Below, one piece after another: positions 1 through 64,000 of a DNA stretch of 64,000 bases (the stretch's first letter is position 1; every line of letters begins with the position of its first letter). Origin of the DNA: Burkholderiales bacterium. Lineage in GTDB: Bacteria; Pseudomonadota; Gammaproteobacteria; Burkholderiales; JABEVD01. Below the pieces are notes generated by a model. The model was not told where the DNA came from. It ran no database searches and saw only the letters and a program-made list of their open reading frames with translations. The stretch spans positions 62,001 through 126,000 of the forward strand of contig JAIELG010000016.1 of the NCBI GenBank assembly GCA_019753155.1, given 5' to 3'. The position numbers and the translations under genes are program-made.

Positions 1-589
1 GAGGACGGTCGGCATCGGCGTGGTGTCTCCCGAGCGCGCCCTGCAACTCGGCTTTACCGGACCCATGTTGAGGGGTTCGGGGGTCGAATGGGATTTGCGC
101 AGGAAGCAGCCCTACGAGGTTTACGACAGGCTCGATTTCGAAATCCCGATCGGCGTCAACGGCGACTGTTACGACCGCTACCTCGTCAGGGTCGAGGAAA
201 TGCGCCAGTCCAACCGCATCATCAGGCAGTGCGTCGATTGGCTGCGCAGCAACCCCGGTCCCGTGATCACGGAAAACCACAAGTTTGCGCCGCCTCCCCG
301 CGCAGCCATGAAGGACAAGATGGAGGATCTCATCCATCATTTCAAGCTGTTCACGGAAGGGATGCACGTACCCGAGGGAGAAGCGTATGCGGCTGTCGAG
401 CATCCCAAGGGGGAATTCGGCATTTACCTGATTTCGGATGGCGCCAACAAGCCTTACAGGATGAAGATCAGGGCGGCCGGTTTTCCTCATCTTGCCGCGC
501 TCGACGAGATGTCGAAAGGGCATATGATCGCGGACGTGGTGGCGATCATCGGCACTCAGGATATCGTTTTCGGGGAGGTCGACCGATGA
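1..589 (+). CDS. nuoD: NADH-quinone oxidoreductase subunit D, 3' part
   Basis: This is the C-terminal about 195 residues of the 49-kDa subunit of complex I; the gene begins left of the window. The subunit lies in the peripheral arm and helps form the quinone pocket next to cluster N2. The visible sequence carries family stretches such as [11 protein letters not shown] and [14 protein letters not shown] and ends in [13 protein letters not shown], the usual NuoD terminus. The stop codon overlaps the nuoE start (ATGATG), indicating translational coupling in the nuo operon. Identification is secure; only the upstream boundary is unseen. Confidence 0.97.
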
Positions 590-1062
590 TGCTCGGCGCC
601 GAATCGCTGCAAAAAATCGACAGGGAAATCGCCAAATACCCGTCCGACCAGAAGCAATCCGCCGTCATGGCAGCGCTCAGGATCGCGCAGATGGAAAAGG
701 GCTGGCTTTCCGGCGAGACCATGAATTTCGTGGCAGCTTATCTCGGCATGGAGCCGATCGCGGTATACGAGGTCGCGAGCTTCTACAACATGTACAACCT
801 CGCGCCTGTCGGACGATACAAGATCACACTCTGCACCAATCTGCCCTGCGCACTGTCGGGGGCGAACGATGTTGCTCGGTACTTGCAGGAAAAGCTTGGA
901 ATAGGTTTCAACGAGACGACTGCGGACGGAAAATACACCCTCAGAGAAGGGGAATGCTTCGGCGCATGCGGCGAAGCACCCCTTTTCCTTGTGAACAATG
1001 TGCGGATGTGCGGCGGTTTGACTGTCGCGGAAATCGACAAAATCCTGGCGGAACTGGAATAG
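586..1062 (+). CDS. nuoE: NADH-quinone oxidoreductase subunit E
   Basis: The 158-residue protein is the 24-kDa thioredoxin-fold subunit of the NADH dehydrogenase module and binds the [2Fe-2S] cluster N1a. The four expected ligands are visible as Cys83 and Cys88 (CTNLPC) and Cys124 and Cys128 (CFGAC). I chose the ATG at 586 because it overlaps the nuoD stop and gives the normal family length; an upstream extension in this frame would only overlap nuoD. The stop is two bases before the nuoF ATG. It acts on the cytoplasmic face with NuoF and NuoG. Confidence 0.97.
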
Positions 1063-1064
1063 TC

Positions 1065-2336
1065 ATGGAACAGATTCTTCTCAAGGGACTCGATGGCGAC
1101 AGGACATGGCATCTTGCCGATTACGTGAAGCGCGACGGCTATGCCGCGCTCAGAAAGATCTTCAGCGAAAAAATGACGCCTGAACAGGTGATCGATCAGG
1201 TCAAGAAATCCGCGTTGCGCGGGCGCGGCGGTGCGGGGTTTCCGACCGGGCTCAAATGGAGCTTCATGCCCAAGAATTACGACGGGGACAAATACCTCGT
1301 CTGCAATACCGACGAAGGCGAACCCGGAACGTTCAAGGATCGCGATATCATGCGCTTCAATCCGCACCAGTTGATCGAAGGGATGATCATCGCGGCCTAT
1401 GCCATGGGCATCAAGGTGGGGTACAACTACATCCACGGCGAAATCTGGGAAACTTACACGCGTGCGGAGGAAGCCCTGGAGGAAGCCAGAGCCGCAGGAT
1501 TCCTCGGAGAGAACATCCTCGGGAGCGGCTTTTCCTTCCAGTTGCACAACCATCTGGGGTATGGCGCCTATATCTGCGGCGAGGAGACGGCGCTGCTCGA
1601 ATCCATAGAGGGCAAGAAGGGGCAGCCCCGCTTCAAGCCGCCTTTCCCCGCGAGTTTCGGCCTGTACGGCAAGCCCACCACGATCAACAATACCGAAACC
1701 TTCGCGTCCGTTCCATGGATCATTCTGCACGGGGGGGAGAAGTATCTCGAACTCGGGCGGCCCAACAACGGCGGGACGAAGCTGTTCTCCGTTTCGGGTC
1801 ATGTCAACCGGCCGGGAAATTACGAAGTGCCGCTCGGCACGCCTTTTGCGAAACTGCTCGAAATGGCGGGCGGCATGCGGGGCGGGAAGCTGAAAGCCTG
1901 CATTCCGGGCGGGTCGTCCATGCCGGTATTGCCGGGGGAGATCATGATGGATCTCGACATGGATTACGACTCGATCGCCAAGGCAGGTTCCTACCTGGGT
2001 TCCGGCGCCGTGATCATCATGAACGACACGGTCTGCATGGTCAAAGCGCTGCAGCGCCTCTCCTACTTCTATTTCGAGGAATCCTGCGGGCAATGCACGC
2101 CCTGCCGGGAAGGGACGGGCTGGCTTTACCGGGTCGTGGACAGGATAGAGAACGGACACGGGAAAAACGAGGATCTCGATCTCCTTCTCGGCATGACGGA
2201 CAACATCCAGGGCCGGACCATCTGCGCGCTCGGCGATGCGGCGGCGATGCCCGTGAGGAGTTTCGTCAAACATTTCAGGGATGAATTCCAGTACCACATC
2301 GATCATAAAAAATGTCTTGTGCCTTCTTATGCTTGA
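1065..2336 (+). CDS. nuoF: NADH-quinone oxidoreductase subunit F
   Basis: This 423-residue protein is the NADH- and FMN-binding subunit of complex I, where NADH is oxidised. The glycine-rich nucleotide loop [10 protein letters not shown] is at residues 53-62. The [4Fe-4S] N3 ligands are visible as Cys341, Cys344 and Cys347 (CGQCTPC) with Cys387 as the fourth. The start at 1065 follows nuoE by two bases, and the 3' end overlaps the nuoG start by eight bases. Length and motifs are complete. It is transcribed as part of the nuo operon. Confidence 0.98.
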
Positions 2337-4605
2337 AATCGAAATAGACGGAAAAACAGTCAGCGTGCCGACGGGCGGCACGGTCATGGATGCCGCGGCT
2401 CTGGCGGGCATCTATGTGCCGCATTTCTGCTATCACAGGAAGCTTTCGATCGCCGCCAACTGCCGCATGTGCCTCGTTGAAGTGGAGAAGGCGCCCAAGC
2501 CCCTTCCCGCCTGCGCGACACCGGCTGCGAACGGGATGAAGGTCAAAACCCATTCCGAACTTGCGGTTCTCGCGCAGAAGTCCGTGATGGAATTTCTGCT
2601 GATCAACCATCCCCTCGACTGCCCGATCTGCGATCAGGGCGGGGAATGCCAGCTTCAGGATCTGTCGGTCGGATACGGCGGGGTGGAATCCCGTTATGCC
2701 GAGGACAAAAGGGTTGTTGCCAACAAGAACCTGGGCGCCCTGATTTCCACGGACATGACGCGCTGCATCCATTGCACGCGCTGCGTGCGCTTCGGTCAGG
2801 AAATCGCCGGGGTCATGGAGCTTGGCATGGCGGGGCGCGGCGAGCATTCCGAAATCATGCCTTTCGTATCCAGGACGGTGGATTCCGAACTTTCCGGGAA
2901 CATGATCGATCTTTGCCCCGTGGGCGCGCTCACCAGCAAGCCTTTCCGCTACAGTGCGAGAAACTGGGAACTTTCGAGGCGCAAGTCCGTGAGTCCGCAT
3001 TGCGGCCTGGGGAGCAATCTTTCGGTGCAGGTCAGGAACAACCGCGTGATGCGCGTATTGCCCTTCGCGAACGAAGCCATCAACGAATGCTGGCTCTCGG
3101 ACAAGGACAGGTTTTCCTACGAAGGGCTTAATGCTCCGGACAGACTGGTCAAACCCATGATCAAGCAGGGCGGGCAGTGGCGCGAGGTGCAGTGGAAGGA
3201 TGCGCTCGAATATGTCGCGCGCGGCCTGAAGGACATCGCGTCGTCTTCCGGCGCGGGGGCAGTGGGCGCCCTTGCAACGCCCCATTCCACACTCGAAGAA
3301 CTGTATCTGCTGCAAAAACTCATGCGCGCTCTGGGTTCGGACAATGTCGACTTTCGCCTGAGGCGCTCGGATTTCAGGGGGAAAACCAGGGGTGCGCCCT
3401 GGCTGGGCATGAAGATTGCGCAAATTTCCGAACTCGACAGGGTGCTGGTGGTGGGCAGCCTGCTGAGGAACGATCATCCGCTTATCGCCAACAGGCTGAG
3501 ACAGGCGGCAAAGCGCAACCTGGAAGTGAATTTCGTCAATCCGACATCGGACGACTTCAGGATCAAGGCGAAGAACAGGGCCGTGGTTTCCCCGGACGAC
3601 ATGGGTGGGATGCTTGAAAACATCCTGAATGCATTGTCCGATCCTTCCAAAGCCGCGGGGGATGCCGGGAACATCGCTCGTAGTCTCGCTTCGGGCAAGC
3701 ATGTGGCGATATTCCTGGGCAATCTTGCCGAACAGCACCCGGATGCTGCGAGGCTGCATGACCTTGCCTCCGGAATCGCGGACAGGCTGGGCGCGAAATT
3801 CGGTTTCCTCGGAGAGGCGGCGAACAGCGTGGGCGGCTATCTCGCGCATGCCGTGCCGGCTGGGGATGGGCTGAATGCAAGGCAAATGCTGGAAAACCCG
3901 AGACGCGCCTATCTCCTGTGGAATGCCGAGGTCGATCTCGACATGAATGACCCGAAAGCTGCACTGGCTGCAATGGAGCAGGCGGATATGGTGGTGGCTT
4001 TTTCCGCATACCGCCACAAGGCTTACGAGTATGCGGACGTGATGCTGCCGATCGCGCCTTTTGCCGAGACTTCCGGCACGTTCGTGAATACCGAAGGGCT
4101 GGCGCAGAGTTTCAGCGGCGTGGTTTCCCCGCAAGGGGAGGCAAGGCCGGGATGGAAGGTGCTGCGCGTGCTTGGCAACCTGCTCGATATGTCCGGCTTC
4201 GATTACGAGAACTCGGAGTCGATAAGAGACGAGATCGACCTTTCTTGCGCAAGTTTCGACAATTCCATCGAAGAGGAACCCTCGGCCCTTGTTGCGGCAC
4301 CGGGCCTGCAGAGGGTGGGCTACGTGCCGATCTATTTCAGCGATGCGATTGCAAGGCGCTCCGAGGCGCTTCAGAAGACCGCGCTTGCAGCGGCGCCCTG
4401 CGCCTGGATGAATGCTGCGCTCATGGCAAGACTCGGTGTGCGCGAAGGGGAACCCGTCCTCGTCAGGCAGGGTGAAGGCGAGGCGAGACTCAATGCTGCG
4501 CTCGATGCGGCGCTTGCCGACGAGTGCGTGCGCGTGGCGGCCGGACACCCCCTGACGGCGAATCTGGGTCCGATGTTCGGCTTGATCACTGTGGAGCGCT
4601 TGTGA
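2329..4605 (+). CDS. nuoG: NADH-quinone oxidoreductase subunit G
   Basis: The 758-residue protein is the large iron-sulfur subunit of the peripheral arm. It shows the N-terminal [2Fe-2S] ligands (Cys34, Cys45, Cys48, Cys62), the His/Cys site [15 protein letters not shown] (Cys98, 101, 107) and a [4Fe-4S] site beginning Cys146, Cys149, Cys152, followed by a molybdopterin-oxidoreductase-like domain. I placed the start at the ATG within the nuoF 3' end because [11 protein letters not shown] is the canonical N terminus; a Met 16 codons upstream would add non-family residues. The stop TGA overlaps the nuoH ATG. Confidence 0.97.
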
Positions 4606-5630
4606 TGGATTATTTTCAGGATCTCTTGGGGCCGGCTTGGCCGCTGATCTGGACGCTGGTGAAGATTATCGTGCTCGTGCTGCCTATCCTGGGTGCGGTG
4701 GCTTACCTTACGCTCGCCGAGCGCAAGGTGATCGGATACATCCAGGTCAGGATCGGGCCGAACAGGGTGGGGCCGAGAGGCTTCCTGCAGCCCATTGCCG
4801 ATGCCGTGAAGGTTTTGACGAAGGAAATCATCATTCCTTCCGGGGCGAACAAGTTCCTTTTCGTGACGGCCCCTGTGCTCGCCATTGCGCCGGCCCTCGT
4901 CGCATGGGCGGTCGTTCCCTTTTCCCCGGAGCTGTTGCTGTCCAATATCGACGCGGGACTCCTGTTCATCCTGGCGATCACTTCCATGGGCGTCTACGGC
5001 GTCATCGTGGGGGGCTGGGCATCGAACTCCAAGTATGCGTTTCTCGGCGCGATACGCTCTTCCGCACAGATCGTCTCCTATGAAATCGCAATGGGTTTTG
5101 CGCTCGTCGGGGTGCTCATGGTTTCACACAGCCTGAATCTCGGGGAAATCGTCAAGGGGCAGCAGGGAGGCGGATTCTGGAGCTGGTATTTCGTTCCACT
5201 CTTTCCGCTTTTTCTCGTTTACCTGATTTCCGGGGTGGCCGAGACCAACCGCGCACCTTTCGACGTTGCGGAAGGCGAAACCGAGATCGTGGCGGGCTTC
5301 CATGTCGAATATTCGGGCATGACCTTTTCGGTCTTCTATCTCGCGGAATATGCCAACATGATCCTGGTTTCCGCGCTGTGCGCACTCATGTTCCTGGGCG
5401 GCTGGCTGCCGCCCTTCAATTTCGCGCCCTTCACCTGGATACCGGGCTTCCTGTGGCTGCTCGCCAAGATCGCGTTCCTGCTGTTCGTCTTTCTCTGGAT
5501 ACGCGCAACTTTCCCGAGATACCGCTACGACCAGATCATGCGTCTGGGCTGGAAAGTATTCATTCCCGTCACGCTTGTCTGGATTGTCGTCATCGGCGCC
5601 TGGATGCAGACACCATTTTGGCTGTGGTGA
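4605..5630 (+). CDS. nuoH: NADH-quinone oxidoreductase subunit H
   Basis: This 341-residue multi-spanning membrane protein connects the peripheral arm to the proton-pumping arm and contributes to the quinone chamber. The family signatures [19 protein letters not shown] and the loop [13 protein letters not shown] are present, and about eight hydrophobic segments can be seen. The ATG overlaps the nuoG stop (GTGATGG), so the start is fixed by context. Twelve bases separate it from nuoI. The sequence is complete and typical in length. Confidence 0.97.
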
Positions 5631-5642
5631 GGAGAATCTGAC

Positions 5643-6131
5643 ATGAAATGGCTCAAGGACTTTTTCAGAACCTACCTGCTCCTCGAACTGGTGCAGGGCA
5701 TGGTGCTCACCGGACGCTACCTGTTCGCAAGAAAAATCACGGTTCAGTTTCCCGAGGAAAAAACGCCCCAGTCGAACCGCTTCAGGGGATTGCATGCCTT
5801 GCGGCGCTATCCGAACGGGGAGGAACGCTGCATCGCCTGCAAGCTTTGCGAGGCGGTTTGCCCTGCGCTTGCGATCACGATCGAATCCGAGCAGCGCAAC
5901 GACGGCACGAGGCGAACTACCCGCTATGACATCGATTTGTCGAAGTGCATATACTGTGGTTTCTGCGAGGAATCCTGCCCGGTTGACTCGATCGTGGAGA
6001 CGCGAATTCTGGAGTACCATGCCGAGAAGCGCAGCGAGCTGATCTACACGAAACAGATGCTGCTTGCCATCGGCGACAAAAACGAAGCGCAGATTGCAGC
6101 AGATCGCGCCCTGGATGCGCGCTACCGTTAG
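5643..6131 (+). CDS. nuoI: NADH-quinone oxidoreductase subunit I
   Basis: The 162-residue TYKY-type subunit carries two [4Fe-4S] clusters (N6a and N6b) that pass electrons to N2. The two ferredoxin motifs are intact: Cys63, 66, 69, 73 ([11 protein letters not shown]) and Cys102, 105, 108, 112 ([11 protein letters not shown]). An amphipathic N-terminal segment (residues 1-30) would anchor it at the membrane. The start follows a GGAGAAT sequence at a good ribosome-binding distance. It lies between nuoH and nuoJ in the usual order. Confidence 0.98.
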
Positions 6132-6140
6132 GTTGAAATC

Positions 6141-6737
6141 ATGATCGAAACACTGGTTTTTTATTTTTTTTCCGCTGTGCTGATACTGTCTTCCCTGGCC
6201 GTCATTACGGCAAGGAATCCAGTACACTCGGCCCTGTTCCTGGTTCTGGCCTTTTTTACGGCGGCCGGCCTCTGGCTCCTGCTCGAAGCCGAATTCCTGG
6301 CGATCGTGCTGGTTCTGGTTTATGTCGGCGCGGTGATGGTGCTGTTCCTGTTCGTCGTGATGATGCTGGACATCAATATCCCGAAGCTCAGGGAGGGTAT
6401 CTGGGCATGGCTGCCTTTCGGCGCGCTGCTTGCGATCGTGATGGTCGTCGAGATGTGGATCGTTTTGGGCAGCGAGCGTTTCGGTCTTGCCGGGGTCATC
6501 GCGCCTGAAGGCCATCCTGTCGGTTACAGCAACACCAAGGAACTCGGGCGCTTGATCTATACGCAATATGTTTATCCGTTCGAGATCGCGGCAGTGATCC
6601 TGCTCGTGGCGATCGTTTCCGCGATCGCGCTGACGCTGCGCCGCCGCAAGGAAACCAAGTCACAGCTTGCATCCGAACAGCTTGCAGCGCACAGGCAGGG
6701 CAGGGTGCGTCTGGTGTCGATGAAACGGGCGGACTAA
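6141..6737 (+). CDS. nuoJ: NADH-quinone oxidoreductase subunit J
   Basis: This 198-residue integral membrane subunit has five hydrophobic segments and the conserved stretch [19 protein letters not shown], part of the hydrophilic axis region of the membrane arm. It starts nine bases after the nuoI stop. The C-terminal about 40 residues are charged and would be cytoplasmic. Gene order and hydropathy make the assignment firm. It has no known catalytic residues beyond the conserved membrane glutamate and aspartate positions. Confidence 0.96.
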
Positions 6738-6759
6738 TCCGAAAAAAGGGGGAATTCAG

Positions 6760-7065
6760 GTGTTGTCACTATCGCATTATCTGGTGCTGGGCGCGATCCT
6801 GTTCGCTATCGGCGTCGTGGGCATCTTCCTGAACAGAAAGAACCTGATCATCATCCTGATGGCGATCGAGTTGATGCTGCTCGCGGTGAATATGAATTTC
6901 ATCGCTTTTTCCCATTACCTTGGCGATACTGCGGGACAGATCATCGTCTTCTTCATATTGACCGTTGCGGCAGCCGAATCGGCGATCGGGCTTGCGATTC
7001 TGGTGGTGCTCTTCCGCAACCTGAGAACGATCAACGTGGACGACCTCGACAGCCTTAAAGGATAA
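6760..7065 (+). CDS. nuoK: NADH-quinone oxidoreductase subunit K
   Basis: This 101-residue subunit has three membrane helices and belongs to the Mrp-antiporter-like part of the membrane arm. The conserved buried glutamates are visible in [11 protein letters not shown] and in the [10 protein letters not shown] segment. The start codon is GTG, preceded by a GGGGGAATTC purine run, and gives the family's normal length; no in-frame ATG lies nearby. It is two bases upstream of the nuoL ATG. Confidence 0.96.
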
Positions 7066-7067
7066 GC

Positions 7068-9050
7068 ATGACCGATATGCAAAAACTGTATCTGCTCGTG
7101 CCGCTTGCCCCGCTCCTGGGGGCGATCGTAACCGGGCTCTTCGGCAGACTGATAGGCAGAACCCTGTCGCACTGGATCACCATTGCCGGGGTCGCGGTAT
7201 CCTTCGTCGCCTCCATCCTGATTTTTCAGGACGTGGGTCGCGGTCATCTGTATAACGGCGCGGTCTATACCTGGCTCACCACGGGGGATATCCGTTTCGA
7301 GATCGGGTTCCTGATAGACAGGCTGACGGTGCTCATGATGCTTGTCGTGACTTTTGTTTCGCTCATGGTGCATGTCTACACCATAGGCTATATGCACGAC
7401 GACGACGGCTACCAGCGCTTCTTCAGCTACATATCGCTCTTCACCTTCTCCATGCTGATGCTCGTCATGGCGAACAATTTCCTCCAGCTCTTTTTCGGCT
7501 GGGAAGCGGTGGGGCTCGTGTCCTACCTGTTGATCGGATTCTGGTTTACCCGTCCGACTGCGATCTATGCCAACCTGAAGGCGTTCCTTGTCAACAGGGT
7601 GGGGGACTTCGGCTTCCTGCTCGGCATCGCGCTGATTCTCGTGCATTTCGGCACCCTGGATTATGCTTCGGTTTTCGCCAGAGCCCCGGCTATGGCATTG
7701 GATACCATGGAGCTGATCCCGGGTTCCCCATGGCTCGTCATTACTGTGATCTGCATCCTGCTTTTCATCGGTGCAATGGGCAAATCCGCGCAATTCCCGC
7801 TGCATGTCTGGCTGCCGGACTCGATGGAAGGCCCGACTCCGATTTCGGCGCTGATCCATGCCGCCACCATGGTGACCGCAGGCATATTCATGGTGGCGAG
7901 AATGTCCCCGCTTTTCGAGCTTTCCGAGACGGCGCTCTCGGTGATCCTCGTGATCGGGGCGATCACTGCGCTTTTCATGGCCTTTCTCGGCATTGTGCAG
8001 AACGACATCAAGCGCGTCGTCGCCTATTCCACTTTGTCTCAACTGGGCTACATGACCGTCGCGCTCGGCGCATCGGCCTATTCGGCCGCGATCTTCCATC
8101 TCATGACCCATGCCTTTTTCAAGGCGCTGCTGTTCCTCAGCGCAGGCTCGGTGATCATCGCCATGCACCATGAGCAGGATATGAGGAAGATGGGGGGCTT
8201 GAGGAAATACATGCCCATCACATACTGGTGCGTCGTGATCGGTTCGCTCGCGCTCTCCGGGATACCCCCATTTGCCGGATTCTTCTCCAAGGACATGATC
8301 ATCGATGCGGTGCGGGATTCCCAGATTCCAGGCGCGGGATTCGCTTATTTCGCCGTTCTGGCGGGCGTTTTCGTGACCGCATTCTATTCATTCAGGCTGC
8401 TGTTCATGGCTTTCCACGGCAAGCCCAGGATGGATCATCATACACAATCCCATCTGCACGAGTCCCCCTGGACCGTGACGCTTCCCCTCGTCATGCTCGC
8501 CATTCCCTCGATTTACGCGGGCTGGGCCTACATCAATCCGCTCCTGTTCGGAGACTATTTCGGCAATTCGATCGCCGTATCCGAAGTGCATGACGTGATC
8601 GGCCACCTCAGGGAAGAATATCAGCATGCGAGTTCGGGACAGATCGTCCTGCACAACATGACGAAGCTGCCTTTTTTTCTGGCGGTCCTCGGGATCGTTT
8701 CGGCATGGTTCCTTTATGTCGTGCGCAAAGATCTTCCGGAAAAAATCGCCACGCGCTTCAGGGCGATTTACATCCTGCTCGACAACAAGTACTACTTCGA
8801 CAAGTTCAACGACTGGTTCTTCGCAGGCGGCGCGCGGGGAATAGGCAATTTCTTCTGGCGCATGGGCGACGTCAGGATCATCGATGGATTGTTCGTGAAC
8901 GGCGCGGCGAAGGTGGTTGAAGGATTCTCGCGCCTCGTGAGGGAATTGCAGTCCGGCTATGTTTATCATTACGCCTTTGCGATGATCTTTGGCCTGTTCG
9001 TTCTCCTGAGCATCAGCGGGCTGCTCAACGCCTGGTTTATCAAGCCATGA
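7068..9050 (+). CDS. nuoL: NADH-quinone oxidoreductase subunit L
   Basis: The 660-residue protein is the distal antiporter-like proton-pumping subunit of complex I. It has about 14-16 transmembrane helices and the long C-terminal lateral helix region (residues about 530-650) that spans the membrane arm. Family motifs such as WEAVGLVSYLLIGFW and FPLHVWLPDSMEGPTPISALIHAATMV (split here by residues 230-260) contain the key Glu and Lys of the proton path. It begins directly after nuoK with a GGATAAGC purine run upstream of ATG. Length is typical. Confidence 0.97.
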   Translation: MTDMQKLYLLVPLAPLLGAIVTGLFGRLIGRTLSHWITIAGVAVSFVASILIFQDVGRGHLYNGAVYTWLTTGDIRFEIGFLIDRLTVLMMLVVTFVSLMVHVYTIGYMHDDDGYQRFFSYISLFTFSMLMLVMANNFLQLFFGWEAVGLVSYLLIGFWFTRPTAIYANLKAFLVNRVGDFGFLLGIALILVHFGTLDYASVFARAPAMALDTMELIPGSPWLVITVICILLFIGAMGKSAQFPLHVWLPDSMEGPTPISALIHAATMVTAGIFMVARMSPLFELSETALSVILVIGAITALFMAFLGIVQNDIKRVVAYSTLSQLGYMTVALGASAYSAAIFHLMTHAFFKALLFLSAGSVIIAMHHEQDMRKMGGLRKYMPITYWCVVIGSLALSGIPPFAGFFSKDMIIDAVRDSQIPGAGFAYFAVLAGVFVTAFYSFRLLFMAFHGKPRMDHHTQSHLHESPWTVTLPLVMLAIPSIYAGWAYINPLLFGDYFGNSIAVSEVHDVIGHLREEYQHASSGQIVLHNMTKLPFFLAVLGIVSAWFLYVVRKDLPEKIATRFRAIYILLDNKYYFDKFNDWFFAGGARGIGNFFWRMGDVRIIDGLFVNGAAKVVEGFSRLVRELQSGYVYHYAFAMIFGLFVLLSISGLLNAWFIKP

Positions 9051-9071
9051 ACATTTTGAAATAGGATTGCT

Positions 9072-10553
9072 ATGATTTTCGGATTTCCGCTTCTTTCCCT
9101 GGTGATATGGTTGCCGATTGCGGCAGGCCTCGCTGTGCTCGCGACGGGGGGGGATCGTAACGCAAATCTGGCCAGAATAATCGCGCTTATCGGCTCCATC
9201 CTGGGTCTCCTGGTTGCAATCCCGCTCTACACGGGTTTCAATGCGCTTCTCCCAGGGATGCAATTCACCGAAATGCAGCCCTGGGTCGAGCGCTTTCATG
9301 TCAATTATCATCTCGGCGTGGACGGGATCTCCCTCTGGCTGGTTCTGCTCAACTGCTTCACCACGCCGCTTGTCGTCATCGCTGGATGGAAGGTGATCGA
9401 GAAAAAAGTCGCGCAGTACATGGCGGCGTTCCTCATCATGTCGGGAATCGTGAACGGCGTGTTCATGGCGCTCGACGCGCTGCTGTTCTACGTTTTCTGG
9501 GAAGCGATGCTGATCCCGATGTTCATCATCATCGGGGTTTGGGGCGGACCCAACCGGGTTTATGCCGCCATCAAGTTCTTCCTGTACACGCTTCTGGGTT
9601 CGCTCCTGATGCTGGTTGCGCTCATTTACCTGTACAACCTTTCGGGTAGTTTCAATATTCTCGATTACTACAAGCTGCCGCTGACGCTGAACGCCCAGAT
9701 TTTCATCTTCATCGCGTTTTTCGTCGCGTTCGCGGTCAAGGTGCCGATGTGGCCGGTGCATACCTGGTTGCCGGACGCCCACGTCGAGGCGCCTACCGGG
9801 GGTTCGGTGGTGCTGGCTGCGATCATGCTGAAAGTGGGGGCATACGGTTTCCTGCGCTTCTCGCTCCCCATTGCGCCGGACGCGAGCCATGCCCTGTCCG
9901 GCTTCATGATCACGCTCTCGCTCGTCGCCGTGGTGTACATCGGGCTGGTTGCGCTGGTGCAGTCCGACATGAAGAAGCTGATCGCGTATTCCTCGATTTC
10001 GCATATGGGCTTCGTGACCCTCGGGATATTCATTTTCAATTCCTTCGGGATGGAGGGTGCGCTGATCCAGATGATTTCGCATGGCCTCGTTTCCGGGGCG
10101 ATGTTCCTTTGCGTCGGCGTGCTCTATGACAGGATGCATTCGAGGCAGATCTCCGACTACGGCGGCGTGGCGAACAAGATGCCGATGTTCGCGGCGTTTT
10201 TCATGCTGTTTTCGATGGCGAACTCGGGCCTTCCCGGCACGAGCGGATTCGCGGGCGAATTCATGGTCATTCTGGGCGCGATGAAAGCCAGTTTCTGGCT
10301 GGCTTTCGCAGCCGCCACGACGCTGGTATTCGGCGCCGCCTACACGCTCTGGATGTTCAAGCGGGTGGTGTTCGGCGCGGTTTCCAATGCCCATGTGGCG
10401 GAGCTTCTGGACATCACGCCGCGCGAATTCCTTTTTCTCGCCCTCTTGGCGGTAGGCGTCCTGGGCATGGGGATTTATCCTCTGCCTTTGAGCGAACTCA
10501 TGCATGCGTCGGTGAGCGATCTCCTGATGCATGTCGCCAAAACCAAACTATAG
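9072..10553 (+). CDS. nuoM: NADH-quinone oxidoreductase subunit M
   Basis: This 493-residue antiporter-like subunit pumps protons in the membrane arm. The conserved segment [13 protein letters not shown] holds the key glutamate of TM5, and [19 protein letters not shown] holds the TM7 lysine-region signature. About 14 transmembrane helices are apparent. The ATG follows AATAGGATTGCT with a weak ribosome-binding site. It lies two bases upstream of nuoN, the normal order. Confidence 0.97.
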
Positions 10554-10555
10554 GA

Positions 10556-12004
10556 ATGAACATGCCTGAATTGACCCCCGCGCTTCCGGAAATATTCCTG
10601 CTTTGCGCGCTGTCGTTGATCCTGATTCTGGATCTTCTTGTCGACGATCCCAAGCGCTTCATTACCTTCATGTTGACCCAGGCAGCGCTTGCCGTTTGCG
10701 CGATAGTCACTATTTCTACGGCAAGCAGCACGGTGGTTCATACGTTCAGCAACATGTATGTCAGCGACATGATGACTTCAGTGCTCAAGGTCGGGGTCTA
10801 CCTTTCCGTCATGACCCTGCTGATTTATTCGAGGCGCTACATCCAGTCGCGCGGGCTGTGCAAGGGGGAATTCTATACGCTTTCCCTTTTCGCAGTCCTC
10901 GGCATGATGGTGATGATCTCCGCCAACAGTTTCCTCACCCTCTATCTGGGCCTCGAGCTGATGTCGCTCGGTCTGTATGCGATGGTCGCACTGCAACGCG
11001 ACTCTTCCGTTGCGACCGAGGCAGCGATGAAATATTTCGTTCTCGGCGCGCTCGCTTCCGGGCTTCTGCTCTACGGCATGTCCATGCTGTACGGTGCGAC
11101 GGGTTCCCTGGATATAGGGAAAGTGTTCATTGCGATCAAGAGCGGGCAGGCGAATCAGAATGTACTCGTGTTCGGCCTGGTTTTCGTGGTTGCGGGCCTC
11201 GGATTCAAGCTCGGCGTGGTGCCTTTCCACATGTGGATACCGGATGTCTATCACGGCGCGCCCACCGCGGTTACGCTCTTCATCGGCTCCGCGCCCAAGC
11301 TCGCCGCCTTCGCCTTCGTGTTCAGGATACTCGCGGGAGGCTTGCAGCCGCTGGTGCATGACTGGTCGCAGATGCTTGCCATACTTGCCGTGCTTTCGAT
11401 GGCCATAGGCAACATCACGGCGATCGCCCAGGCGAACCTGAAGCGCATGCTTGCCTATTCCACGATTTCGCACATGGGTTTCCTGCTCCTGGGAATATTG
11501 AGCGGAACGGTCAACGGCTACAGTTCCGCCATGTTCTATGTTCTCGTCTATGCGTTGATGACCCTCGGCGGATTCGGCATGATCATGCTGCTCTCGCGCG
11601 AAGGCTTCGAGGCCGACAAGCTGGAAGATTTCAGGGGCCTGAATACGAGGAGTCCGTGGAGCGCCTTCATCATGTTGCTGCTCATGTTCTCGATGGCGGG
11701 CATTCCCCCGACCGTGGGTTTCTATGCCAAGTTCTCCGTGCTGCAGGCGGCGCTCAATACCGGGCACATGGGACTCGTCATCGCGGCGGTGATGTTCTCC
11801 CTGATCGGCGCCTTCTACTACCTGCGCATCGTGAAGCTCATGTATTTCGATGCGCCAGTGGATGATGCGCCGATATCCGGGACTTCCGATGCAAGGGTGC
11901 TCCTCGGCGTCAACGGCCTTGCCATGCTGATCCTGGGCATCCTGCCGCAATCCCTGATGGCGCTTTGCGAATTGTCGATTCAGAGTTCGGTTGCCGGGTT
12001 CTGA
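10556..12004 (+). CDS. nuoN: NADH-quinone oxidoreductase subunit N
   Basis: The 482-residue protein is the third antiporter-like subunit of complex I. Conserved stretches include [16 protein letters not shown] with the TM5 glutamate and [18 protein letters not shown]. The start at 10556 (MNMPEL) lies two bases after nuoM; a second ATG two codons in is an alternative. It ends the nuo operon proper. Its stop codon overlaps the start of the following NUDIX gene, so transcription clearly continues past complex I. Confidence 0.97.
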
Positions 12005-12555
12005 TGAAGGAAAACCTTCTCGAAGAGACGATCGAATCCAGCCTCGTCTATGACGGGGATCTGCTGAAAGTCAGGCGCGACAATGTGAAACTGCCCAACG
12101 GCAGGAGCGGGATAAGGGAATATATCCGCCATCCCGGCGCAGTGGTCGTTATCGCCTTCCTGGAAAACGGCAAGCTCCTCATGGAGCGGCAATTCCGCTA
12201 TCCACTGGGCCGAGTTTTCGTCGAAATGCCTGCCGGGAAGATCGATTCAGGGGAAGATCCTCTGCAATGCGCCAAGCGCGAACTCCTGGAAGAAACAGGA
12301 TTTACCGCCGCCTCCTGGCGGGAAATCACGACCGTCCATCCCTGCATCGGCTATTCCGACGAGAAGCTGATCTATTTTCATGCCGCCGATCTCTCGTTCT
12401 CGGGAAAAAACCTCGATGAAGAGGAATTCATCGAACACATGGAGCTTTCTCTCACCGATGCGCTCGATGGCGTCAAAAGAGGCGAAATTACCGATGTCAA
12501 GACGGTCGTCGGCCTGTTCTGGGCCGAAAAAATAGCCAAAGGCGGCTGGACGTAG
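12004..12555 (+). CDS. NUDIX hydrolase, ADP-ribose pyrophosphatase type
   Basis: This 183-residue cytosolic enzyme has a full Nudix box at residues 78-100 (G-x5-E-x7-R-E-L-x-E-E-x-G-F) and the flanking features of the ADP-ribose pyrophosphatase (NudF-like) branch, which splits ADP-ribose into AMP and ribose 5-phosphate. The ATG overlaps the nuoN stop (CTGATGA), so it is co-translated with complex I. Linking a nucleotide-sugar diphosphatase to NADH oxidation is common in this group and may reflect NAD breakdown-product removal; that link is inference. The substrate is assigned by family only. Confidence 0.88.
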   Translation: MKENLLEETIESSLVYDGDLLKVRRDNVKLPNGRSGIREYIRHPGAVVVIAFLENGKLLMERQFRYPLGRVFVEMPAGKIDSGEDPLQCAKRELLEETGFTAASWREITTVHPCIGYSDEKLIYFHAADLSFSGKNLDEEEFIEHMELSLTDALDGVKRGEITDVKTVVGLFWAEKIAKGGWT

Positions 12556-12642
12556 CGCGGGAACTCCAGATTTCTCTCGATGATAGTGAAAAGTCAAGAT
12601 TCTTGTGCTATATAAGGTCTGACGGGTCATCAGGAGAGAAAA

Positions 12643-12822
12643 TTGTTTGTTGTGGAAAGCGCGGTAAGGAAGAAGGTCACGCCGCATGAACGCTATGCGA
12701 TGATTTCAGAAAGAGCCTACTATCTCGGAGAAGAGCGGCGCAGGACGAACGAACCCGCCGACCCCGCATCCGACTGGCTGATGGCGGAAATCGAGGTCGA
12801 CAGCGAGATCGAAGCCCTCTGA
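12643..12822 (+). CDS. Small DUF2934-like protein
   Basis: A 59-residue frame begins with TTG behind a strong AGGAGA ribosome-binding site six bases upstream. It contains ERAYYLGEERR followed by ASDWLMAEIEVDSEIE, the pattern of DUF2934 proteins (I..RAYxLAE...DWLxAExEI). The function of that family is unknown. It is followed after one base by the convergent dnaJ stop codon, with no visible terminator between. A TATATA sequence at 12610-12615 could be its -10 element. The start codon is my choice from the ribosome-binding site. Confidence 0.7.
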   Translation: MFVVESAVRKKVTPHERYAMISERAYYLGEERRRTNEPADPASDWLMAEIEVDSEIEAL

Positions 12823-12823
12823 A

Positions 12824-13939
12824 TTATTGGGCGAAAAAGGATTTAACCTTGTCCATCCAGGATTCGGATTTTGGGCTGTGTCTCGACCTGTCCTGCTGGC
12901 TGATGGCGTCGAACTCCTTCAGCAGTTCGCGTTGACGGTCCGTCAGGTTGAGCGGCGTTTCCACCATCAGGTGGCACAATATGTCGCCCTGGCTGCTGCT
13001 CCTGACCCCCTTGATGCCTTTCCCCCTCAGCCTCATCACTTTCCCGGTCTGGGTTTCAGCCGGAATTTTCAGCTTGGCGTAGCCATCCAGGGTGGGCACT
13101 TCGATTTCCCCTCCGAGTGCCGCAGTGCCGAAACTGATCGGCATTTCGCAATGCAGGTCGTTGTGCTCGCGCTGGAAAATGGGATGGGGCTTCAGGTGGA
13201 TGACGACATAAAGATCCCCTGTAGGACCGCCGTTGACTCCGGCTTCGCCTTCCCCCGAAAGGCGTATCCTGTCGCCTTCGTCGACTCCGACCGGAATCTT
13301 GACCGAAAGGGTCTTGTGATGCTTGATGCGTCCCGCTCCGTTGCAGTCCGAACATGGGGATGAGACGATTTTTCCGTTGCCGTGGCATTTCGGGCAGGTT
13401 TGCTGGACGGAGAAAAATCCCTGCTGTATCCTGACCTGTCCATGTCCGCCGCAGGTCGGACAGGCGACAGGTTGAGTGCCGGGCTTTGCGCCGCTCCCGT
13501 GGCAGGTTTCGCAAGCCTCCATGGCCGGAATCCTGAGCTTGGTTTCCGTGCCGCGCGCAGCTTCCTCCAGCGTGATTTCGAGATTGTACTGGAGATCGGC
13601 GCCGCGATAGACATTGCCGCGTCCGCGCATGCCTCCGCCCAGAATATCGCCGAAGATATCGCCGAATGCATCCGCGAATCCGCCCGAGAAGCCGCCGAAT
13701 CCTGCCGCACCGGGATCGAATCCGGCATGGCCGTACTGATCGTAGGCGGCCCGTTTCTGTGGGTCGGACAGCGTTTCGTAAGCTTCCTTGGCTTCCTTGA
13801 ACTGTTCCTCGGCTTTCGGGTCGTCAGGATTCCTGTCGGGGTGGTGCTTCATCGCAAGTTTGCGGTAGGACTTCTTTATTTCTTCGTCCGAGGCATCCTT
13901 GCCCACCCCCAACACTTCGTAATAATCTCTTTTGCTCAT
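12824..13939 (-). CDS. dnaJ: Chaperone DnaJ (Hsp40)
   Basis: This 371-residue co-chaperone stimulates DnaK ATPase and delivers unfolded substrates. It has the J domain with HPD at residues 33-35, a Gly/Phe-rich linker (about 75-105), four zinc-binding CxxCxGxG repeats ([32 protein letters not shown]) and the C-terminal substrate domain. All expected parts are intact. It is the last gene of the heat-shock block, separated from dnaK by 42 bases holding a small GC hairpin. Confidence 0.98.
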
Positions 13940-13951
13940 TTTTGTAGTGAG

Positions 13952-13967
13952 GGCGGGTACCCCCGCC
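13952..13967 (-). other. GC-rich hairpin between dnaK and dnaJ
   Basis: A six-base-pair perfect stem (GGCGGG / CCCGCC) with a four-base loop lies in the 42-base dnaK-dnaJ spacer. No T run follows on the minus strand, so it is not a standard intrinsic terminator. It may act as an RNA processing or stability element that sets the dnaK:dnaJ ratio; this is inference. Confidence 0.45.
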
Positions 13968-13981
13968 TGTTGTCAGAACAA

Positions 13982-15871
13982 TTACTTCTTGTCTTTGATT
14001 TCCTCGAATTCGGCATCGACGACATCGGAGTCGCCGGCTTTCCCTGCTTCCGGAGCCTGCTGCTGCATGACTTCAGCAAGCTTCCCGGAGGCGTTCCTGA
14101 GATCCGTCATCCTGGCATCGATCGCCTCCTTGTCGTTGCCCTTGATGGCATCCTCTGCGGCCTTGATGGCTTTCTCGATGCTGGATTTATCGCTCTCGGA
14201 GATTTTCGCGCCATGCTCTCCCAGCAGTTTCCTGACGGAATGGATCATGGCATCGCACTGGTTCCTGGCTTCGACGAGTTCGAGCGCCTGACGGTCTTCG
14301 GCGGCATGCGCTTCGGCATCTTTCACCATGCGGTCGATTTCGTCGTCGCTGAGTCCGGAGCTTGCCTGGATCTTGATCTTGTTTTCCTTGCCCGTAGCCT
14401 TGTCCTTCGCCGAAACATGCAGAATGCCGTTCGCATCGATGTCGAAAGTGACTTCGATCTGAGGCATGCCGCGCTGCGAGGGCGGAATGTCGGTCAGGTT
14501 GAACTGACCGAGGCTCTTGTTGCCGGTAGCGATTTCGCGTTCTCCCTGAAGCACGTGGATCGTCACTGCGGTCTGGTTGTCCTCGGCTGTCGAGAACACC
14601 TGGGTCGCCTTGGTCGGGATCGTGGTGTTCTTCTGGATCAGCTTGGTCATGACGCCGCCCAGGGTTTCGATGCCCAGGGAGAGCGGTGTGACATCCAGAA
14701 GCAACACGTCCTTCACTTCGCCCTGAAGCACGCCGCCCTGGATCGCGGCGCCCACTGCGACGGCTTCATCCGGGTTGACATCCTTGCGCGGCTCCTTGCC
14801 GAAGAATTCGCGGACTTTTTCCTGAACCTTGGGCATGCGGGTCTGTCCGCCGACCAGGATCACGTCCTCGATGTCGGAAATGCTGACGCCTGCATCCTTG
14901 ATCGCGATCTTGCAGGGCTCGACGGTGCGCTCGATGAGGTCGTCCACCAGGCTCTCGAATTTCGCGCGGGTGATCTTGATCGCGAGATGCTTGGGGCCGG
15001 TTGCATCGGCCGTGATGTAGGGCAGGTTGATTTCGGTCTGCTGGGCGGAGGACAGCTCGATTTTCGCCTTTTCGGCGGATTCCTTGAGGCGCTGCAGCGC
15101 CAGCTTGTCGTTCTTGAGGTCTATGCCCTGTTCCTTCCTGAATTCATCGGCCAGATAGTCGACCAGCCTCTGGTCGAAGTCCTCGCCGCCGAGGAAAGTG
15201 TCGCCGTTGGTCGAGAGCACTTCGAATTGGTGTTCGCCGTCGATTTCCGCGATTTCGATGATGGAGATGTCGAAGGTGCCGCCGCCCAGGTCATAAACCG
15301 CAATTTTCCTGTCGCCTTCCTTCTTGTCCATGCCGAAAGCGAGTGCGGCAGCGGTCGGCTCGTTGATGATGCGCTTGACTTCGAGACCTGCGATGCGGCC
15401 CGCATCCTTGGTCGCCTGGCGCTGGGAATCATTGAAGTAGGCGGGAACCGTGATCACGGCCTCCGTTACAGGTTCGCCGAGGTAATCCTCCGCAGTCTTC
15501 TTCATTTTGATCAGAACCTGGGCCGAAACTTCGGGCGGTGCGATTTTTCTGTCGCGCACTTCGACCCAGGCATCCCCGTTGTCCGCCTTGATGATCTTGT
15601 AGGACATCAGTGCGACATCCTTCTGCACGGTGGCTTCCGCAAAGCGACGCCCGATGAGCCTTTTTACGGCGAAGAGCGTGTTGTGCGGGTTGGTGACAGC
15701 CTGGCGCTTCGCCGGCGCGCCGACGAGGATTTCCCCGTCTTCGGCATAGGCGACGATGGATGGCGTCGTGCGTCCGCCTTCAGCATTCTCGATGATCTTG
15801 GGCTTGCCGTTTTCCATGATGGCGACGCAGGAGTTGGTTGTCCCCAAGTCGATCCCGATGATTTTTCCCAT
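13982..15871 (-). CDS. dnaK: Chaperone DnaK (Hsp70)
   Basis: The 629-residue ATP-dependent chaperone has the canonical start [16 protein letters not shown], phosphate-2 motif [14 protein letters not shown], the nucleotide-binding segment [11 protein letters not shown] and the C-terminal tail ending [10 protein letters not shown] chose the ATG at 15871; an in-frame extension of 20 codons upstream would run through the promoter. A sigma-32 promoter (15905-15932) overlaps the end of grpE, so dnaK can be transcribed independently of grpE. Length is slightly shorter than the E. coli protein, as in related betaproteobacteria. Confidence 0.98.
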
Positions 15872-15904
15872 TGCGATATCCCTTAAATTGTTTGGCTGAA
15901 ACGT

Positions 15905-15932
15905 ATATGTGGACGAGTATGGAAATTTCAAG
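15905..15932 (-). promoter_or_regulatory. Sigma-32 (RpoH) promoter of dnaK
   Basis: On the minus strand the sequence reads CTTGAAA, 13 bases, CCACATAT, matching the heat-shock consensus CTTGAAA-N13-CCCCATNT at 14 of 15 positions, counting the N as a match. The TGA of CTTGAAA is also the grpE stop codon. The -10 lies 33 bases upstream of the dnaK ATG. Confidence 0.8.
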
Positions 15933-16437
15933 CGCTTTTCGAAACGATGACGAGCGCCGGCCTCATCACCCTTTCGTTGAGCATGTATCCCTTTTGCAGC
16001 ACCTGTATGACCGTGTTCGGGGCTTCGGGAGACTCCAGCATGCTGATCGCCTGATGCCGGTGCGGGTCGAATTTTTCCCCGATCGGGTTGATTTCGTCGA
16101 TGTGGAATTTTGTAAATACGGCGTTCAGTTGCTTGAGCGTCAATTCCACGCCGTCCCTGAGGCTTTCGATGGAAGCATTTTCGACGGCAAGCGATGTTTC
16201 CAGGCTGTCCTTCACGGCGAGGAGATCGCTCGAGAAATTTTCGATGGCGTACTTGTGCGCATTGGCGATGTCGGTTTGAGCGCGCTTCCTGACGTTGTCG
16301 GCCTCGGCCCTTGCGCGTAGCCAGGCATCGCGGTGTTCCTGGACGGCAAGTTCAGCCTGCTTCAAAAGCTCGTCCATGCCGGGCATGGATTCGACCTGCG
16401 ATTCCTGGACTTCTTCGCCTGTTTGCTCGTCTTGCAT
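15928..16437 (-). CDS. grpE: Nucleotide exchange factor GrpE
   Basis: This 169-residue protein releases ADP from DnaK. An acidic N-terminal tail and long coiled-coil helix (about residues 20-80, [16 protein letters not shown]) precede the beta domain containing [13 protein letters not shown] and [16 protein letters not shown]. The length is normal. It starts behind AGGAGAAC. It has its own sigma-32 promoter overlapping the end of hemH. Its stop codon is part of the -35 element of the dnaK promoter. Confidence 0.96.
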
Positions 16438-16464
16438 AATGTTCTCCTGATTGGTTTCGAGCTT

Positions 16465-16492
16465 ATATGGTGTTTTTCATGCTTATTTCAAG
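16465..16492 (-). promoter_or_regulatory. Sigma-32 (RpoH) promoter of grpE
   Basis: The minus strand reads CTTGAAA, 13 bases, CACCATAT, matching the sigma-32 consensus closely with the same spacing as the dnaK promoter. The TGA in CTTGAAA is the stop codon of hemH. The -10 element is 27 bases upstream of the grpE ATG. Confidence 0.8.
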
Positions 16493-17579
16493 AGCAGTCC
16501 TTCGCGCCCATTTTTAACGCCCGCTCCCGGCTCGTTGCGGCGTCGATCGGGTCGGGTGTATCCAGCCAGCCGTGAAGATTTTCCATCGCGATGTCCGTGA
16601 GCGCATGGATCCATGTTTCGCTTTCGTTGAGCGCGGGAATATAGTTGAATTCTCCCCCTCCGGCATTCATGAAGGAAGTTTTGACTTCCATGTTGATTTC
16701 TTCCAGGGTTTCCAGGCAGTCGCTGACAAATCCGGGGCAGACCACATCGACCCTGGCGCATTTCTGTTTTCCCAGGGTTTCCAGGACTTGCACGGTATAG
16801 GGTTCGAGCCATTTCGCGCGGCCGAAGCGCGACTGGAACGTGATTGCGTAGCCCGCTTCCGGAAGATTTAGCGCTGTTGCGAGCAGCCTTCCTGTTTTCA
16901 GGCATTCGCAATGGTAAGGGTCGCCTTTTTCGAGCGTGCGGCGGGGAACGCCGTGGAAACTTATCACGAGCTTTTCGGGCCTGCCGTTTTTTTTCCAGTA
17001 TCCGGATATATTCGCGGCGAGGGCTTCGATGTACCCTGGATGGTCGTGGAAATGCTTGATGATGCGCAACTCAGGCGGGTTCCTCAAGGTCTTCATGCAG
17101 TCGAAAACCGAGTCGAATACGGTTCCGGAAGCGCTCGCGGCATACTGGGGATATAGCGGGATGACGAGAAGCCTGTCGCAACCTTTTGTCTTGAGCCTGT
17201 CGATGGCTTCCGCTATGGAAGGGTTTCCGTAACGCATCGCAAAGTCGACCAGTACAGGCGAGCCCGATTTTTCCACGAGGAAGCCTTGCAGCAGCTTGGC
17301 CTGACTTTCGGTATGCCTCTTCAGGGGGGAGCCTTCACGGGTCCAGATCTGCGCGTATTTTTTCGCAGAGACGGCAGGGCGGGTATTGAGGATATAGCCG
17401 TTCAGGATCGTCCACCATACCGCCCTAGGGATTTCGACGACCCTGGGGTCCGAGAGGAACTCCCTCAGGTAGGGTTTCAATGCTTCTTTCGTCGGGGCCT
17501 CGGGCGTGCCGAGATTGACGATCAGGACTGCGGTTTGTTTTATCCGTCCGTGGCTGTAAAGGGGTTCGGGTTTGAACAT
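16488..17579 (-). CDS. hemH: Ferrochelatase
   Basis: The 363-residue enzyme inserts Fe2+ into protoporphyrin IX, the last step of protoheme synthesis. The metal-binding histidine region [17 protein letters not shown] and the conserved glutamate segment [16 protein letters not shown] are present, as is the N-terminal [14 protein letters not shown]. It starts one base after the hrcA stop, so it is co-transcribed with hrcA. Its stop codon forms part of the grpE heat-shock promoter. The position of hemH inside the hrcA-grpE interval is typical of betaproteobacteria. Confidence 0.96.
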
Positions 17580-17580
17580 G

Positions 17581-18591
17581 TCAATTCTGGGAAAGCGCGC
17601 CGCTCAAGAGTTTTGCGGTGACATCCACGATCGGGATAATGCGCTCATAGGCCATGCGTTTCGGACCCACGACAGCTAGGGTGCCGACGATTTTCCCTTC
17701 AGAATGGTAAGGCGCGGTGACGACGCTGCATTCATCGAGTTGTCCCAGACCGGATTCGCGTCCGATGAAAATCTGGACGCCTTGCGCGTTGCGGCTTGCA
17801 TCCAGAAGCTGCAGAAGCGCCGTCTTCTTTTCGAACAAGTCGAACAGGCTCCTCAGGCTCGAAAGATTGGAAGAGAGGTCATGGACATGGAGCAGATTGT
17901 GCTTGCCGGAAATGATGCAGTCTTCGCCATCGCCCTCTCCGGAAGAGGCATTGACCGCCGCCGACATCAGTTCGCTGACGTTGCGCTGCAAATCGTGCAC
18001 TTCTTCTTTCACGCGCCTGTGGATTTCGTTCAGCGTGAGTCCGGCGAAATTCTGACTGAGAAAATTGGACGCTTCGGTCAGTTCGGAGGACGAATACTCT
18101 TTTTCGGAGAACATGATCCTGTTCTGGACATCGCCGTTGGATGTGACGAAGATCAGAAGGAGGCGCTTATCGGAGAGCTTCAGGAATTCGATATGGCGCA
18201 GGAAGGCATCGCGCTTGGGGGTCATGACCACGCCTGCGAATTGGGTCAGTTCGGAAAGGAGTTGGGAAGCCGAACTGATAAGGCGGGAAGGGTTGTTGGG
18301 CAGGAGATTGCCGCCGAGCTGCTCGATTTCCTGCTGTTCCAGCGGTTTGACGACGAGCAGGGTGTCGACGAAAAAGCGGTAGCCTTTCGCGGTGGGGATT
18401 CTGCCTGCCGAAGTATGGGGGCTGGCGATGAAGCCGAGCGCTTCGAGGTCGGACATCACGTTGCGTATGGATGCGGCACTCAGATCCAGCCCGGAGTAGT
18501 GGGAAAGCGCGCGCGAACCTAAAGGCTGGCCTTCCTCGATATATCGTTCGACCAGGGTCTTGAGCAGGACTTGGGCGCGTTCGTTCAACAT
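17581..18591 (-). CDS. hrcA: Heat-inducible transcription repressor HrcA
   Basis: This 336-residue repressor normally binds CIRCE operators and depends on GroEL for folding. The N-terminal winged helix contains [40 protein letters not shown], given here only by its ends at residues 15-55, and the C-terminal GAF-like segment ends FSRIL-like ISGALSQN. I see no CIRCE sequence at hrcA, grpE or dnaK in this window, so its target (for example groESL) is probably elsewhere. It precedes hemH by one base. Confidence 0.95.
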
Positions 18592-18614
18592 GGTTCGATT
18601 CTACACGAAAGAAG

Positions 18615-19109
18615 TTATCCGGTTCTGACGATGTCGCGCAATTGCCTGAAAAATGCCCGGTACTGCTTGGGCGGTTTATCGGCAAGTCTGTCCTTTTGTA
18701 TGCTGCGCACGAGATTCCTGAGATGAGTCAGGTCCGCTTGCGGATAAGTCCTGGCAAATTCCCCGAAGGCGTTTTCCTCGGCCAGGAGCCGCTCGCGCCA
18801 GCGCTCCACGAGATGAAACTCGGTCGCATTTTCTTTCGACTGGGCGTCCCAAAGGGCGAGCTTTTCCCTGATCCCTTCGGCGTCGATTTCGCGCATGAGC
18901 TTGCCGATATACTGCATCTGGCGCCTGATCGCGCCGAACTGGGTCAGGCGTTTCGCTTCTTTGACCGCATCCAGAAGTTTTTCCGGCAGGTCGAGTTCTC
19001 CAAGGCGCTGTGAATTGAGTTCCACCAGCAGTTCGCCTATATCCTGGAGCGCGTGCATTTCTTTTTTGCGGCTGGACTTACTCTGTGTTTCGTCTTGTTC
19101 TTCTTGCAT
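18615..19109 (-). CDS. darP: Ribosome biogenesis factor DarP (YjgA, DUF615)
   Basis: The 164-residue basic/acidic helical protein matches the YjgA family, which binds late 50S ribosomal precursors. Family stretches are SRKKEMHALQDIGELLVEL, RRQMQYIGKLMRE and the C-terminal PPKQYRAFFRQLRDIV. It is a little shorter than the roughly 180-residue enterobacterial protein. It lies between dksA and hrcA on the same strand, with a perfect 10-bp hairpin in the spacer from dksA. Confidence 0.9.
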   Translation of the reverse strand: MQEEQDETQSKSSRKKEMHALQDIGELLVELNSQRLGELDLPEKLLDAVKEAKRLTQFGAIRRQMQYIGKLMREIDAEGIREKLALWDAQSKENATEFHLVERWRERLLAEENAFGEFARTYPQADLTHLRNLVRSIQKDRLADKPPKQYRAFFRQLRDIVRTG

Positions 19110-19120
19110 GGGCTATGGAG

Positions 19121-19145
19121 GGCAAAGCTCTGCCGGAGCTTTGCC
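19121..19145 (-). other. Perfect 10-bp hairpin between dksA and darP
   Basis: GGCAAAGCTC and GAGCTTTGCC pair perfectly around a five-base loop eight bases after the dksA stop. No T tract follows, so a simple intrinsic terminator is unlikely. It may protect the dksA mRNA 3' end or attenuate darP; this is inference. Confidence 0.55.
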
Positions 19146-19153
19146 TGATGGGA

Positions 19154-19573
19154 TTATTTCGCGATCTGTTTTTCGCGGATTTCGTCGAGTGTCTTGCAAT
19201 CGATGCAGAGAGTTGCCGTAGGCCGCACTTCCAGGCGCCCGAGGCCGATCTCGACGCCGCAGCTTTCGCAGTAGCCGTATTCTCCGGAATCGATTTTGGC
19301 GATGATCTCGTCGATCTTCTTGATCAGCTTGCGTTCCCGGTCGCGGCTTCTGAGTTCGAGCGCCATGTCGGATTCCTGGCTTGCCCTGTCGTTCGGGTCT
19401 GCGAACACTGTGGCCTCGTCCTGCATGGTGTGGACGGTCCGGTCGATGTCCTGGCCCAGCTCGATTTTCATGTCTTCCAGGATTTTCCGGAAATGCGTGA
19501 GCTGTTTCGGGTTCATGTATTCCTCGCCGGCTTCCGGCACGTAGGGAATCTTCACTTTTTCTGCGGACATCAT
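19154..19573 (-). CDS. dksA: RNA polymerase-binding transcription factor DksA
   Basis: This 139-residue protein enters the RNA polymerase secondary channel and works with ppGpp to control rRNA and tRNA promoters. It has the coiled-coil tip with the acidic DPNDRASQE stretch, and the zinc finger CESCG-x(18)-CIDC near the C terminus. Tandem ATGs (MMS) follow GGAAAG; the first is used here. The tRNA operon immediately upstream, read in the other direction, has a GC-rich discriminator promoter of the kind DksA controls. Confidence 0.97.
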   Translation of the reverse strand: MMSAEKVKIPYVPEAGEEYMNPKQLTHFRKILEDMKIELGQDIDRTVHTMQDEATVFADPNDRASQESDMALELRSRDRERKLIKKIDEIIAKIDSGEYGYCESCGVEIGLGRLEVRPTATLCIDCKTLDEIREKQIAK

Positions 19574-19660
19574 TCTTTCCTATTTCGAGCAAAAACGATT
19601 AAATATCACAAGATGCATCATACCACAAGTAGAAGCCTCGGCTCCTACCCAAGGTTTGAA

Positions 19661-19689
19661 TTGACCTTTCGCCCCCGTGAGCGTATATT
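19661..19689 (+). promoter_or_regulatory. Sigma-70 promoter of the tRNA cluster
   Basis: TTGACC, a 17-base spacer and TATATT lie just upstream of tRNA-Pro. The following CTCGCCTTC is GC-rich, the discriminator type associated with stringent control by ppGpp and DksA. Confidence 0.8.
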
Positions 19690-19698
19690 CTCGCCTTC

Positions 19699-19775
19699 CG
19701 GGGTGTAGCGTAGCCTGGTAGCGCGCCTGGTTTGGGACCAGGATGTCGGGAGTTCAAATCTCTCCACCCCGACCA
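19699..19775 (+). tRNA. tRNA-Pro (UGG)
   Basis: The 77-base cloverleaf has acceptor CGGGGTG/CACCCCG, anticodon stem CCTGG/CCAGG with loop TTTGGGA (anticodon TGG), T loop TTCAAAT and an encoded CCA end. It is the first of three tRNAs transcribed together. Confidence 0.97.
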
Positions 19776-19793
19776 GTTTGACGGACCGGCTCT

Positions 19794-19870
19794 GTGCCCG
19801 TAGCTCAACCGGATAGAGCACCAGCCTTCTAAGCTGGGGGTTACAGGTTCGATTCCTGTCGGGCACGCCA
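19794..19870 (+). tRNA. tRNA-Arg (UCU)
   Basis: The cloverleaf has acceptor GTGCCCG/CGGGCAC, anticodon stem CCAGC/GCTGG with loop CTTCTAA (anticodon TCT), T loop TTCGATT and encoded CCA. It lies 18 bases after tRNA-Pro. Confidence 0.97.
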
Positions 19871-19884
19871 GAAGATTTCCCTAT

Positions 19885-19961
19885 GGTGGCTGTAGCTCAG
19901 TTGGTAGAGTCCAGGATTGTGATTCCTGTCGTCGTGGGTTCGAGTCCCATCAGCCACCCCA
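19885..19961 (+). tRNA. tRNA-His (GUG)
   Basis: The gene has the tRNA-His-specific extra G at -1 opposite C73, acceptor GTGGCTG/CAGCCAC, anticodon stem CAGGA/TCCTG with loop TTGTGAT (anticodon GTG), T loop TTCGAGT and encoded CCA. A decayed mobile region begins just after it, suggesting that its 3' end served as an integration site. Confidence 0.97.
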
Positions 19962-20123
19962 CTAAGTTTCATGATTTAATTCATATATTTCTTTCGGCTT
20001 GTTTCAGGTTTCGTACTGGCATGTCTGTTTTCGTCAGTTTTGGCGTACAGATTGGGGTATGAATTTTGGTGTACACCGACTCCAGTCCGGCAGAAAATGT
20101 CGTTGATTCGGAACTTGCGTCAG

Positions 20124-20163
20124 GGTTGCATGCGCGGCATCATGTATCCATTCGCATGCAACC
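20124..20163 (+). promoter_or_regulatory. Inverted repeat upstream of the toxin-antitoxin genes
   Basis: GGTTGCATGCG and CGCATGCAACC, an 11-base perfect inverted repeat separated by 18 bases, end 12 bases before the antitoxin ATG. The position suits an autoregulatory operator of a toxin-antitoxin operon; this role is inferred. Confidence 0.5.
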
Positions 20164-20175
20164 AATGGGGGGCTC

Positions 20176-20397
20176 ATGTCATCAACCCGCGAATCGACCG
20201 GCAAGGTAGCGCGCCACCGCGAGCGGATGCGCGCTGCGGGGCTTCGGCCTGTCCAGTTTTGGGTGCCGGACACCCGCTCGCCTGAGTTCGCGGCGCAAAT
20301 GCGCAAGCAGTGCCAAAGCCTGAAGGGCGACCCGGCGGAAGCCGACGTTCTGCGCTTCACCGAAGAGGCTGCGACCCATGTTGAGGGTTGGGAATGA
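20176..20397 (+). CDS. MazE-like antitoxin (DUF3018)
   Basis: This 73-residue protein resembles the DUF3018 antitoxins found next to MazF/PemK toxins: a basic N-terminal RHRERMRAAGLRPVQFWVPD segment (residues about 14-34) and an acidic C terminus ending EEAATHVEGWE. A GGGGGG run precedes the ATG. The stop overlaps the toxin ATG (AATGA), which is typical for coupled antitoxin-toxin pairs. It should bind and neutralise the downstream toxin and repress the operon through the inverted repeat upstream; that is by family analogy. Confidence 0.82.
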   Translation: MSSTRESTGKVARHRERMRAAGLRPVQFWVPDTRSPEFAAQMRKQCQSLKGDPAEADVLRFTEEAATHVEGWE

Positions 20398-20717
20398 CGC
20401 AACGAGGCGACTTGGTAACGGTTTCCATGCAAGGCGACCACGGCAAGCCGCGACCCGCTTTAGTCGTACAGTCAGACCTGCTGACGGATTTGGAAAGTGT
20501 TGTGCTGTGCCCGGTGACAAGTGACCTGCGCAATACAGCATTTCGCGTCACCGTGGAGCCGAATCCCGCCAACGGTCTGCGCTCGCTTTCGCAAGTTATG
20601 GTTGACAAGCTTTCGACATTGCCGCGCATCAAAATCAGCGAACCGTTTGGCCGTCTTGATGACGAGAGGATGAAGACGGTAGATAAGGCATTGTTGCTGG
20701 TTGTTGGCGTCATCTGA
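20394..20717 (+). CDS. mazF: MazF/PemK-family mRNA interferase toxin
   Basis: The 107-residue protein starts MTQRGDLVTV and contains GKPRPALVVQSD, CPVTSDLRN and LSQVMVDKLSTL, the three conserved blocks of MazF/PemK ribosome-independent endoribonucleases. I use the ATG overlapping the antitoxin stop rather than the TTG two codons earlier. The protein is full length with no visible defect, so the module may be active. It sits in a small decayed island behind tRNA-His. Confidence 0.9.
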   Translation: MTQRGDLVTVSMQGDHGKPRPALVVQSDLLTDLESVVLCPVTSDLRNTAFRVTVEPNPANGLRSLSQVMVDKLSTLPRIKISEPFGRLDDERMKTVDKALLLVVGVI

Positions 20718-20876
20718 TACTGACGACAGGACTGGCTCCATCTGATCGAAGAACCTGGGATTCCGGCTTGCCGCTGATACCATGTCCACCGCCGTTACGC
20801 TGCAACGCCAGCGGACGGCTTTACCCTCGCTCTTGCCTCATGGGCTAGGCGGCGAGGGCAGGGGGCGCGGATATGT

Positions 20877-21013
20877 CTAAAAAAAGGTTTTGATAATGAG
20901 GGAAGCGACACCGGCCAACAAAAAGCCAAGCATCCATTGAAACTACCTGGATTTTTGCTTCAAGGCGAACCTCTAGGGTTTTCAGATCGTCCTTGGTCGA
21001 CGGTTCTTTGAGA
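20877..21013 (-). pseudogene. DUF1640-like coiled-coil protein remnant
   Basis: One minus frame encodes DDLKTLEVRLEAKIQ and a second, frameshifted frame continues WMLGFLLAGVASLIIKTFF and a TAG stop. Together they match the coiled-coil plus C-terminal membrane helix layout of DUF1640 proteins. No single frame spans both parts and no start is visible, so this is a frameshifted fragment. Confidence 0.55.
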
Positions 21014-21242
21014 TTAACATCCAATATTCTTCGCCAATTCCTCAGCCTTCAAGTGCGTGTGGCGCTTGAGCATGCGCAGATCGCGGCCACTTCCATAGGC
21101 TAAGTTTGCCAGATTCGAAAAATCGGCTTGCGGCCTCATGGCGCAGATCGTGGAAATGCAGAGCATCGATGTACCCGATGCTGCGCACCCGTGCCTGTCG
21201 ATGAAAAACGTTGATGCGATGTCCTTGCGGGATTGCGTTCAA
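21014..21242 (-). pseudogene. Tyrosine recombinase (integrase) C-terminal remnant
   Basis: The minus strand encodes DALHFHDLRHEAASRFFES, the catalytic HxLR block of phage-type integrases, and after a frame change GRDLRMLKRHTHLKAEELAKN and a stop. The catalytic tyrosine expected in RYTHL is histidine here, and the segment between the two blocks is damaged. Everything upstream of the HDLRHE region is lost. It marks a former element integrated next to tRNA-His. Confidence 0.8.
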
Positions 21243-21937
21243 TGTCTGCTTGCAGCGTTGAATGCGTCGATGCAGCGTTTCAATACGTCCCCGGCACTGG
21301 CTTTGTCGCTTATCGCCGTGCAGTCTGCTGCAAGGTCCGGTTTGGAGGGAGAAACTGCTGTAACGTTGGCAGGGGCGGAGGTTGCTGCAATGCTGGCAGG
21401 GGCGGAGGTTGCTGCAATGCTGGCAGGGGCGGAGGTTGCTGCAATGCTGGCAGGGGCAATCGGCGGGGCTGGTGTGCGCGCCTCGATGGCAACCGGCTGG
21501 GAGGCGGCCGGTTTTCTGGTCATCTTTTTATATTTCATTTCAAGCGCAAGGTTGCGCTGTTCAAGGGTTTTATAGCGTTTTTCCAGGGCAAGCGTAGCTT
21601 CTTCGTCATGTTTTTTCATTTCAAGGCTGATCACGATATACGTTGCAGTAGCGATCACTCCTGTGCCCGACAACAGCAATGCGATCAGGACGCCTTTTCC
21701 CGGCAGGCGGCGCGTAGCGGGCGCTTCGGCTGGATCCTCTCTCGAAGATCGATGCGGCTCTTTCGATTCAGGCCGGTTTTTGACGCTCCTGTCGTCGGAT
21801 TCGGCAGGTGGTGTGCGGTGACTTTGGAAGGGTGCCATGATCCAGGCAAGGATCCTGTGCGCGAGACTCGGCGCGGCCGCAACATCCTCATGCTTTATTG
21901 GGCGCGTGACTTTTTTTGGGGCGGAACTGACGGTCAC
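21239..21937 (-). CDS. Single-pass membrane protein with Ala/Pro repeat
   Basis: I do not recognise this 232-residue protein. It has a polar N terminus, one membrane helix (about residues 83-103), a charged coiled-coil-like stretch (EMKKHDEEATLALEKRYK) and three to four copies of a nine-residue unit APASIAATS encoded by 27-bp tandem repeats. It starts with GTG behind AAGGA. The C-terminal end runs into the integrase remnant, so the native terminus may have been lost. A periplasmic or envelope-spanning role is possible but unproven. Confidence 0.5.
   Translation of the reverse strand: MTVSSAPKKVTRPIKHEDVAAAPSLAHRILAWIMAPFQSHRTPPAESDDRSVKNRPESKEPHRSSREDPAEAPATRRLPGKGVLIALLLSGTGVIATATYIVISLEMKKHDEEATLALEKRYKTLEQRNLALEMKYKKMTRKPAASQPVAIEARTPAPPIAPASIAATSAPASIAATSAPASIAATSAPANVTAVSPSKPDLAADCTAISDKASAGDVLKRCIDAFNAASRH
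21354..21461 (-). repeat. 27-bp tandem repeat array
   Basis: Units beginning GTTGCTGCAATGCTGGCAGG start at 21381, 21408 and 21435 with an exact 27-base period; a degenerate unit precedes them from about 21354. The array is in frame within the membrane-protein gene and encodes APASIAATS units. There are no spacers, so it is not a CRISPR. Confidence 0.9.
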
Positions 21938-22025
21938 TTCAGTATCCTTGTTACCAGTAAAGACAATATAGCAGATATGATTGAATAGCGGCAGATTTTC
22001 CGCCAGCTTTATGCTGGCGCCAGAC

Positions 22026-22055
22026 TTGACACCACTATCTCGTGCATTGTATCTT
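22026..22055 (+). promoter_or_regulatory. Sigma-70 promoter of the cNMP-GGDEF gene
   Basis: TTGACA is followed after 17-18 bases by GTATCTT (-10 GTATCT or TATCTT), about 55 bases upstream of the ATG at 22110. Confidence 0.55.
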
Positions 22056-22109
22056 CAAAAGTTTTATTAATCGCCAATTCTTGAAGACTGGGGCGTCACA
22101 CGGAAATCA

Positions 22110-23051
22110 ATGACATCTATCGCCGATGAGCTAGCAAAAAACGAGTTGTTGCGGGATGTCCCGGAGTCTGTTCTTCGTCTGGTCATGGAGCACGCGGTCC
22201 CGCTGGAGGTTGCTCCGGGCGAAGTGCTGCTCTCGCCGGAACGCGAGAACCACCATGTTTACCTGTTGCTCTCGGGCACGCTTTCCCTTCGTTTCGATTC
22301 GCTGGATTCCCCGGAGATCCGGGAATTGTCGGCTGGAATATCGGTAGGGGAAATGTCGCTTATAGACGATGCGCCGCCATCGGCCTATGTCGTTGCCAAG
22401 GAAGCCGGCCGGGTGCTCCGTCTTCACCGGGATATCATTCTTGGCCTCGTCACGGCGAACCCGGTGGCATACAACCTGTTGCGGTTGCTGACCAAGTGGA
22501 TGAAAGCCAACACGGAACACATCATCCAGGATCGGCTGCGGATCAGTGAACTTACCGATCACGCGCATATCGACGGGCTGACGGGGCTATACAACCGGCG
22601 CTGGCTGGACAATACTCTGGCGCGCCTCCTTCAGCAGGCACGGAAAGATGGGCTGCCCCTGACCATACTGCTTGCCGACATAGACGGCTTCAAGGAATAC
22701 AACGACGCGCATGGGCACCAGGGCGGGGATCGTGCACTCATCGCAGTGAGCGAGGTGCTGAAGGCGGCTGCGCGTCCTTACGATTTCCCCACGCGCTATG
22801 GCGGCGAAGAATTCCTGATCCTGCTGCAAAATACGACCATCGAAGGCGGGATCGCATTGGCGGAGAGGATACGCCACGCTGTCGAGGTGAAATCCGTGGT
22901 GACTGCGGAGGGCGCTCCCCTGCCTGGTATCACGCTTTCCATCGGAGTGGCGACGAACCTATCCCATGTCATGCCGGCATCACTGATCAGTGCGGCGGAT
23001 GCGCAACTGTACCGCGCCAAGCGGGCGGGAAAAAATCGCGTCTGCTATTGA
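22110..23051 (+). CDS. Diguanylate cyclase with cyclic-nucleotide-binding-type sensor domain
   Basis: The 313-residue cytosolic protein has a CRP-like cNMP-binding fold at residues about 10-135 and a GGDEF domain at about 150-313. The active-site motif is GGEEF (231-235), a functional variant, and an RxxD inhibitory site (Arg222, Asp225) sits five residues upstream, so product inhibition by c-di-GMP is expected. No DNA-binding helix-turn-helix is present. The domain pairing suggests that a small ligand, or loss of one, tunes c-di-GMP synthesis. The ligand cannot be read from the sequence. Confidence 0.9.
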   Translation: MTSIADELAKNELLRDVPESVLRLVMEHAVPLEVAPGEVLLSPERENHHVYLLLSGTLSLRFDSLDSPEIRELSAGISVGEMSLIDDAPPSAYVVAKEAGRVLRLHRDIILGLVTANPVAYNLLRLLTKWMKANTEHIIQDRLRISELTDHAHIDGLTGLYNRRWLDNTLARLLQQARKDGLPLTILLADIDGFKEYNDAHGHQGGDRALIAVSEVLKAAARPYDFPTRYGGEEFLILLQNTTIEGGIALAERIRHAVEVKSVVTAEGAPLPGITLSIGVATNLSHVMPASLISAADAQLYRAKRAGKNRVCY

Positions 23052-23068
23052 TCGCATGTCGGTCTGCA

Positions 23069-23488
23069 TCAAGGCCACGCAAGGATGAGCACTCCGAAAA
23101 GGATCAATGCGCCGCCTACGGCGAGTTTTAGCGTCAGCGCTTCGCCGAGAAACACGACGCCAAGGACGATGGCAAATGCAACGCTGAGCTTGTCGATGGG
23201 CGCCACCATGGATGCGGGCGCGAGTTGCAATGCCCGGTAATACAGGAGCCACGAGAAGCCCGTTGCCATGCCGGAAAGAACCAGGAAGGCGACAGGGCGC
23301 AGTTCCAGTGATCGGGGCAACTGCCACTCGCCGCGAAAAGTGACGATGCCGATGGTCATTGCGAGAATGATCACGGTTCGAATCAGTGTCGCCAGATTGC
23401 TGTTCATGCTCTCGACGCCGAGTTTCCCGAAAATGGCGGTAAGGCCCGCAAAGAAAGCCGAGCCCAGCGCGAAAAGTTGCCATGTCAT
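23069..23488 (-). CDS. Small EamA/DMT-superfamily transporter
   Basis: This 139-residue protein has about five membrane helices and the single-EamA-domain pattern (ATLIRTVIILAM, SWLLYYRALQLAPASMVAPIDKLSV near residues 95-120). Such half-size DMT proteins usually work as dimers. I use the ATG behind AGGAGGGTATTG; the preceding TTG is an alternative. It starts 15 bases after the histidine-kinase stop and is the last gene of the COG4705-response regulator-kinase operon. The substrate is unknown. Confidence 0.82.
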   Translation of the reverse strand: MTWQLFALGSAFFAGLTAIFGKLGVESMNSNLATLIRTVIILAMTIGIVTFRGEWQLPRSLELRPVAFLVLSGMATGFSWLLYYRALQLAPASMVAPIDKLSVAFAIVLGVVFLGEALTLKLAVGGALILFGVLILAWP

Positions 23489-23503
23489 CAATACCCTCCT
23501 GTT

Positions 23504-24799
23504 TTACCCTGTCATGGAGAGGCTTTGCCGGTAGCAAAAGACGAGACCGGCTCCTTTCTGTCGTCCGCGCAGGCTTACCGTGCCGCCCATGCGGATCGCG
23601 GCCTCCCGAACGATCGCCAGCCCAAGCCCGCTGCCTTCCCCATGTGTCCCAGGCATCCGGTAAAATGCATCGAATACGCGCTCGTATTCGGAGACGGGGA
23701 TTCCGGGGCCATCATCGACGATTTCGATGATGGCGTCATGATTGTCGGAGAACAGCCGAAGCGTCACTTCGCCTCCATTTTGCGTGTATTTCAAGGCATT
23801 TTCCAGCGCATTCTTGATAATAAGATGCAGCGCATCCGGAAAAGCGGGGATGGAAAGCGGCTCGATTTCATCGAGTCCCAGGTCGATATTGCCGGCTTCC
23901 GCCATGGGCAGATATTCTGCAATCAGTTCGCGAGCCATGGCCGAGACATTGACCTCGGTTTTTCCGTTTGCTTCGGCCTGGGTTCTGGCAAGACTCAGCA
24001 TCTGTTCGGTAAGATGGCGTGCGCGCGCTATGCCTTTCTGGAGCGGAACCGCGCGTTCATGCACGGCATCCAGCGATCCGGCATGCATCAGGTTCTGCGC
24101 CTGCACCGACAATGCGGTGAGCGGGCTTCGGAGTTCATGGGCCGCATCTGCGATGAAACGGCTTTGCTGTTTCATCAAGTGCTTTATGCGTTCCAGCAGC
24201 CGGTTGATTGCATGGACGAAAGGCGTGATCTCGTCCGGCAGGCCATCGTCCGAAACAGGCATCGGGCTATCTGCAGGCTGCTCGTCAAGGCTTCTGGATA
24301 GCCGGGTTATGGGGGCGAGTTCATTGCGGACAATGCGTACAATCAGCCACACAAGCACAGGAAGGAGGCACAACAGGAGGATCAGTGTGCGCAGCGCGCT
24401 GTTGATTGCGATCTCGTCCCTCACATCGGTGAATTGGGCGACGACGGTACGTTCTGCCGGCGGCGTATCGCGGATATAGACCCGAAGGTGCTTGGCGCCC
24501 GCGGGCAACGTATGCAATCCCGGCGACAAATCGGTAGAGAACCAATCGGGCCGGGAGTCCCCCGGCAGATGGAAGATCAGGATACGCGATTCAGGATCGC
24601 TGATTTCGATTCGGGGACGTTGCGCCAATCCGGATTTGGTCGCCGCGCTGAGCGCTGCGACCTGCTTCAGCATATCATCCTGGAATTCCTTCGCTTCCGA
24701 ATATGCGAGGGCGAAGGAGGCGATTGCCGCCACCAGTCCGGCGAGCAGTATGGCGCTTCCCAGCATGATCGACAGGTGCCGCTGAAGAGATCGCTTCAT
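23504..24799 (-). CDS. Sensor histidine kinase, QseC/PmrB-like
   Basis: The 431-residue inner-membrane kinase has helices at about 11-33 and 138-156 flanking a periplasmic domain of about 100 residues, then a HAMP-like linker, the dimerisation box FIADAAHELRSPL with phospho-acceptor His221, and a HATPase domain with DDGPGIP and GEGSGLGLAI. The ATG overlaps the stop of the response-regulator gene, marking one operon. The periplasmic region shows no obvious metal-binding motif of the PmrB type, so the stimulus is open. Confidence 0.93.
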   Translation of the reverse strand: MKRSLQRHLSIMLGSAILLAGLVAAIASFALAYSEAKEFQDDMLKQVAALSAATKSGLAQRPRIEISDPESRILIFHLPGDSRPDWFSTDLSPGLHTLPAGAKHLRVYIRDTPPAERTVVAQFTDVRDEIAINSALRTLILLLCLLPVLVWLIVRIVRNELAPITRLSRSLDEQPADSPMPVSDDGLPDEITPFVHAINRLLERIKHLMKQQSRFIADAAHELRSPLTALSVQAQNLMHAGSLDAVHERAVPLQKGIARARHLTEQMLSLARTQAEANGKTEVNVSAMARELIAEYLPMAEAGNIDLGLDEIEPLSIPAFPDALHLIIKNALENALKYTQNGGEVTLRLFSDNHDAIIEIVDDGPGIPVSEYERVFDAFYRMPGTHGEGSGLGLAIVREAAIRMGGTVSLRGRQKGAGLVFCYRQSLSMTG

Positions 24800-25458
24800 G
24801 TGGGTTTTTCCACCATCCATCCGGCGCCGCGCACGTTCTTGATGGCATTTGCGCCGAGTTTTTTGCGCACGCCGTGAATCAGGAAATCTACGGCATTGCT
24901 TTCCACTTCCTCGTTCCAACCGTAAATGCGCTCTTCCAGTTCCGCACGGGTGAGGATCGCGCCGGGGCGCAGCAGCAGCGCATGCAACAGGGCAAACTCG
25001 CGCGCGCTCAGGAGCTCCGCGATATCGCCGCAGCGCGCTTCCCGTGTTGCCGGGTCGAGACAGATCTTGCCGTTGGTCAGCGTCGGCGCAGCCTGCCCGC
25101 CTTGACGACGGATGATCGCTCTCAAGCGCGCCAGCAGTTCGTTGATGTCGAAGGGTTTCACCAGATAGTCATCCGCCCCGAAATCGAGTCCCTTGATACG
25201 GTCTTCCACGCCATCGCGGGCGGTGATGACGATGACAGGAATGGAATTGCCCGCCTGCCGCAGGCGACGCAGCACGTCCAATCCGTCGCGACCGGGCAGG
25301 CCCAGATCGAGCAGCACGGCCTGATGCTCGCCATGTTCGAGCGCGCTGCTGGCAGCGCCGCCATCCGTTACCCAATCCACGGCATATGCGGCGTCCTTGA
25401 GGGCGACCGATACCGCAGCGCCTATCATGGGGTCATCTTCGACAAGCAAAATGCGCAT
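24796..25458 (-). CDS. OmpR-family response regulator, QseB/PmrA-like
   Basis: The 220-residue protein has a receiver domain with phospho-acceptor Asp51 (LLDLGLPGRDG) and acidic pocket EDD at 7-9, then a winged-helix DNA-binding domain ending NVRGAGWMVEKPT. The start MRILLVEDD follows GGAGGAAACGGACC. Its own kinase follows with overlapping codons, and two COG4705 genes lie upstream in the same direction. Direct repeats with an 11-bp period upstream of the operon (27173-27188) are a plausible binding site. Confidence 0.95.
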   Translation of the reverse strand: MRILLVEDDPMIGAAVSVALKDAAYAVDWVTDGGAASSALEHGEHQAVLLDLGLPGRDGLDVLRRLRQAGNSIPVIVITARDGVEDRIKGLDFGADDYLVKPFDINELLARLRAIIRRQGGQAAPTLTNGKICLDPATREARCGDIAELLSAREFALLHALLLRPGAILTRAELEERIYGWNEEVESNAVDFLIHGVRKKLGANAIKNVRGAGWMVEKPT

Positions 25459-25530
25459 GGTCCGTTTCCTCCCGCTCAACATGATGTCGTGCAGTGTAAG
25501 CGATATAGGCCACCAGCGCATGTATGGGCA

Positions 25531-26289
25531 TCAATGCGCTTTTTCCGTCGCTTTGTGTTCGAAAGCCAGGATGCAGAACACGATAAAGGAGAGCAGCGCC
25601 GCCGAAGCCATGTAGCGGCTTAATGCCATCCCACCTGCGGCGAGCGGCTTGTCGAGAAAGTCGCCGACTACCGCACCCAATGGGCGCGTAAGAATGAAGG
25701 CGGCCCAGAATAGAACGGTGTGAGATATTTTGGTCCTGAAGTATGCCGCCACGACCAGGAGCAATAATGCACCGAATACTGCCGCCCCTCCGCCATAGCC
25801 AAGCCCCGCCGTGTCGGATGTCCAGTCGCCCAGGGCCGTGCCCAGAGTCTGGGAAAACATGATCGTGAGCCAATAAAACATTTCGGCTTTGGGAGCGCTG
25901 ACGGTATTGACCGATACCGAACCGAGCGTCCGATACCAGATGGCCAGGGAAGCCATCAACAAGATGAACAGCAGCGAAGAGCCGCCTGCATACCCGATTC
26001 CAAGTGAGCGGTCGGCAAAATCCGCCAGCGTCGTGCCGACCGTAGTGGTTGCGATGATGGTGGTCCAGTACAGGAACGGGTGAAAGCCGTTTGCCTTGAC
26101 CTGGGCAAATACAGCCAGAAGAAATACGGCTGCGAAAATCCCCGTTCCAACCAGATAGCCCAGGTGCATCGACATGGATACGGCATCGCCGCCCGTTTCG
26201 CCCAAGGTGGTTGCAAAAATCTTGATGATCCAGAAGATCAACGTCACTTCTGGAACCTTGCTCAGTGCGTTTGCGCCGGCATTGTTCAT
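25531..26289 (-). CDS. COG4705-family membrane protein (second copy)
   Basis: The 252-residue protein has about eight membrane helices and the COG4705 hallmark pattern: repeated TxGDxxxD/LGTALGD and RPLGAVVGDFLDKP motifs with acidic residues inside membrane segments, arranged as an internal duplication (KVPEVTLIFWIIKIFATTLGET at the N terminus). The function of the family is unknown. It starts behind GGAGCGAGC and directly follows its paralogue of equal length. Intramembrane acidic and threonine residues suggest a cation transporter, which is inference. Confidence 0.85.
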   Translation of the reverse strand: MNNAGANALSKVPEVTLIFWIIKIFATTLGETGGDAVSMSMHLGYLVGTGIFAAVFLLAVFAQVKANGFHPFLYWTTIIATTTVGTTLADFADRSLGIGYAGGSSLLFILLMASLAIWYRTLGSVSVNTVSAPKAEMFYWLTIMFSQTLGTALGDWTSDTAGLGYGGGAAVFGALLLLVVAAYFRTKISHTVLFWAAFILTRPLGAVVGDFLDKPLAAGGMALSRYMASAALLSFIVFCILAFEHKATEKAH

Positions 26290-27044
26290 GCTCGCTCCTT
26301 TGCATTGCGTAAAACGGCAGTCAGATAAATCACCAATCCCATAATGGTCGAGAGGAATATCGTGCTCGTGATGACCGTACCCAAACCGAGGCCGCCGTTA
26401 TTCACGGGTTGAGACAGGTAGTCGCCGCACGATGCCCCAAGGGGACGAGTCAGGATATAGGCAATCCAGAACGTCAGGATGGCATTGGCCTTGAAGGCAT
26501 AATGCGCGATGCTTGCGACGCCTATCAGCGAGCCGAAAATCAGCGCCGATTTCGCGTAACCCAGGCTCAAGCCTTCCGCTGCGAGGTCTCCGGCGGCTGT
26601 GCCGAGGGCAAACGTGAGCAAAATGGCCGTCCAGTAGAATAGTTCGCGCCGCGGGGTGACTATGGTATGGACGGACAGCGTTTTTTCGCTTGTATGCCAG
26701 AGCGTGAAAGTGATCAACAAGGCGAGGCCGAATACGGTTGTGGCAGTTCTTAGCGTGACGCCGAAATTATCCACGAGGTTGTCAGTGATGAGCGTTCCGA
26801 CAATGCTGATCAGGACAACGGTCAGCCAGTACAGCCACGGCACGTATTTCATGGAGCGAAACTGCATGAAGAGGACAATTGCCAGCAGGATGCCCATTAT
26901 CGCAGACGTTCCGGTCAGACCGAAATGCAGATTGAATGAGAGAAAATCCGCCGCAGTTTCGCCGACGGTCGTTGCCATGATTTTTATGATCCAGAAATAA
27001 AGCGTGATTTCAGGAACCTTGTTGAGCATGACGCGCATATTCAT
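26286..27044 (-). CDS. COG4705-family membrane protein (first copy)
   Basis: The 252-residue protein is a paralogue of the next gene: NKVPEITLYFWIIKIMATTVGETAADFL (residues about 6-33) and AYILTRPLGASCGDYLSQP align with the same motifs there. I chose the ATG at 27044 with GGGGAGA upstream; a start five codons earlier lacks a ribosome-binding site. Its stop overlaps the start of the second copy (ATGA). Same-length tandem copies suggest a heteromeric pair. It is the first gene of an operon with the two-component system and the DMT transporter. Confidence 0.85.
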   Translation of the reverse strand: MNMRVMLNKVPEITLYFWIIKIMATTVGETAADFLSFNLHFGLTGTSAIMGILLAIVLFMQFRSMKYVPWLYWLTVVLISIVGTLITDNLVDNFGVTLRTATTVFGLALLITFTLWHTSEKTLSVHTIVTPRRELFYWTAILLTFALGTAAGDLAAEGLSLGYAKSALIFGSLIGVASIAHYAFKANAILTFWIAYILTRPLGASCGDYLSQPVNNGGLGLGTVITSTIFLSTIMGLVIYLTAVLRNAKERA

Positions 27045-27172
27045 TCGGGTTCTCCCCATTTGAATGCGCAGGCGCCCGCAGAGCGGGCGGCGGCAGGATG
27101 GAATTCGGGTTTCATGAATCGCCTTTCAAGTCACGCGGAAATTCGCATGCCTGTGAATATAGCGATCAGGAA

Positions 27173-27188
27173 TTAGGAGAAAGTTAGG
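27173..27188 (-). promoter_or_regulatory. Candidate OmpR-type operator upstream of the COG4705 operon
   Basis: On the minus strand CCTAA-N6-CCTAA forms a direct repeat with an 11-base period, the spacing used by PmrA/QseB-type regulators. A TATATT -10-like element follows about 10 bases downstream. The site also abuts the 3' end of the neighbouring HD-GYP remnant. Confidence 0.35.
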
Positions 27189-27639
27189 GCGTGTAACCGG
27201 GAATTGTTCCGAAATCGATTTTGTCGATCTGTTCCGGTTCGAGAAACTTTTTCGCATAGTGCAAATAGACCTGTTTTCTCACGAAAATGTCGAAAAGATC
27301 GGGGTCGATGTGACCATCCAGGGACATTTTTCCGAGTATGTTCAGGGTCTCCGAAAGCGTTTTCAATTTCTTGTAAGGCCTGTCTTTTGCCGTCAGTGCT
27401 TCGAAAATGTCCGCAATCCCCATCAGTCTCGCCTGAACGGACATCTGATCCCTGGTCAGGCCCCTGGGGTAGCCTTTGCCATCCATGCGTTCATGCAGGA
27501 TGGATTCAAGCAGATGGTCGATATTCTGATCCGATGAAAGCGCCGCGCCGATTTTGATCAGCACTTCGATCCTGTCGAACATTTCTTCGATGGAAATGCT
27601 CGTTTCCTCGATACCTGACAAGGTCTGATTATCAGCCAT
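27184..27639 (-). pseudogene. HD-GYP phosphodiesterase gene with in-frame internal deletion
   Basis: This 151-residue open frame joins the first part of a GAF-type sensor (residues 27-48, IKIGAALSSDQNIDHLLESIL) directly to the second half of an HD-GYP domain (HERMDGKGYPRGL from residue 49, with GYP at 56-58). The rest of the GAF domain and the N-terminal half of the HD domain, including the first metal ligands and the HD pair, are missing. The remaining part could fold only partially and cannot bind the metals needed to hydrolyse c-di-GMP. The frame is kept open, so a short protein may still be made. Confidence 0.75.
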
Positions 27640-27696
27640 TGCCCTCTTCCTTTCGGATCAAGCCGCATGGGTGCGATGGCGGTTTTTCCGAGTTAC

Positions 27697-27813
27697 GGAA
27701 CCCCTGAACAAGTCCCGCGTGGTCGCTACGGTCAGTTTTGCAGGAAGAATTGCCTACACTCCAGAATATAGTAGATCCGAAGGATTTTAACAAACGGCTC
27801 ATGTGCGACTTGT
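27697..27813. repeat. Dispersed-repeat segment with inverted ends
   Basis: The left end GGAACCCCTGAACAAGTC (27697-27714) also occurs after eno at 60318. The right part, CGGCTCATGTGCGACTTGT (27795-27813), is the inverse of the continuation of the eno copy. The right end runs into the C-terminal codons of the GGDEF-EAL gene. It appears to be a degraded member of the repeat family described at 34596. Confidence 0.6.
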
Positions 27814-30309
27814 GAGCCGCACCGCGAATTCTTCTGGCGGCACCGGCTTGCCAAACAGGTAACCCTGAAAAGCCATGCAGCCGTTTTCCTTGAGGAAGGT
27901 GAATTGCGGCTCGGTTTCGACTCCTTCCGCAATCACATGCAAGCCGAAGTTCCGCGCCATACCGAGGATGGTTTTTACCATCACTGCGTTGCCGGAGTCC
28001 GTTGTCACGTCGTGTATGAAACTCTTGTCGATCTTGATTTGATCGAGCGGCAGCCGCTTCAGGTAGGACAGCGACGAAAAACCCATGCCGAAATCGTCCA
28101 GAGACAATGTGACGCCCAGTGTCTGTCTTAGCGCAAGCATTTTCGCCACGACAAAGTCCATGTCGTCCAGCGCCAGGCTCTCGGTCAATTCCAGCTTGAG
28201 GCGTGATGGATTGATGCTGTGCTTCCGGATTGCGGCGCCGATCTGCTCCGTAAAGTCTGGCTGTTTGAACTGTTGTGCGCTGATATTGATCGCAAGAACA
28301 AGATTGCGGGTTTGTTGGTCATCCTGCCACGAGGCAATTTGCCGGCAGGCGGTATCGAGTACCCAATGTCCGATTTCCAGAATCAGCGAATTCTCCTCGG
28401 CGAATGGGATGAATTGAGACGGCAGTACCATGCCGCGTATGGGATGCATCCAGCGTATCAGCGCTTCGGCGCCTATCGGGTGATGATCCTGGTCGAGCTG
28501 AATCTGGTAGAACAGACGAAACTGCCGGTCGGAGAGGGCGCCGCGCAGATCCGACTCCAGCGCGACACGCATTTCCAGCGAGCGCTGCATGGACGGATCG
28601 AAGAACTGCACCTTGTTCCGCCCGGAATCCTTGGCTTGATACATCGCCATGTCGGCATGCTTGATCAGTTCGTCTATAGACTCGTCATGGCCGAAAAAGA
28701 TACACACGCCGATACTGGGCGAACTGCGATTCATGTTCCCCTTGATCTGATAAGGCGTGGACAGGACTGCGCGTATCTTCTCGGCAACCTGCGCCGCATG
28801 CTGCGAAGCGTCTTCCGCCTCCGAGCTGATATTCTCGATGAGCACCACGAACTCATCCCCGCCGAGGCGGGCAACGGTATCCATCTCCCGCACACAGAAT
28901 CTCAGGCGTTTGGCAACTTCGACGAGCAGCATGTCTCCGTAATCATGCCCCAGCGTGTCGTTTATCGTTTTGAATTTGTCCAGGTCCAGGAACAGCAATG
29001 CGCCATACAGTTTGTTGCGCGCCGATACCGAAAGCGCAAGGCCGAGCCGGTCGAGCAGCAATCGCCGGTTCGGCAGGCCGGTCAGCACATCGTAAAATGC
29101 CAGATTGTGAATTTCTTCCTCGGCTTTTTTGCGGCTGGAAATGTCGTTGGCAATGGAGACATATTGGGTTGTTTCCCCGGCGTCATTCTTGACTGCGGTG
29201 ATAGTCATGTATTTCGGATAAATATTTCCGTTTTTGTTTCTATCCCATACCTCACCCGACCAGGCGCCTTCGCTCAGCAGCGCTTGCCACATCCCGGCGT
29301 AGAAATCCCTGCCATGGCGGCCCGAACTCAGGATGCGGGGATTTTTGCCTATCACGTCCTTTTCGCCATATCCCGTGATTTTCTCGAACGCCCGATTGAC
29401 GCGAATGATGTTGGCGTTGGCGTCCGTAATCATGATGGCCTCGTGTGTCTCGAATGCCGCAGCGGCGATACGCAGTGCTTCTTCGGCCTTCTTGCGCTCG
29501 GTGATTTCCACCGCAGTCGGCAGCAGGCCGACAATCCGGCCATTCTCGTCGTATACCGGCGAAATCTGGAAATCGATGGGGACGAGATCTTTTCCCATCT
29601 TCACTACCACGTCGTAGCGTTGCGCTTGTCCCAGCCTGGCGGCTTCGATGGCATGCATCAATTGTGACCGCACCTTGTCGTCATAGGACCACCACGGCGC
29701 ATCGTAGAAGTATTTGCCGATGATGTCCTCCCGGAAGTATCCTGCCCGATCGAGTGGCGCCTTGTTGACTTCCTGAACCACACCATGCGTATCCAGCAAT
29801 GCAACGTAGGCAAACAGATTGTCGAGGATTTTCTTGAAGTGCTGCGCGCTTCGCTCCAATGACGCATGGGCCTGCGCAGATTGCTTCAGTTCCAGAACAT
29901 ATTGCAGGCGAAAGCGATGCATGGCCTCGATCGAAAAGGACACGATGATTCCATCCATGAGGAACACCATGTTCGACCAGAGACTGGTTCGCAGAACTTC
30001 GATCGAAAAAGAAAAATAGGGCGGAGTAAATATGAAGCTGGCAAAAGCCAGCCCGATTATCGTGGCGAACAAGCCTGGCAAGAATCCTCCTGTGATTGCG
30101 GCAAGTGCGACTGCCGGGAAGAAGGTCAGGTACTGCAAGCCTGCATCGATCGGAGCGATTGCCAGGCGCGCCAACAGGGCCAAAGTCATCAGGGCAACTG
30201 ACAACAGGTAGTGGAGAACGCTTCCGCGTTTCTCGGGGGCGAGGAGGGGGATGTGGTTTGCCATTGCCAGTCTTAAACGATGAGCGAATGCTATCTGGCT
30301 TTCCAGCAT
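27799..30309 (-). CDS. DUF4118-PAS-PAS-GGDEF-EAL signalling protein
   Basis: The 836-residue protein begins with a four-helix KdpD-type DUF4118 membrane domain (about 30-130), then two PAS domains (about 158-275 and 280-400), a GGDEF domain (about 403-568) with intact LGGDEF and RxxD inhibitory site, and an EAL domain (about 575-828) with EALIRW, ELTES, DDFGMG and EGVET. Both catalytic halves look competent. I chose the ATG at 30309 behind AGGGATTG over an upstream TTG. The last codons are made from a dispersed-repeat end. Confidence 0.93.
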   Translation of the reverse strand: MLESQIAFAHRLRLAMANHIPLLAPEKRGSVLHYLLSVALMTLALLARLAIAPIDAGLQYLTFFPAVALAAITGGFLPGLFATIIGLAFASFIFTPPYFSFSIEVLRTSLWSNMVFLMDGIIVSFSIEAMHRFRLQYVLELKQSAQAHASLERSAQHFKKILDNLFAYVALLDTHGVVQEVNKAPLDRAGYFREDIIGKYFYDAPWWSYDDKVRSQLMHAIEAARLGQAQRYDVVVKMGKDLVPIDFQISPVYDENGRIVGLLPTAVEITERKKAEEALRIAAAAFETHEAIMITDANANIIRVNRAFEKITGYGEKDVIGKNPRILSSGRHGRDFYAGMWQALLSEGAWSGEVWDRNKNGNIYPKYMTITAVKNDAGETTQYVSIANDISSRKKAEEEIHNLAFYDVLTGLPNRRLLLDRLGLALSVSARNKLYGALLFLDLDKFKTINDTLGHDYGDMLLVEVAKRLRFCVREMDTVARLGGDEFVVLIENISSEAEDASQHAAQVAEKIRAVLSTPYQIKGNMNRSSPSIGVCIFFGHDESIDELIKHADMAMYQAKDSGRNKVQFFDPSMQRSLEMRVALESDLRGALSDRQFRLFYQIQLDQDHHPIGAEALIRWMHPIRGMVLPSQFIPFAEENSLILEIGHWVLDTACRQIASWQDDQQTRNLVLAINISAQQFKQPDFTEQIGAAIRKHSINPSRLKLELTESLALDDMDFVVAKMLALRQTLGVTLSLDDFGMGFSSLSYLKRLPLDQIKIDKSFIHDVTTDSGNAVMVKTILGMARNFGLHVIAEGVETEPQFTFLKENGCMAFQGYLFGKPVPPEEFAVRLTSRT

Positions 30310-30426
30310 AGACAATCCCTACACACGATACGGGTATTGGAGAGGTTCCATTATTACATAAGCGGGCTGGGAATTTGCCGCTTCGTTACCGGGCATATGA
30401 TGAACTCACGCTCATGGGAGCGGAAA

Positions 30427-32235
30427 TCAGCCGATGGGACGGCCGAGAATCTGGATTTCCATTGCTTTCAGGCTGACCGGAAGGGCGATGCACGGACCAG
30501 CGGAAATCTGTCCCCCGATCTCGTGTATTTCAGCCTGCCCGGTCAGCATTGCCGGAGCGGGTTTCGTTGGGGAGCCGTTATTGCTGAAGAGAATCTCGAA
30601 CTTCGATCCGGCGGGATTGAGGCTGGAGTCGACGATGAGCGAGCCCGCGAAACCGGACTGGCTGCCGGTATTCACGATGACCACCACTTCCTGATCGTTC
30701 AGGATGCGGGAAAAAGCCAGCACGCCGCCCGCGAAAGGGGAGATGCCGAAATGGAAGCCGTCGCCCGAGATGGGGCGGAAATAGAATCGTCCGTAACGAA
30801 GCGCCGGGTGTTCCTGCCGAACCTTCGAGATGCTCCGGATCATTCCATAAAAGGGATGATCCGGGTCGAACGCCTGCGGCTTGCCCCATAATGCTTCCCG
30901 CACGTTCTGGTCGCTGTCGCCCATGCCATGCAATCCCTGTTCCGTTCCATAGTAGATGCAGGGAATTCCAGGCAGCGAGAACAGGCAGGCGAGCCCCATG
31001 GTCACCTGATCGTCGAAGCGATGGGGATCGTCGCTCGAACTGAAATAGAAGCGCTGATGCTGGTCGTGATTGTCCAGGAAAGTGACGAAATACCGGCTGG
31101 CTTCTCCATGCGAACTGACGACATTTTTTTCGACATCCTTGCGCACCTGGTACATATCGACTATTTCGCTCGGGGGCACCATACCCTTCAACATGCCGGG
31201 CAGCCTGAAGAAGAGCGGGAAATCCAGCGATGCGTCGACGCCGACTATGTCGCCCGTGGCCGAAACATTGCGGCCTATGAATTGCGAAATCTTCTGCTCG
31301 TCATCGTAAACCTCCCCATAGGTGAAGAAATTTTTCTTGCCTATGGAAAGGGCGAATTCGCGGATGGCGTTGCCGAACCTCAGGGCGAAATCCCGGTCCA
31401 GGTATTTCAGGGTGTCGATGCGGAACCCGTCTATGTCGTATTTTGCGATGAGGTACTGGAAGCTCCGGATCAGGATATTGCCCAGTTCGTGGTTTCCGGT
31501 GAGCAGCTGCTTGAGCGAGCAAAAGTCGCCTATGGTTTCCGGGCCGCCGGATTTGGCCGTTCCCTGTCTGCGGAAAAACTCGTTGCGGCGCAGTTCGTCC
31601 GGGAATACCGTCGCATCATCGGGCGGGCTGGGAACGTTTTCTCCCACCATCCAGTCCGGGCGCGAATTCCCATGGGCATCCCGCCAGTATATTTCGAGCG
31701 CGGTATCGCTGTAGGAAGCCTCCGAGCCTGACGGATAGGAAAAGACATCGCCGGCGTGGTTGAGCACGATGTCCAGGATGATGTAAATGCCCAGGCCATG
31801 CGCTTCGTCGACAAGCGCCTGCAGTTCCTCGTCGGCTTTCGAAGGGTCGGAGCACAGGCGCGGTTCAACCTTCAGAAAGTCCTGGAAGCCGTAACCATGA
31901 TAGCTCCCATCGTTGGGCGCACCGTTCAGGAACCGGCAATTTTTCAGCACGGGCGTGAACCAGATCGCGCCCACGCCCAATTCCTTCAGGTAGCCCAGTT
32001 TCTGGCGTATCCCCTCTATCGTCCCGCCCTGATAGCCGCCGAATTTTGCGTCATATGCGATTCCCGGCAGCGAATTGGGCGGCGATATGGGATTGTTGAA
32101 GCGATCCACCATCAGGAAATATATCCAGATGTCGCGCCAATCCTCCGGGGAAGGCGTCATCTTCCTTCCTGGAACGGGCAGGCGGGGCAGGTTCAGTTCA
32201 TCCTGGATCGCTGAGTCGAAAACGGAAGTGGCCAT
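30427..32235 (-). CDS. GH13 alpha-amylase-family glycosidase
   Basis: The 602-residue enzyme has the (beta/alpha)8 catalytic machinery of family GH13: DIVLNHAGD, DGFRIDTLKYLD (nucleophile Asp274), GEVYDDE (acid/base Glu308) and LDNHDQ (Asp391), followed by a C-terminal beta domain. No signal peptide is visible, so it likely acts on cytoplasmic glycogen or maltodextrins. I placed the start at MATSVFD because GGAG precedes it by six bases; the upstream extension crosses a dispersed repeat. It stands alone, without other glycogen genes in view. Confidence 0.9.
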   Translation of the reverse strand: MATSVFDSAIQDELNLPRLPVPGRKMTPSPEDWRDIWIYFLMVDRFNNPISPPNSLPGIAYDAKFGGYQGGTIEGIRQKLGYLKELGVGAIWFTPVLKNCRFLNGAPNDGSYHGYGFQDFLKVEPRLCSDPSKADEELQALVDEAHGLGIYIILDIVLNHAGDVFSYPSGSEASYSDTALEIYWRDAHGNSRPDWMVGENVPSPPDDATVFPDELRRNEFFRRQGTAKSGGPETIGDFCSLKQLLTGNHELGNILIRSFQYLIAKYDIDGFRIDTLKYLDRDFALRFGNAIREFALSIGKKNFFTYGEVYDDEQKISQFIGRNVSATGDIVGVDASLDFPLFFRLPGMLKGMVPPSEIVDMYQVRKDVEKNVVSSHGEASRYFVTFLDNHDQHQRFYFSSSDDPHRFDDQVTMGLACLFSLPGIPCIYYGTEQGLHGMGDSDQNVREALWGKPQAFDPDHPFYGMIRSISKVRQEHPALRYGRFYFRPISGDGFHFGISPFAGGVLAFSRILNDQEVVVIVNTGSQSGFAGSLIVDSSLNPAGSKFEILFSNNGSPTKPAPAMLTGQAEIHEIGGQISAGPCIALPVSLKAMEIQILGRPIG

Positions 32236-32320
32236 GATTGCTCCATGATGGGGTGGCTCATACCCAATTGAAGTTAGGTTATCGCTGTAATAAAAGCAAG
32301 GATGACCCCTTCCGGTCAGC

Positions 32321-32347
32321 TTAGGGAACCACTGATTTAATCTTCCG
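32321..32347 (+). repeat. Solo end of the dispersed repeat
   Basis: TTAG followed by GGAACCACTGATTTAATC matches the end of the MITE at 34596 with two or three differences. No partner end is visible downstream, so this is a solitary or degraded copy in the gap between the GH13 and dioxygenase genes. Confidence 0.65.
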
Positions 32348-32434
32348 TAGGCGCAGCGAGATGCATGAGGCAGGACATCGGGAATGATTGCATTGACGTA
32401 TAATGGCGACAATTCAGACCATGAATGACCCGCA

Positions 32435-33193
32435 ATGACTGTCACCATGCCTGCCCCGGCTTACATCGATCCCGTATGTCTTGACCATGCCTTGAAAACC
32501 CGTGGATACGGGGTGTTGAGTCCGGCTGGCGTTGCAGCATTCGTCGAATGCCCGCTGTCGGAACTGGAATTGCTGAAAGCGGATTGGAGCGACCTGCCGC
32601 TGGACGGGTTCCTCAAGGATGGCGGGAGCTACCGAAGGCGGCGGCATTCCAGCTTTATCGTGGCGCCGCAGGAAGTCAGGCAGGTTGCGCATCGCGCGCA
32701 TTACCAGCCGCTGGAATACAATGCGCTGCACGGCGGGATGCTGCGATTGTTCGAACCGATGGCTGCACGGACCATTGCGCAACCCGTCTGGCCGAAATTG
32801 CTGCTGGCCATTGCGCGAGTCTGTTCGGCCATCAAAGGCGAGCGCACCTGGTATGTGGAAGCGCACCAGTTTCGCATCGACACCGGAAACGGCATAGGGC
32901 GGCCGACGCCGGAAGGCGCGCATCGCGATGGCGTGGATTTCGTCGCCATCTTGCTGGTGGCGCGGGAGAACGTCAAGGGAGGCGAGAGCCGCATCTTCGA
33001 ATCCGATGGGCCGCACGGGCAGCGATTTACCTTGATCGAGCCGTGGACCTTGCTGCTGCTCGACGATCAAAAAGTCATCCACGAATCCACCCCGATCCAG
33101 CCTACCGCGACGGGCGGGCATCGCGACACACTGGTGTTGACGTTCCGGTCGGGGGGATTCATCGAGCCGCCGCGCGATTGCGATGCGGCCTGA
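32435..33193 (+). CDS. 2-oxoglutarate/Fe(II) dioxygenase-family protein
   Basis: The 252-residue protein resembles the 2OG-Fe oxygenase family that includes the L-isoleucine 4-hydroxylase group. The iron ligands are visible as H-x-D in GAHRDGVDF and the distal His in KVIHESTPI; the Arg in GGHRDTLVLTF would bind 2-oxoglutarate. These proteins hydroxylate free amino acids or small molecules; the substrate here is unknown. It stands between a divergent amylase and RNase T2. No signal peptide is seen, so it is cytosolic. Confidence 0.82.
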   Translation: MTVTMPAPAYIDPVCLDHALKTRGYGVLSPAGVAAFVECPLSELELLKADWSDLPLDGFLKDGGSYRRRRHSSFIVAPQEVRQVAHRAHYQPLEYNALHGGMLRLFEPMAARTIAQPVWPKLLLAIARVCSAIKGERTWYVEAHQFRIDTGNGIGRPTPEGAHRDGVDFVAILLVARENVKGGESRIFESDGPHGQRFTLIEPWTLLLLDDQKVIHESTPIQPTATGGHRDTLVLTFRSGGFIEPPRDCDAA

Positions 33194-33228
33194 TATAAAA
33201 GCAGGGCTTGTACTTCAAGGACGGCGGC

Positions 33229-33330
33229 ATGTTCGGCCGTTTCCATAGAAGCGAGTTCGGTCTTTATCCGGCTTTCAGTCAAGATGATGAAGCCGCCGTG
33301 CGCGCCGGATTGGCTGCGCATGCCAGGTGA
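33229..33330 (+). CDS. Possible 33-residue small protein
   Basis: A short frame starting MFGRFHRSEFGLYPAF is preceded by AAGGA at a suitable distance and ends before the RNase T2 gene. The in-frame upstream codons (LYFKDGG) suggest it may instead be the tail of a lost larger gene. I do not recognise it. Confidence 0.25.
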   Translation: MFGRFHRSEFGLYPAFSQDDEAAVRAGLAAHAR

Positions 33331-33411
33331 CAGTTGCTCGAAGATCGGCCATACTGCATGTCGAATTGACCTGTGGCCCCCGGCCGGCAGCAATGGAGAA
33401 AATGTCCTGAT

Positions 33412-34026
33412 ATGAAAATGATCGCATTTGCGTTACTCATGGCCTTGAGCTTCGCGGCTTGCGCGGATGGCGAGCCGGGGAAGTTCGACTATTACGTCCT
33501 CACCCTGTCCTGGTCGCCCGAGCATTGCGCCGAGGCGAAAAGGGACAGGCTCCAGTGCGGGGGGCAAAGGCATTACGGATTCGTCGTGCATGGATTGTGG
33601 CCGCAATACGAGAGGGGGTATCCCGATTCCTGCTCCGCGGCTTCAGGCGTTCCGGAGGCTGTCGTGCAGGACATGCTTCCCCTCATGCCCAGCGAGAAAC
33701 TGATCCGGCACGAATGGGAAAAGCACGGCACATGCAGCGGCAAAAAACCCGGCGATTATTTTGGCATGATCAGGAGCACCGTGCGGACCATCAGGATACC
33801 GGATGCATTCTCGAATCCGGGCTACCCGATTGACACTACGGCTGCAAAAATCCGCAGGGCGTTCCTGGATTCGAATCCCGGTCTGGAACTGGCTGTGGCA
33901 TGCAAAGGCAAGTATCTTCAGGAGGTCCGTCTCTGTTACGACAAGGCAATGCATCCCAGGGCGTGCGGCAGGGATGTCAGGAACCATTGCCCGTCGTCGC
34001 TTGTGATCATGCGTCCTGTCAGGTAA
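33412..34026 (+). CDS. RNase T2-family ribonuclease
   Basis: The 204-residue protein has both catalytic blocks of the T2 family: HGLWPQY (CAS I) and HEWEKHGTC (CAS II), with several cysteines suited to disulfides. A hydrophobic leader (residues 1-18) indicates export; cleavage after ACA or lipidation at the AAC cysteine are both possible. It probably degrades RNA nonspecifically in the periplasm as a nutrient or stress enzyme. The ATG at 33412 gives the leader; the frame extends further upstream without features. Confidence 0.92.
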   Translation: MKMIAFALLMALSFAACADGEPGKFDYYVLTLSWSPEHCAEAKRDRLQCGGQRHYGFVVHGLWPQYERGYPDSCSAASGVPEAVVQDMLPLMPSEKLIRHEWEKHGTCSGKKPGDYFGMIRSTVRTIRIPDAFSNPGYPIDTTAAKIRRAFLDSNPGLELAVACKGKYLQEVRLCYDKAMHPRACGRDVRNHCPSSLVIMRPVR

Positions 34027-34027
34027 G

Positions 34028-34498
34028 TCACGGCATATCGGTCTTGTTCTCGATGAACAGGGCATGGGCGGCGTCATGCACCATTTCGGACAGGGCCTTG
34101 TCGTCGGGTCCGCTGATGACCGAGGGATGGGTGTCCATGGTCATCTGGTAGCTGCCCTTCAAATAGAGTTTCACTTCGGCCCTGAGATAAGACACGAGGT
34201 ATGTCGGGGATGGAAAGCCGCTATGGGAGCCGCCCTTCCAGACCTTGCGCAGGGTTTTGAACGACCAGACCACCCGGTTCGGGACAGGGTTTTCTCCCGG
34301 CTCTCCCGCTGCGAAATGCAGGGCGGTCTCTTCCTGCATTTTCTGGGCCAAATAGGCGGCCAATTGCGCCTGCGTGAAGCCGGGAACTTCCCCCGACACC
34401 TCGATCACGATGATATCCGGCGTAGCGGCCGCTTCGGCAATGTCCGCCAGAGAGAACGAAAAAACGACCGCCGCCAAAACCATTTTAGCCATACGCAT
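34028..34498 (-). CDS. Exported protein of unknown function
   Basis: This 156-residue protein has a clear signal peptide (MRMAKMVLAAVVFSFSLADIAEA, cleavage near residue 23) and a mixed alpha/beta mature part with conserved-looking aromatic stretches (VVWSFKTLRKVWKGG, TYLVSYLRAEVKLYLKGSY). I do not recognise the family. The ATG at 34498 has AAAGG eight bases upstream; an ATG eight codons earlier is possible. It is convergent with RNase T2 one base away. A MITE lies in its upstream region. Confidence 0.7.
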   Translation of the reverse strand: MRMAKMVLAAVVFSFSLADIAEAAATPDIIVIEVSGEVPGFTQAQLAAYLAQKMQEETALHFAAGEPGENPVPNRVVWSFKTLRKVWKGGSHSGFPSPTYLVSYLRAEVKLYLKGSYQMTMDTHPSVISGPDDKALSEMVHDAAHALFIENKTDMP

Positions 34499-34595
34499 GG
34501 AAAATACCTTTCGAACTTGCAAGGATGAACTGGGTGAAACCGCCGATTATATCCATAAATAATTGCGCCCACACACGCATTCGAGCGTCCAATGT

Positions 34596-34873
34596 CTAAG
34601 GAACCGCTGATTTAATCCTGCGTGGAGCACGTTGCTGGGAAAGATGATCGCCGGACGCGCGACGCAGGTCGTAGCCGGGTCTATTGAGCCAAGGAGCGCG
34701 ACAAAGCGAGCGCTCGATTTTTACGCAACCCTACAGGGACGGGGCTTTGCGGGCGATGCTCTTTGTCGCTCGATTTGCGAATGGAATAACCATTCGCTGC
34801 GTCTCGCTTCGCGAGCCTCATCCCGCAAAGCCGGCCGTCGCGCCTACGCAGGATTAAATCAGCGGTTCCCTAA
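34596..34873. mobile_element. Complete MITE with 23-bp inverted ends and CTAA target duplication
   Basis: GGAACCGCTGATTTAATCCTGCG at 34600-34622 is matched by its perfect reverse complement at 34847-34869 (23 bp; shown here by its first bases only where longer than allowed). CTAA flanks both sides (34596-34599 and 34870-34873), a YTAR duplication as made by IS5-type transposases. The 270-bp interior is rich in internal palindromes and has no coding frame. The right CTAA contains the stop codon of the MgtE-like gene. Confidence 0.85.
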
Positions 34874-36117
34874 TCCAGCCGCGGCTTGATGCCGCGAATG
34901 TCCCTGAAGGAAACCACGGCCAGCAGGATGTTTTTTTCATCCGTGACAGGAATGGCGCGAAAACCGTAGCGCTCGAACATGTCCACTGCATCGCTCAGGG
35001 TATCTTCCGGACTCAGGCTGATGACATTCTCGGACATGATTTCCCCAATCGACTGCTCAGACTCGGCGGCAACGAGTTCCCGGATATCGACGACCCCTTT
35101 CAGGACATCCTCTTCGTCGGTGACATAGACGTACATGATGACGTCCATGTTCCTGGCAAATTCCCGAAAATCCGTCATGACCGTCTTGACCTGCATTGAC
35201 CCGGACATTTTCATGAACTTCCGGGTGGAATAGAGGAGAATGTTCTCGTCATGGTGGTCGATTATCTTCTGTACCCTGGCGGAATTATCCTGATCGATCA
35301 TCTGCAGCAATTCGTCCGCTTCGGCAGTCGGCAGCGCCGCCAGGATGATGGCTGCCTGTGCCGGGCTCATGGCGTTGATCAATCGGGCTGCGTGGCGTTT
35401 TTCGATTGCGTGGATCAATTCGCGCTGAACCCGCGGCTCCACCTCTTCCAGGGTATCGGAGGCATGTTCCGGTTCGAGTTCCTTGAATACCGCCAGCCGC
35501 TGCTCGCTGTCCAGCTCTTCCAGGATGTTCGCCATGTCGACCGGATGGATATCGCTGATATTTTCTTTGAGCACGTTGAGTTTGACGTGCCCCTTGAAGG
35601 TGTCGATATGTTCCGGCAGCCGTTGGACGTACATCCATGAGAGCGTCCCGCCTTTCTCCTGCGCGGATATCCAGTCGGCGACTTTCTTCAGACCCAGACG
35701 GCGCAGCAGATGCCGCCTGCTGAAATCGACTTCGCTGACATACAGCTTGCCGTCCTGAAAGTCGAGGCTGATGTCATAGATGACCTCGACTTCGTGATCG
35801 TCCATGTCAAGGATCTTCTTGTCGAGAATATGTGAGCGAAGCAGGATCGATCCCTCTGCAGGCGGGCGTACGTACTCGGTCGGATCGCTCAAATCGAATA
35901 CGATTTCCGTGTTCGAGATCAGAGTCAGTTTGTCCCACGGCAGCAACAACGGGGGATAACCGAAAGGGCGGCTGACAATAAAATGGCTGACCTCGGGAAG
36001 TTTTCCGGTCTCGACGATTACCATGTCGCTCAAGCGGCCGATCCGCAGGGCTTTCAGATAGACACGGCGACCGATGATTTCACTGAGAAAAAATTTGTGT
36101 TCCAGTACGGAGACCAT
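34870..36117 (-). CDS. MgtE cytoplasmic-domain protein (PRC-like, MgtE-N, CBS pair) without channel
   Basis: The 415-residue soluble protein has a PRC-barrel-like N-terminal region (about 1-165), an MgtE-N superhelical domain (about 188-295, HPVDMANILEELDSEQR) and two CBS domains (about 300-352 and 356-412). In MgtE these last two parts sense Mg2+ and gate the channel; here the five-helix channel domain is absent. The gene lies 11 bases after a small membrane protein and an NRAMP-like transporter, so it probably regulates that transporter in response to Mg2+. Its TAG stop comes from a MITE target duplication. Confidence 0.88.
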   Translation of the reverse strand: MVSVLEHKFFLSEIIGRRVYLKALRIGRLSDMVIVETGKLPEVSHFIVSRPFGYPPLLLPWDKLTLISNTEIVFDLSDPTEYVRPPAEGSILLRSHILDKKILDMDDHEVEVIYDISLDFQDGKLYVSEVDFSRRHLLRRLGLKKVADWISAQEKGGTLSWMYVQRLPEHIDTFKGHVKLNVLKENISDIHPVDMANILEELDSEQRLAVFKELEPEHASDTLEEVEPRVQRELIHAIEKRHAARLINAMSPAQAAIILAALPTAEADELLQMIDQDNSARVQKIIDHHDENILLYSTRKFMKMSGSMQVKTVMTDFREFARNMDVIMYVYVTDEEDVLKGVVDIRELVAAESEQSIGEIMSENVISLSPEDTLSDAVDMFERYGFRAIPVTDEKNILLAVVSFRDIRGIKPRLD

Positions 36118-36128
36118 CAGGCAACCCC

Positions 36129-36302
36129 TCAGTTCAGCATCAACACGAATTTGTAAAGGATCAGACTGACCAGCAGCAAAAGGTAAATCCGCAGCGCCAT
36201 CAGCGAGATCTTTACGCCGAGCGACATCTCGATATGAGGTTTGCTATAGCGTTGGTTGATTTCCCGTATTTTGGCGGCGAAACGGTGCAGGCTTGACGGC
36301 AT
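36129..36302 (-). CDS. Small single-pass membrane protein
   Basis: A 57-residue protein has a basic N-terminal half and one hydrophobic helix (about residues 31-55, SLMALRIYLLLLVSLILYKFV). It starts at an ATG with GGAGA eight bases upstream; a GTG overlapping the NRAMP stop is an alternative. It lies between the NRAMP-like transporter and the MgtE-like protein and might link them. I know of no named family. Confidence 0.65.
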   Translation of the reverse strand: MPSSLHRFAAKIREINQRYSKPHIEMSLGVKISLMALRIYLLLLVSLILYKFVLMLN

Positions 36303-36316
36303 GTCCGGTTCTCCGG

Positions 36317-37585
36317 TCACTGGAACAGATTGGGGAACATGACGCTGATCCCATACAAGGTTGACAAAATCACGATCGAGACGACGATAAAGCCGCCGAT
36401 CAGGTTTTCCGTCAAGGTATTGCAGTGCTCGCCCATGTGTTTTTTGTCGTTCAGCAGCAATATCAGGAACACCAGGGCGGCGGGCAGCAGGGTCACGGCC
36501 ACCACCTGCACGAACAGGGTGATCAGCACCAGCGGCGCCTTCGGAATCAGCACGATCAGGCCGGCGCTGATCAAGGTGAAGAAGTAGCTGGCATAGAACC
36601 AGGGCGCTTCCCTGATTTTCTGATTCAGGGAATGCGCCCAGCCGAAAATTTCGCCGAAAGCCCAGGAACTTGCCAGTGAAATGCAGATGGCGCCGAGCAG
36701 TCCGGCATCGAAAAGACCGATGGCCATGAAGGTGCCGACATAGTGATTGGTCTTCAACAGATGCTCGGCAGCCTGGGATGCGCTGTCGATGTCGATGCCT
36801 TTCAGGACGGTACCCGTTACGATGACAATGAAAATGGCCACCACGACCGTCAATATCGAACCCAGAAGGGTATCGAATTTCCCCCAGGGGATATCCTTCT
36901 CCTGCATTCCTTTATCGACCACCGCGCTTTGCTGGAAGAAGAGCATCCAGGGGGCGATGGTGGTGCCGATGTTCGCCATCAGGAAGAAAAACAGTTCGCC
37001 ATTGAAGCCCCCGGGAAAATTCGGAACGAGGCCGTTTTTGAGTATGTCCGAGACCGAGGGGTTGACCATGAACGCGCCCGGGATGTAGATGAGGTTCAAC
37101 GCGCAGAAGAGCAATGCTATTTTTTCCCAGGTCCAGTAACGGCCGTTCAGCACGATCATGCCCATCAAGGCCACCACGCCGGCAACCGTCAGCCAGGGCG
37201 ACACACCGAAGATGCGCAGCGACGAAGTCATGCCGACGAACTCGGTAACCAGCGTCAGCCAGTCCACGATCATCAGGTCGATCAGCGAAAACCAGCCCCA
37301 GAAGGCGCCGAAACCGTTGAAAATCGCCTCTGCATGGCCGCGCTTGGTGACGGCCCCCAGGCGCACGGTCATCTCCTGCACATAGTAGGCGACCGGGATC
37401 AGGATCAAGAGGAACCAGATCAGGTTATAGCCGTATTTCGCACCGGTAGCCGCGTAAGTGGTAATGCCCCCGGCATCATTGTCGGCAACCATGACCACCA
37501 GCCCCGGACCTGCGATGACAAGATAGAGCTGGACGGCTTTCCAGTATTTTCTGAACTTGTAATAGAGTTTTGAAAATAAATTCAT
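36317..37585 (-). CDS. NRAMP-related transporter 1 (NRMT-like)
   Basis: The 422-residue protein has about 11 membrane helices in the NRAMP arrangement. In TM1 the usual DPGN metal motif is DAGG (ADNDAGGITTY), and in TM6 the MPH motif is APW (IGTTIAPWMLFFQQS), so the Asn and Met ligands for Mn2+/Fe2+ are missing. Loss of that methionine is characteristic of NRAMP-related Mg2+ transporters. With the adjacent MgtE-type sensor this suggests Mg2+ uptake. It is 34 bases downstream of an OprB-type porin. Substrate is inference. Confidence 0.87.
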   Translation of the reverse strand: MNLFSKLYYKFRKYWKAVQLYLVIAGPGLVVMVADNDAGGITTYAATGAKYGYNLIWFLLILIPVAYYVQEMTVRLGAVTKRGHAEAIFNGFGAFWGWFSLIDLMIVDWLTLVTEFVGMTSSLRIFGVSPWLTVAGVVALMGMIVLNGRYWTWEKIALLFCALNLIYIPGAFMVNPSVSDILKNGLVPNFPGGFNGELFFFLMANIGTTIAPWMLFFQQSAVVDKGMQEKDIPWGKFDTLLGSILTVVVAIFIVIVTGTVLKGIDIDSASQAAEHLLKTNHYVGTFMAIGLFDAGLLGAICISLASSWAFGEIFGWAHSLNQKIREAPWFYASYFFTLISAGLIVLIPKAPLVLITLFVQVVAVTLLPAALVFLILLLNDKKHMGEHCNTLTENLIGGFIVVSIVILSTLYGISVMFPNLFQ

Positions 37586-37619
37586 CTCGATGCCGCTATC
37601 TTGAAATGTTTACAGCAGG

Positions 37620-38978
37620 CTAGAACTCCACATGCGCTCGAGTCCCGAAAATCGAGACCGGCCCCCTATCCTGGTTATGGGCCGGATTGACGACGTACTG
37701 GTAGTCCAGGGTCAGCACGAGATGATCGGTCGCGTGCAGGGAATAATAGGTTTCCGCGATTTTCTCCGGGCCGTAATTCAGCCGGCCGTCGCCGATCAGG
37801 ATACCGATTCCCCCGGCCGCAAAATAATTGCGCGCAGCGCCTGAGAGTCCATTGGCGGCTGCGGCAAGGCCGAATATGTCATCGTGGCGCCCCCACCGAT
37901 CGCCATGCAGGGATAGCCCGGCGCACAGGGACCGGTTGATCTCGGTGAATTCGAAAGCTTCCTTGCTGCCGTCGTTCATGCTGGCCCGTACAAAAACACC
38001 CAGATCGGAAGAGACTTCCTGTTCGATGTTGATTGCGGCGCCGGGGCGCGAACTGCCGCGCCGAACCAGCGCAACATCCGGTGTCGTGTTCGTCTGCATT
38101 GCAAGCCGCAATGCGTCGTCGTAGCTTCCCATCCTGCCCTGGTTGAGAAAACCCAGCAGCTTGATTTTTCCGGGGTGTCCATACAATTGATGCCGTTCTT
38201 CCAGTTCCCCGACCCACTCGCGCTGGCTGAGTTTCGGATCCAGCTTCGTGCCGTTCGGACTCTTGGAAAGATCGAACAGCCCGCCCCGCAATGTCCACCA
38301 GGACTGGGTCCATTCGGCGGATGCGCCGGTCGTGTACCCCCACGCATCGGCTGCATAGTCGAAAGCCCCTGACTCCACTATAGACCAGTTCATGAAATCG
38401 GATCGCGGGTCATGCGCGTAGATATTGGTGTCGAAGACATCGACGACGGAAAACTTGCCTGCCGTCAGGATGACGTTGTCGGTCGATTGCGTGCCTCCCA
38501 ACTGGTTGGCTGCCGATTCCAGGGGCTGCTCGCTTCCGCCCAGGCTGATGGTTTGCCGGTAAAACAGCCTGGGCAGCCGGAGATAAGGGCCATTTGCGCC
38601 TATCTTGTAGGCTTCGCCGCTTGGAAAGCCTGCCATCCCGACGGTATTGGTCAGGCCGAAGCCCTGGTCGATTTCAGGATTCATCCAGATTTCGCCGCCA
38701 TTCGAGATGCGAAACCCTGCAAACAGGGTCAAATCCGAGGTTTCGTTGCTGTTGCTGGTGGGGGTCAGGCTGTTTTGGCCCTGGTAGGGCGATGTGAATG
38801 CCGGATGCCATTGGCTGACGTTCGTGAATTGAACATGCATGCCCCAGGTTTCCGGGAGAGGTTGTTCGGGTGCGGCTATCGAGGAAAGCGGCAACAAGAC
38901 CGTTACGGCGGTTGCAACGGTCTTCTGGTGCCAATATTTTCTTGTCGAATCAAACATTTTAAGATGATATGCAGGCAA
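37620..38978 (-). CDS. OprB-type outer-membrane porin B
   Basis: The protein (about 445-452 residues) has a signal peptide (cleavage near IAA-PEQPLP) and alternating beta-strand pattern, and ends YQYVVNPAHNQDRGPVSIFGTRAHVEF with the terminal Phe typical of BAM substrates. This matches the carbohydrate-selective porin OprB family. It is a paralogue of porin A directly upstream. The start is uncertain: TTG at 38978 or ATG at 38957. Placed between two metal-transport genes, it may pass divalent cations rather than sugars; that is inference. Confidence 0.85.
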   Translation of the reverse strand: MPAYHLKMFDSTRKYWHQKTVATAVTVLLPLSSIAAPEQPLPETWGMHVQFTNVSQWHPAFTSPYQGQNSLTPTSNSNETSDLTLFAGFRISNGGEIWMNPEIDQGFGLTNTVGMAGFPSGEAYKIGANGPYLRLPRLFYRQTISLGGSEQPLESAANQLGGTQSTDNVILTAGKFSVVDVFDTNIYAHDPRSDFMNWSIVESGAFDYAADAWGYTTGASAEWTQSWWTLRGGLFDLSKSPNGTKLDPKLSQREWVGELEERHQLYGHPGKIKLLGFLNQGRMGSYDDALRLAMQTNTTPDVALVRRGSSRPGAAINIEQEVSSDLGVFVRASMNDGSKEAFEFTEINRSLCAGLSLHGDRWGRHDDIFGLAAAANGLSGAARNYFAAGGIGILIGDGRLNYGPEKIAETYYSLHATDHLVLTLDYQYVVNPAHNQDRGPVSIFGTRAHVEF

Positions 38979-39001
38979 TATTACAGCGGTATTGCAGCCC
39001 C

Positions 39002-40420
39002 CTAGAACTCCACGTGCATGCGCGCCCCGAAAATCGAGACGGGCCCCCGGTCCTGGTTATATGCCGGATTGACGATGTACTGATAGTCCAGAGAAAATGA
39101 TGTATCCTTCGCTACGCCCAGGCTGTAGAAACCCTCCAGTATTTTTTCCGGCTGGTAGTTGAGTTTGCCGTCGCCGATGAAAAAGCCCAGGCCACCGTTG
39201 GCCAGATATTGCTGGTGAACCGAAGACAGGCCATTTTGCGCATATGAAATACCGGCCGTGTCGTCGGGACGCCCCCAGGCATTGCCTTTTGCAAGGATTC
39301 CGCCCGAGAACGACCGCTCGATTTCCGTGAAGGCATAGGTTTCCGTGCCGCCGTCGTTGCGGCTGAGACGCATGAAAAGACCGATGTCACGGGTAATGTA
39401 TTGTTCGAGATTGACGCCGAATCCTGTCTTGGACTGGTCCTTGCGCACATTGCCGACATCGGGTACGCCTGCGCGACCATGGCTGTTCCAGAAGTTTAGG
39501 GCATCCTGAAAACGTCCCATGCTGGCTTCGTTGCGGAAGGCGAGCAGGCGCAGCCTGCCTGGCTGCCCGGAAATTTCATGGTTGTGCTCAAGCTCCACCT
39601 GATCGCCATGATGCGCCATGATCCGCGAATCGAGCGTCAGGCCATTGGAGTCGATAGGCTGCTCGAAACGCCCGGCACGGAACGCCCAATCGTCCCGGTA
39701 GTATTCCAGCGCCACGCCGTCCGTATAACCACGCGAGTTTGCCGCGTAATCGAAGGCGCCGTAGGTCATGATCGACCAGTTGAGGAACTGGGTGCGCGGA
39801 TCGTGGGAAAAGCTGTTGTTGTCGAAAATATCGGTCAGGGCGATTTTCCCCACGGTCAGCACCAGCCGGTGCTTGTCTATCTGGCCGGACATCTGGTTGG
39901 GGGCGGATTCGATCTTGTCCTGCCCCCCGCCGAATCCCCATGTATGGCGGACGAACAGGCGCGCCGTGTAAAAAATGGGATTGGGGCCGCCGCCCTTCTG
40001 GTTCTCGCCGTTGGAGAGTCCACCCAGACCGGTGAGATTGGAAAGCGACTGGCTCATGATCATTTCGGGATTGAAATACAGTTCTCCGCCTTGCCATAGC
40101 CGGGCTCCCAGGAAGGCCGTCGCGGACAGGGTGTAGCTCCGCTTTTCCAGGTCGGGCGACAGGCTGTTGGCGCCGGAGTAGGCGGACGTGAAGGCAGGCT
40201 TGCGCTGCCAGACGTAGGTGCTCTGGAATTTCGCCTGCGTCATTTCCTCCGTGTCCACCTGCCGATCGGCGCCGCGTGCAGGTGCGCAAAGCATGAGGAG
40301 GCCGACGAATGCCACGCCCATCCATTGACATAGGCTCATCGATGCACCGAGCGCACCGCAAATCGGCATTGCGGCGTGTTTGAAATGAATTGAATTTACG
40401 ATCCTGGTGATTGGTTTCAT
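39002..40420 (-). CDS. OprB-type outer-membrane porin A
   Basis: The 472-residue protein has a signal peptide (hydrophobic segment near residues 30-50, cleavage near ARGA-DRQ) and an OprB-like barrel ending YIVNPAYNQDRGPVSIFGARMHVEF. I chose the ATG at 40420 with GAGG upstream. It is preceded by a 292-base leader with a 16-codon frame and two hairpins, and followed 23 bases later by its paralogue. OprB proteins import sugars, but the surrounding transporters point to ions. Confidence 0.86.
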   Translation of the reverse strand: MKPITRIVNSIHFKHAAMPICGALGASMSLCQWMGVAFVGLLMLCAPARGADRQVDTEEMTQAKFQSTYVWQRKPAFTSAYSGANSLSPDLEKRSYTLSATAFLGARLWQGGELYFNPEMIMSQSLSNLTGLGGLSNGENQKGGGPNPIFYTARLFVRHTWGFGGGQDKIESAPNQMSGQIDKHRLVLTVGKIALTDIFDNNSFSHDPRTQFLNWSIMTYGAFDYAANSRGYTDGVALEYYRDDWAFRAGRFEQPIDSNGLTLDSRIMAHHGDQVELEHNHEISGQPGRLRLLAFRNEASMGRFQDALNFWNSHGRAGVPDVGNVRKDQSKTGFGVNLEQYITRDIGLFMRLSRNDGGTETYAFTEIERSFSGGILAKGNAWGRPDDTAGISYAQNGLSSVHQQYLANGGLGFFIGDGKLNYQPEKILEGFYSLGVAKDTSFSLDYQYIVNPAYNQDRGPVSIFGARMHVEF

Positions 40421-40440
40421 TTTGAGCAACCTCATTAAGC

Positions 40441-40483
40441 GAATGCGACACGCATTCCTGCCATGGTCATGCCCGAGCATGAC
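40441..40483 (-). promoter_or_regulatory. Two hairpins in the porin A leader
   Basis: GAATGCG/CGCATTC with a three-base loop (40441-40457) and GTCATGC/GCATGAC with a four-base loop (40466-40483) stand side by side, ending 20 bases before the porin A ATG. They could control access to the ribosome-binding site or be operators. Confidence 0.5.
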
Positions 40484-40638
40484 TTGCGCAGTTACGATAT
40501 ATACAGGAGATGCACTCCCCTGGCCGAAGGTGATGGGGTGGAGCAGTCAGCCGCGAAGAAGCGGTCGAGCGTCCAGTGGACGCCGACACGGGGGCAGTCG
40601 AAGTTCCCTATGGCCCCGCGTGAGGCGGTGCAGGAGAA

Positions 40639-40689
40639 TCAACTTTGCCGGGCTGCCGCACTGCCCGAACTACAAGGGTCTGGATCCAT
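40639..40689 (-). CDS. Candidate 16-residue MgtL-like leader peptide
   Basis: Right after the NRAMP-related gene 2 stop, a consensus AAGGAG five bases before ATG opens a 16-codon frame MDPDPCSSGSAAARQS. The alternating acidic/proline start resembles Salmonella MgtL (MEPDP), whose translation falters at low Mg2+ and thereby controls the downstream Mg2+ transporter. A C-rich stretch follows before porin A, as expected of a Rho-loading site. Function is inferred from position and motif only. Confidence 0.45.
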   Translation of the reverse strand: MDPDPCSSGSAAARQS

Positions 40690-40712
40690 AATGGCTCCTT
40701 TGTGTGGGCAGT

Positions 40713-42329
40713 TTAGAATGCCAGTTGGATGACCTTGTAGATGCCCATGATCATGGCAATCAGCAGGTACATGCGCAGCACGCCCAACCAGCTGCGTTTC
40801 GCAACGGAAAGCCGGGCCGGCTTCAGTTCGCCCAGCGGCGGCATGCGCCAATGGATGGCATTTTCCCTGGAAACCGGATCATCATCGGTATTGACAGCAC
40901 CTTTGCGCATGCTCCATATGCCGATTGCCGCGATCAGCCCTGCAATGCCGCCACCGGCGAGAATCATGACGATCGAATCGCCCGAGAGATCCGGGAACGC
41001 CACGGAGGCCGTCAGAATCAGGGACAGGAGCACGAGAATTCCGCACACGATTGCCGTGAAGATATTGGTGCTTTTGGTGTTGACCCATGGGCCGAGCACT
41101 TCCTTGTCGTTGCACAACAGGAGCAGGAATACCGAAGCGCTGGGCAGCAATATTCCGGCAAGCGTTTGCACGGCGTTCGTGAGCAGGCCAAGGGGCATGC
41201 CGGGCGTAACCACCAGTGCCGCCGCGATCACGATCAGCACCAGGTAGACGGCATAGAATCCCTTGGCTTCCGTCGGTTTGCGATGGAGCGAATGCTTCAA
41301 TGAAAGAACGTCTCCGATGGCGTAGGCCGTCGACAGGGAAACGGCTGCGGCACCGATGATGCTGCAATCGATCAGTGCGATGGCGAACAGGGTTCCCATC
41401 AGTTTGCTGTGATGATTGGCAAGCCCCGTAGCCACGGCCGCCGCGTCGGTGAAATTGCCGAACTCGGGCTGCCCCGCAAAGGTCGCCGCAGTGAATGCGA
41501 TCATGGCCACCGCGCCGATCATTACGATGATGATTCCAAGCCAGAGATCGATGCGTTCGTACTTGATGAAACGCGGTGTGATGCGCTTGTCGATCACGTA
41601 GCTTTGCTGGAAGAAGAGTTGCCATGGGGCAACGGTCGTTCCGACAATGGCGATGATGAGCAGCATGACATCGCTGATTTTGGCGCCTTTCGGCATCTGC
41701 GGTGTCGTGAAGTCATGCAGAACCTGGGGCATGGGCGGATGCACCATGACGAAGATGGGCACGAGCAGCAGGCTGCCGGCTACCAGGGTCAACGCAAAAC
41801 GCTCGAAGCGAAGGAAGCTGCCTGTTCCTGCTGCGAGGATGATGAGCACGGATGCAATGGCCACGCCTGCGAGTTTTGGAACGCCGAGATAGTCAAGGCC
41901 GAGGCTGATGCCGATGAACTCGGTAACGATGGTCAGGGCGTTAAGAACGAACAGGTCGATCACGCTGAATGCTCCCCAGAACTTGCCGAACCGCTCCAGA
42001 ATCAGGCGGGCATGGCCGACTCCCGTTACGGCGCCCAGACGCAGCACCATTTCCTGGTTCACGTAGAGAACCGGGATCAGCAAGGCGAGAGACCAGAGCA
42101 GGCTGGTGCCGTAATTCTGACCGACATGGGCGTAGGTTTCAAATGCGCCTGCATCGTTGTCGCCGACCATCACAATGAGTCCCGGGCCGAGAATTGCAAG
42201 CAATGTCTTGATGCGATGCCACAGGCCGGCCCTGGGGCCGGTATCGCTGTGGCGAATCGTGCCGAGAGCACCACGAATGTCGCCGATATGAGCGCTGTCG
42301 AGGACGGCAGTGTGCGTAGTTGTAGTCAT
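40713..42329 (-). CDS. NRAMP-related transporter 2 (NRMT-like)
   Basis: The 538-residue protein has about 11-12 membrane helices. TM1 reads VGDNDAGAFETYA and TM6 VGTTVAPWQLFFQQS, so, as in transporter 1, DPGN and MPH are replaced (DAGA and APW). A longer C-terminal part (about residues 440-538) adds hydrophobic segments and a charged loop. The start at 42329 has AAGGAG seven bases upstream. A long hairpin-rich leader precedes it. It is the first gene of the transporter-porin-sensor cluster. Mg2+ as substrate is inference. Confidence 0.87.
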   Translation of the reverse strand: MTTTTHTAVLDSAHIGDIRGALGTIRHSDTGPRAGLWHRIKTLLAILGPGLIVMVGDNDAGAFETYAHVGQNYGTSLLWSLALLIPVLYVNQEMVLRLGAVTGVGHARLILERFGKFWGAFSVIDLFVLNALTIVTEFIGISLGLDYLGVPKLAGVAIASVLIILAAGTGSFLRFERFALTLVAGSLLLVPIFVMVHPPMPQVLHDFTTPQMPKGAKISDVMLLIIAIVGTTVAPWQLFFQQSYVIDKRITPRFIKYERIDLWLGIIIVMIGAVAMIAFTAATFAGQPEFGNFTDAAAVATGLANHHSKLMGTLFAIALIDCSIIGAAAVSLSTAYAIGDVLSLKHSLHRKPTEAKGFYAVYLVLIVIAAALVVTPGMPLGLLTNAVQTLAGILLPSASVFLLLLCNDKEVLGPWVNTKSTNIFTAIVCGILVLLSLILTASVAFPDLSGDSIVMILAGGGIAGLIAAIGIWSMRKGAVNTDDDPVSRENAIHWRMPPLGELKPARLSVAKRSWLGVLRMYLLIAMIMGIYKVIQLAF

Positions 42330-42600
42330 GATGACTCCTTGAGTAGTTCGCGAGGGGCGGCAGCTTGCCGGCTCTCGGGGTATTTTTAACGGCATGCTGC
42401 GGCATTGCCCGAAGGGCAATTCCATGACATGGCAACACAAATGGCCGGGGGAGGTGCTCAGAGTAACCCGCGCTTGCGCGGGTTGAGGGGATCTACTGCT
42501 GGCGCACCGTCCCGCTGAATCAGCGGGACGGCGGCGGGAGTCTTAAAGACAGTGCCTTCGCTGGTTCAACCGACGCGGTTTAATAAGCTATTAGGGCAAC
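42330..42600 (-). ncRNA. Structured leader RNA, candidate riboswitch
   Basis: The transcript region contains GGTTGA pairing with TCAACC about 90 bases later, enclosing a perfect 12-bp palindromic hairpin (42507-42531, CCGTCCCGCTGA side). The 3' strand of that outer stem overlaps a second hairpin AACCCGCG/CGCGGGTT (42465-42484), so the two are mutually exclusive. A third hairpin ATTGCCC/GGGCAAT lies nearer the gene. I do not recognise it as M-box or Mn2+ riboswitch. Confidence 0.45.
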
Positions 42601-42675
42601 TGTCCAAGATGCCTCCCTTGAGAATAAGATGGGTGAATTTTCCGATTTTTCGTCGCAGAAGTCAACATGATTTTG

Positions 42676-43452
42676 TCACACCCTGAAGTTTTTGACGGTC
42701 GCATCGAGTTCGACCGATAGGACTTTCAGCGTCTTCGCCGTGTCGTCGACCTGCCTGATGGAAAGGCTGTTTTCTTCCGACATTTGCGCGATTTTTTCCA
42801 CATCCATTCGCACCAGATGCAGCGACTTGAGATGCTGACCCTCGATGATTTTCTTGATCATCAGCCTGCGGTTCTCCGGCGCTGAAACCATGCCCGTCAC
42901 CATCAGCATGTTCGCGCTGTCGATCACCTGCATGGCGGAGGCTTCCGCGCGGCGCTGCATGTTGTCCATGATGGAGGATTTCATCTCACTGTACACGGCA
43001 TAGGTCGCGATTACGAGCAGGGTCAACAGGATAGGCTGGATCTTGAGTTGCAATGGCAGGTTGCCGAACCATTCTGAAACGGACCAGGGCTTGCGTGGAG
43101 GGGCGCCGCTGCGGTACAGCGCTTCGGCCTGCTGAATTTCGCTTCTTGTGGGTTTTTTGCGCAGGGACAGGTAACCCGTTAACTGCCCCTTGTGCGTGAC
43201 CGGCGAGACCGTTGCGCGTACCCAGTAATGGTCGCCGCTTTTCGTGCGGTTCTTGACCAGCCCACGCCAGGGATATCCGCCCTTGACTGTTTTCCACAAG
43301 TTTTCGAATGCCCAGGACGGCATGTCCGGGTGGCGTATGATGTTGTGATTCTTTCCGACCAAATCCTTCCGGGAGAACCCGGATATGTTCCGCGTGACGA
43401 ATACGTCGGATTCGTCGTAATCGATTTCGCGCTGGGATATTGAGCGTTTCAT
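42676..43452 (-). pseudogene. Aer-like chemoreceptor with in-frame internal deletion
   Basis: The 258-residue frame has an Aer-type PAS domain (about 10-100, NIIRHPDMP and NRTKSGDHYWV), one membrane helix (about 137-153) and the start of an extracytoplasmic domain, then from about residue 216 jumps to the last 43 residues of a chemoreceptor (MSEENS... ending NFRV). The HAMP and the signalling hairpin that binds CheA/CheW are missing. The frame remains open and overlaps the stop of the GGDEF-EAL gene (ATGA). It may persist as a PAS-membrane protein. Confidence 0.75.
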
Positions 43453-45638
43453 CTCATTTCGGGAGACGGCATGCCAAGGTAATACCCTTGCGCGTAATCC
43501 ACCCCCATCTTCTTGAGTTCGTCCAGGATTTCGGCTGATTCGACGAATTCGGCGACGGTCAGTATGCCCAGTCCCTGGCATAACCTGATCAGGTTATGCA
43601 CCAGGGTGTAATCGACTTTGGAAATGAGGATGTTGCGCACGAAAGCGCCGTCCAGCTTCACGTAATCGAAATGCAGTTCCCTGAGGTAGTGGAAGGAGTT
43701 GTAGCCGCTTCCGAAATCATCCAGCGCGAATGAGAAGCCTTTTTTTCTGAGGTCGGACAAAAATTTGCGCATGTGCGTCATGTCCCCGATGGCGTCCCGT
43801 TCCAGTATTTCGAATACGATGACATGGGGCGGAATGTAGAATTCGCCGCAAAGCTGCTCCGCGAATCCCAGCACCCCTCTGCCCTGGATTTCCTGGGCGG
43901 ACAGGTTGATGAAGAGACGAAACGAATTGTCGCCGCCGGAGATTTTCCCCCTCATGGCGATAAGCGCCTTGTTGATGATGGCGCGATCCAGTTCCCGCCC
44001 CAGCCCGTATTTTTCTATCGTTTCGATGAATGCGCCGGCCGCGACGGTCTCCCCATTGGGTTCGATCAGTCTTGCCAGGGTTTCGTAAGCGAAAATGTTT
44101 CCTGTTTTGCAATCGATGATCGGCTGGTAGTAGGGTATGACGCGATCTTCGCTCAGGGCATTGCGCAGCGTTTCGACGTAATTTCGCGATCCCCTGTTCG
44201 CCTGGATATGGTCGTCGATCGAATCGAGCACGCATACCCCGTCTTTCCCCATCTCCTTGGCGCGGTAAAGCCCCAGGTCGACCCCGGTCATGAGGTCGGA
44301 GGAATTCCTGGCGTCATGGGGGAAGGTCACGAGACCGATCGATGTCGTGATGTGGAAGGTTTTTCCATTCGTGCCCATGAAGGGTATCCTGCGCAATTCC
44401 CCCCTCAGTTTTTCGGCGACGATCAGGGCTTTTTCCTTGTCGATTTCGGTCAGGACGATTGCGAATTCGTCCCCCCCGATGCGGGTTACGAGATCGCCTT
44501 TGCGCATGGAGGAAGTCATGGCTTCCGCGACTTGTTTCAGCACGAGATCGCCGCAGGGATGTCCATAAGTATCATTGACATCCTTGAAGTCATCGAGGTC
44601 GAGCATCAGGATTGAAAATTCATGATTGTGCCGCTCGGACCTGCCGATTTCATATTCCAGCATTTCATTGAAATAACGGCGATTATGCAGCCCGGTGAGC
44701 GGGTCGTGAGTCGAATAGTATTCGAGCTCGGCGAGGGTCTTGCTCAATACCTTGCTGGAGCCGACCACCATCACCATGACCGCGAGAATGGAGCGGACTA
44801 CGCTCGTTTCCTGCGGGCTCAATTTCTGCACCGAACCGTAAGCGACGCCGAGCAATCCGGCAAGATTGAGGGTTTCCAGTTCCGGTATCGAAACGGAAAC
44901 GGTGATCATCTCGATTTCCTCGATGGAATCGAATGCTTCGGGTATGGGGATATGGAATTCTTCTATGTCGAGCGGCGCATCCCCCGGAAGGCCCAATTGC
45001 CCGATCATTTCCTTGGCGAGCTTTTTTCGCACCGAGATTTTGACTTCTTCGGAATAATCCCCGAGATAATAGATGAACAGGGACAGTCCATGCTCTTCGG
45101 AAAAGGCGATGAAGAAGAAGTTGAATGGGAATATGGAGCGAAAGCCCGTCAGGATTTCCCGAACGAACGCTTTCCACTGCGAAACCTTTTCGTGGGAAAG
45201 TATGATGCTCTCCAGCACATGACTCTGGCGTTCGAAGAGATCTTTTTCGATCAGGGTCCCAACCAGTTTTTCAGTGGTCTGGTTGAATTCGAGCAGGATC
45301 TGCTGAAGGTGGCGGCCGTTCGTGTGCCATTGCCGCTCCCGCTCTCCCAGCAGCAAATCGAGGGTCATGTCGAGTCCGGAATTGCGCACCACTGCGCTTT
45401 GCAGGCAGGATGAAATTTCGCGTCTTTCGGATTCGGTGAGGCTGCTGTTTTCGATCTTATGGATGCTTTTCAGAAGATCGGACTCGATTTCGGCATTGAT
45501 GTTATGCACCAGTTTGCCGACGTTGCTGGCAAAAAGATTGGTTCGGGTCTGGCTTTCGAACAGTGAAGCGAATTTTTCCACAACTTGTTGACGCATCTCC
45601 TCGATGTTCCGAGGCGTGAAGGAAAAAATCGAGGTCAT
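43449..45638 (-). CDS. GGDEF-EAL protein with globin-like or GAF-type N-terminal region
   Basis: The 729-residue cytosolic protein has a helical N-terminal region (about 1-170), a GAF-like region (about 170-330), GGDEF with intact RIGGDEF and RxxD inhibitory site (about 345-500), and an EAL domain (about 510-729). The EAL signature is altered: YETLAR for EALLR and AEFVES for AEGVET, while DDFGSG and the NLSAQ asparagine remain; phosphodiesterase activity is doubtful. Its start overlaps the stop of a di-iron-type metallo-beta-lactamase protein, a likely sensory partner. Confidence 0.9.
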   Translation of the reverse strand: MTSIFSFTPRNIEEMRQQVVEKFASLFESQTRTNLFASNVGKLVHNINAEIESDLLKSIHKIENSSLTESERREISSCLQSAVVRNSGLDMTLDLLLGERERQWHTNGRHLQQILLEFNQTTEKLVGTLIEKDLFERQSHVLESIILSHEKVSQWKAFVREILTGFRSIFPFNFFFIAFSEEHGLSLFIYYLGDYSEEVKISVRKKLAKEMIGQLGLPGDAPLDIEEFHIPIPEAFDSIEEIEMITVSVSIPELETLNLAGLLGVAYGSVQKLSPQETSVVRSILAVMVMVVGSSKVLSKTLAELEYYSTHDPLTGLHNRRYFNEMLEYEIGRSERHNHEFSILMLDLDDFKDVNDTYGHPCGDLVLKQVAEAMTSSMRKGDLVTRIGGDEFAIVLTEIDKEKALIVAEKLRGELRRIPFMGTNGKTFHITTSIGLVTFPHDARNSSDLMTGVDLGLYRAKEMGKDGVCVLDSIDDHIQANRGSRNYVETLRNALSEDRVIPYYQPIIDCKTGNIFAYETLARLIEPNGETVAAGAFIETIEKYGLGRELDRAIINKALIAMRGKISGGDNSFRLFINLSAQEIQGRGVLGFAEQLCGEFYIPPHVIVFEILERDAIGDMTHMRKFLSDLRKKGFSFALDDFGSGYNSFHYLRELHFDYVKLDGAFVRNILISKVDYTLVHNLIRLCQGLGILTVAEFVESAEILDELKKMGVDYAQGYYLGMPSPEMR

Positions 45639-46411
45639 CTGGTTTCCTTGGTTTCGAAAATCCCGCTGCCGGTCATCAGGTCGATTCCGCATTGAAGCTC
45701 GTCGAACCAGTTCAGGAAGTCCTTGACGGCGCTTCCCCGATAGATCGCCCCATGCTGGGGAGCGATCATTTCGATATCGAGTTTCGAGACGGCATTCACC
45801 CAGATCCTGGTCGCCCTGTTCGAACACATGTAGCGTTTATGGAAGGGTTCGATAAAGGGCAGATGGTCCTGAAAATCGTCGACGAAAGCGTAATCCCTGT
45901 CCTCGGGCAGCATCGCAGAGCCGATGTCCCCGGAGAACAGGATTTTCGATATGGGGTCGTAAACGTTGATCTGGCCTTCCGAATGCAGGAAATGCGCCGG
46001 CACGAGATCCAGTTCGAAATCGGCGTCGATCCGGCAACGCATGCCTTCGTCAGGCACGCCAACGAAACGGCTCATCTCCCTGATTCCATAATGCGGAAGA
46101 AACCGCATCCAGATTTTAGAAACATAAATGGGCGCCTGGGTGAGTTCGATCCAGGTCGAGATGCCGCCGACGATATCGGGATCCTGATGCGAAAGCACGA
46201 TGGCCTTCAATTCCGCAGGCCCGATGTAGCGCAGCATTTCAGCCAGAACGCGCGGCATGACGCCGAAGCCGCCCGGATCCAGCAGGACGCCGGATTGGTC
46301 ATGCATTACAAGGTACTGGTTGGATCGGACTCCGTCCTCTTCTCCGGGTTCGCTCTCGTTGAGCAGAATGAATTGATGTCTTTCCCCTTCGAACAAGGTG
46401 ACGTTGCGCAT
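45635..46411 (-). CDS. Di-iron metallo-beta-lactamase-fold protein (ODP-like oxygen sensor)
   Basis: The 258-residue protein has the flavodiiron-type ligand set without a flavodoxin domain: His75, Asp77 and Asp79 (SHQDPDIVGG), His143, Asp162 (FSGDIG) and His220 (PQHG). The Glu of the usual HxExD is Asp, as in ODP sensor proteins that bind oxygen at a di-iron site. It is the first gene of a coupled operon with a GGDEF-EAL protein and an Aer-like remnant. I infer oxygen or redox sensing for c-di-GMP control rather than an enzyme role. Confidence 0.82.
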   Translation of the reverse strand: MRNVTLFEGERHQFILLNESEPGEEDGVRSNQYLVMHDQSGVLLDPGGFGVMPRVLAEMLRYIGPAELKAIVLSHQDPDIVGGISTWIELTQAPIYVSKIWMRFLPHYGIREMSRFVGVPDEGMRCRIDADFELDLVPAHFLHSEGQINVYDPISKILFSGDIGSAMLPEDRDYAFVDDFQDHLPFIEPFHKRYMCSNRATRIWVNAVSKLDIEMIAPQHGAIYRGSAVKDFLNWFDELQCGIDLMTGSGIFETKETR

Positions 46412-46544
46412 AGGACTCCCTCAATGATTGCTTTTCAAAAGCCATTGCACGGGTCAATGCTGGCAGGGGGATGGAACGAACAGACCCCGCAGCCATATGC
46501 ACTCACGCAATGGCGTCCAACGGGGTCTGGGTTGGAATCGGGAA

Positions 46545-46573
46545 ATGGTATCAACCCTGCCCAATGCTGTCAA
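46545..46573 (-). promoter_or_regulatory. Sigma-70 promoter of the di-iron/GGDEF operon
   Basis: The minus strand reads TTGACA, 17 bases, TACCAT, followed by a leader of about 130 bases that contains a 9-bp inverted repeat CAGACCCCG/CGGGGTCTG (46481-46529). Confidence 0.6.
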
Positions 46574-46577
46574 ACCT

Positions 46578-46594
46578 GTGTATCACAGTGTATC
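46578..46594 (-). promoter_or_regulatory. Direct repeat next to the promoter
   Basis: GTGTATC-ACA-GTGTATC (plus-strand reading) gives seven-base direct repeats with a 10-base period just upstream of the -35 element, a position fitting an activator site. The regulator is unknown. Confidence 0.4.
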
Positions 46595-46596
46595 GG

Positions 46597-47193
46597 CTAT
46601 CTTGTTTTTGGCATGGGGAGTCTGAGCGTGCCGCTGACGATCCTGGCGGCGATTTCGTCCATTTTTTCTCTTCGGTTGCGGGAATGAGTGCGGATGGCCT
46701 GGAATGCTTCCTCGTGACCGAGGCCATGACGTTCGCGCAGTATGCCGATGGCAACGCTGATGTCGCGCGAGCTTTGCACCGCGCTTTGGAGATGGACTTC
46801 GACCGCTTTCAACGCTCGCAGTTCCTCGCACCTTGCGAGGGCAAGTTCTAGGCTGGGGATGATCTGATGGACTTCCATGGGTTTTACCAGATAGCCGTAA
46901 CCGCCTATGGCGACGGATTCGCTCACCCGCTCATCGTCGGAATAAGCGGTCAAAAATATGATCGGGACATCGCAAATTTTCCTCACCCGTTTGGCGAGGG
47001 TCAAACCGTCCATGATGGGCATGCGAATGTCCAGCAGGATCAGGTCGGGTAGTTCGTTCGAAATGGATTGCCAGGCGATTTCGCCGTTCGATGCGGTCGT
47101 GACACGGTATCCAGCCCGGGACAGGCCATCGGACAGGTCGAGCAGGATGATGCGGTCGTCTTCTGCAATCAGGATATGAGGGCGTTTTTGCAT
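46597..47193 (-). CDS. ANTAR-domain response regulator (antiterminator)
   Basis: The 198-residue protein has a receiver domain (phospho-acceptor Asp55 in LLDIRMPIMDG) and a C-terminal ANTAR RNA-binding domain (about 125-190, including AIGILRERHGLGHEEAFQAIR). Such regulators bind paired hexaloop hairpins in mRNA leaders to prevent termination. It lies five bases after its HisKA_2 partner kinase. The RNA targets are not identifiable by eye in this window. Confidence 0.93.
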   Translation of the reverse strand: MQKRPHILIAEDDRIILLDLSDGLSRAGYRVTTASNGEIAWQSISNELPDLILLDIRMPIMDGLTLAKRVRKICDVPIIFLTAYSDDERVSESVAIGGYGYLVKPMEVHQIIPSLELALARCEELRALKAVEVHLQSAVQSSRDISVAIGILRERHGLGHEEAFQAIRTHSRNRREKMDEIAARIVSGTLRLPMPKTR

Positions 47194-47198
47194 GATGC

Positions 47199-48587
47199 CT
47201 AACCGATAACGGGCGGGAGGAGACGCAGTTCCGCCGTGACTTCCCCGTGCCCCGATTTGAACGCCAGCGAAGCGCCCGTGGGGGGAAGCAAGGCTTCCAC
47301 GAGATTCAGCCCGGTCCCGAGTCCATTTCCGCTTTCGATCCTGAATACATCGCGCCCGGAAGCTGCATTTTCTATCCGGATGATCGTCGCGTTTCTATCG
47401 CCGTTCAAGGTGACCCGGATGGGGGATTTCCTGATATTGCCGTGTTTCACTGCATTTGCGATGAGTTCGTTCACGATCAGCGCAGTCGGCACGCTTTCCC
47501 CTTCTGCAACGATGACGTCGTTGGGAACCAGGACCTGAAGCTTGATGGTCTGGCGACCGTTGCTGGTCGCCTCGGCCGAGTCGCAGATTTGGCTCACCAT
47601 CTTGACGAGGGAGCAGTTCCCCAAACGGGAGATCCCGTGCATGCCATGCACGATGGCAACCGCATGAAGCCTGTCGATCGCCTGTTGCATCCATTTTCCC
47701 AGTTCAGGGTTTTGCCGCATCTGATATCTAAGCAGCCCAATCACGCTCTGGATGTTGTTCTTGATGCGATGATTGACTTCCCGGATCAATGTGTTGCGTT
47801 GGACGCGGGCATGGGCTTTGCGCTGCTCTTCGGCCAGTTTCTCATCCAGGATGTCTTCGCTGAAAACGATGCAGCAAAGGGGCACGCCGGAATGACTGCG
47901 GATAAGGGCGACGGTGAGGCCGACCCAGACTATGGTTTTGTCCTTTCTGACATAGCGTTTTTCAAGTTCGAAGCTGGGGATTTCCTCTCGCAGAAGTTGC
48001 GCGAAAAGATGCATGTCCTTGTCCTGATCGTCTGGATGTATGATGTTCGGGAATGCAAGGCACAGCAATTCCTCCTCGGAATAGCCGAGCAACCCGCAAA
48101 AAGCCTGGTTGACTTTCAGGAAGAACGTGTCTTTTCCGATGATGGATAGCCCGATTGGGCTTTGTTCGAACAACATGCGGAATTTTTCTTCATTCGCGGC
48201 AAGTTTTCGGTGCAGCCTGTTTCGGTGGCTCACATCGCGGATCACCACGAATTGATAGGGCATCGAGCAGGATGTCCTGATCTCCGCCTCGATCGTGTCG
48301 CCATCCAGGCAATTTAATCTTGCCGTGATGAGCGGATTGTCGCCGCTTTTGGTTTGACGCACCTGCAGAGCGTATTCGGGTTCGACGAATTTTTCCGATC
48401 TCAGGCCGACAAGCGATGCCTCATCCTTTGCCTTGAACAGCTTGACCGCGGCGCCGTTGGCGAAAACGACCCGGTTTTCGTTCAAAATCAACACGGCATC
48501 CGGGATCAGATCTATGAATCCACGGATTCCCAATGTGTCGGCATGGGGAAATTCACAGCTTTGTGCTGCCGCTTCAAGGGTTTTCAT
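47199..48587 (-). CDS. PAS-PAS sensor kinase, HisKA_2 type
   Basis: The 462-residue soluble protein has two PAS domains (about 20-130 and 135-255) and a HisKA_2/HATPase module with the phospho-acceptor region REVNHRIKNNIQSVIGLL and the ATP-binding stretches ELIANAVKHG and GLGTGLNLVEALL. This kinase class pairs with ANTAR regulators, as in EutW-EutV. No membrane helix is present, so it senses a cytosolic cue, perhaps redox or a bound ligand. I use the ATG at 48587; the longer frame begins with TTG and lacks a ribosome-binding site. Confidence 0.9.
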   Translation of the reverse strand: MKTLEAAAQSCEFPHADTLGIRGFIDLIPDAVLILNENRVVFANGAAVKLFKAKDEASLVGLRSEKFVEPEYALQVRQTKSGDNPLITARLNCLDGDTIEAEIRTSCSMPYQFVVIRDVSHRNRLHRKLAANEEKFRMLFEQSPIGLSIIGKDTFFLKVNQAFCGLLGYSEEELLCLAFPNIIHPDDQDKDMHLFAQLLREEIPSFELEKRYVRKDKTIVWVGLTVALIRSHSGVPLCCIVFSEDILDEKLAEEQRKAHARVQRNTLIREVNHRIKNNIQSVIGLLRYQMRQNPELGKWMQQAIDRLHAVAIVHGMHGISRLGNCSLVKMVSQICDSAEATSNGRQTIKLQVLVPNDVIVAEGESVPTALIVNELIANAVKHGNIRKSPIRVTLNGDRNATIIRIENAASGRDVFRIESGNGLGTGLNLVEALLPPTGASLAFKSGHGEVTAELRLLPPVIG

Positions 48588-48694
48588 GGTTTCAGAATCT
48601 ATAACATTACTTTTAGAATGGTTTAATCTTAACACAAACGGGAATACTGTAGCCTGCATGGGCAGGAACGAAAGCAGCTTGTACAATATGCATT

Positions 48695-49465
48695 ATGCCA
48701 TTTACTTTAGCTCATCCTGCAGCAGCAGTGCCTCTGTTCCGGCGACTCGGAAAATACGGAGTGCTCTCCGCGCTAGTGATCGGGAGCGTGATTCCCGACA
48801 TGCATACCCTGCTTCCTTTTCATATCGGGAGGGAGCAGACGCACAGCCTCGCCGGGCTTTTCCTGTTTTGCCTTCCGGTCGGATTTTTCTGCTATCTCCT
48901 GTTTCATCTGGTACTGAAGCTTCCCTTGTATTCGCTGCTTCCCCATGCCGTCGCAGCACGGCTGGCCCCTTATGCGCGGCCTCGCGCGCCGCTGCCGAAA
49001 GTGCCGTGGAGCGGGGTTGCGGTTTCGCTCTTCTTCGGGGCGCTCACCCATCTTGCCTGGGATGCATTGACCCATGGCGCGACATTCGGAATCAGGTCTC
49101 TTGGTTTTCTGCAAACCACCCTTTTTTCCATTGGCGAGTATCCCGTTCACTTCAGCGACCCGCTTCAGGCTGCGAGCAGCCTAATCGGTGTCTGGCTGCT
49201 GGTCCGCTGGTCGCTGAACTGGCTGCGCGAGGCAAAACCGGAAGAACTGGAGATCCCCTTGGCGAATGTCGGGAGGCGAGTCATGATCCTGCTGATACTT
49301 CTTTTCGCGCTGGCTGCCATGCTTTCCGGGGTCCAGCGTCACCCCGGCTCCGATTTGTTCAATATAATCGGCAAGCTCGTTTCGGGGATGATGGCTTCGA
49401 TGTTGATCCCGATCTTCGGCTATGGGGTCGCCTGGCATGTCATGAGGCTGCGCAAGGGCGGCTGA
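48695..49465 (+). CDS. DUF4184 membrane protein
   Basis: The 256-residue protein has about six membrane helices and the DUF4184 signature: MPFTLAHPAAAVPLFRR at the N terminus, SVIPDMHTLL and GALTHLAWDALTHG with conserved His/Asp residues. This pattern resembles membrane-bound metal-dependent hydrolases (YdjM-like), but no activity is known for the family. It is one base upstream of mltB in the same direction, so they are probably co-transcribed. Confidence 0.85.
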   Translation: MPFTLAHPAAAVPLFRRLGKYGVLSALVIGSVIPDMHTLLPFHIGREQTHSLAGLFLFCLPVGFFCYLLFHLVLKLPLYSLLPHAVAARLAPYARPRAPLPKVPWSGVAVSLFFGALTHLAWDALTHGATFGIRSLGFLQTTLFSIGEYPVHFSDPLQAASSLIGVWLLVRWSLNWLREAKPEELEIPLANVGRRVMILLILLFALAAMLSGVQRHPGSDLFNIIGKLVSGMMASMLIPIFGYGVAWHVMRLRKGG

Positions 49466-49466
49466 A

Positions 49467-50468
49467 ATGAATCGCCTCTGTTTCTTTTTGTTCGTCCTGA
49501 TTTTTCCAGGCATGCTTCATGCCGAGGCGCCTGGGCAGGGCAAGGATGCGTTCATTGAGCATATGGTCGAAGTCCATGGCTTCGACAAAAACCAGCTCGA
49601 ATCCCTTTTCGGCAGAATCGAGCGGGTGGCAGCAGTCATCCGCCTGGCAAGCCCCGCCCCTGCGGCAAAGCCCAAAGACTGGAAAGCCTATCGCGCCCGT
49701 TTCGTTGAGCGCTCCAGGATAGCGGGCGGGGTGCATTACTGGAACGAACACGAGGGCGCCTTATCGAAAGCCGGCGCAAAATACGATGTTCCGCCTGAAA
49801 TCATCGTTGCCATCATCGGTGTGGAAACCCTGTACGGACGGCATACCGGGAATTTCAGGGTGCTCGATGCCCTGGCAACCCTGGCTTTCGATTATCCCGA
49901 AACGCCGAACCGGGAGGCCCGGATGGCCTACTTTAGAAGCGAACTCGAAAATGCGCTGGTTTTTGCGAGGCAGTCAGGGATCGATCCGCTCTCGCTTTAC
50001 GGCTCCTATGCAGGCGCGATCGGCCTGCCTCAATTCATGCCTGGCAGCATCATGAAATACGGGGTTGATTTCGACGGCGACGGGAAAATCGACTTGACGC
50101 ATTCGCCAGCGGACGCGATCGGAAGCATCGCCAATTTCCTTTTCATGCACGGGTGGAAGAAAGGGGAACCGCTCGTTTTTCCTGTATCTGTTTCGCCGGA
50201 AAACGATGGGTGGAAATCCATGGTCGGAGATATTTCCGCAAAATACAGTGTGCAGGCGCTCGAGGCGGCCGGAATTTCACCGAAAGGCGATATGCCGAAA
50301 TTGAATTTTGGCCTGATCGATCTCGAGAACGGCGGGAATTCGACGGAATATTGGCTGGGTACGGATAATTTCTTTGTCATCGCGCAATACAACAGGAGTT
50401 ACTATTATGCGATGAGCATCGTCGACCTGGGCCGTGCCGTGAGGCGGGCGCGTTTTCATATCCAGTGA
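49467..50468 (+). CDS. mltB: Lytic murein transglycosylase B
   Basis: The 333-residue periplasmic enzyme cleaves peptidoglycan glycan strands to 1,6-anhydro-muropeptides. It has a signal peptide (cleavage near LHA-EAP, no lipobox), the catalytic glutamate Glu120 in IGVETLYGRHTGNF, and the SLT-like segments YAGAIGLPQFMPGS and DFDGDGKIDL (a Ca-loop-like site). It ends overlapping the convergent MshEN gene by 13 bases. Family membership is clear. Confidence 0.93.
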   Translation: MNRLCFFLFVLIFPGMLHAEAPGQGKDAFIEHMVEVHGFDKNQLESLFGRIERVAAVIRLASPAPAAKPKDWKAYRARFVERSRIAGGVHYWNEHEGALSKAGAKYDVPPEIIVAIIGVETLYGRHTGNFRVLDALATLAFDYPETPNREARMAYFRSELENALVFARQSGIDPLSLYGSYAGAIGLPQFMPGSIMKYGVDFDGDGKIDLTHSPADAIGSIANFLFMHGWKKGEPLVFPVSVSPENDGWKSMVGDISAKYSVQALEAAGISPKGDMPKLNFGLIDLENGGNSTEYWLGTDNFFVIAQYNRSYYYAMSIVDLGRAVRRARFHIQ

Positions 50469-51151
50469 TTGGCGAAGGGATTCCTGGCGGTCAGCAGTTC
50501 CTTGTAGCGATGTTCGATGGCCCATTCGATGTCTCCCCTGGGCGCCATGACCGCCAGAACATGTTTTCCGTATGCGAATCTGAGCGCTTTCAGCAGGGTT
50601 TGATCCATAGGGTTTTCCATTGCGACGACAAGGTGGTTGTGGTGGATCAGGCAGGGCATCAGGCCATGCTTTCCGGCAAAGAGCTTGGGCACCAGACTGA
50701 GTGCATCGTGGTCGATCTCGAGCTTGCGCAGGTCTACGGAAGGCACGCCGAGGCGCTTGGCGAGCACGAAGTCGATGGTATCCTGATTCACCACGCCCGC
50801 CGATACCAGGATTTCTCCTATCCTCTTCCTCCCCGAAGCCTTTTGGGCCAGAATCGCTTTTTCGAGTTGCTCGGACGTGATGTAGCCTTCGGAGAGCAGT
50901 TCCTCCCCAAGCAGGGGGATGGGGTGCCGAAGCTGTTTGTCGAGCGCATTTCTGAGGACAGATGCATCCCGGATGATTTCCATGACTGGCGTTATCGGGC
51001 CTGAAATGAGCGCAATGGCCGTTTTCGGAGGTTCCGGTTCAGTCGCGGGGGGGGCTTCGGCAGGTGTTGTTTCGACCGCAGGGCTTTCTTCGATCGCCGT
51101 CTGCGTCGTCTCAAGAGCAGGAAGGTCTTCGAATAAGGCCGGAAATTCCAT
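50456..51151 (-). CDS. Stand-alone MshEN/GspE N-terminal domain protein
   Basis: The protein (231 residues from the ATG; GTG two codons upstream is possible) has an acidic/Pro-rich N-terminal tail and two consecutive MshEN-type motifs, LLGEELLSEGYITSEQLEKA and RIGEILVSAGVVNQDTIDFV, then a GspE N-terminal domain (LGVPSVDLRKL to EWAIEHRY). No ATPase domain follows. MshEN domains bind c-di-GMP, so this may be a free c-di-GMP receptor for a secretion or pilus machine. Arg of the RLGxxL motif is kept only in the second copy. Confidence 0.85.
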   Translation of the reverse strand: MEFPALFEDLPALETTQTAIEESPAVETTPAEAPPATEPEPPKTAIALISGPITPVMEIIRDASVLRNALDKQLRHPIPLLGEELLSEGYITSEQLEKAILAQKASGRKRIGEILVSAGVVNQDTIDFVLAKRLGVPSVDLRKLEIDHDALSLVPKLFAGKHGLMPCLIHHNHLVVAMENPMDQTLLKALRFAYGKHVLAVMAPRGDIEWAIEHRYKELLTARNPFANHWI

Positions 51152-51200
51152 CTTCACGTTCTGTCACAAAATCTTAACGTACCATAAAGCGAGTCCGCTT

Positions 51201-52754
51201 TCAAGTTGCCCGCATGCTGCTTTCCATTGCAGGTTTCGGCGCCAGCAATTCTCCCAGTTTTTTCCATCCTGCGGGATCTGTTGCGTCGCAAAATTGCGCG
51301 GAAAAATGAGATTCTTCAGGCAGAAGCGGCGCATATGAGGCGATTTTTGCATCGAGTACGGCAAGGTCGGCTTCGGAGGCATCGATGGCCAGTTTCGAAC
51401 GCTCCAGGATCCGCTGTTTCAACGTGGGGTAGTCCGCCTGAAGCGATGCAATGGCAAAAGGTATGGTCATGTCGCGCGCGAGTGCCCTGAACTGGTCCCG
51501 CTTTTCATGCTCCAGAAAGGCCGCATCCACGATGACTGGAAAACCAGCCGCGAGCAATTCCCGGGCAAGTGCGAGCAGGCGGGAATAGGCTCTTGTCGAT
51601 GCTTCGGACGAATACATCCCGGCATCGATATCGGAGTGGCTGCGCGCCTGCGGTATTAATTTTGCAAGGCGCTTTCTTTCCACGTCGGAACGGATCCTGA
51701 TGGCCTGGAATCGCTCCAGGGCGGATTGCGAGAACGTGGTTTTTCCGCATCCCGGCAGGCCGTGGGTGATGATCAGGAACGGTTTTCTCGTCGAGAGGAT
51801 GTCGCTTGCGAGTGCGAGATGACTGCGGCATGATCGATGCTCCGTCCTCATGGCATCGACCATGGCGCGCACGATGGCACGACAGGAAAGATAGAAACGG
51901 AACACCCGCATGCCCATGTAATCGCCTGTTTGTTCCAGGTAGGCATTGAGGAGGCGAAAGGCGAAATCCGGGCGACCGTGGTGCATGAGATCCATGACGG
52001 GAAAGGCCATTTCGTTCATCACGTCTATCCAGCGCAATTTCGGATCGAATTCCAGGCAATCGAACGGGACAGGGATGCCCTTGACCAGCGCGATGTTGCC
52101 CAGATGGAGGTCGCCATGGCATTCGCGCACGAATCCCTCTTTCAGTCTGGTTTCGAAAATTTCAGCGCAGGATGCATATTCGTTTTCGAGCTTTTCCTCC
52201 AGAACGGAAATGTCGTCATCGAGGTGAATGCGCAATTCATTGAAAGTGATGCGTACCACATCCAGAATGTCGGCGCCGAACCCGGAAGTTGCACTGGAAG
52301 GGGGGAGGGTATCGTGGAATCTGGCGATTTTGACGGCAAGCGCATCGAGGTGGTCGGGCAAAATTTCGCCTCTTCCGGCCAGGAGATCCAGCCTGTTTTT
52401 CGATGCGAATCGCCTCATCCTGACGGCATACTCGATCGCGGGGGCGCCGCCCAGCACCGGATTTTCCGGGATGCCTCCTATGGGCACGACATCGAGGTAA
52501 AGCATGGGGGCAAGACGCTTGTTGAGCCTGATTTCTTCTCCACAGTAGAAACGGCGCGATTCAATCGACGTGAAGTCGAGAAAACCGGGATGCACCGCTT
52601 TCTTGATCTTGTATGCGTAACGCCCAGCCAGCAAAACCCATGAAATGTGGGTTTCCAGAAGCTTCACGGATTTCGTGGTGTGGGGGTATCGTCCTGGGTC
52701 CAGAAGCGCTGTTACGATCGTCCTTTGCTCGGCGAACGCCGCGCCGACAAACAT
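51201..52754 (-). CDS. APH-like kinase fused to P-loop ATPase/kinase
   Basis: The 517-residue protein combines an aminoglycoside-phosphotransferase-like domain (about 30-320; catalytic HGDLHLGNIA and metal-binding DCLEFDP) with a C-terminal zeta/gluconokinase-like P-loop domain (about 335-500; Walker A GLPGCGKTT). This two-domain family (COG2187 plus COG0645) is widespread but its substrate is unknown. Its ATG overlaps the TAA of a 54-residue gene (TAATG), so the two are translationally coupled. Confidence 0.85.
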   Translation of the reverse strand: MFVGAAFAEQRTIVTALLDPGRYPHTTKSVKLLETHISWVLLAGRYAYKIKKAVHPGFLDFTSIESRRFYCGEEIRLNKRLAPMLYLDVVPIGGIPENPVLGGAPAIEYAVRMRRFASKNRLDLLAGRGEILPDHLDALAVKIARFHDTLPPSSATSGFGADILDVVRITFNELRIHLDDDISVLEEKLENEYASCAEIFETRLKEGFVRECHGDLHLGNIALVKGIPVPFDCLEFDPKLRWIDVMNEMAFPVMDLMHHGRPDFAFRLLNAYLEQTGDYMGMRVFRFYLSCRAIVRAMVDAMRTEHRSCRSHLALASDILSTRKPFLIITHGLPGCGKTTFSQSALERFQAIRIRSDVERKRLAKLIPQARSHSDIDAGMYSSEASTRAYSRLLALARELLAAGFPVIVDAAFLEHEKRDQFRALARDMTIPFAIASLQADYPTLKQRILERSKLAIDASEADLAVLDAKIASYAPLLPEESHFSAQFCDATDPAGWKKLGELLAPKPAMESSMRAT

Positions 52755-52918
52755 TATCCGGCGTGGCTGGAATCGGGCTGAATGATTTCAGCAGGTATGT
52801 TCCGCAACGCTTCCGAGATCAATTCGTCGATCGGTTTTTTTGCGGGAATTTCCTGCTCGATGACATGCTTGACAAATTTGTACCATTCATCGTTCCGGTC
52901 GTCGATCACTTGGCCCAT
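52754..52918 (-). CDS. 54-residue conserved-looking small protein
   Basis: The protein MGQVIDDRNDEWYKFVKHVI... is acidic and helical, with no signal peptide or membrane helix, and ends SSHAG. It begins behind AAAGGATAAGTC. The stop shares one base with the start of the APH-kinase fusion, which argues for a functional link. I do not recognise the family. Confidence 0.65.
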   Translation of the reverse strand: MGQVIDDRNDEWYKFVKHVIEQEIPAKKPIDELISEALRNIPAEIIQPDSSHAG

Positions 52919-53058
52919 GACTTATCCTTTCGTTTGCGGTTGGCTCATCAGGCTTGCTTTGGAATGCAAGGTTCCGCAGATTGTTAGAGGCTTCTTGTCG
53001 ACACGTAAATACAAGTATAGATGGTATTTTCGAAATTTCAATATCGGTTTGGGGGATC

Positions 53059-53922
53059 TCAGGGCGCTAACGCTTCGATCAGGTCGGATACCGCATGCGC
53101 GGTTGCGAAGCCTTGGTCGAGATAAGGGTTGTACTCCACGATCTCTATTGCCAGGAGTTCCCTGTTGTTTCTGAGTTGCACGAGCGCTGACGCGAGTTCG
53201 TCCTTCAATAATCCGCCGGGAACAGGCGTACCCACGCCGGCTTCCTCGGTCGGGTCGAGCGCATCGAGGTCGATGCTGATGCCGAAACCGGAGGTTTCCT
53301 TCCGGATGATGGCGAGCGCCTCGATCAATATTTCCCTGATGCCGCGCTGTCTGATTTCCTCCATGAAATAGACACGTACCCCAAGCTGCTTCAGGAGCCG
53401 TGCTTCGCCTTCCTCGAAGCTCCTGACGCCGATCAGGCAGACGTTTTGCGGCAACAGCTTCGGGGCAGGGGAGGCGATATGCGTGAGGCGTTCGGCTCCG
53501 TATCCGAGCAGGCAGGCGAGCGGCATGCCATGGATCGCTCGCGACGGGCTGGTCTCGAAGGTATGGCTGTCCATGTGGGCGTCGATCCAGAGAAGTCCGA
53601 GCGGTCCCCCCATTGCGTTCCTGACGCCTGACCAGGTGCCGATTGCGCAGGAGTGGTCTCCGCCTACCACGATGGGAAAATTCCCCTGCGACACGGCTTT
53701 CCCGGTTTTTTCGGCAAGCAGGGTGCACATTTCCGATACCGAGGAAAGGGGATCCGCATGATTTTCCTTCAGATGGATGATGCCATCCCACCTGTAGGCG
53801 ATACCGGATGCTTCCAGTTGCGCCAGGAAATCGAAGGCACGCAGCACTTCCGGCCCATCCTGGCAGGCGTGATCCTGCGCGCCGTAACCGCCTGCTGCGC
53901 CGATGACGATGATGTGATGCAT
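53059..53922 (-). CDS. rocF: Arginase-family ureohydrolase
   Basis: The 287-residue enzyme carries the binuclear Mn2+ ligands of the arginase family: GGDHSCA, DAHMDSH and SIDLDALDP. The late segment IEIVEYNPYLD is typical of arginase-type members. Arginine hydrolysis to ornithine and urea is likely, though guanidino relatives cannot be excluded. The start is either 53922 or 53940; neither has a strong ribosome-binding site, so translation may be coupled to the DUF1641 gene six bases upstream. No urea or ornithine genes are adjacent. Confidence 0.85.
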   Translation of the reverse strand: MHHIIVIGAAGGYGAQDHACQDGPEVLRAFDFLAQLEASGIAYRWDGIIHLKENHADPLSSVSEMCTLLAEKTGKAVSQGNFPIVVGGDHSCAIGTWSGVRNAMGGPLGLLWIDAHMDSHTFETSPSRAIHGMPLACLLGYGAERLTHIASPAPKLLPQNVCLIGVRSFEEGEARLLKQLGVRVYFMEEIRQRGIREILIEALAIIRKETSGFGISIDLDALDPTEEAGVGTPVPGGLLKDELASALVQLRNNRELLAIEIVEYNPYLDQGFATAHAVSDLIEALAP

Positions 53923-53927
53923 TGCGT

Positions 53928-54518
53928 TCAGGGGGGGCATTTCGTGCGCAGTTTTTTTCCCACGGATATCAGGAACCTCAAGCTTTCCTGGTTTTCCGGA
54001 TCCTTCATGAGCGTCCACAATCCTCCAATCCCGCCGCAGGAAGGCGCTGCCTTGACGCTTTCGGCAGCGGCTTCCTCGACGCATTGCAGCATGTTTTCGA
54101 GCATGCCGAGCCGATCCACGAGTTGCGGCAGGATCGCGGCCGTCCTCTCCAGAGCGCCGGATGCATCCAGCCGTTCCAGCATTTCGACGAGGCGCAGCGC
54201 GCCCCCCCTGCTGAAGCGGTCCAGAAGCGAAAGCCCTTCGCCCAATGTTTCCGAGAGCCTCCCCACCATTTCGTCGGTCAGGGCATCCTGTGCCGAGCCA
54301 TAGACTCGGGCGAGATGCACGAGGCGATCGAGGTCGCCGTTGTTCACCATCTCCGCGATAACGGGAATGGCTTTTCCAAGCCCGGCGCGATCGATCTGGT
54401 CGATGAGGGTGAGTCCGCCTCCCACGGCGCCGGTCAATCTGCCCACCATTTCGTCGGTCAATGCATCTCTGGCGGCTTCGACCACACTTTCGACTTCGTT
54501 CATGTCAGTTGTGTTCAT
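53928..54518 (-). CDS. DUF1641 protein of the sulfide-oxidation cluster
   Basis: The 196-residue protein contains an internal duplication: DALTDEMVGRL occurs at residues 18-28 and 78-88, a 60-residue period. DUF1641 proteins are commonly encoded next to sulfide:quinone oxidoreductases and formate dehydrogenases, but their role is unknown. It starts nine bases after the SQR stop. The C-terminal part (SCGGIGGLWTLMKDPENQ) is the conserved core. It is likely a partner or membrane-recruiting subunit for SQR. Confidence 0.85.
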   Translation of the reverse strand: MNTTDMNEVESVVEAARDALTDEMVGRLTGAVGGGLTLIDQIDRAGLGKAIPVIAEMVNNGDLDRLVHLARVYGSAQDALTDEMVGRLSETLGEGLSLLDRFSRGGALRLVEMLERLDASGALERTAAILPQLVDRLGMLENMLQCVEEAAAESVKAAPSCGGIGGLWTLMKDPENQESLRFLISVGKKLRTKCPP

Positions 54519-54527
54519 GGTTTTTCC

Positions 54528-55661
54528 TCACAGAAGTCCGCGAGCGGAAACCCAGTAAAGCTTGTTATAGGCCATCTTGAACCAGTGAACCGCCTTGGTG
54601 GGTGCCTTGGGGTCCGGCGGGGTCTGGTAGTTGAACATGGCGTAAGTGGCGCGATCCTTGCCGGCCTCGATGAAACAGAATACCTTTCCGTCGTAATCCC
54701 GCACCGGGGTGCCGATTTTCACCATCGCGGCGATGTTTTCCCCCAGGGTGTCGGCTTCGAAGTGAGCCGTGGAGCCTGCCTTGCTGATGGGGATGTTGGT
54801 GGTGTCGCCCAGCACGAATACATTGGAATGGCCTTCCATGTTGAGCTGCTGACGGTGGGTTGGAATCCATCCGTTCTGCCCGAGTCCGTTTTTCTCAATG
54901 ACTTCCATGCCTTTGTGCGCGGGAATCGCGATCAGGAGATCATAAGGGGTTTGCGTGCCTTCTTCGCTCCTGAGTATTTTGTTCTCTCCGTCGACTTCCT
55001 TCATGTTGAAGAACGTCTCGTAAGTGATGCCTAGCCTGTCGAATTCAGGCGTTGCCCACTTGGCGACGTTTTCCAGGCTGTGAGTACGGCCGATCGGGTA
55101 AGTGTAATGGAGCTTCACCTTGTCGAGAATGCCGCGATCCTTGAAATAGTCGTGCAGCATGAACGTGATTTCGAGCGGGGCCATGGGACATTTGTGGGGA
55201 ACGCCTACAGCGATTACCACGCGACCCCCCTGGAATTCCCTGATGCGCTTGAACATTTTGAGCGCGGTTTCTTCCGTATAAAAAGTCTCGCAATTTTCGG
55301 CAAGGCCGGGAATGGTTTCGGGCACCATGCGCGAACCTGTGGAGATGACCAAGATGTCGTAGGAATGGGTTTTTCCGCTTTGAGTCACCACTTCGTTTTT
55401 GTCGAGGTGAAATTCCGTCACCGGGTCGACATGGAATTCGATGCTCGGTTCGAGGAGGCTTGCCTGATCGCGGTAGAGTTCGTCAGGCGTGATTCTGCCC
55501 ACGGCAAGGTAAAGCAGCCCAGGTTGATACATGTGACGTTCGGATGCGGAGAGCATGGTGATGCGCGCCTTTCCGCTCTTGAGTTCCCCGGTGAGCCTGC
55601 GCGCGAGGTTGTTCGCAAGGATGGTTCCTCCCATGCCGCCGCCAATGATCAGTATCCTCAT
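54528..55661 (-). CDS. sqr: Sulfide:quinone oxidoreductase
   Basis: The 377-residue flavoprotein has an N-terminal dinucleotide-binding motif GGGMGG, a second Rossmann region (residues 147-200) and the redox-active cysteines Cys124, Cys158 (PHKCPM) and Cys329 (FCFIEAGKD), matching the three conserved Cys of SQR. It oxidises sulfide and passes electrons to quinone at the membrane face. A C-terminal amphipathic segment would attach it to the membrane. I chose MRILIIGGG behind AGGAGGAAACGAA; the longer frame has no support. Confidence 0.92.
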   Translation of the reverse strand: MRILIIGGGMGGTILANNLARRLTGELKSGKARITMLSASERHMYQPGLLYLAVGRITPDELYRDQASLLEPSIEFHVDPVTEFHLDKNEVVTQSGKTHSYDILVISTGSRMVPETIPGLAENCETFYTEETALKMFKRIREFQGGRVVIAVGVPHKCPMAPLEITFMLHDYFKDRGILDKVKLHYTYPIGRTHSLENVAKWATPEFDRLGITYETFFNMKEVDGENKILRSEEGTQTPYDLLIAIPAHKGMEVIEKNGLGQNGWIPTHRQQLNMEGHSNVFVLGDTTNIPISKAGSTAHFEADTLGENIAAMVKIGTPVRDYDGKVFCFIEAGKDRATYAMFNYQTPPDPKAPTKAVHWFKMAYNKLYWVSARGLL

Positions 55662-55677
55662 TTCGTTTCCTCCTGGG

Positions 55678-55908
55678 TTATTTTGCTTTCCGCACCGTGA
55701 TATGCCATACGCCGCCTTCTTCCCTTGTGCCGAGTAGTTCATGCCCGACCTTCCTGATCCATTCCGGCACATCTGCCGCCGAACCCTTGTCGGTCGAGAG
55801 CACTTCGAGTTCGTCTCCCACGTTCGCCATTTTTATGCCTGCGATGAGTTCCATCAACGGTCCGGGACAGAAACTTCCGCGTGCGTCGATTACTTTCTTT
55901 TCAGCCAT
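55678..55908 (-). CDS. TusA-family sulfur carrier
   Basis: The 76-residue protein has the TusA signature: DARGSFCPGPLMELI with the active cysteine in CPxP, and the following beta-alpha-beta fold. TusA proteins carry persulfide sulfur between enzymes. It lies between a DsrE-like protein and SQR, suggesting transfer of sulfur produced by sulfide oxidation. It starts behind AAGGGGAAGGC-type purine-rich sequence. Confidence 0.9.
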   Translation of the reverse strand: MAEKKVIDARGSFCPGPLMELIAGIKMANVGDELEVLSTDKGSAADVPEWIRKVGHELLGTREEGGVWHITVRKAK

Positions 55909-55919
55909 TTGCCTTCCCC

Positions 55920-56306
55920 TTAGAATGTCCAGACCTGACTGTTCCCGGCATCATCCAGGAACTTCGTCAGCCCTGTCGCTTCCCCGAGATAGCCTTCGAG
56001 ATCGCCTTGTCCCACGTCCAGAACATCCATGGCCATGGAACAAGGATATAATCTGGCTTCTCCCAATTCAACCGCCTGTTCGAACAATGTCTTGAACTGC
56101 GGCACCTTTTTTTTCGACATCAATTCCCCCATTTCGCCTTCGGCAGGCGCTGTGACCTCGTTTCCCTTGACGAAATGCGGCAATGCGTTCATCGAGAGAA
56201 AAACGAGCGTCTCATGCCCGCTGACTGCTGCGACGGAAGCCACCATGGCGGCCATCTGCAGGCGCTCGATGCTTCCTGATACGACAACCACGCAAATCTT
56301 GCTCAT
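55920..56306 (-). CDS. DsrE-family sulfurtransferase-like protein
   Basis: The 128-residue protein has the DsrE fold pattern with a conserved cysteine in ARLYPCSMAMDVL and the N-terminal KICVVVVSGSIERLQMA. Related DsrE2 proteins accept thiosulfonate or persulfide from TusA. I use MSKIC with GGAGAATG upstream; MLM two codons earlier sits too near the ribosome-binding site. It is the first gene of the dsrE-tusA-sqr-DUF1641 operon. Confidence 0.88.
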   Translation of the reverse strand: MSKICVVVVSGSIERLQMAAMVASVAAVSGHETLVFLSMNALPHFVKGNEVTAPAEGEMGELMSKKKVPQFKTLFEQAVELGEARLYPCSMAMDVLDVGQGDLEGYLGEATGLTKFLDDAGNSQVWTF

Positions 56307-56482
56307 GAGCATTCTCCAAAAACGGATTCTTTACGGATCCTCCATTGTAGGACAAATCGGATGCCGAAATGATGGAACAGCGTTCACTCCTTAGCCATGC
56401 GTAAAGAGGCGGAGTCCCGCACAGCAGGAAGCCTATCTTCGAATGGGCGGGCGGGAAGCGTTGGTTCGATGCGTCGGTTCGA

Positions 56483-60314
<3,832 letters not shown>

Positions 60315-60317
<3 letters not shown>

Positions 60318-60347
60318 GGAACCCCTGAACAAGTCGCACATGGGCCG
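60315..60347 (+). repeat. Dispersed-repeat end between eno and ftsB
   Basis: GGAACCCCTGAACAAGTC and ACAAGTCGCACATGGGCCG (60318-60347) match the two inverted segments at 27697-27813. The copy fills the eno-ftsB gap and starts right after the eno TAG. Confidence 0.65.
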
Positions 60348-60350
60348 CTA

Positions 60351-60644
60351 ATGCGTATCCTGCTCCTGATACTGCTCTGCCTGATCGCATTGGTGCAATA
60401 CTCGCTGTGGCTGGGCAAGGGAGGGTGGCTTCAGGTCTGGGATCTGGACAGGCAGATCAAGGTTCAGCAGGAGACCAACCACAAGATGCAGGCGCGCAAC
60501 GCCGCGATCGATGCGGACGTGCGCGATCTCAAGCAGGGTTATGCCGCGATCGAGGAACGCGCCAGAAGCGAGCTCGGCATGATCAAGGATGACGAGGTGT
60601 TTTTCCAGGTGATCCAGTCTTCCCCGTCCGCCAGCGGAAAATGA
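60351..60644 (+). CDS. ftsB: Cell division protein FtsB
   Basis: The 97-residue bitopic protein has an N-terminal membrane helix (about residues 3-20) and a periplasmic coiled coil (about 28-70, LDRQIKVQQETNHKMQARNA), ending in the FtsB-like segment EERARSELGMIKDDEVFFQV. It joins FtsL and FtsQ at the division site. Its position after eno is conserved. The stop overlaps the start of the YgfX-like gene. Confidence 0.93.
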   Translation: MRILLLILLCLIALVQYSLWLGKGGWLQVWDLDRQIKVQQETNHKMQARNAAIDADVRDLKQGYAAIEERARSELGMIKDDEVFFQVIQSSPSASGK

Positions 60645-61030
60645 TCGCCGTTGCCTTGAAACCCTCGATGCGGCTTGCCCTGCTGCTCGTGGCGGTTCAT
60701 CTCGGGGCGATTCTTTTCATGCTGCAGGTTTCATATCTGCTTGCAGCGCTGCTTGCGTTCAGCATGGCTTATTCGGTGATGCATTATGCGCTTCTGTCCC
60801 TCTCCGGCTCCATTGTTGCGTTGAGGATAGGGAAGAAGACCTGCACGGTTTTCACGAGGGGAGGCGACGAGTCGAACTGCACGCTCCAGGGAAGCACTTA
60901 TGTGTCCCCCTGGTTGACTGTGTTGAACCTGAAGGGGGCGGGGCGTCTGGCGAAAACGGCCGTCATTCTTCCCGATGCCATCGACGGCGAAGCATTCAGG
61001 CAATTGCGAGTCTGGCTGCGCTGGAAATGA
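60641..61030 (+). CDS. YgfX/CptA-like membrane protein
   Basis: The 129-residue protein has two close N-terminal membrane helices (about 12-32 and 36-54) and a basic soluble tail with DAIDGEAFRQLRVWLRW, as in YgfX (DUF1434) proteins. In E. coli, YgfX (CptA) affects cell-division cytoskeletal proteins and pairs with an antitoxin SdhE; no SdhE gene is seen here. Its ATG overlaps the ftsB stop, so expression is coupled to a division gene. Confidence 0.7.
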   Translation: MIAVALKPSMRLALLLVAVHLGAILFMLQVSYLLAALLAFSMAYSVMHYALLSLSGSIVALRIGKKTCTVFTRGGDESNCTLQGSTYVSPWLTVLNLKGAGRLAKTAVILPDAIDGEAFRQLRVWLRWK

Positions 61031-61067
61031 ATCAGATCGTCTTCCAGCTTTCATCAGGCGAGCTCGC

Positions 61068-61115
61068 TTTTCCCGGCAACGTGCTCCGCGCAGGATTAAA
61101 TCGGCGCTTCCCTAA
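61068..61115 (-). repeat. MITE end overlapping a gene stop
   Basis: On the minus strand TTAG is followed by GGAAGCGCCGATTTAATCCT and then GCGCGGAGCACGTTGC, matching the left end of the MITE at 34600 over about 45 bases. The TTAG contains the stop codon of the neighbouring gene. No partner end is seen. Confidence 0.7.
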
Positions 61116-61459
61116 TTGATCGTGATTCCACCTTCCACGTCTTCGGCCGCATCCAGCACGATGGAATGCAGGGTGACATCGAACCATTTCCAGAACAGCT
61201 TGAGTGACCTGTCAGCGGGCCAGGTGCTTTCTTCTTCCGACCATTCCGCAAGTTCGGTCTCGAATATATTTCCGTAAATGTGGTCGATTGCCGCGAGCGC
61301 ATCCTCGATCTCGTCGAAATCCGGAATGAGGTAAACGGTGGAGTCCGTTCTCAACTGCTCCAGGGTGATATCGACTTCGGAGCCGGGAAGTCCCTGTATC
61401 CACTCCAGGAAAGGTTCTTTGGGTCTGACGATGGCGACGCTCCGATCGATTGCATACAT
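61112..61459 (-). CDS. Conserved hypothetical protein
   Basis: The 115-residue acidic protein starts MYAIDRSVAIVRPKEPFLEW and contains TLEQLRTDSTVYLIPDFD and SEEESTWPADRSLKLFWKWFDV, a pattern I have seen in unnamed conserved proteobacterial proteins. No membrane helix or signal peptide is present. Start chosen at the ATG with GGAGAAGCC upstream. The last codons and TAG stop touch a MITE end. Function unknown. Confidence 0.72.
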   Translation of the reverse strand: MYAIDRSVAIVRPKEPFLEWIQGLPGSEVDITLEQLRTDSTVYLIPDFDEIEDALAAIDHIYGNIFETELAEWSEEESTWPADRSLKLFWKWFDVTLHSIVLDAAEDVEGGITIN

Positions 61460-61523
61460 GGCTTCTCCCCCGATGACTGGCCAGCTTATTGTATAACATT
61501 CATGATTACAGGAAAAAGAAACC

Positions 61524-62504
61524 TTATCCGCCTGTCGCAGACATGAAGCGCAGGATTTTTCGAGGCGATTCCCTGAATTCGTGGCGCTCGGGCTTGCGCG
61601 CAATGGCATCCAGCAATGCAGCTTCCAGGTCTTCGTCCGAGCCGCCTGAGCGCAGGAGCGGCCTCAATTCGAGCTTGTCCTCCTGTCCGAGGCAGAGGTA
61701 AAGGGTTCCGTCGACGCTGAGGCGAACCCTGTTGCAGGTTTCGCAGAAATGCTGGGAAATCGGCGTGATGAAGCCCATGCTGAAACTGCCGTCAGGGCTT
61801 TGCAGGTAGCGTGCAGGGCCGCCTCCCGGAAGCAGTGCCGGGATCAGCCCGTATGTGCGCATCAGGTCTTGCCTGATGCCCTGAAGATCGAAAAATCCCT
61901 GGCTTCTTGCCGTATCCCCCATGGGCATGACTTCGATCAGGCGCAGTATCAGTCCACGATTCATGCAGAACCTGACCATTTTTCCGATTTCCCCGTCGTT
62001 GATGCCGGGGAGGACGACCATGTTGATTTTTATCATCTCGAATCCGGCATTCCTGGCCGCTTCGATGCCGGCGGAAATCTGCACGAATGCATCTCTCCCG
62101 GTCATTTTCTCGATGAGCTTTGCATCGAGAGCATCCAGGCTGATGTTGATGCGGTCGATTCCCGCAGCTTTCAGGTTTGCGGCTTGCTGCTCAAGTTGGG
62201 TTGCATTGGTGCTGAGCGAGAGATCCTCGATTGCCGGGATGGATGAGAGGCGCGCAGCGAGACCGGGCAGGTTTTTCCTCAACAGGGGCTCGCCCCCGGT
62301 CAGCCTGATCCTTTTCACGCCGAGCTTCACGAAGATCCTGGAAAGCCTTTCGATTTCGTCGAAACTCAGCCAGTTTTGCGGCTCTTCGTAGTCCGAATGG
62401 ACTTTGGGCAGGCAATAGCTGCACCTCAGGTCGCAGCGGTCGGTGACCGAAAGCCTGAGATATTCGATCTTCCGCCCGAAGGGATCTGTCAATTGTTTGC
62501 CCAA
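61524..62504 (-). CDS. moaA: GTP 3',8-cyclase MoaA
   Basis: The protein (326 residues from the TTG at 62504) is the radical-SAM enzyme that starts molybdopterin synthesis from GTP. The SAM cluster motif CDLRCSYC and the second cluster FCETCNRVRLS with CLGQ are present, and it ends in the conserved double glycine. The TTG has GGAAAG upstream and begins MGKQLTDPFGRKI. A GTG 13 codons earlier lies in a palindromic operator and is less likely. It is divergent from mobB. Confidence 0.93.
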   Translation of the reverse strand: MGKQLTDPFGRKIEYLRLSVTDRCDLRCSYCLPKVHSDYEEPQNWLSFDEIERLSRIFVKLGVKRIRLTGGEPLLRKNLPGLAARLSSIPAIEDLSLSTNATQLEQQAANLKAAGIDRINISLDALDAKLIEKMTGRDAFVQISAGIEAARNAGFEMIKINMVVLPGINDGEIGKMVRFCMNRGLILRLIEVMPMGDTARSQGFFDLQGIRQDLMRTYGLIPALLPGGGPARYLQSPDGSFSMGFITPISQHFCETCNRVRLSVDGTLYLCLGQEDKLELRPLLRSGGSDEDLEAALLDAIARKPERHEFRESPRKILRFMSATGG

Positions 62505-62519
62505 GTCTTTTCTTTCCGC

Positions 62520-62541
62520 GTTATATTTGCAAAAATATAAC
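62520..62541. promoter_or_regulatory. ModE-type palindrome between moaA and mobB
   Basis: GTTATATTT-GCAA-AAATATAAC is a perfect 9-bp inverted repeat in the short divergent region between two molybdenum-cofactor genes. It resembles the TATA-rich palindromes bound by molybdate sensor ModE. The binding protein is not in this window. Confidence 0.55.
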
Positions 62542-62570
62542 ACTTATGATGCCGGAAAATAAAGTACGCG

Positions 62571-63068
62571 ATGAAAATATTCGGATTTGCAGGATATTCT
62601 GGAAGCGGCAAGACGACGCTGATCGAAAAGCTGATTCCCATTTTCGCGAACGAAGGGTTCGAGGTTTCGCTCATCAAGCATGCCCACCATTATTTCGATA
62701 TCGATCAGCCCGGAAAGGATTCCTGGCGGCACAGAAAGGCAGGGGCGGGCGAAGTGCTCGTAGCCTCGGGCAGGCGATGGGCAGTGATACACGAACTTTC
62801 GGGAAAAGCCGAACCCTCCCTCGAAGATCACCTCAAACGCCTTTCTCCATGCGATTTCGTTTTCGTGGAAGGATACAGGCATGAGCACATACCCAAGCTC
62901 GAAATTCACCGCAAGGCTGCCATGAGTCCCTTGCTCTTTCCGGAAGATCCCCATATCGTTGGAATCGCCAGCGATGTTCTGCTCGAGACGGCGTTGCCCC
63001 AGATCGATCTGGACAGGGCCGATTTGATCGCAGCCTTTATAAAAAAATATTTTGGAATATATTCATGA
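62571..63068 (+). CDS. mobB: Molybdopterin-guanine dinucleotide biosynthesis adaptor MobB
   Basis: The 165-residue protein has a Walker A loop GYSGSGKTT and the segments IKHAHHYFDIDQPGKDSWRHRKAGA and FVEGYRHEHIPKLEIHR typical of MobB, a GTP-binding helper for making molybdopterin guanine dinucleotide. The start ATG lies 30 bases from the ModE-like site. Its stop overlaps the moeA ATG (TCATGA). Confidence 0.94.
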   Translation: MKIFGFAGYSGSGKTTLIEKLIPIFANEGFEVSLIKHAHHYFDIDQPGKDSWRHRKAGAGEVLVASGRRWAVIHELSGKAEPSLEDHLKRLSPCDFVFVEGYRHEHIPKLEIHRKAAMSPLLFPEDPHIVGIASDVLLETALPQIDLDRADLIAAFIKKYFGIYS

Positions 63069-64000
63069 CCGTCATATCACCGCTTGAAGCGCTCGATCTC
63101 CTCATATCCAGGGCCAGTCCGGTTGCGCAGATCGAAAGAGCCGAAACCGAAAGCGCGCTCGGCAGGATACTGGCCGAAGAGCTTCTTTCTCCATGCGATG
63201 TCCCGCCATGCGACAACAGCGCGATGGATGGTTTCGCTATTTCCGTCGAGGGTTGCGGCGAAGAACCCTTGCCGATTTCCCAGCGCATTCCTGCCGGGAT
63301 TCGTCCCCTGCCACTTGCCCCTGGAACCGCCGCACGAATCTTCACCGGTGCGCCTATCCCGCTTGGGGCGGATGCGGTCGTCATGCAGGAGGATTGCATC
63401 TTCGACGAAGAAAAAGTGAAAATAGGCCGAAAGCCCAAGCTCAGGAGCAATATCAGGAGGCGCGGAGAGGATATCGCAAAAGGGAGCGTATTTCTGCATG
63501 GCGGAATGAAGCTGCGCCCCCAGGAACTGGCATTGATTTCTTCCGTCGGGATTGCCAGCATTCGACTCTACAGGAAGCTTCGCGTTGCCATCTTTTTCAC
63601 GGGGAATGAAATCGTCATGCCGGGAACCCCGCTCGGCCCCGGCCAGATTTACAATTCGAACCGCTTCAGCCTGATCGGACTTCTGGACGCGCTCCATTGC
63701 GAAATCCACGATCTCGGCATCGTGCCCGATGATGTCGAATCGACTGTTTCCGCGCTCGAAGAGGCCTGCAGGAATGCGGATCTCGTCCTGACATGCGGTG
63801 GCGTTTCGGTTGGGGAGGAAGATCATGTCAGAGTCGCCGTGGAGAAAATCGGCTGCATCGAAATGTGGGGCGTTGCGATCAAGCCCGGAAAGCCATTTGC
63901 TTTCGGGGAGGTTTTCGGGATTCCTTTCATCGGCCTTCCGGGAAACCCGGTATCGGCATTCCAGATGTTCTGCCTGTTCGCGAGGCCATTCATCCTGCGT
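63065..64000 (+). CDS. moeA: Molybdopterin molybdenumtransferase MoeA, 5' part
   Basis: The first 312 residues are present; the gene continues past the window. Conserved blocks are CDNSAMDGFA, IFTGAPIPLGADAVVMQED, CGGVSVGEEDHV and GLPGNPVSAFQMF. MoeA inserts molybdate into adenylylated molybdopterin. The ATG overlaps the mobB stop, so the mobB-moeA pair forms an operon under the moaA/mobB divergent control region. Confidence 0.95.
   Translation, partial: MTVISPLEALDLLISRASPVAQIERAETESALGRILAEELLSPCDVPPCDNSAMDGFAISVEGCGEEPLPISQRIPAGIRPLPLAPGTAARIFTGAPIPLGADAVVMQEDCIFDEEKVKIGRKPKLRSNIRRRGEDIAKGSVFLHGGMKLRPQELALISSVGIASIRLYRKLRVAIFFTGNEIVMPGTPLGPGQIYNSNRFSLIGLLDALHCEIHDLGIVPDDVESTVSALEEACRNADLVLTCGGVSVGEEDHVRVAVEKIGCIEMWGVAIKPGKPFAFGEVFGIPFIGLPGNPVSAFQMFCLFARPFILR

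Follow-up and report, generated by a model that had tools for sequence, protein, structure and literature searches.

A locus of NRMT-type transporters, OprB-family porins and a channel-less MgtE-like protein as a candidate Mg2+ acquisition system for both membranes

Six genes on one strand of a Burkholderiales genome

The window analysed here is a stretch of 64,000 nt from a Burkholderiales bacterium (JABEVD01; assembly GCA_019753155.1, contig JAIELG010000016.1, positions 62,001-126,000). A preliminary description placed six genes on a single strand in the order NR2, porin A, porin B, NR1, 57-aa protein and MgtE-like protein, and the ORF coordinates agree. Features, in window coordinates:

40713-42329, minus strand: NR2 (NRAMP-like 2), 538 aa; Pfam Nramp; nearest solved structure EleNRMT; C-terminal extension
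40716-40772, minus strand: C-terminal LRxY helix of NR2 (residues 520-538), a relative of the 57-aa protein
39002-40480, minus strand: porin A, OprB family (PF04966); closest relatives are other NRMT-linked porins
37620-38957, minus strand: porin B, OprB family (PF04966); a longer ORF runs to 38978
36317-37585, minus strand: NR1 (NRAMP-like 1), 422 aa; Nramp; EleNRMT match; DAGG/TTIA; 11 predicted TM helices
36129-36302, minus strand: 57-aa protein of the LRxY family; single TM; positively charged N-terminal part
34870-36117, minus strand: channel-less MgtE-like protein, 415 aa; PRC-barrel region(s), MgtE_N (190-290), CBS pair (about 296-408)
42474-42629, minus strand: leader element ahead of NR2, comprising an SD-like GGGAG, a possible short ORF and a GC-rich hairpin; covariance model (CM) match
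42566-42607, minus strand: candidate leader short ORF MDSCPNSLLNRVG; TTG start; putative translation
42637-42665, minus strand: TTGACT-17-GAAAAT, a promoter-like site preceding the leader; a consensus match alone
40639-40689, minus strand: MDPDPCSSGSAAARQS, a weak candidate for a second short leader ORF, with an SD and lying ahead of porin A; single occurrence

Pfam matches were strong for the two NRAMP-like proteins (Nramp, E = 6.5e-79 and 1.6e-73) and for the two porins (OprB, E = 7.7e-38 and 8e-50), the PF04966 matches exceeding the curated cut-off. Gaps from porin B through NR1 and the 57-aa gene to the MgtE-like gene are about 34, 14 and 11 bp, and 232 bp separate NR2 from porin A. If translation starts at a GTG that overlaps the NR1 stop codon, the 57-aa product is 63 aa long. 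The six genes do not form one conserved unit; the conserved part is the triad of NR1, 57-aa protein and MgtE-like protein. In same-genus genomes without NRMT, porin B orthologues are kept at the same site and are followed directly by the downstream gene.

NRMT-type carriers in a genome without CorA or MgtE channels

Both NRAMP-like proteins belong to the PF01566 fold family, and their closest solved structure is EleNRMT (7qia; E = 1.6e-66 for NR1 and 1.5e-51 for NR2). The NR1 ion site, DAGG/TTIA, is identical to that of EleNRMT and carries the methionine-free DxxG-TxxA/T signature, whereas most sampled non-NRMT relatives have DAGS/AVIM or DPSG/TTIS. In NR2 the site reads DAGA/TTVA: the TTVA half fits the signature and alanine replaces the glycine of DAGG, so we refer to NR2 as NRMT-like rather than as a full member. 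DAGA is shared with L142, and the NR2 orthologues L078 and L079 have DAGG. Structural match and ion-site motif support the proposed Mg2+ (NRMT) type, and Mg2+ is the predicted substrate of NR1 and NR2, which as NRMTs would move it uncoupled from H+; EleNRMT carries Mn2+ as well as Mg2+. The locus resembles the described NRMT/NrmT systems (EleNRMT and Clostridium acetobutylicum Ca_c0685; Shin et al. 2014) in transporter clade and in the NR1 motif, but adds the 57-aa LRxY protein (fused in NR2), OprB-family porins and a second NRMT.

The genome, 99.7% complete, encodes MgtA, and a third OprB-family porin lies 4 bp after mgtA. We found in it no CorA, no MgtE channel, no PF01769 channel domain and no canonical MntH.

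A proposed single-helix partner of NRMT carriers

The 57-aa protein had no Pfam match. Starting from the MgtE-like protein, we gathered loci from Beta- and Gammaproteobacteria, Magnetococcales and Chlorobia, and the triad was intact in all 45 evaluable loci, a count that holds from the MgtE-like side only because the collection began with that protein. In a second NRMT clade, a related but separate LRxY single-helix ORF follows the carrier in 8 of 8 cases, and NR2 and its orthologues (4 of 4 NR2-type proteins) carry the helix as a C-terminal fusion. An NRMT-linked TM helix of this kind, separate or fused, was found in 45 triads, 8 ORFs and 4 fusions; none was seen in the remaining tree rows, and the plasmid collection contained no 57-aa homologue. 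Profile alignment with hhalign relates the helices at E values of 5e-5 to 8e-7 (one comparison each), and 10 of 12 real sequences scored above all but one of 4443 shuffles. The AlphaFold model of NR2 (pLDDT 46) was too poor for placing the helix.

By sequence, then, the 57-aa protein appears to be a conserved and apparently new NRMT partner. As far as the literature that we checked shows, NRMT work has so far dealt with the carrier alone or with the carrier plus an MgtE-like fragment; the 57-aa partner would be a missing subunit for such studies to include.

A putative detached MgtE-type sensor module

The MgtE-like protein had been described as an MgtE-N/CBS protein lacking a channel, and Pfam bears this out (MgtE_N, 6.7e-22; CBS, 3.6e-16; no PF01769). 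It also contains a PRC-barrel (3.1e-5) that the earlier description had missed. The protein matches MgtE cytosolic structures, and the TtMgtE ATP-contact residues Y170, R187 and F227 are invariant across 32 homologues, in which the D188 position is E or D. It shares the MgtE_N and CBS-pair sensor module with the MgtE channel but differs in its extra N-terminal PRC-barrel region, in the absence of the plug helix and in being encoded beside an unrelated carrier; without the PF01769 membrane pore, it is not filed as an MgtE channel. A sensor module common to the MgtE channel and an unrelated carrier would represent transplanted gating.

The adjacency of NRMT and MgtE-like genes is not new: NRMT beside an MgtE-N-like gene, the same channel-less cytoplasmic module, was reported together with a feedback idea by Shin et al. 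2014 (PMC4072509). Our neighbourhood search found the proposed co-encoding with an NRAMP-related gene to be strict for the NR1 triad (45 of 45 loci). It is not universal, as the MgtE-like gene is absent beside the other two LRxY NRMT clades and was never present in a class-wide sample of 40 contexts, mostly those of non-NRMT relatives. Clades that have the MgtE-like protein and clades that lack it differ in the cytoplasmic part of the LRxY protein, which is consistent with a docking role for that part.

OprB-family porins adjoin Mg2+-type importers

All three OprB-family genes of the genome, two at the locus and one after mgtA, adjoin Mg2+-type importers. The proposed association recurs in relatives: 8 of 20 contexts have a porin beside MgtA, with either gene coming first, and of about 42 loci, 6 or 7 have one beside NR1. 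Most members sampled across the phylum, by contrast, have no NRAMP or MgtA neighbour; where GC content was high, neighbours were checked by tblastn for NRAMP, MgtA and MgtE-like genes only. Mapped onto the porin tree, the MgtA label takes 8 changes to account for 9 rows, and naive adjacency probabilities, which ignore relatedness, are about 5e-18 for MgtA and 5e-9 for NR1. Related porins also occur beside canonical MntH-like NRAMP, Kdp/Kup and metal-efflux genes and may therefore be general cation pores. Porin B matched no solved structure by sequence.

MnoP had been cited as the precedent for such a pairing; the closest one found is FeoP of Acidithiobacillus feoPABC (PMC2631029, PMC2621215), a porin of the OprB family whose gene accompanies that of a divalent-metal importer of the inner membrane. 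There the importer is FeoB, whereas the porins studied here are paired with NRMT, MgtA or MntH, and the predicted metal is Mg2+. Passage of Mg2+ through the Gram-negative outer membrane is usually credited to general porins. A subfamily of porins linked to NRMT, MgtA and MntH-type importers through operons and a common leader would be a specific answer.

A leader shared by carrier, pump and porin genes

Upstream of NR2 lies a leader of about 150 nt that we found at 21 sites, each upstream of, and on the same strand as, an NRMT, porin or mgtA gene; 11 of these precede porins of the OprB set. The NR2 leader scored 85.5 bits (R1) and 80.4 bits (R2) with covariance models that both include it in training, and no confident match arose in 1.28 Mb of controls. 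No Rfam family matched the leader, and a search with Rfam models detected neither an M-box nor any other known Mg2+ riboswitch at the locus; a different leader stands in place of the M-box of NRMT/NrmT systems. The element has the conserved primary sequence TGGACAGT and a hairpin with compensatory changes. Its candidate short ORF begins with NTG in every copy (13 ATG, 5 TTG and 3 GTG), usually behind an SD-like sequence, and a stop codon always ends the frame after 9-21 codons. Within codons 2-4 the second codon position, rather than the third, is the most variable, unlike typical coding conservation, and pairing of the start region with a downstream segment was not above shuffles.

Salmonella controls a Mg2+ transporter through a short ORF, MgtL. 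The arrangement of a short ORF and stem-loop ahead of a Mg2+ transporter gene also resembles Salmonella mgtQ (PMC8092293), and Asp at codon 2 in most copies is a further likeness to the Salmonella short ORFs; the peptide here differs (MDS[C/S]...) and is common to unrelated transporter and porin genes. Such a leader, apparently new as judged from sequence, could serve as a marker for mapping the Mg2+ regulon of other genomes. The MDPDP... frame ahead of porin A invites comparison with MgtL, a reading that we rejected because the motif occurs once in 2.55 Mb, roughly at chance overall; this second ORF, which the covariance model did not find, is therefore kept as weak. Promoter-like sites in the region are at chance number.

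A possible Mg2+ acquisition system serving both membranes

We favour, at a probability of roughly 0.58, a Mg2+ acquisition locus that serves both membranes and has a detached MgtE-type sensor and a leader. OprB-family porins would admit Mg2+ to the periplasm, and NR1 and NR2 would carry it across the inner membrane. The 57-aa single-helix subunit would sit against NR1 and expose its basic N-terminal part to the cytoplasm, an equivalent helix being fused onto NR2. This cytoplasmic part may dock the soluble PRC-MgtE_N-CBS protein, which would sense Mg2+ in the cytosol, like MgtE probably together with ATP, and slow uptake when Mg2+ is plentiful. The conserved 5' leader, in relatives common to NRMT, MgtA and porin operons, would set expression. 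Gene content, motifs, the conserved triad, the helix fusion, the porin linkage and the shared leader are observed; Mg2+ as the substrate, the selectivity of the porins, the docking, the gating and the leader's response signal are the parts that we infer.

The carriers might instead handle mainly Mn2+, or Mn2+ and Mg2+ together, with porins, MgtE-like protein and leader forming a general divalent-metal or Mn2+ system. The Acidobacterium capsulatum NrmT, which has an MgtE-like neighbour and no M-box, looked like a Mn2+ transporter, giving full Mn2+ rescue and Mg2+ rescue only at low millimolar concentrations (PMC4072509); EleNRMT itself carries Mn2+, and L094 has, ahead of a canonical MntH-like NRAMP, a porin that carries the same leader. 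We consider this reading less likely, though still a serious rival, given the lack of a soft methionine ligand in the NR1 site, the company that MgtA, a Mg2+ pump, keeps with the same leader and porin family, and the missing CorA and MgtE channels; the missing canonical MntH cuts both ways. Less probable still is a role of the porins as common OprB-type pores for diffusion or for sugars, neighbours of the transporters by chance. Family name and Pfam annotation (carbohydrate-selective porin) point that way, as do the retention of porin B in NRMT-free genomes and a phylum-wide sample in which most members have no NRAMP or MgtA neighbour, but three of three genes adjoining importers, recurrent MgtA adjacency with its many label changes, the small naive probabilities and the shared leader argue for linkage.

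It is also rather improbable that the MgtE-like protein is a separate Mg2+ or nucleotide sensor, a chaperone or another regulator instead of the NR1 gate. When the MgtE-like fragment was co-expressed with A. capsulatum NrmT, Mg2+ rescue was no better and no effect was visible (PMC4072509), the plug helix that links sensor to pore in MgtE is missing, and two LRxY clades lack the linkage; its unbroken association with NR1 and the 57-aa protein, and the clade-wise difference in the cytoplasmic part of the latter, speak for the gate. For the leader, a structured, riboswitch-like RNA in place of a translated short ORF is a serious candidate a little short of even odds: primary-sequence conservation, compensatory changes and the codon-position pattern favour it, and the invariant NTG, the usual SD-like sequence and the closing frame favour translation.

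More tentatively, several lineages may share an undescribed Mg2+ regulon in which one leader, perhaps a hairpin with a translated short ORF, governs three unrelated modules (NRMT carriers with a detachable LRxY helix, MgtA pumps and dedicated OprB-family Mg2+ porins) and, in the NR1 form, a soluble MgtE-type sensor gates the carrier through LRxY. The recurring combinations of a tiny membrane protein, a porin and a leader with Mg2+ importers are apparently described nowhere. The notion that NRMT replaces CorA as a general rule did not hold, since of the 39 other triad genomes 23 have CorA.

Gene content and carriers of the locus

Gene calls in the window bear out the positions and the shared minus strand that the preliminary description gave to six genes:

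40713-42329, minus strand, NRAMP-like 2 (NR2), an NRMT-type carrier
39002-40480, minus strand, porin A, OprB family
37620-38957, minus strand, porin B, OprB family
36317-37585, minus strand, NRAMP-like 1 (NR1), an NRMT-type carrier
36129-36302, minus strand, small membrane protein of 57 aa, starting with the ATG at 36302
34870-36117, minus strand, channel-less MgtE-like protein, 415 aa

Pfam matches were clear for Nramp in NR2 (6.5e-79) and NR1 (1.6e-73), for OprB in both porins (7.7e-38 and 8e-50) and for MgtE_N (6.7e-22) and CBS (3.6e-16) in the MgtE-like protein; profile searches placed the 57-aa protein in no Pfam or NCBIfam family. The short gaps separating porin B, NR1, the 57-aa protein and the MgtE-like protein (about 34, 14 and 11 bp) suggest that these four genes form a single operon. 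At 34028-34522 lies a gene for a 164-aa secreted-like protein without a Pfam family, the orthologue of which directly follows that of porin B in two same-genus loci (L173 and L175).

The nearest solved protein to both NR1 (1.6e-66) and NR2 (1.5e-51) is EleNRMT, which carries Mg2+ and Mn2+ without H+ coupling (PMC8806188). The ion-site motif of NR1 (DAGG/TTIA) is the same as in EleNRMT; that of NR2 is DAGA/TTVA. A tree that included relatives sampled across the class placed NR1, NR2 and a third group in one clade (SH-aLRT 95), outside which fell a large DAGS/AVIM group that keeps the soft methionine. A common proteobacterial NRAMP-related group (L197-L217) with DAGS/AVIM or DVGS/AVIM is distinct from both NRMT and canonical NRAMP.

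A conserved triad with a putative channel-less sensor

Scanning species-representative genomes with the MgtE-like protein as query yielded 46 loci, and this neighbourhood search upheld the proposed association of channel-less MgtE-N/CBS proteins with NRAMP genes: NR1 was present at all 45 loci with a long enough contig, where NR1 and the 57-aa protein precede the MgtE-like gene in the same order. Host titles span Betaproteobacteria, Gammaproteobacteria, Magnetococcales and Chlorobiaceae, and the flanking genes are otherwise variable. NrmT beside an MgtE-N-like gene, with a proposal of feedback regulation, has been published (Shin et al. 2014, PMC4072509); neither small membrane proteins nor porins were found in the text of that paper. 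At one locus (L090:9426-12028), an NRMT gene (DAGG/TTIA) and a PRC-MgtE_N-CBS gene overlap, without an intervening LRxY protein gene, the form nearest to the published arrangement in C. acetobutylicum and A. capsulatum.

The MgtE-like protein begins with a PRC-barrel (Pfam, 3.1e-5), and its structure model (pLDDT 75) runs from beta-rich N-terminal domains through an MgtE_N superhelix to a CBS pair, with MgtE cytosolic domains as best structural matches (2yvy, 5e-18). The TtMgtE residues that contact ATP, Y170, R187 and F227 (PMC5529423), align to Y329, R346 and F386, which are invariant in 32 homologues, and in the same set the position of TtMgtE D188 (E347 here) holds E or D. The protein stops after its CBS pair and therefore lacks the plug helix of MgtE. 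We propose that the 57-aa protein would take the place of the plug, linking sensor to carrier. In loci that have the MgtE-like protein, the cytoplasmic part of the 57-aa protein (KIREINQRYSKP.IEMS) is conserved; in those that lack it, this part differs.

A proposed single-helix partner of NRMT-type carriers

The 57-aa protein comprises a basic N-terminal part of 31 residues and a single transmembrane helix with an LRxYL motif. A related helix forms the C-terminus of NR2 and of its orthologues in three other loci (L078, L079 and L142). In NR2, this helix is preceded by an extra transmembrane helix and a 48-residue basic linker, so that, judged by charge and hydropathy, it would share the N-in orientation of the separate protein. 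In the third NRMT clade, an ORF of ~65 aa with the same kind of helix directly follows the NRMT gene in 8 of 8 loci. Profile comparisons among the three forms gave E values of 5e-5, 8e-7 and 1e-5 (one comparison each), and 10 of 12 real sequences scored 8.1-17.6 bits against the 57-aa profile, the best of 4,443 shuffles scoring 10.3 and 7.9. Given how short the similarity is, the three forms are likely, though not proven, to share an ancestor. The helix co-segregates perfectly with the three sister NRMT clades, which supports a shared role.

Mg2+ transport genes and porins

In the genome (99.7% complete), the only two PF01566 genes are those of this locus, and the only MgtE_N gene is that of the MgtE-like protein. 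No PF01769 channel was found in the whole genome, nor was CorA, for which the same search was positive in 14 of 14 control genomes. There is one MgtA pump (1194 bits). A third OprB-family porin, the only one outside the locus, is encoded on the mgtA strand and starts 4 bp beyond the mgtA stop codon (mgtA and porin together, L107:5413-9511, G000:C52); thus, all three porins sit beside Mg2+-type importers.

Among 20 porin contexts from order-level relatives, taken as best-scoring matches, MgtA directly adjoins the porin in 8 (three of the same genus, five of other families) and in both gene orders. On the porin tree, MgtA adjacency requires 8 changes for 9 rows, and at least 7 on well-supported branches, so that a single arrangement is unlikely to have been simply inherited. 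Porins also lie beside NR1 (L009, L012, L013, L016 (downstream), L030 and L039, with a remnant in L014), beside an NR2 orthologue (L142), after an NRMT gene and its LRxY ORF (L080) and before a canonical MntH-like NRAMP (L094). Sampled across the phylum, porins of this OprB family mostly lie next to neither NRAMP nor MgtA genes, and some have metal-efflux genes as neighbours. In small-genome relatives (group f32, L155-L158), OEP/CusB-like/RND efflux genes lie downstream of a family porin, which suggests a broader connection with metals. Same-genus porins in L177 and L175 have kdp and kup genes for K+ transport nearby, recognised by eye in the sequence alone. In L175 and L173, the gene immediately after the porin B orthologue is orthologous to the one downstream of the MgtE-like gene in the window, and no NRMT lies between; the triad was either inserted beside an existing porin or lost in these two loci.

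A shared leader element

Short ORFs with an SD recur upstream of NRMT, porin and mgtA genes, and their DNA aligns into an element of ~150 nt, laid out 5' to 3' as follows:

promoter-like TTGAC sequence upstream, SD, NTGGACAGT, GC-rich hairpin

A covariance model built from 12 copies (cut-off E 1e-5) found 21 sites in 1.37 Mb, 9 of them outside the training set, and a second model from 21 copies recovered the same sites. Every site (21 of 21) precedes, in the same orientation, mgtA, a porin gene or an NRMT gene of the NR1, NR2 or third-clade type. Nothing below E 0.1 appeared in 440 kb elsewhere in this genome or in 844 kb surrounding unlinked porins and NRAMPs other than NRMT, and no Rfam family matched. 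The element may be a translated leader or may work as a structured RNA: the start triplet is ATG, TTG or GTG, the frame closes after 9-21 codons and the peptide reads about MDS[C/S][P/S]S.., the usual synonymous pattern is not seen at codon positions 2-4, and three base pairs of the hairpin have changed in a compensatory way from C-G to U-A.

The porin-MgtA pairs, this leader and the missing CorA and MgtE channel lend support to the two-membrane Mg2+ import system put forward in the preliminary description, in which the MgtE module would gate the carrier; the headline link of that description had already been published. Alternatively, Mn2+ may be the carrier substrate. The putative LRxY subunit, the OprB porins linked to Mg2+ importers and the shared leader appear to be new; we found no prior description of them in the open-access literature, Rfam, Pfam or NCBIfam, coverage of which was incomplete.

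Same-genus mgtA genes carry a related-looking leader (for example, MGSNYFCNICAVNSFRR in L172) with only a marginal model score. The mgtA leader of this genome (L107) resembles those copies, its short frame beginning with CCG, not NTG. Between NR2 and porin A, a tiny ORF with a good SD (MDPDPCSSGSAAARQS, 40639-40689) has a start that we take to resemble MgtL.
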